Assembly: GCA_002887195.1 (NCBI GenBank)
Contig: PJAB01001777.1
Span: 1-12,261, forward strand
Direction of reading: 5' to 3'
Length of the DNA stretch: 12,261 bases
From: Chrysochromulina parva
Taxonomy: Eukaryota > Haptophyta > Prymnesiales > Chrysochromulinaceae
Translations under genes and position numbers: made by a program
Notes under the pieces: generated by a model
The model's database searches: none
Told to the model about the DNA's origin: nothing
Seen by the model: the letters and a program-made list of their open reading frames with translations, nothing else
Part shown: piece after piece, positions 1 through 12,261 of the stretch
Layout: each line of letters begins with the position of its first letter
How positions within the stretch are numbered: position 1 is the stretch's first letter

Positions 1-1
1 C

Positions 2-232
2 GAGCAGATCTCGAACCTCGAGGCATTCGGGTACACGGGCCTGCTCATCTGCTTTGCGCTGTACACGTGGCTCCAGGCCACCGAGAAGCAGGCCACCGAG
101 GAGCCGCCCTCAGCCGCAGAGAGCTCTTATGTGAGGCTCATGCCTGAGGAGGCCAGGGCACGTGGGTTTAGGGACGATGAAGAGTTGGTGATGCCGATGC
201 CCGTGGATGACAGCAGCGATGAGGAGGATTGA
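2..232 (+). CDS. C-terminal end of a membrane protein, possibly a DMT/nucleotide-sugar-transporter-like protein (5' partial)
   Basis: The reading frame is open from the window edge to TGA at 230-232 and gives 76 residues of a longer protein. Residues about 8-24 (AFGYTGLLICFALYTWL) form one hydrophobic helix. A charged, presumably cytosolic tail follows, rich in Glu and Asp and ending DDSSDEED. An FGY-x-hydrophobic-xxY helix followed by a Lys/Glu-containing tail resembles the last transmembrane helix of nucleotide-sugar and triose-phosphate transporters of the drug/metabolite transporter superfamily. That family call is an inference from one helix. Only the presence of a C-terminal membrane segment plus acidic tail is directly supported. 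The gene converges on the EF-hand gene. No intron of the kinds seen elsewhere in the window is visible in this fragment. Confidence 0.6.
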   Translation, partial: EQISNLEAFGYTGLLICFALYTWLQATEKQATEEPPSAAESSYVRLMPEEARARGFRDDEELVMPMPVDDSSDEED

Positions 233-860
233 GGCGACCGCGCGAGTCGGTCGCGGAGGCGGTCGGGACTCGACTCGCCCGCTCCGCGCGACCGTGGGCG
301 TGGCCCGCTGGACTGGAATCCGCTAAGAAGCCGCAGGATACCAAGGCCGCGCGCGGAAACCGCGAACCGTATAACGACGACCGCAACTTGAAATACGCTC
401 TGCGGCTTTACCTTCACCATTTACTTAGCATTTTAGCGGGTCGACAGGTGACGCGTCTCTCAAGTTGTTCAAATTTGATTTCCAGCGACCCCCGACCCGA
501 CCCCGGGCTAACCCCGGGCCCGCCCGCCGCGCCGCCCGGATTTCCGCACCGTCGACGGGCCGACTCACAATCAAACGCTTCACACCACGCACATCCACAC
601 CGCGCACAGCGAGGCCGTGCCCGCAAGGCTTTCAAGGCCCACAGGTCAGGCCGCGTCGCAGCCGCACCGCGCCACTATTCAAGAGGGCGTCGGCATCGAG
701 CAGACGCAAAGCACGCGTAGACACATGTCAGCATGGATGGGCGGCTCTAATTCGCCGGCGCTCCAAACATGGATGGGCGGCTCTAATATGCCGGCGCTCA
801 TCTTGCGCCGAGCGAGCCAATAGTGCCGAGAGTGCGAGAGAGAACCACAATCGCGAGGCC
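233..860. other. convergent intergenic region / 3' UTRs
   Basis: This stretch lies between two convergent stop codons and holds no convincing gene. The first 70 bases contain imperfect GC-rich inverted repeats (around 236-295) that could fold in the 3' UTR of the upstream gene. A more AT-rich patch occurs at about 405-485. A 36-bp direct repeat lies at 732-799. Open frames here are compositional and lack any recognisable domain. Confidence 0.6.
732..799. repeat. two-copy 36-bp direct repeat
   Basis: A 32-bp block starting CATGGATGGGCGGCTCTAAT occurs at 732-763 and again at 768-799, a period of 36 bp. The copies differ at two bases in the middle. It lies just beyond the EF-hand stop codon, probably in its 3' UTR or spacer. 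No function is evident. Confidence 0.85.
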
Positions 861-2282
861 TCAAGGCCGGCCCTTCCGAACGGACTCCAAATAAGGGTCA
901 GGTTGGCCATCGCCATTCGCGAATAACATTTCGTAGAAGTCGTCCGCTCCGTCGTCGGCCGTGTCCGCCACCGACCTATAGCCAAGATGCGAGCCCGATC
1001 GTTCACCGCCGGCGCGACTGCTCGTTTTTCTGCCCTTGCTCTCAACGTGCGCGGCACCGGCCCGCAGGCTTTGTGTGAACTCGACGAGCGAGATGTAGCC
1101 GCTCTTATCCTTGTCGAATTCGTCAAAGAAGGAAGCCAGCTCCGACCGAGCCGGCGGGTACACATGGAGCTCACTGCACATTTTGCTCACGAGCTTGGTC
1201 ATCTCGTTCCTGTCGAGCTCGCCGCTATGGTCCAAATCGAGCTCACGGAACACGTCCGTGAGGCGCTTCAAGTTGCCGAGGAGCATCTCGCGCAGCTGCT
1301 TCCGGCCCTGGCCATCTGAGAGGTCGAGGACTTTCGGAAGTTGGGGAAGCGCCGCGTCGAGCAGCTTCTCGAACGCCAGCCCTGAGCGCCGGGCACGGCG
1401 AATAGCGGCCCAGCCGTCGCTCAACGTTGCAGCCGATGGAGCACTCGTGCTCTGCGGCATGCCGCTCGCCCGCGCGGGCGAAGAAGCTCGCCATGCCACT
1501 GAAGGTAGGACGCCTGTGAACGGCGGGGCTCCCTTTTTCGCGCCAGTCAGAGACGGGCTTTGCTGTTCCGGTGGCCGACGCAGCGATGGCGATGATGTCG
1601 GTGGCAGCTGAGCAAGCGACTTTGAAGCAGTGATCGCCTTGGCGCCGGCGACAGCCCGCCCACGAGCAACTGCAAATGCGTCCTTGATGTCCTCGAGGCC
1701 CACCGACGCTGGAGATGTTGCCACCAACGCCACGGCTGGAGGGGCGCCGGCATGAGCATCCTCGACTTGCTCCCGGCTTGCAAGGCTCGGAAGTGTCAAC
1801 TCGACAGTTGGCTTCACCGCCAGCGACGCCTCATTCGACGGAGCGCCGAGGGGCACGGTGCCCACGTTGGCCGACAAGGCGACGGCTCTGAGGGCCGGTA
1901 CCTTCAAGGCTTGCGGGGCGGGGCCTACACGAATGGGGGAGGGCACCGGTGGCGAGCCAATGAGCTGCAGCATGGCGGTGATGCTGTGCGGCGATGGCTC
2001 TTCGTCCCCTGCCCCTGGCTGAGAGCCGCTCCTCGTCCAGGAGCAAGGCGACGCATCGTACAAGGGCGACCAACTCCGTCGTGATGCGTCGTAGGAGTTC
2101 CCTCCCCGCAAGTCCTCCACCAAGAAGTTTGACGGAGGTTGGGGGGAACTCGGCCTCGGCGAGGGGGACCACAACTGCGGCGCACGCTTTTGCGGCGAGC
2201 GGCGCCGCGGCGGCGACGCAGCCTCGAGGCGGCCGTACACGCGCTGGAGCGTGACATCGAGCACATCGTCCGCGCGCCGCAT
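861..2282 (-). CDS. EF-hand protein with long Pro/Ser/Ala-rich N-terminal region
   Basis: An uninterrupted 473-codon frame runs from ATG at 2282-2280 to TGA at 863-861. Two canonical EF-hand loops lie near the C-terminus. Loop 1 is DLDHSGELDRNE (residues 349-360, bases 1238-1203) and loop 2 is DKDKSGYISLVE (residues 390-401, bases 1115-1080). Both have Asp at 1, 3, Ser at 5, Gly at 6 and Glu at 12, so both should bind calcium. They form a single pair as in calmodulin-like sensors. Residues 1-310 are low-complexity Pro/Ser/Ala/Arg with no recognised domain. The acidic tail contains DDGADDFYEM. The frame stays open about 199 codons further upstream, but that stretch crosses an AT-rich patch and repeats and looks non-coding. 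I therefore start at the Met before RRADDVLDV. The gene has no introns, unlike its neighbours. The role is presumably calcium-responsive regulation; the target is unknown. Confidence 0.78.
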   Translation of the reverse strand: MRRADDVLDVTLQRVYGRLEAASPPRRRSPQKRAPQLWSPSPRPSSPQPPSNFLVEDLRGGNSYDASRRSWSPLYDASPCSWTRSGSQPGAGDEEPSPHSITAMLQLIGSPPVPSPIRVGPAPQALKVPALRAVALSANVGTVPLGAPSNEASLAVKPTVELTLPSLASREQVEDAHAGAPPAVALVATSPASVGLEDIKDAFAVARGRAVAGAKAITASKSLAQLPPTSSPSLRRPPEQQSPSLTGAKKGAPPFTGVLPSVAWRASSPARASGMPQSTSAPSAATLSDGWAAIRRARRSGLAFEKLLDAALPQLPKVLDLSDGQGRKQLREMLLGNLKRLTDVFRELDLDHSGELDRNEMTKLVSKMCSELHVYPPARSELASFFDEFDKDKSGYISLVEFTQSLRAGAAHVESKGRKTSSRAGGERSGSHLGYRSVADTADDGADDFYEMLFANGDGQPDPYLESVRKGRP

Positions 2283-3027
2283 GCTGGGGGCGGAACGGAG
2301 ACGGGAGAGGAGGCCAACTCCTCTCCGACGCCCCCTTCGTCTAGCAACGCTCGGCGATCGATGCGATTGTGAGACAAGTTTTGCACGTTTGCAAAAATCA
2401 AAGTTCGCCCAAATTTGAAATTTTAGCCTGCGCTCGGGGTAACCTGAAATTTCTCGATCACCAAATAATTTTTCAGACGCCACCGCGTGGACCTCGACCT
2501 GCCCATGCATACGAATACTCGCTTCGACTCTTGTGTGTCGCACTCGCTCTGCACCTGTGCCACAGGCCCGCTGTGCAGACGCAACGTGCACAATGCCACA
2601 ATCCATTGTGATTGTCGTATGTCGAGGATCACCAGCATGTAGATGTACCATGGCTTGCCGCCGCGCCCCCATGCTGCCGCCTTGTGCGCCTACTACACTG
2701 TACGACACGTCTCCGCTGCCCTCGTGTGCGAACGCTTCGTCCTGGGCGTCATGGGCACCATGTACTATTGTATTGTGGCCCTTCCCACCGCCGCGTTGAG
2801 AGAGCCGCGGCTCGGCGACGCGCCATGGTGAGCACGTGAGAGAGCGCCATGGTGAGCACATGAGCGCCGTGGTGAGCACACGAGAGAGCTGCGGCTCGGC
2901 GACGCGCCGTCCCGGCGCCAGCGCTCACACGCTCACGCGCCGTCCCGGTCGGCGACGCGCCATCACGGCGCCATCGTTCACCCGCTCACCATGGCGCTCA
3001 CGTGCTCACCATGGCGCTCTGACGTGC
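2283..3027. other. intergenic region upstream of the EF-hand gene
   Basis: This spacer separates the EF-hand start from the PDZ-gene stop, both on the minus strand. It should hold the EF-hand promoter and 5' UTR and the PDZ-gene 3' UTR. It contains an AT-rich patch (2371-2476) and repeats and inverted repeats at 2797-3033. No supported gene is seen. The cysteine-rich plus-strand frame near 2533-2799 lacks an ATG and any domain. Confidence 0.55.
2371..2476 (-). promoter_or_regulatory. AT-rich island, candidate promoter of the EF-hand gene
   Basis: About 105 bases upstream of the chosen EF-hand start are strikingly AT-rich against a GC-rich background. They carry A and T runs (GCAAAAATC, AATTTGAAATTTT, AATAATTTTT) and the near-palindrome AAATTTGAAATTT. 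The position 90-195 bp upstream of the ATG fits a core promoter. No specific factor site is assigned. Confidence 0.35.
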
Positions 3028-3033
3028 TCACGC
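2797..3033. repeat. direct and inverted repeats built on GTGCTCACCATGGCGC
   Basis: The plus strand carries GCCATGGTGAGCAC-type units several times in 2822-2880. The reverse complement, GTGCTCACCATGGCGC, appears at about 2986-3030, so the two blocks can pair across roughly 100 bases. A second unit, CGGCTCGGCGACGCGCC, occurs near 2808 and 2891 and, shortened, near 2948. The core is the same motif found inside several introns of this window (GTGCTCACCACGGCGC). Confidence 0.7.
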
Positions 3034-4428
3034 GCCGCCGCCGGGCTGATCGTAGACATCATCACGCGGCGTCTCGGGCGCCATCGGGGCGGCGCGGGGC
3101 ATGCCCATCACGGCCAGGTCGCGGCCCGCGACCACGAAAGTGATCGGGTCGGGCGCGCGGGCGAGGTACCTGATGAGGACACCAATCAGAGACCATCAGA
3201 GGCAATCAGCCTTCGGGCGAGGTACCTGATGAGGACACCAATCAGAGACCATCAGAGGCAATCAGCCCTCATCAGTGGCCCTCATCAGCGTACTTCATCG
3301 TCTCCTTGGCTGATTCGGTCACTGCGCCGTCCACTGACAAGATGACATCTCCGACCTCGAGATTGGTCGCGCCGGCAGGCAGAGGGATGCGCGGCTTCTC
3401 GTACTTCTGCGCGGGGACGCAATCAGTGGCAATCAGTGGCAATCAGTGGCAATCAGTGGCACTCAGTGGCACTCAGTGGCACTCAGTGGCAATCGGTGGC
3501 AATCAGTGGCACTCAGTGGCACTCAGTGCGTCCTTGCCTGGACGTAGACGCCCACGCCGCATGCGGTGTCGGCAAGGAGGAGAGTGCCGTTGTCTTTGGT
3601 GGACCAGGGGTTTGGGATGGTGACGAGCCTGGAAGGGCTGTTGCCGGCCACCTCAAGGATGATCTCCCCGCGGAGATCAGTGAGCTTGTCGATGATCACC
3701 TGCCATCAGGGAGGTCATCAGGGAGGTCATCAGGGAGGTCATCAGGGAGGTCATCAGGGAGGTCATCAGGGAGGTCATCAGGGAGGTCATCAGCTCTCGC
3801 ACATTGGTATCGACGATGCACTCCTCGCCCACGGATAAGATAATGTCGCCGACCAGCAGCCCTGATCGATGGGCGGGGAATCCAGGCTCGAGCTCAAGGA
3901 CGACAACGCCGTCCGCCCGTTGCCCACAGTTGGCGAGGGTCATGCCGAAGCCGTCGGTGCCTGATGAGCGAGGCCATCAGGGAGGTCATGAGGGAGGTCA
4001 TGAGGGAGGTCATGAGGAAGGTCATCAGAGAAGCCATCGGGAGGCCATCAGGGATGCGGCCATCAGGGAGGCAATCAATAGGTCATCAGAGGCAATCAAT
4101 TGGTCATCAGAGGTCATTAACGTACCGACCACAGGCCGAACGAAGTGGGTACCCATCTCGGTGCTCAGCCCGGCGCCCGTGATGCCGATATCTCGCTCGA
4201 TCTCCTGCCACGCGCCGTTTCGAGCGCATCAGAGGGTGAGCGCCGTGTTGAGCACACGCAGGCGCACTCGGGCGCACTCGTTGCTGACCTCATTATCGAT
4301 TTGGAGCGACTGCAGAAGAAGGCGGCGGCGAGGGCGGCGGCGAGGGCGGCGGCGAGGGCGGCGGCGAGGGCGGCGGCGAGGACAGCGAGGAGCCCCAGGC
4401 ACAACAGGAGAGGAGAGAGTGCATGCAT
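3028..4428 (-). CDS. two-PDZ-domain protein, multi-exon, possible signal peptide
   Basis: Exons supported by the PDZ fold: 4204-4126, 3960-3803, 3699-3538, 3406-3294 and 3169-3028 (TGA 3030-3028), joined in frame to 217 residues. PDZ1 has the carboxylate-loop segment DGFGMTL, then EPGFPAHRSGLLVGDIILSV and IIDKLTDLRGEIILEV. PDZ2 has GVGVYVQ, then NLEVGDVILSVDG and ARAPDPITFVVAG. PDZ domains bind C-terminal peptides of partner proteins. The 5' end is uncertain. The best model starts at ATG 4428-4426 with a first exon 4428-4258, giving MHALSPLLLCLGLLAVLAAA plus further LAAA repeats. This looks like a signal peptide whose hydrophobic core is lengthened by a 12-bp minisatellite. An intron 4257-4205 would follow. 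If that is right, the protein has 274 residues and is secreted or sent to a membrane compartment or plastid. An alternative N-terminus ending LLLQSLQIDNE lies in another frame. No orthologue name is assigned. Confidence 0.68.
3158..3267. repeat. 56-bp tandem duplication across an intron acceptor
   Basis: Bases 3158-3211 and 3214-3267 are identical over 54 positions at an offset of 56. Each copy holds, in sense orientation, an intron tail ending TCATCAG and the exon start GTACCTCGCCCG. Confidence 0.9.
3170..3293 (-). other. PDZ-gene intron with duplicated 3' part (GT-AG)
   Basis: Sense strand: donor GTACGCTGATGAG after ATGAA, acceptor CCTCATCAG before GTACCTCGCCCG. The junction restores KETMKYLARAPD. 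The interior is made of TGATTGCCTC/TGATGGTCTC decamers. The last 56 bases are a tandem copy that includes the acceptor and the first bases of the next exon. Confidence 0.8.
3407..3537 (-). other. PDZ-gene intron, GC-AG type
   Basis: Sense strand: donor CAG/GCAAGG, acceptor GCGCAG before AAGTACGAG. This joins GVGVYVQ to KYEKPRIP. A GT donor six bases upstream (VY/KYEK) is possible, but CAG/GCAAGG is the known GC-AG consensus. The interior is an array of 10-bp TGATTGCCAC/TGAGTGCCAC units. Confidence 0.7.
3421..3528. repeat. 10-bp tandem repeat filling an intron
   Basis: Ten full copies and one partial copy of AATCAGTGGC / ACTCAGTGGC on the plus strand (sense GCCACTGATT / GCCACTGAGT). It occupies nearly the whole intron. 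Confidence 0.95.
3700..3802 (-). other. PDZ-gene intron of 12-bp repeats
   Basis: Sense strand: donor GTGCGAGAGC after GATACCAAT, acceptor GATGGCAG before GTGATCATCGAC. The join gives IVDTN/VIIDKLTDLRG inside PDZ1. The intron is 103 nt, not a multiple of three, so its retention would shift the frame although the repeat itself contains no stop in the incoming frame. Confidence 0.75.
3704..3793. repeat. 12-bp tandem repeat (CATCAGGGAGGT), 7.5 copies
   Basis: Seven perfect copies from 3704 to 3787 plus a half copy. The sense strand reads TGATGACCTCCC, which would encode repeating Leu-Met-Thr-Ser if retained. The unit is the TGATGACCTC decamer seen in other introns with two extra C's. Confidence 0.95.
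3961..4125 (-). other. PDZ-gene intron (GT-AG), family A
   Basis: Sense strand: donor GTACGTTAATGACC after CCTGTGGTCG, acceptor GCTCATCAG before GCACCGACGGC. The join restores RPVVGTDGFGMTL. The interior has degenerate TGATGACCTC, TGATTGCCTC and TGATGGCC units and repeated CCTCATGACCTCC. Confidence 0.8.
4205..4257 (-). other. candidate short first intron of the PDZ gene
   Basis: Sense strand GTGTGCTCAACACGGCGC to GCGTGGCAG, 53 nt. It would join the signal-peptide frame (ECAC) to EIERDIGITG in phase 0 and remove an in-frame TGA. It contains the family B core GTGCTCAACACGGCGCTCACC. Other donors (such as GTCAGC near 4287) would fit a different upstream frame. Confidence 0.4.
4322..4381. repeat. 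12-bp minisatellite (GCGGCGGCGAGG), 5 copies
   Basis: Five perfect tandem copies. On the minus strand and in the candidate signal-peptide frame each unit encodes Leu-Ala-Ala-Ala, extending the hydrophobic core. Confidence 0.9.
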
Positions 4429-4687
4429 GCAGCGAGGGTACGGAGGGCACAGGTGAGAGAGCGCGCGCCGTATTGGTCACCGGGGGGAGTGGGGAGCTGA
4501 GAGGGAGCTGAGAGGGAGCTGAGAGGGAAGGATACGGGGAGATGCGGGGAGATGCGGGGAGATGCGGGGAGCTGCGGGGAGCTGCGGGGAGCTGCGGGGA
4601 GCTGCGGGGAGCTGCGGGGAGCTGCGGGGAGCTGCGGGGAGATGCGGGGAGATGCGGGGAGATGCGGGGAGCTCAGAAACGGCGCGT
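4429..4687. other. spacer between FAIM-like stop and candidate PDZ-gene start
   Basis: A 259-bp spacer between two minus-strand genes, mostly satellite sequence: GGGAGCTGAGA-like 11-bp units (about 4493-4529) and a 10-bp array (4531-4670). It would serve as the FAIM-like 3' UTR and the PDZ-gene promoter. No gene is supported; the proline-rich minus-strand frame is a translation of the repeats. Confidence 0.55.
4531..4670. repeat. 10-bp G-rich minisatellite, 14 units
   Basis: The units are one GATACGGGGA, three GATGCGGGGA, seven GCTGCGGGGA and three GATGCGGGGA, head to tail and in register. Each has a GGGG run spaced six bases from the next, which fits the G-quadruplex spacing rule on the plus strand. 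Confidence 0.95.
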
Positions 4688-5753
4688 TCAAGAGCCTAAT
4701 CGATCGTCCGCATCCCTAATTTGGGTCGGATTCACGAGAAACCGAATCTTCACAGCCGACCGCTGTGGGATGGCGCCGCAGTGGGATGGCGCCGTCGTGG
4801 ACATGGCGCCGTCGTGGGCATGGTGGGTTCGCGGCGGGCGATGGGCGCCATCGTGGGCGGTGGGCGCCGTCGTGGGCGGTGGGCGCGTACGTAGTTGAAG
4901 CCGTGCGACCGCCCTCGTGAAATGGTAATGGTGGCGGGGCGGCCTCCGACCTTGCATTGGTGTTGCGCACGAGACACAAAAGGACGCGCTTTGGTGAGCA
5001 CTTGCATGCAAGGCGGGTGAACAGAGGCCGAGGGTGGCGGGGCGGCCTCCGACCTTGAATTGGTGTTGCGAGCCATTGTCCACAAAGTAGCCGAAGAGCG
5101 TCTTCGTGCGCTCCACCTGATGGGGGAGGCAATCGGACGTCATGCGAGCCATTCAGAGGCTCCTCAAGGGTCGGGCGCACCATCTCCTTGTTGACGTAGA
5201 TCTTGCGGATGCCTGAGCGGCGTCCATGCCGTAGAAGGATCTGGTAGTACTTGTCGTTGAGCGTGTAGACCCATTTGACCTGGATCATGTTGAAGTTCTC
5301 GTGCTCCTCGGACTGCACGACGCGCACGGAGCGCGGCGTGCCCAGCTCGTCGCGCAGCGTGATGGTCCCGGCAGCGTTCGACGAGTCCAAGCTTGACGAG
5401 CTCGCGTTGAGAACCTCCTTCTTGAGCTTGCGCGCCGAGAGCGGTCCCGAGCCGGCGCTCGGCACCGAACCTAAGGAGAGGGCGGGGATGGCCGGAGCGC
5501 CGCTGCTGCCGGACCCGCCGCCGCCCAAGCCGGCGGCCGGCAGGTTGAGCGAGAAGCCCGTGCTGCTCGCCCTTGGAGCTGGGTCAGCCGCTGCCGGCTC
5601 AGCCGCTCCCGGGTCAGCCGCTGCCGGCGGCAGCCCTCGCGCCGCGCGGAAGGAGTCGAGCCGGCTCCGCGTGCCGTCGAGGGGAGCAGGAGCTGTGGCC
5701 GCCACCTCCGCTGCCTTCGCCTGCTCCTTCCGGAAAGATTCGAGACGTGACAT
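4688..5753 (-). CDS. FAIM1-domain-like protein with Ser/Ala/Pro-rich N-terminus
   Basis: Exons 5753-5181, 5116-5054, 4950-4891 and 4762-4688 give 256 residues, with ATG at 5753-5751 and TGA at 4690-4688. Residues 1-140 are low-complexity, with a repeated SRLxSFR motif (residues 2-8 and again near 31-37). The C-terminal segment VKWVYTLNDKYYQILLRHGR, then SGIRKIYVNKEM, VERTKTLFGYFVDNGSQHQF and VGGRPATITISRG...GFNY follows the start of the Fas apoptosis inhibitory molecule 1 fold: HGxxSGxRxxYVx, F-VG-x-x-x-ATI, GF-x-Y. Only about the first FAIM repeat is present, so the protein is short for the family. A FAIM1 role in animals is known; the function in a protist is not. The last exon start is the least certain: acceptors at 4763 (RSAVKIRF) and 4748 (IRF) share a frame. 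The gene is divergent from the CHD gene. Confidence 0.7.
4763..4890 (-). other. FAIM-like gene intron 3 of CCCACGACGGCGCC units
   Basis: Sense strand: donor GTACGCGCCCACC after GGCTTCAACTAC, acceptor CATCCCACAG. The interior repeats CCCACGACGGCGCC and close variants (family C). The acceptor could also be GTGAAG, 15 nt further on, in the same frame. Confidence 0.6.
4951..5053 (-). other. FAIM-like gene intron 2, created inside a 38-bp direct repeat
   Basis: Sense strand: donor AAG/GTCGGAGGCC, acceptor CAATGCAAG/GTCGGAGGCC, joining HQFK to VGGRPATITI. The two junctions are the same sequence: bases 4930-4967 and 5033-5070 match at 37 of 38 positions, with an offset of 103 bp equal to the intron length. 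The interior carries the family B core GCATGCAAGTGCTCACC. Confidence 0.8.
5117..5180 (-). other. FAIM-like gene intron 1 (GT-AG, 64 nt)
   Basis: Sense strand: donor GTGCGCCCGACCC after AAGGAGATG, acceptor CCCCCATCAG before GTGGAGCGCACG. The junction gives NKEM/VERTKTLF. The acceptor matches family A; the interior has TGACGTCCGATTGCCTC, a degenerate family A unit. Confidence 0.75.
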
Positions 5754-6087
5754 TCGTCCTTGCTCTACGTGCAATTCGTGTGAACTGGCCGACTCGACAT
5801 TTGGATACTGTCGCTTCACACGCAAATGAGGAGGGGCACGGGCCTCCAGGGGATAGATTTGGGGCTCGTTGAGGTAGTCGGCGGTCGGACGAGAATGGAC
5901 TTGACTTGACCCGACTTGACTTGGCTTGACTTGTCTTGTGTCGACATACAGTACAGACCAGACGCGTGATCTTTTGCTACACGCGCCCTAAGGCCACGCG
6001 GGCGCTATCCCCCCCTTGCCGTCCGTCCGCTTCGCGAAAGTCGCTCGCCGCCAAGCGCGCCGCGCAACTCGCGGCCGCGTCGACGCC
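5754..6087. promoter_or_regulatory. divergent promoter region, FAIM-like (-) and CHD (+)
   Basis: These 334 bases separate two divergent start codons and should hold both promoters and 5' UTRs. At 5898-5936 there is an array of GACTTGACTTGAC-type pentamer/decamer repeats (TTGAC) that ends shortly before TCGACATACAGTACAG. No TATA box is evident. The CHD ATG at 6088 sits in a good context (GACGCCATGG). Confidence 0.5.
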
Positions 6088-9000
6088 ATGGCGAATGATG
6101 AAGACAGCGATGGTGAAGCGGCTCGCAAGCGTCCTCTGGGAAAGCCGCCCATCGGCAGCAACGGTCGGCCTCAGATTTGGAAGCCTGACACGGGCTGGGT
6201 CGACGAGATGGCGGGCTTCAACCCGTCCGGCGTTCGAGGAACTCGAGAGCGTAAGCAGACGCGCAAGGCGCTCGAGAAGGTGGCTTGGCTTGACGAGGAC
6301 GACGAGGACGACAGAGCGCGAGCGCGTGCCGCGTCTCACAAGGACGATGACGATTTGACCTTTGGCCTCGGCGGGGCGACTCATCGGAGGGCTTCGGGCG
6401 GCAAGAGAGGCAGCATGACTGTGTCAGCACTTGAGCGCGCACGAACGGCCGCCGCTGCAGCGGCGTCCATGACGCAACCCGTATCCCTGGCGCCGCCGCC
6501 AGCCGACTTCAAGCCTCTCGCCGACCTCAAGGGAGCCAATGCCTCCGACGTCGTCGGCAGGCGAATCCGCACGTGGTACGAGGGCGACGCAGGCAGCGAC
6601 GCAGGCGGCGGCGCAGGCGGCGACGCCGGCGGCGACGCAGGCAAGGATGGCTCTGCGACCGTTTGCAGCAGGGGTGGGCACGAGCGCCGTGTTGAGCCCG
6701 CGGTGGGCATCGTGACGTTCTACGACCCTGCCGGCCGGCTGCACGCTGTGTACGATGGCGAGAACGAGGCCAATGGGCTCTGGGTCGACGGGGACGACGA
6801 ATGGGAATGGGTGGGACGCCCTTGATGACGTCTGATTGCCTCTGATGACGTCTGATTGCCGCTGATGGCCTCTGATGACACCCTTGATTGCTTCCCTCAT
6901 CAGGTGGACGAGGGCGACCCCCTCTTCGCGCCACCGTCGCGGGAAGAATTGTTTGGCAAGTGGAGGGAGGACGACGTTACGGAGGAGATCGAGAGGATTT
7001 ACCTGGTGCGCGAGTCGGCGGCGGAGAGCGAGATCGGGGGAGATCGACTGCGGAGCGAGATCGAGGGAGATCGACTGCGAAGCCGATCGGCGCCATCGCC
7101 GCCCCAGCTCGAGTTCTACGTCAAGTGGAAGGCGCGATCCCACCTCCACTGCCAGTGGGTGCCCAGGACGGCGCTCGAAGAGGACAATGACCTCAACAAG
7201 CGGCGCGTAGCCAAGTTCCTCAAGCAGCTCGCGACGGCGCTCGCGGACGCACGAGCGTACGCCGCCGACGCGGCCGCCGACGCGGCCGCCGATGCGGCCG
7301 CCGACGGCGCGGCGCTCAGCGGCAGCGGCAGCAGAGCGCCATTGACGCGAGTGGAGTCCTCTACGAGCGCCGTCCTGGGCATGGGCTTCGACGAGCGCAT
7401 CGGGCGCGCGGCCGTGGATGTCGATGGCCATCCTTGGGAGGCGGGGGGCGCCGTCGTGGGCGATGGGCGCCGTCGTGGGCGCGCGGCCGTGGATGTCGAT
7501 GGCCATCCTTGGGAGGCGGGGGAGCAGCCTTTCAATGCCGACTACTTGGAGGTGGACCGTGTGGTCGCCTCTTGATTGCCTCTGTTGACGTCTGATTGCC
7601 TCTGATGACACCCTTGATTGCGTCCCTCATCAGGTGGACCGTGTGGTCGCCTCGCGCCCCTCAGAGCATGGTCTACCGCCTTCGTTTCTGGTCAAGTGGC
7701 GCGCCCTCCCGTAAGCGAGCGCTCACCACGGCGCCCTCCCGTATGCGAGCGCTCACCACGGCGCTACGTGGGGAGGGTGGCCTCGCATGCAAGTGCTCAC
7801 CACGGCGCCCCGCACCTCTCTGGTTCCCCACAGGTATGCGAGCGCTACTTGGGAGGGATGCCTCGCCCTTGTCAACCACCAGAGCGCGATCGCGGCGTTT
7901 CGGGCGCGTCAGCGGCCGCCGCCGCCCGGCGAGGTGGTGCTCGCGCTCAACGGCTACCGTCCACCGCCGTCCAACTTCACACCGCTCGCTGCCTCGCCCC
8001 AGTACAAGAATGGCCACGTCCTGCAGCCCCACCAACTCGATGGGCTCAACTGGCTTCTCTTCAGCTGGTGCGGCATGACCCTCCGCGCCCACGACGGCGC
8101 CCGCGCGCCGCCACCGCACTGCCGCGCAGCCACGTCGCATAGGTTGGCCGCCGTGCGCCGCTGCCACATCGCCGTCACATCGCCGCCGCGTTGCGATCTC
8201 TTCACACCGCGTTGCGATCTCTTCACAGCGTCTCGCAGTCTCCCTGGCTCCCGTTCACAGCTCCCTTGCTCCCCTTCACAACAGGTACAATCATCGCTCC
8301 GTGATCCTCGCCGACGAGATGGGCTTGGGCAAGACGGCCCAGGCCATTGCGATGCTCGACCACATCTGGCGGCGCGAGAGCATCCGAGGCCCTTTTCTCA
8401 TCGTTGCGCCGCTCTCGACACTGGCCCACTGGCAACGAGAGATTGAGGAATGGACTGACCTCTCGGTGCTCAATTATTGGAGACCCCTGATGACCTCTGA
8501 TGACCTCTGATGACCTCTGATTACCTCTGATTACCTCCCTCATCAGGTGCTCAATTACTACGGTCGCGCCGAGTCTCGCGACGTCATGCATCAGTACGAC
8601 GTGGCACTGTGAAGGACCCCCTTAGCATGCACGTGCTCACGACGACGCGCTCGCTCCCCACAGGTACGAGTGGCACTTTGAAGGACTCGCCGCACAGCCG
8701 TCGCCTGGCGCGCCGCAGATGAATGCCATCAGTGGCCATCAGTGGCAGCCGTCCGTGCCGTTGCCGTCGCCGGGCAGAGGTACCGGTAGGGGCAACGGCC
8801 GTGGCGAGAGTGCGCGAGGCGGGGGGCGCCGTAGTGGGCGTGGGCGAGGCTCGACGCTCGACTCTTCCAAATTAGGGAGTGCGAGCGAGGCAGGGACGGC
8901 TGCCAAATTAGGGACTGCGGCCGTTCGGATTCAGGTGCCTTCCGATTACGTCGAAGGGAGACCCCTGCTGATCAAGGTAGGTGCAGCCACCTTTCGCGTC

Positions 9001-12000
9001 CTCGTCCCGCCAGGCACCGCCCCCGGCGCGCAACTCAACATCAGCGTGCCGTGGCCGCCCGTGCTTGCTCCTCAGCCGGCCGCCCCAGCGCCCGCCCCAG
9101 CGCTCGCGACAGCGCCGTGGCCGCCTGTGCTTGCTCCTCAGCCGCCCGCCACAGCGCCCGCGCCGGCACCCACGTCAGCGCCCACGTCAGCGCCCGCCAC
9201 AGCGCCCACGTCAGCGCCCGCCACAGCGCCCGCCCCAGCGCCCACGTCGGCGCCCAATGGCTCGCAAGCAGTTACCGGTGTGGCTGCGGAGGTCGCTGCC
9301 GAGGTCGCCTCGCGATTATGGGCGGCAAGCAGCCCTAATATGGCAATCAGCCCTAATATGGCAAGCAGCTTGGCTAATGCCATGGCTGGGCAGCACGCCG
9401 GCGGTTTCATGGCTAATGCCATGGCTGCTGGGCAGTGCACCTCCGCCACGCAACTAGCAGCGGCAGCGGCGGCAGCGGCGGCAGCGGCTGCAGCGGCTGC
9501 AGCGACAGCATCAGCGTCGTCGTCGGCAGCGGCAGTAGCAGCAGCGGCGGCAGCAGCAGCCAGAACATTGCCGTCTGTGGGAGGGTTGCCATCTTTGGAA
9601 GCAGCCAGAACTTTGCCATCCAATGCTGTAGCTCCAACTATGGGGGTGAAGGCTGAGGCGGGAGCGCCCGGCACGACGCTCTCTCGAAGCGCTCTCGACG
9701 CAATCTCGACGCAATCTGGAGCGCCCGGCACGACGCTCGCTCGATGCGCTCTCGATGCAATCTCGACGCAATCTGGAGCGCCCGGCACGACGCTCTCTCG
9801 AAGCGCTCTCGACGCAATCTCGACGCAATCTGGAGCGCCGGGACGGGCGGCGCCTGTGATGGCGGCGCCCATCAAGTCAGAGTCAGGTCTTGCCGCGACG
9901 GCGCCTGTGATGGCGGCGCCCATCAAGTCGGAGTCAGGTCCGACCGCACTGCCACGCGACCTGCGTGCACCACCTTCTCTGCCTTTCCCGGCACCACCGT
10001 TGGAGCTTCAGGCGTCGTCACGGGCACCACCGTGCACCCAAACGCTGCCGCCGCCGCCGCCACCCCCACACGCACCGGCGCTCCCCGAGGGCCTGAGATG
10101 GAAACACCCCCCGGCACCGGCACTCCCCGGCGCACCTGAACCACCCTCGCCGCCGTCCTCGCCGCCGGGTGACGCGCCCGCAGATATGGAAGTGGAGACA
10201 CCGCCCGCCGCGCTGCCTCCGGTCATGCCACCGCCCGCCGCGCTGCCTCTGGTCATGCCACCGCCCGCCGCGCTGCCTCCGGTCATGCCACCGCCCGCCG
10301 ATATGGAAGTGGAGCCACCGCACGCCGCCGTGCCTGCGGCCATGCCAGCGCCCGCCCAACACAGCGCCCCGACGTGCCACGTGGGCGCCCGTGACGACGC
10401 CCGCGGCGCCCGTGACGACGCTCCGACGTGTCACGTGAGCGCCCGTGACGACGCCCCGACCTGTCACGTGGGTGCCCCTTCATGCGGTGGCGATTCCGAC
10501 GCTCCCAAAGAAGGCAACCCTCCCAAAGATGGCAACCCTTCCACAGATGACAACCTTCCCAAAGATGGCAACCTTCCCAAAAATGGAAACCTTCCCACAG
10601 ATGACGCCCCGGCAGCCGCCGCGACCCCCCGCGACCCCGCCGCTGCGTCGCTCCCCTCACCTCAACTCCCCTTGCCTCAACCGTCGCCTCAGCCGTCTTG
10701 CCCGGCGTGCCGAGGCCGGCACCTCGCCCACACGTGTGGCAAGGGCATCAAGCGGAAAGCTAAAGACGACGAGGGAGCAGCGCTCAAGGAGGCGGTGGTG
10801 CGGGAGGCGGCGCTGGCTGGGGCGACAGCAGGCCGGTCCAACGGCAGCTCAGTTTCGTCATCGAGTCAGCCCAGTTTAGGCAGCGGGCCGGTGGTGCGCA
10901 TGCAGCTCACCGTCGTCACCGGCGTCGTCCCGGGCACTTCGGGCGTCGTCACGGGCACTATGGGCGGCGTCACGGGCACTACGGGCGTCGTCACGGGCAC
11001 CACCTCTCTTCGGGTGCAGCTCTCTGTCGTCAGCGCGCGGACCGCTGGAGGAGCGACCGCGGTGGCGCAGTGCCACGGCACGTCCTTCCCCGCGCCGCCG
11101 TCGTTCCCAAGGCCACCTCCCTTGCCGCCTCTGTCGAGCCGAGTGCAAGTCCCTGCTTCGCAGCAGCATAAGTTGCACAAGTTCCAGGTGTTGCTGACGT
11201 CGTATGAGAGCGTACGGGACGACCCGGAACTGTTCCGTTCAATTCACTGGCGCGCGCTGGTAATCAGCTCTGATGACCTCTGACGACCTCTGATGACCAA
11301 TGATAACCTCTGATGACCTCTGGTGACCTCTGGTGACCTCTGATGACCTCTGATTCACTTCGATTCACTCTGCTGACCTCTCTCATCAGGTGATCGACGA
11401 GGCGCATCGGCTCAAGAACAAGGACTCGTTAATGGCCGCTGATCTGCGCGCACTGCGAACCGAACATACCGTCATGCTCACCGGCACGCCGCTCCAAAAC
11501 AGCACCACGGAGCTGTGGGCACTCCTCTCGCTGCTCGACCCGCAACTCTTCCCCTCCCTCGAGGACTTCCTGCGTCGCTTCGGCAAGCTCACCGACTCTC
11601 ATCAGGTCGATGAGCTGCGCGAGAAGCTGCGCCCGTATTTGCTTCGCCGCCAAAAGGGCGATGTGCTCTCGGGCACGCTCGCGCCGCTGGAGGAGGTGAT
11701 GATTTGGATCGAGCCTCTGATGACCTCTGATGAGCCTCTGATGACCGCTGATGACCTCTGATGACCTCTGATGACCTCTGATGACCTCTGATGAGCCTCT
11801 GATCACATCTGATGACCTCTGATGACCTCTGATGACTTCACAGATGATTGTTTGGGTGGAGCTCACGTACGACCAGAAGAAGATGTACCGCGCCGTGCTG
11901 GAGAGCCGTCGCGACGTGCTGCTGCACGGGGTGGAGAACGCTCCGCTCCCGTCGCTGATCAATCTCCAACTCGAGCTGCGCAAGTGTTGTAACCACCCGT

Positions 12001-12191
12001 GAGTCTCGTCAATTGCCTCTTGATTGCCTCTGATCAATCCGTACCTTCTCCGGGGCTCCTCGCATGCAAGTTTTGCTCTCCACGGCGCGCTCAACCCCCT
12101 TTCGTGTTCCCCACAGGTACCTCATACGTGGCGTCGAGCAATCGATGACGAACCACAAGACAGCGGCGGAGGTGCGCGAGGCGATGCCCCA

Positions 12192-12261
<70 letters not shown>
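6088..12261 (+). CDS. CHD-type chromodomain SNF2 helicase, multi-exon, 3' partial
   Basis: Exons: 6088-6810, 6904-7551, 7634-7710, 7834-8067, 8285-8465, 8547-8593, 8664-11259, 11390-11695, 11844-11998 and 12117 onward. The start is the ATG in GCCATGG. Order of parts: acidic N-terminus; Tudor-like segment (VVGRRIRTWYEG, residues 155-166, then VGIVTFYDPAGRLHAVYDG from 206); chromodomain 1 (EEIERIYLV...EFYVKWKARSHLHCQW, about 268-350); chromodomain 2 (PPSFLVKWRALPYASATWEG, about 452-512); SNF2 lobe 1 with motif I DEMGLGKT (571-578, Lys577), PLSTLAHWQREIEEW, motif II DEAH (1505-1508) and LTGTPLQN (1532-1539); then LRKCCNHPYL. The tandem chromodomains plus GLNWL...SVILADEMGLGKT identify the CHD family of ATP-dependent nucleosome remodelers. 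Helicase lobe 2 lies beyond the window. About 827 residues of low complexity (646-1472) interrupt lobe 1 between the motif Ia region and motif II. The exon 1 donor could also be at 6784. Confidence 0.88.
6586..6651 (+). repeat. 12-bp coding repeat, Gly/Asp/Ala-rich, inside Tudor-like segment
   Basis: Degenerate GACGCAGGCGGC units encode DAGS-DAGG-GAGG-DAGG-DAGK. They separate the WYEG half of the Tudor-like domain from the VGIVTFYD half and lengthen a loop that is normally short. Confidence 0.75.
6811..6903 (+). other. CHD intron 1 (family A)
   Basis: Donor GTGGGACGCCC, acceptor CCCTCATCAG before GTGGACGAGGGC. The interior is TGATGACGTC / TGATTGCCTC / TGATGGCCTC decamers. A donor at 6784 (GTCGACGGGGACGAC) is in the same phase and matches the next exon start at 12 of 16 bases, so the true donor is unsettled. 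Confidence 0.7.
7402..7522 (+). repeat. 46-bp direct repeat flanking a 29-bp insert in CHD exon 2
   Basis: Bases 7402-7447 and 7477-7522 are identical, offset 75 bp (25 codons, in frame). They encode GRAAVDVDGHPWEAG twice. The 29 bases between are GCGCCGTCGTGGGCG units, the reverse complement of the family C intron core. No AG acceptor precedes the second copy, so the segment is read as coding. Confidence 0.9.
7552..7633 (+). other. CHD intron 2 (family A) with perfect 20-bp exon copy
   Basis: Donor GTGGACCGTGTGGTCGCCTC, acceptor CCCTCATCAG, and the next exon starts with exactly the same 20 bases (22 including the shared AG before each). The offset equals the intron length, 82 nt. The join restores DYLE/VDRVVASRP in chromodomain 2. 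Confidence 0.9.
7711..7833 (+). other. CHD intron 3 (family B)
   Basis: Donor GTAAGCGAGCGCT after GCGCCCTCCC, acceptor TTCCCCACAG before GTATGCGAGCGCT (12 of 13 bases shared). The join restores WRALPYASATWE. The 30 bases around the donor (7701-7730) are tandemly repeated at 7731-7760. The interior contains GCATGCAAGTGCTCACCACG. Confidence 0.88.
8068..8284 (+). other. CHD intron 4 (family C, with 21-bp repeat)
   Basis: Donor GTGCGGCATGACC, acceptor TTCACAACAG before GTACAATCATCGC. The join gives NWLLFSW/YNHRSVILADE. It starts with GCGCCCACGACGGCGCC (family C). CGCGTTGCGATCTCTTCACA occurs twice (8187-8206 and 8208-8227). Confidence 0.85.
8466..8546 (+). other. CHD intron 5 (family A)
   Basis: Donor GTGCTCAATTATTGG, acceptor CCCTCATCAG before GTGCTCAATTACTACGG. 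The first 11 bases of the intron equal the first 11 of the next exon. The interior is TGATGACCTC/TGATTACCTC decamers. The join gives DLS/VLNYYGRAESRD. Confidence 0.9.
8594..8663 (+). other. CHD intron 6 (family B)
   Basis: Donor GTACGACGTGGCACTGTGAA, acceptor CTCCCCACAG before GTACGAGTGGCACTTTGAA. About 23 bases match, with one inserted C and one substitution in the intron copy, which has a frameshift and a TGA. The join restores MHQYEWHFEG. The interior carries GCATGCACGTGCTCACGACG. Confidence 0.9.
9661..9831 (+). repeat. 57-bp coding repeat, three copies
   Basis: Copies start at 9661, 9718 and 9775. Each encodes GAPGTTLSRSALDAISTQS with two substitutions in the middle copy. A fourth begins at 9832 and diverges after GAPG. 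Confidence 0.92.
10699..10737 (+). other. zinc-knuckle-like motif CX2CX3HX4C in the CHD insertion
   Basis: The residues are CPACRGRHLAHTC, followed by GKGIKRKAK. The spacing is one residue shorter than the retroviral-type zinc knuckle (CX2CX4HX4C). It could bind zinc and nucleic acid or protein. It is the only cysteine-ordered motif in an otherwise low-complexity insert. Confidence 0.5.
11260..11389 (+). other. CHD intron 7 (family A)
   Basis: Donor GTAATCAGCTCTGATGACC, acceptor TCTCATCAG before GTGATCGACGAG. The join restores RAL/VIDEAHRLKN at helicase motif II. About ten TGATGACCTC-type decamers make up the interior. Confidence 0.9.
11696..11843 (+). other. CHD intron 8 (family A)
   Basis: Donor GTGATGATTTGGATCGAG, acceptor GACTTCACAG before ATGATTGTTTGGGTGGAG. 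The intron start is a diverged copy of the exon start. The join gives APLEE/MIVWVELTYDQ. The interior is more than ten TGATGACCTC units with TGATGAGCCTC variants. Confidence 0.88.
11999..12116 (+). other. CHD intron 9 (hybrid of families A and B)
   Basis: Donor GTGAGTCTCGTC, acceptor GTTCCCCACAG before GTACCTCATACG. The join restores KCCNHPYLIRG. The 5' half has TTGATTGCCTCTGATC (family A) and the 3' half GCATGCAAGTTTTGCTCTCC...CCCCACAG (family B). This is the only intron with a GTGAGT donor. Confidence 0.88.
12189..12261. repeat. poly-C run at the window end
   Basis: About 70 C's with a single T interruption follow the CHD exon 10 frame (VREAMPHP). It would encode poly-proline if real. It looks like a sequencing or assembly artefact at a contig edge, so the CHD frame should not be trusted beyond about 12188. 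Confidence 0.8.

What the first reader, a model, noticed from the sequence alone, without database searches (positions are those of the whole stretch)
7552..12116. CHD introns begin with a copy of the following exon
Seen directly: CHD intron 2 starts with GTGGACCGTGTGGTCGCCTC and the next exon starts with the identical 20 bases. Intron 5 shares 11 of 11 (GTGCTCAATTA), intron 6 about 23 bases with one indel and one substitution, intron 3 12 of 13. Intron 7 has GTAATC against GTGATC, and intron 8 ATGATTTGGATCGAG against ATGATTGTTTGGGTGGAG. Introns 4 and 9 show only faint likeness. The junctions are fixed independently by CHD protein conservation. In most cases the repeat offset equals the intron length. 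Direct repeats at both splice sites, with the upstream copy supplying the GT donor and then decaying, are the expected footprint of intron gain by insertion with target duplication (introners are known in Micromonas and Aureococcus) or by tandem duplication of an AGGT site. Here the duplications are unusually long and of graded divergence, as if of different ages.
Basis: partly seen in the sequence, partly recalled or inferred. Interest (0 to 1): 0.92.

Follow-up and report, generated by a model that had tools for sequence, protein, structure and literature searches.

The report
Introns starting with copied downstream exon
In this probable alga, many introns carry short repeated elements that likely jumped into genes, each probably duplicating tens of letters of the exon it hit, so that one duplicate would supply the splice signal needed to remove the insert; this may be a new way genomes gain introns.

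Summary
Removing nine predicted introns gives a stop-free 1680-codon CHD frame; keeping any one brings stops. Introns 2, 3, 5 and 6 begin with a copy of the next exon; intron 8 holds a decayed one. Two element families recur in the 45-Mb genome: A, ending CTCATCAG|GT (1909 copies, 35 in the reversed control), and B, with a 24-bp core (1660, control 0). Of 86 exact family-B cores, 66 are flanked by direct repeats (median 25.5 bp) against 11 of 507 shuffled pairs. Of 47 family-A sites, 22 have the copy, against 15 of 920 shuffled. Where no acceptor-like AG precedes the second copy, 9 of 10 insertions are multiples of three, against 12 of 43 intron-like ones, so insertions seem to survive as introns or as in-frame codons. 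The upstream exon often lacks a final AG, against AGGT tandem duplication. Long variable duplications, 5'-shortened copies and five reverse-transcriptase matches (two nearest to R2) make target-primed insertion the leading, unproven mechanism. Introners are known; duplications this long and variable were not found in the papers searched.

The parts
6088..12189 (+). CHD-like (chromodomain, SNF2) gene, N-terminal part; the contig ends in a poly-C run
   Evidence: stop-free after splicing nine introns; PDB CHD1/CHD4; Pfam SNF2, Chromo
6811..6903 (+). intron 1, family A type (TGAT repeats, ends CTCATCAG); no copy above chance
7552..7633 (+). intron 2, family A type; first 20 bases copy the next exon
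7552..7571 (+). upstream copy of the duplicated exon stretch, with the predicted GT donor
   Evidence: 20 of 20 identical to 7634-7653
7634..7653 (+). downstream (coding) copy of the duplicated stretch
7711..7833 (+). intron 3, family B type; starts with a copy of exon 7834-7846 (12 of 13) and holds a second copy at 7741-7753
7785..7808 (+). family B core GCATGCAAGTGCTCACCACGGCGC inside intron 3
   Evidence: sequence; genome count of the core
8068..8284 (+). intron 4; no copy at the donor
8466..8546 (+). intron 5, family A type; first 11 bases copy the next exon (8547-8557)
8594..8663 (+). intron 6, family B type; first 24 bases copy the next exon (8664-8686) with one indel and one substitution; core variant at 8625-8648
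   Evidence: sequence
11260..11389 (+). intron 7, family A type; no copy above chance
11696..11843 (+). intron 8, TGATGACCTC repeats, ends TTCACAG; decayed copy of the next exon just after the donor
11999..12116 (+). intron 9, ends TTCCCCACAG, core variant near 12062; no copy at the donor
   Evidence: sequence

Best explanation
These introns carry short repeated elements (introners), often flanked by direct repeats of 13 bp or more, which likely arose when each element was inserted into an exon and duplicated the exon sequence at the target, so that the upstream copy would supply the GT donor while the element brings the AG acceptor. Shown: the repeats, the element families, their dispersal and the CHD reading frame. 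Inferred: the insertion event and the splicing, since no RNA data were at hand. An insertion lacking an acceptor-like AG seems to survive mainly if its length (copy plus element) is a multiple of three, and is then predicted to be translated. Mirrored cases, where the element brings GT and the duplicated exon end brings AG, fit the same rule. The mechanism I commit to, as an inference, is target-primed insertion by a non-LTR (R2-like) reverse transcriptase acting in trans: nicks on the two strands tens of bases apart, copying from the element's 3' end with variable 5' truncation, and fill-in of the stagger. My probability is about 0.8 for insertion with long variable target duplication, and about 0.4 for the target-primed route.
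For: Dispersed families: CTCATCAGGT 1909 against 35 control; TCCCCACAGGT 838 against 7; core with up to 2 mismatches 1660 against 0. Flanking repeats around a core: 66 of 86 at score 12 or more, against 11 of 507 shuffled (Fisher p about 2e-57); all but four of the 84 regions were chosen on the core alone. Family A: 22 of 47 against 15 of 920, and 21 of the 22 copies begin with GT. Independent junctions: CHD frame, CHD homology, kinesin introns in L049-L052. Survival filter: 9 of 10 without acceptor-like AG are multiples of three, against 12 of 43 intron-like (Fisher p 0.0005). Length of the ungapped repeat variable: quartiles 19, 25.5, 32, from 13 to 68 (the 68 and a 55 are in unit arrays, otherwise up to 46). 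5' shortening: 21 of 66 copies join within 3 nt of GCATGC, and others keep part of the head; the 36-bp head has 104 genome copies at up to 3 mismatches against 1660 cores. Machinery: five RVT_1 matches, four without a stop in frames of 1345-2709 aa; four re-scanned as RVT_1, and the two compared with the PDB are nearest to R2 proteins.
Against: No RNA-seq and no empty allele: splicing and the pre-insertion state are inferred. 20 of 86 cores have no repeat at score 12 or more, and 25 of 47 family-A sites have none at score 8; age, background matches, shorter duplications or another origin could explain these. The score threshold hides duplications under about 12 bp, so the lower end of the length range is set by the method. 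At least one of the 66 repeats (L126, a GCGGCAGCGG run) looks like chance low complexity. In 11 of 66 loci the core lies within 4 nt of copy 2, so the 3' tail is missing, which plain target priming from a fixed 3' end does not predict. The recurrent left end at GCATGC is not random truncation. The reverse-transcriptase matches are few and weak (E about 4e-7 to 9e-6; PDB E 1.7e-5 and 9.8e-5) and nothing links them to the elements. The multiple-of-three rule was written after the pattern was noticed in the first 44 regions, so its p-values are optimistic: in the first batch 6 of 7 fit, in the second batch (fetched afterwards) 3 of 3. One of these nine, L160, turned out by eye to be a unit repeat inside an intron. 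Three loci with an acceptor-like AG that could be exonic instead (L135, L143, L155) also have lengths divisible by three, and L124 fell into the mirror class by rule although it looks like a core-only in-frame insert, so the classes are not cleanly separated.
Confidence: 0.78

Rival explanations
1. Staggered double-strand breaks are repaired by end joining: the overhangs are filled in (making the direct repeats) and short abundant DNA or RNA pieces, often intron fragments, are captured as filler.
For: Variable repeat length; core-only inserts without head or tail and mirrored inserts; zero-gap right junctions in 7 of 66 loci, where the repeat begins in the GCGC/GGCGCC-like core end; precedent in Daphnia (PMC4202315, passages).
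Against: The filler is the same family at over a thousand places with recurrent ends; Daphnia repeats shared with an adjacent exon are 4-12 bp.
Confidence: 0.33
2. A non-autonomous DNA transposon (MITE-like introner) cut and pasted by a transposase that makes unusually wide staggered cuts.
For: Most introner families with a determinable state look DNA-based (PMC9860276, section 8); two typed family-A bodies show 6-7 bp of complementarity between their ends, CTGATG(A)/(T)CATCAG, above shuffles; one exonic insertion (L119) appears antisense to its gene, as for a DNA element.
Against: Repeat lengths vary from site to site, also among identical copies (13 to 38 bp), whereas a transposase is expected to give a fixed length (general knowledge); the typed family-B element has no end complementarity above shuffles; the family-A complementarity can follow from its repeat unit.
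Confidence: 0.12
3. Tandem duplication of an exonic AGGT site made the intron, and repeats invaded later.
For: Direct repeats and, in L055, a 52-column repeat at offset 74 across an exon-intron boundary; several whole-unit tandem arrays.
Against: AG precedes only 10 of 22 first copies, 5 of these being a previous element unit; between identical copies there is family sequence, not exon sequence.
Confidence: 0.05
4. Chance or alignment freedom in GC-rich low-complexity sequence.
For: Introns 1, 7 and 9 of the window score at the mean of mismatched pairs, and intron 4 matches away from the donor.
Against: Shuffled-pair controls and the reversed-pattern controls.
Confidence: 0.01

Closest known systems
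Introners with target-site duplication and splice-site co-option (Gozashti et al. 2022, PMC9860276)
   Same: Dispersed similar introns; locus-specific match between intron start and next exon start; element carries AG and the duplication supplies GT (their Fig. 2B type), or the reverse (their Fig. 2C type)
   Different: 3-9 bp repeats are given for previously characterised families, 4 and 8 bp in their figure legend; the lengths of all their own families were not seen. Here the repeats are 13 bp and more, median 25.5, and variable. They screened out low-complexity families (section 17), which family A resembles
Daphnia neointrons from staggered breaks (PMC4202315)
   Different: Repeats of 4-12 bp; no dispersed element family described in the passages read
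Amoebophrya introner elements (PMC7789003)
   Same: Repeated introns with direct repeats at the borders
   Different: 3-5 nt direct repeats plus 8-20 nt inverted repeats; mostly non-canonical splice sites
SINE/LINE-type target-primed retroposition (general knowledge, not from a call)
   Same: Long variable duplications, 5' truncation
   Different: Insert of only about 25-70 bp, ends at a splice acceptor, no poly(A), some copies lack the 3' tail
Fungal stwintrons (PMC12403724)
   Same: Sequence-similar introns at new positions
   Different: No target duplication, seamless insertion (passages)

Membership tests
Introner | groups of introns similar in sequence at unrelated places in one genome | tested here: met
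   (sequence counts; intron status itself is predicted)
Introner | locus-specific match between intron start and following exon, above random pairs | tested here: met
Introner | actually spliced | not testable with these tools
   no RNA data; only the reading frame and homology speak for it
Introner of the DNA-transposon type | short duplication of 3-9 bp | tested here: not met
   13 bp and more, median 25.5, in 66 of 86 family-B loci; the threshold could not see shorter ones in the other 20; 3-9 bp from PMC9860276
Introner of the DNA-transposon type | terminal inverted repeats | tested here: inconclusive
   typed family-B consensus none; two typed family-A bodies 6-7 bp, explicable by their repeat unit
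Non-LTR (target-primed) retroposition | variable-length target duplication | tested here: met
Non-LTR (target-primed) retroposition | constant 3' end with variable 5' truncation | tested here: inconclusive
   5' ends vary; 11 of 66 lack the 3' tail
Non-LTR (target-primed) retroposition | a reverse transcriptase that can act in trans | tested here: inconclusive
   five RVT_1 matches, two compared and nearest to R2; no link shown
Tandem duplication of AGGT | AG immediately before the first copy | tested here: not met
   10 of 22, of which 5 are a preceding element unit

The most novel reading that the evidence does not exclude
Introns of this lineage reproduce as RNA: excised or read-through intron RNA is copied into nicked exons by an R2-like reverse transcriptase in trans, each event duplicating tens of bases of exon. 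The duplicated exon itself becomes the missing half of the new intron (donor or acceptor), and copies without splice signals are kept as new in-frame peptides. Exon duplication, intron birth and protein insertion would be three outcomes of one mobile process.
Probability: 0.3. Interest if true: 0.9.

Novelty: new variant of a known kind. Interest (0 to 1): 0.74.

Why it matters
How genomes gain introns is a long-standing question. Here, in one genome, insertions of graded age can be read with their duplications still visible, and the same element can be compared as predicted intron, as mirrored intron and as in-frame coding insert. The long, variable duplications point to a mechanism other than the short or fixed-length duplications described for introners in the papers read, and make it testable. 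Introner surveys that drop low-complexity families could miss families like family A.

Tried and rejected
AGGT tandem duplication as the general mechanism: rejected. Rfam scan of the window: 0 matches at the gathering threshold. Coding strand by codon statistics: of the core loci not thought exonic, 61 of 71 were sense, as expected for introns, but the 13 thought exonic gave 7 sense and 6 antisense, many with scores near zero, so taken as uninformative (the set of 13 was picked by eye and includes L135, L143, L155 and L160). Pfam on 30 of the 54 frames listed gave few hits: over the cut-off only L119 antisense frame, ABA_GPCR 8.9e-5 (22.8 bits, cut-off 22.1); L155 Arm; L160 HCO3 cotransporter; L115 metallophosphatase; and two below it. 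A constant sum of duplication and element length (near 75 bp) was considered and dropped: intron-like lengths run from 57 to 95 (class 'GTcopy..AG|') and the ten loci without an acceptor-like AG from 45 to 90. Spliced-frame test on 45 sites with a copy: 24 open when spliced against 6 unspliced, but shifted acceptors were often open too, so it is weak in this GC-rich genome. Terminal inverted repeats. Literature: seven searches listed no paper whose title, abstract start or read passages describe introners with duplications of this length. Rogers and Bendich (PMC11782384; abstract and passages) report 4-30 bp repeats, mean 11.4, near intron borders of 213 introns of all classes. Huff 2016 (PMC5684705) is not held and Roy 2023 was seen only as a reference.
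Full report
What was checked. The window lies on contig C1777 of a 45.07-Mb genome in 2199 contigs. The gene at 6088-12189 is a CHD remodeller: SNF2 and chromo domains by Pfam, CHD1 and CHD4 as best PDB sequences. Removing the nine introns listed under parts leaves 1680 codons with no stop; keeping any single one brings 1 to 27 stops. This supports the junctions without using the repeats. Of the 120 listed relatives of the CHD product (5116 found), those whose name gives a source organism or transcriptome and that have the highest identity over at least 65% of it are an MMETSP1464 transcript (52%; organism name cut off in the listing) and Emiliania huxleyi (53%). The host is therefore probably a haptophyte alga; this is an inference.

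The window itself. Introns 2, 3, 5 and 6 begin with copies of the next exon (20/20, 12/13, 11/11, and 24 columns with one indel and one substitution), and intron 8 holds a decayed one just after the donor. Taken singly, introns 2 and 6 beat all 72 mismatched pairs, and introns 3, 5 and 8 are beaten by one; intron 4 matches away from the donor, and introns 1, 7 and 9 show nothing. Summed over nine introns the true pairing is matched by 15 of 100000 permutations.

Genome-wide, family A. CTCATCAGGT occurs 1909 times against 35 for the reversed word. Of 62 sampled sites, 47 single or last-in-array sites were tested: 22 have an upstream copy of the exon start (score 8 or more), against 15 of 920 shuffled pairs, and 21 of the 22 copies begin with GT (Fisher p about 3e-22). 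The sample comes from the first listed places and twenty 10-kb stretches, hence from long contigs. Family A bodies are runs of a 10-bp unit such as TGATGACCTC. The word CCTCATCAG without a following GT is partly background; the intron-like cases among these are mostly followed by GC (read by eye).

Genome-wide, family B. This family is not low-complexity. The 24-bp core GCATGCANGTGCTCACCANGGCGC (up to 2 mismatches) has 1660 copies against 0 in control; 370 copies of its 16-bp right part are followed within 28 nt by CACAGGT (0 in control). I took the first part of the 100 listed places, so the sample was chosen on the core alone and not on a splice site, apart from four regions already in hand that had been fetched for TCCCCACAGGT (L062, L064, L065, L067). 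All sampled cores match the pattern exactly and lie on long contigs, which favours young copies. In all, 86 core loci in 84 regions were analysed. 66 of 86 are flanked by direct repeats of score 12 or more, against 11 of 507 shuffled pairs. The ungapped repeats run from 13 to 68 bp, quartiles 19, 25.5, 32; the two longest (68 in L130, 55 in L149) lie in unit arrays, and outside these the longest is 46. Lengths under about 12 bp cannot be seen with this threshold. Of 48 repeats of 20 bp or more, 13 are identical, 19 are 95-99%, 10 are 90-95% and 6 are below 90%. This grading fits insertions of different ages, although homogenisation between direct repeats could also keep some copies alike.

Independent introns. 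Kinesin motor domains (PF00225) gave 12 regions with 14 introns chosen by homology, read by eye. Five begin with a copy of the next exon (L049 twice, once over 48 columns; L050; L051 decayed; L052). One is mirrored (L056: the exon end is copied at the intron end). One lies in a repeat of 52 columns at offset 74 (L055). Seven show nothing. So this is a large class of introns, not all of them.

Two ways to survive. By the rule, 43 loci have an acceptor-like AG before copy 2 and a GT near the matching place in copy 1; their net insertion lengths are divisible by three in 12 of 43. Ten loci have no acceptor-like AG, and 9 of 10 are divisible by three (Fisher p 0.0005, binomial p 0.0004). The remaining loci are 9 with an AG but no GT near (2 divisible by three), 4 in the mirror class (3 divisible) and 20 without a repeat. 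The rule was written after I had noticed the pattern in the first regions, so the p-values are optimistic; in the batch fetched afterwards (L149-L188) 3 of 3 fit. The one exception, L134, has an AG inside copy 2 and is probably an intron; one of the nine, L160, is by eye a unit repeat inside an intron. The core is open in all three forward frames, and several loci read through it with the flanking peptide duplicated, for example STDAAWNVVV-HASAHHGAP-STDAAWNVVV in L174. The simplest reading is that insertions land in genes and are kept when they can be spliced out or translated. One exonic insertion, L119, appears antisense to its gene, on a weak Pfam match.

Mirrored and full forms. L112, L171 and L184 have the copy at the exon end, the element then bringing a donor such as GTACGTTGATTGCC and the duplicated exon end bringing AG; L142 looks the same at a lower score. 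L124 was put in this class by rule but looks like a core-only in-frame insert (42 bp). The 36-bp head has 104 genome copies. Head, core and pyrimidine-rich tail ending CCCCACAG would make a whole intron of about 70 bp; few sampled copies carry the head.

Mechanism. An inserted element with a duplicated target means cuts on the two strands some distance apart and fill-in. The insert is a dispersed family, the repeats vary in length from site to site, many copies are shortened at the 5' side, and the genome has five reverse-transcriptase matches, four of them without a stop in frames of 1345-2709 aa; the two compared with the PDB are nearest to R2 proteins. I therefore favour target-primed insertion, at about 0.4. 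Break repair with captured intron fragments is the nearest rival (0.33), because 11 of 66 inserts lack the tail and some right junctions look like joins at short matches in the core end. A fixed-stagger DNA transposon is less likely (0.12). None of this enzymology is shown.

Known and new. Gozashti et al. 2022 (PMC9860276; outline and sections 7, 8, 17 and 23 read) describe introners that carry one splice site and co-opt the other from a target duplication; they give 3-9 bp repeats for previously characterised families, and they removed low-complexity families. I did not see the duplication lengths of all their own families. Amoebophrya introners have 3-5 nt repeats (PMC7789003, passages); Daphnia neointrons 4-12 bp (PMC4202315, passages); stwintrons none (PMC12403724, passages); a general survey of intron borders reports 4-30 bp, mean 11.4 (PMC11782384, abstract and passages). 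Introners in mirusviruses (PMC12768974) and the Amorphochlora genome (PMC12730881) were checked in passages only. In the seven searches named under Tried and rejected I found no description of introners with long variable duplications. I therefore call this a new variant of a known kind.

Limits.

Noticed in passing
L167 and L168 (C184, about 1.2 kb apart): The intron in L168 contains the exon-derived copy and core found in L167, as if one intron with its old target duplication had been copied to a neighbouring, similar-looking exon.
   Followed up: no
L049: An insertion sits exactly at an existing acceptor (CTCGCAG|GTACATAG), so an older intron seems to have been lengthened to the new element's AG, with a 48-column duplication.
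   Followed up: partly
L017 1108-1340, L046, L047, L101, L105, L184: Tandem arrays of whole [duplicated exon stretch + element] units; each AG|GT junction could in principle be spliced stepwise.
   Followed up: no
window 8719-11259: CHD exon with very long low-complexity coding insert (Ala, Pro runs; 57-bp coding tandem repeats at 9661-9842).
   Followed up: no
window 3100-5760, minus strand: A minus-strand gene, PDZ-like by eye, whose introns also seem to hold 10- and 12-bp tandem repeats (e.g. 3705-3794).
   Followed up: no
window 861-2879, minus strand: Reading frame with an EF-hand-like stretch (LDLDHSGELDRNEM, DKDKSGYISLVEF), read by eye.
   Followed up: no
window 12190-12261: The contig ends in an almost pure poly-C run, possibly an assembly end artefact.
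   Followed up: no
window 2820-3040: Tandem copies of GTGCTCACCATGGCGC-like sequence, in both orientations, resembling the family B core.
   Followed up: no
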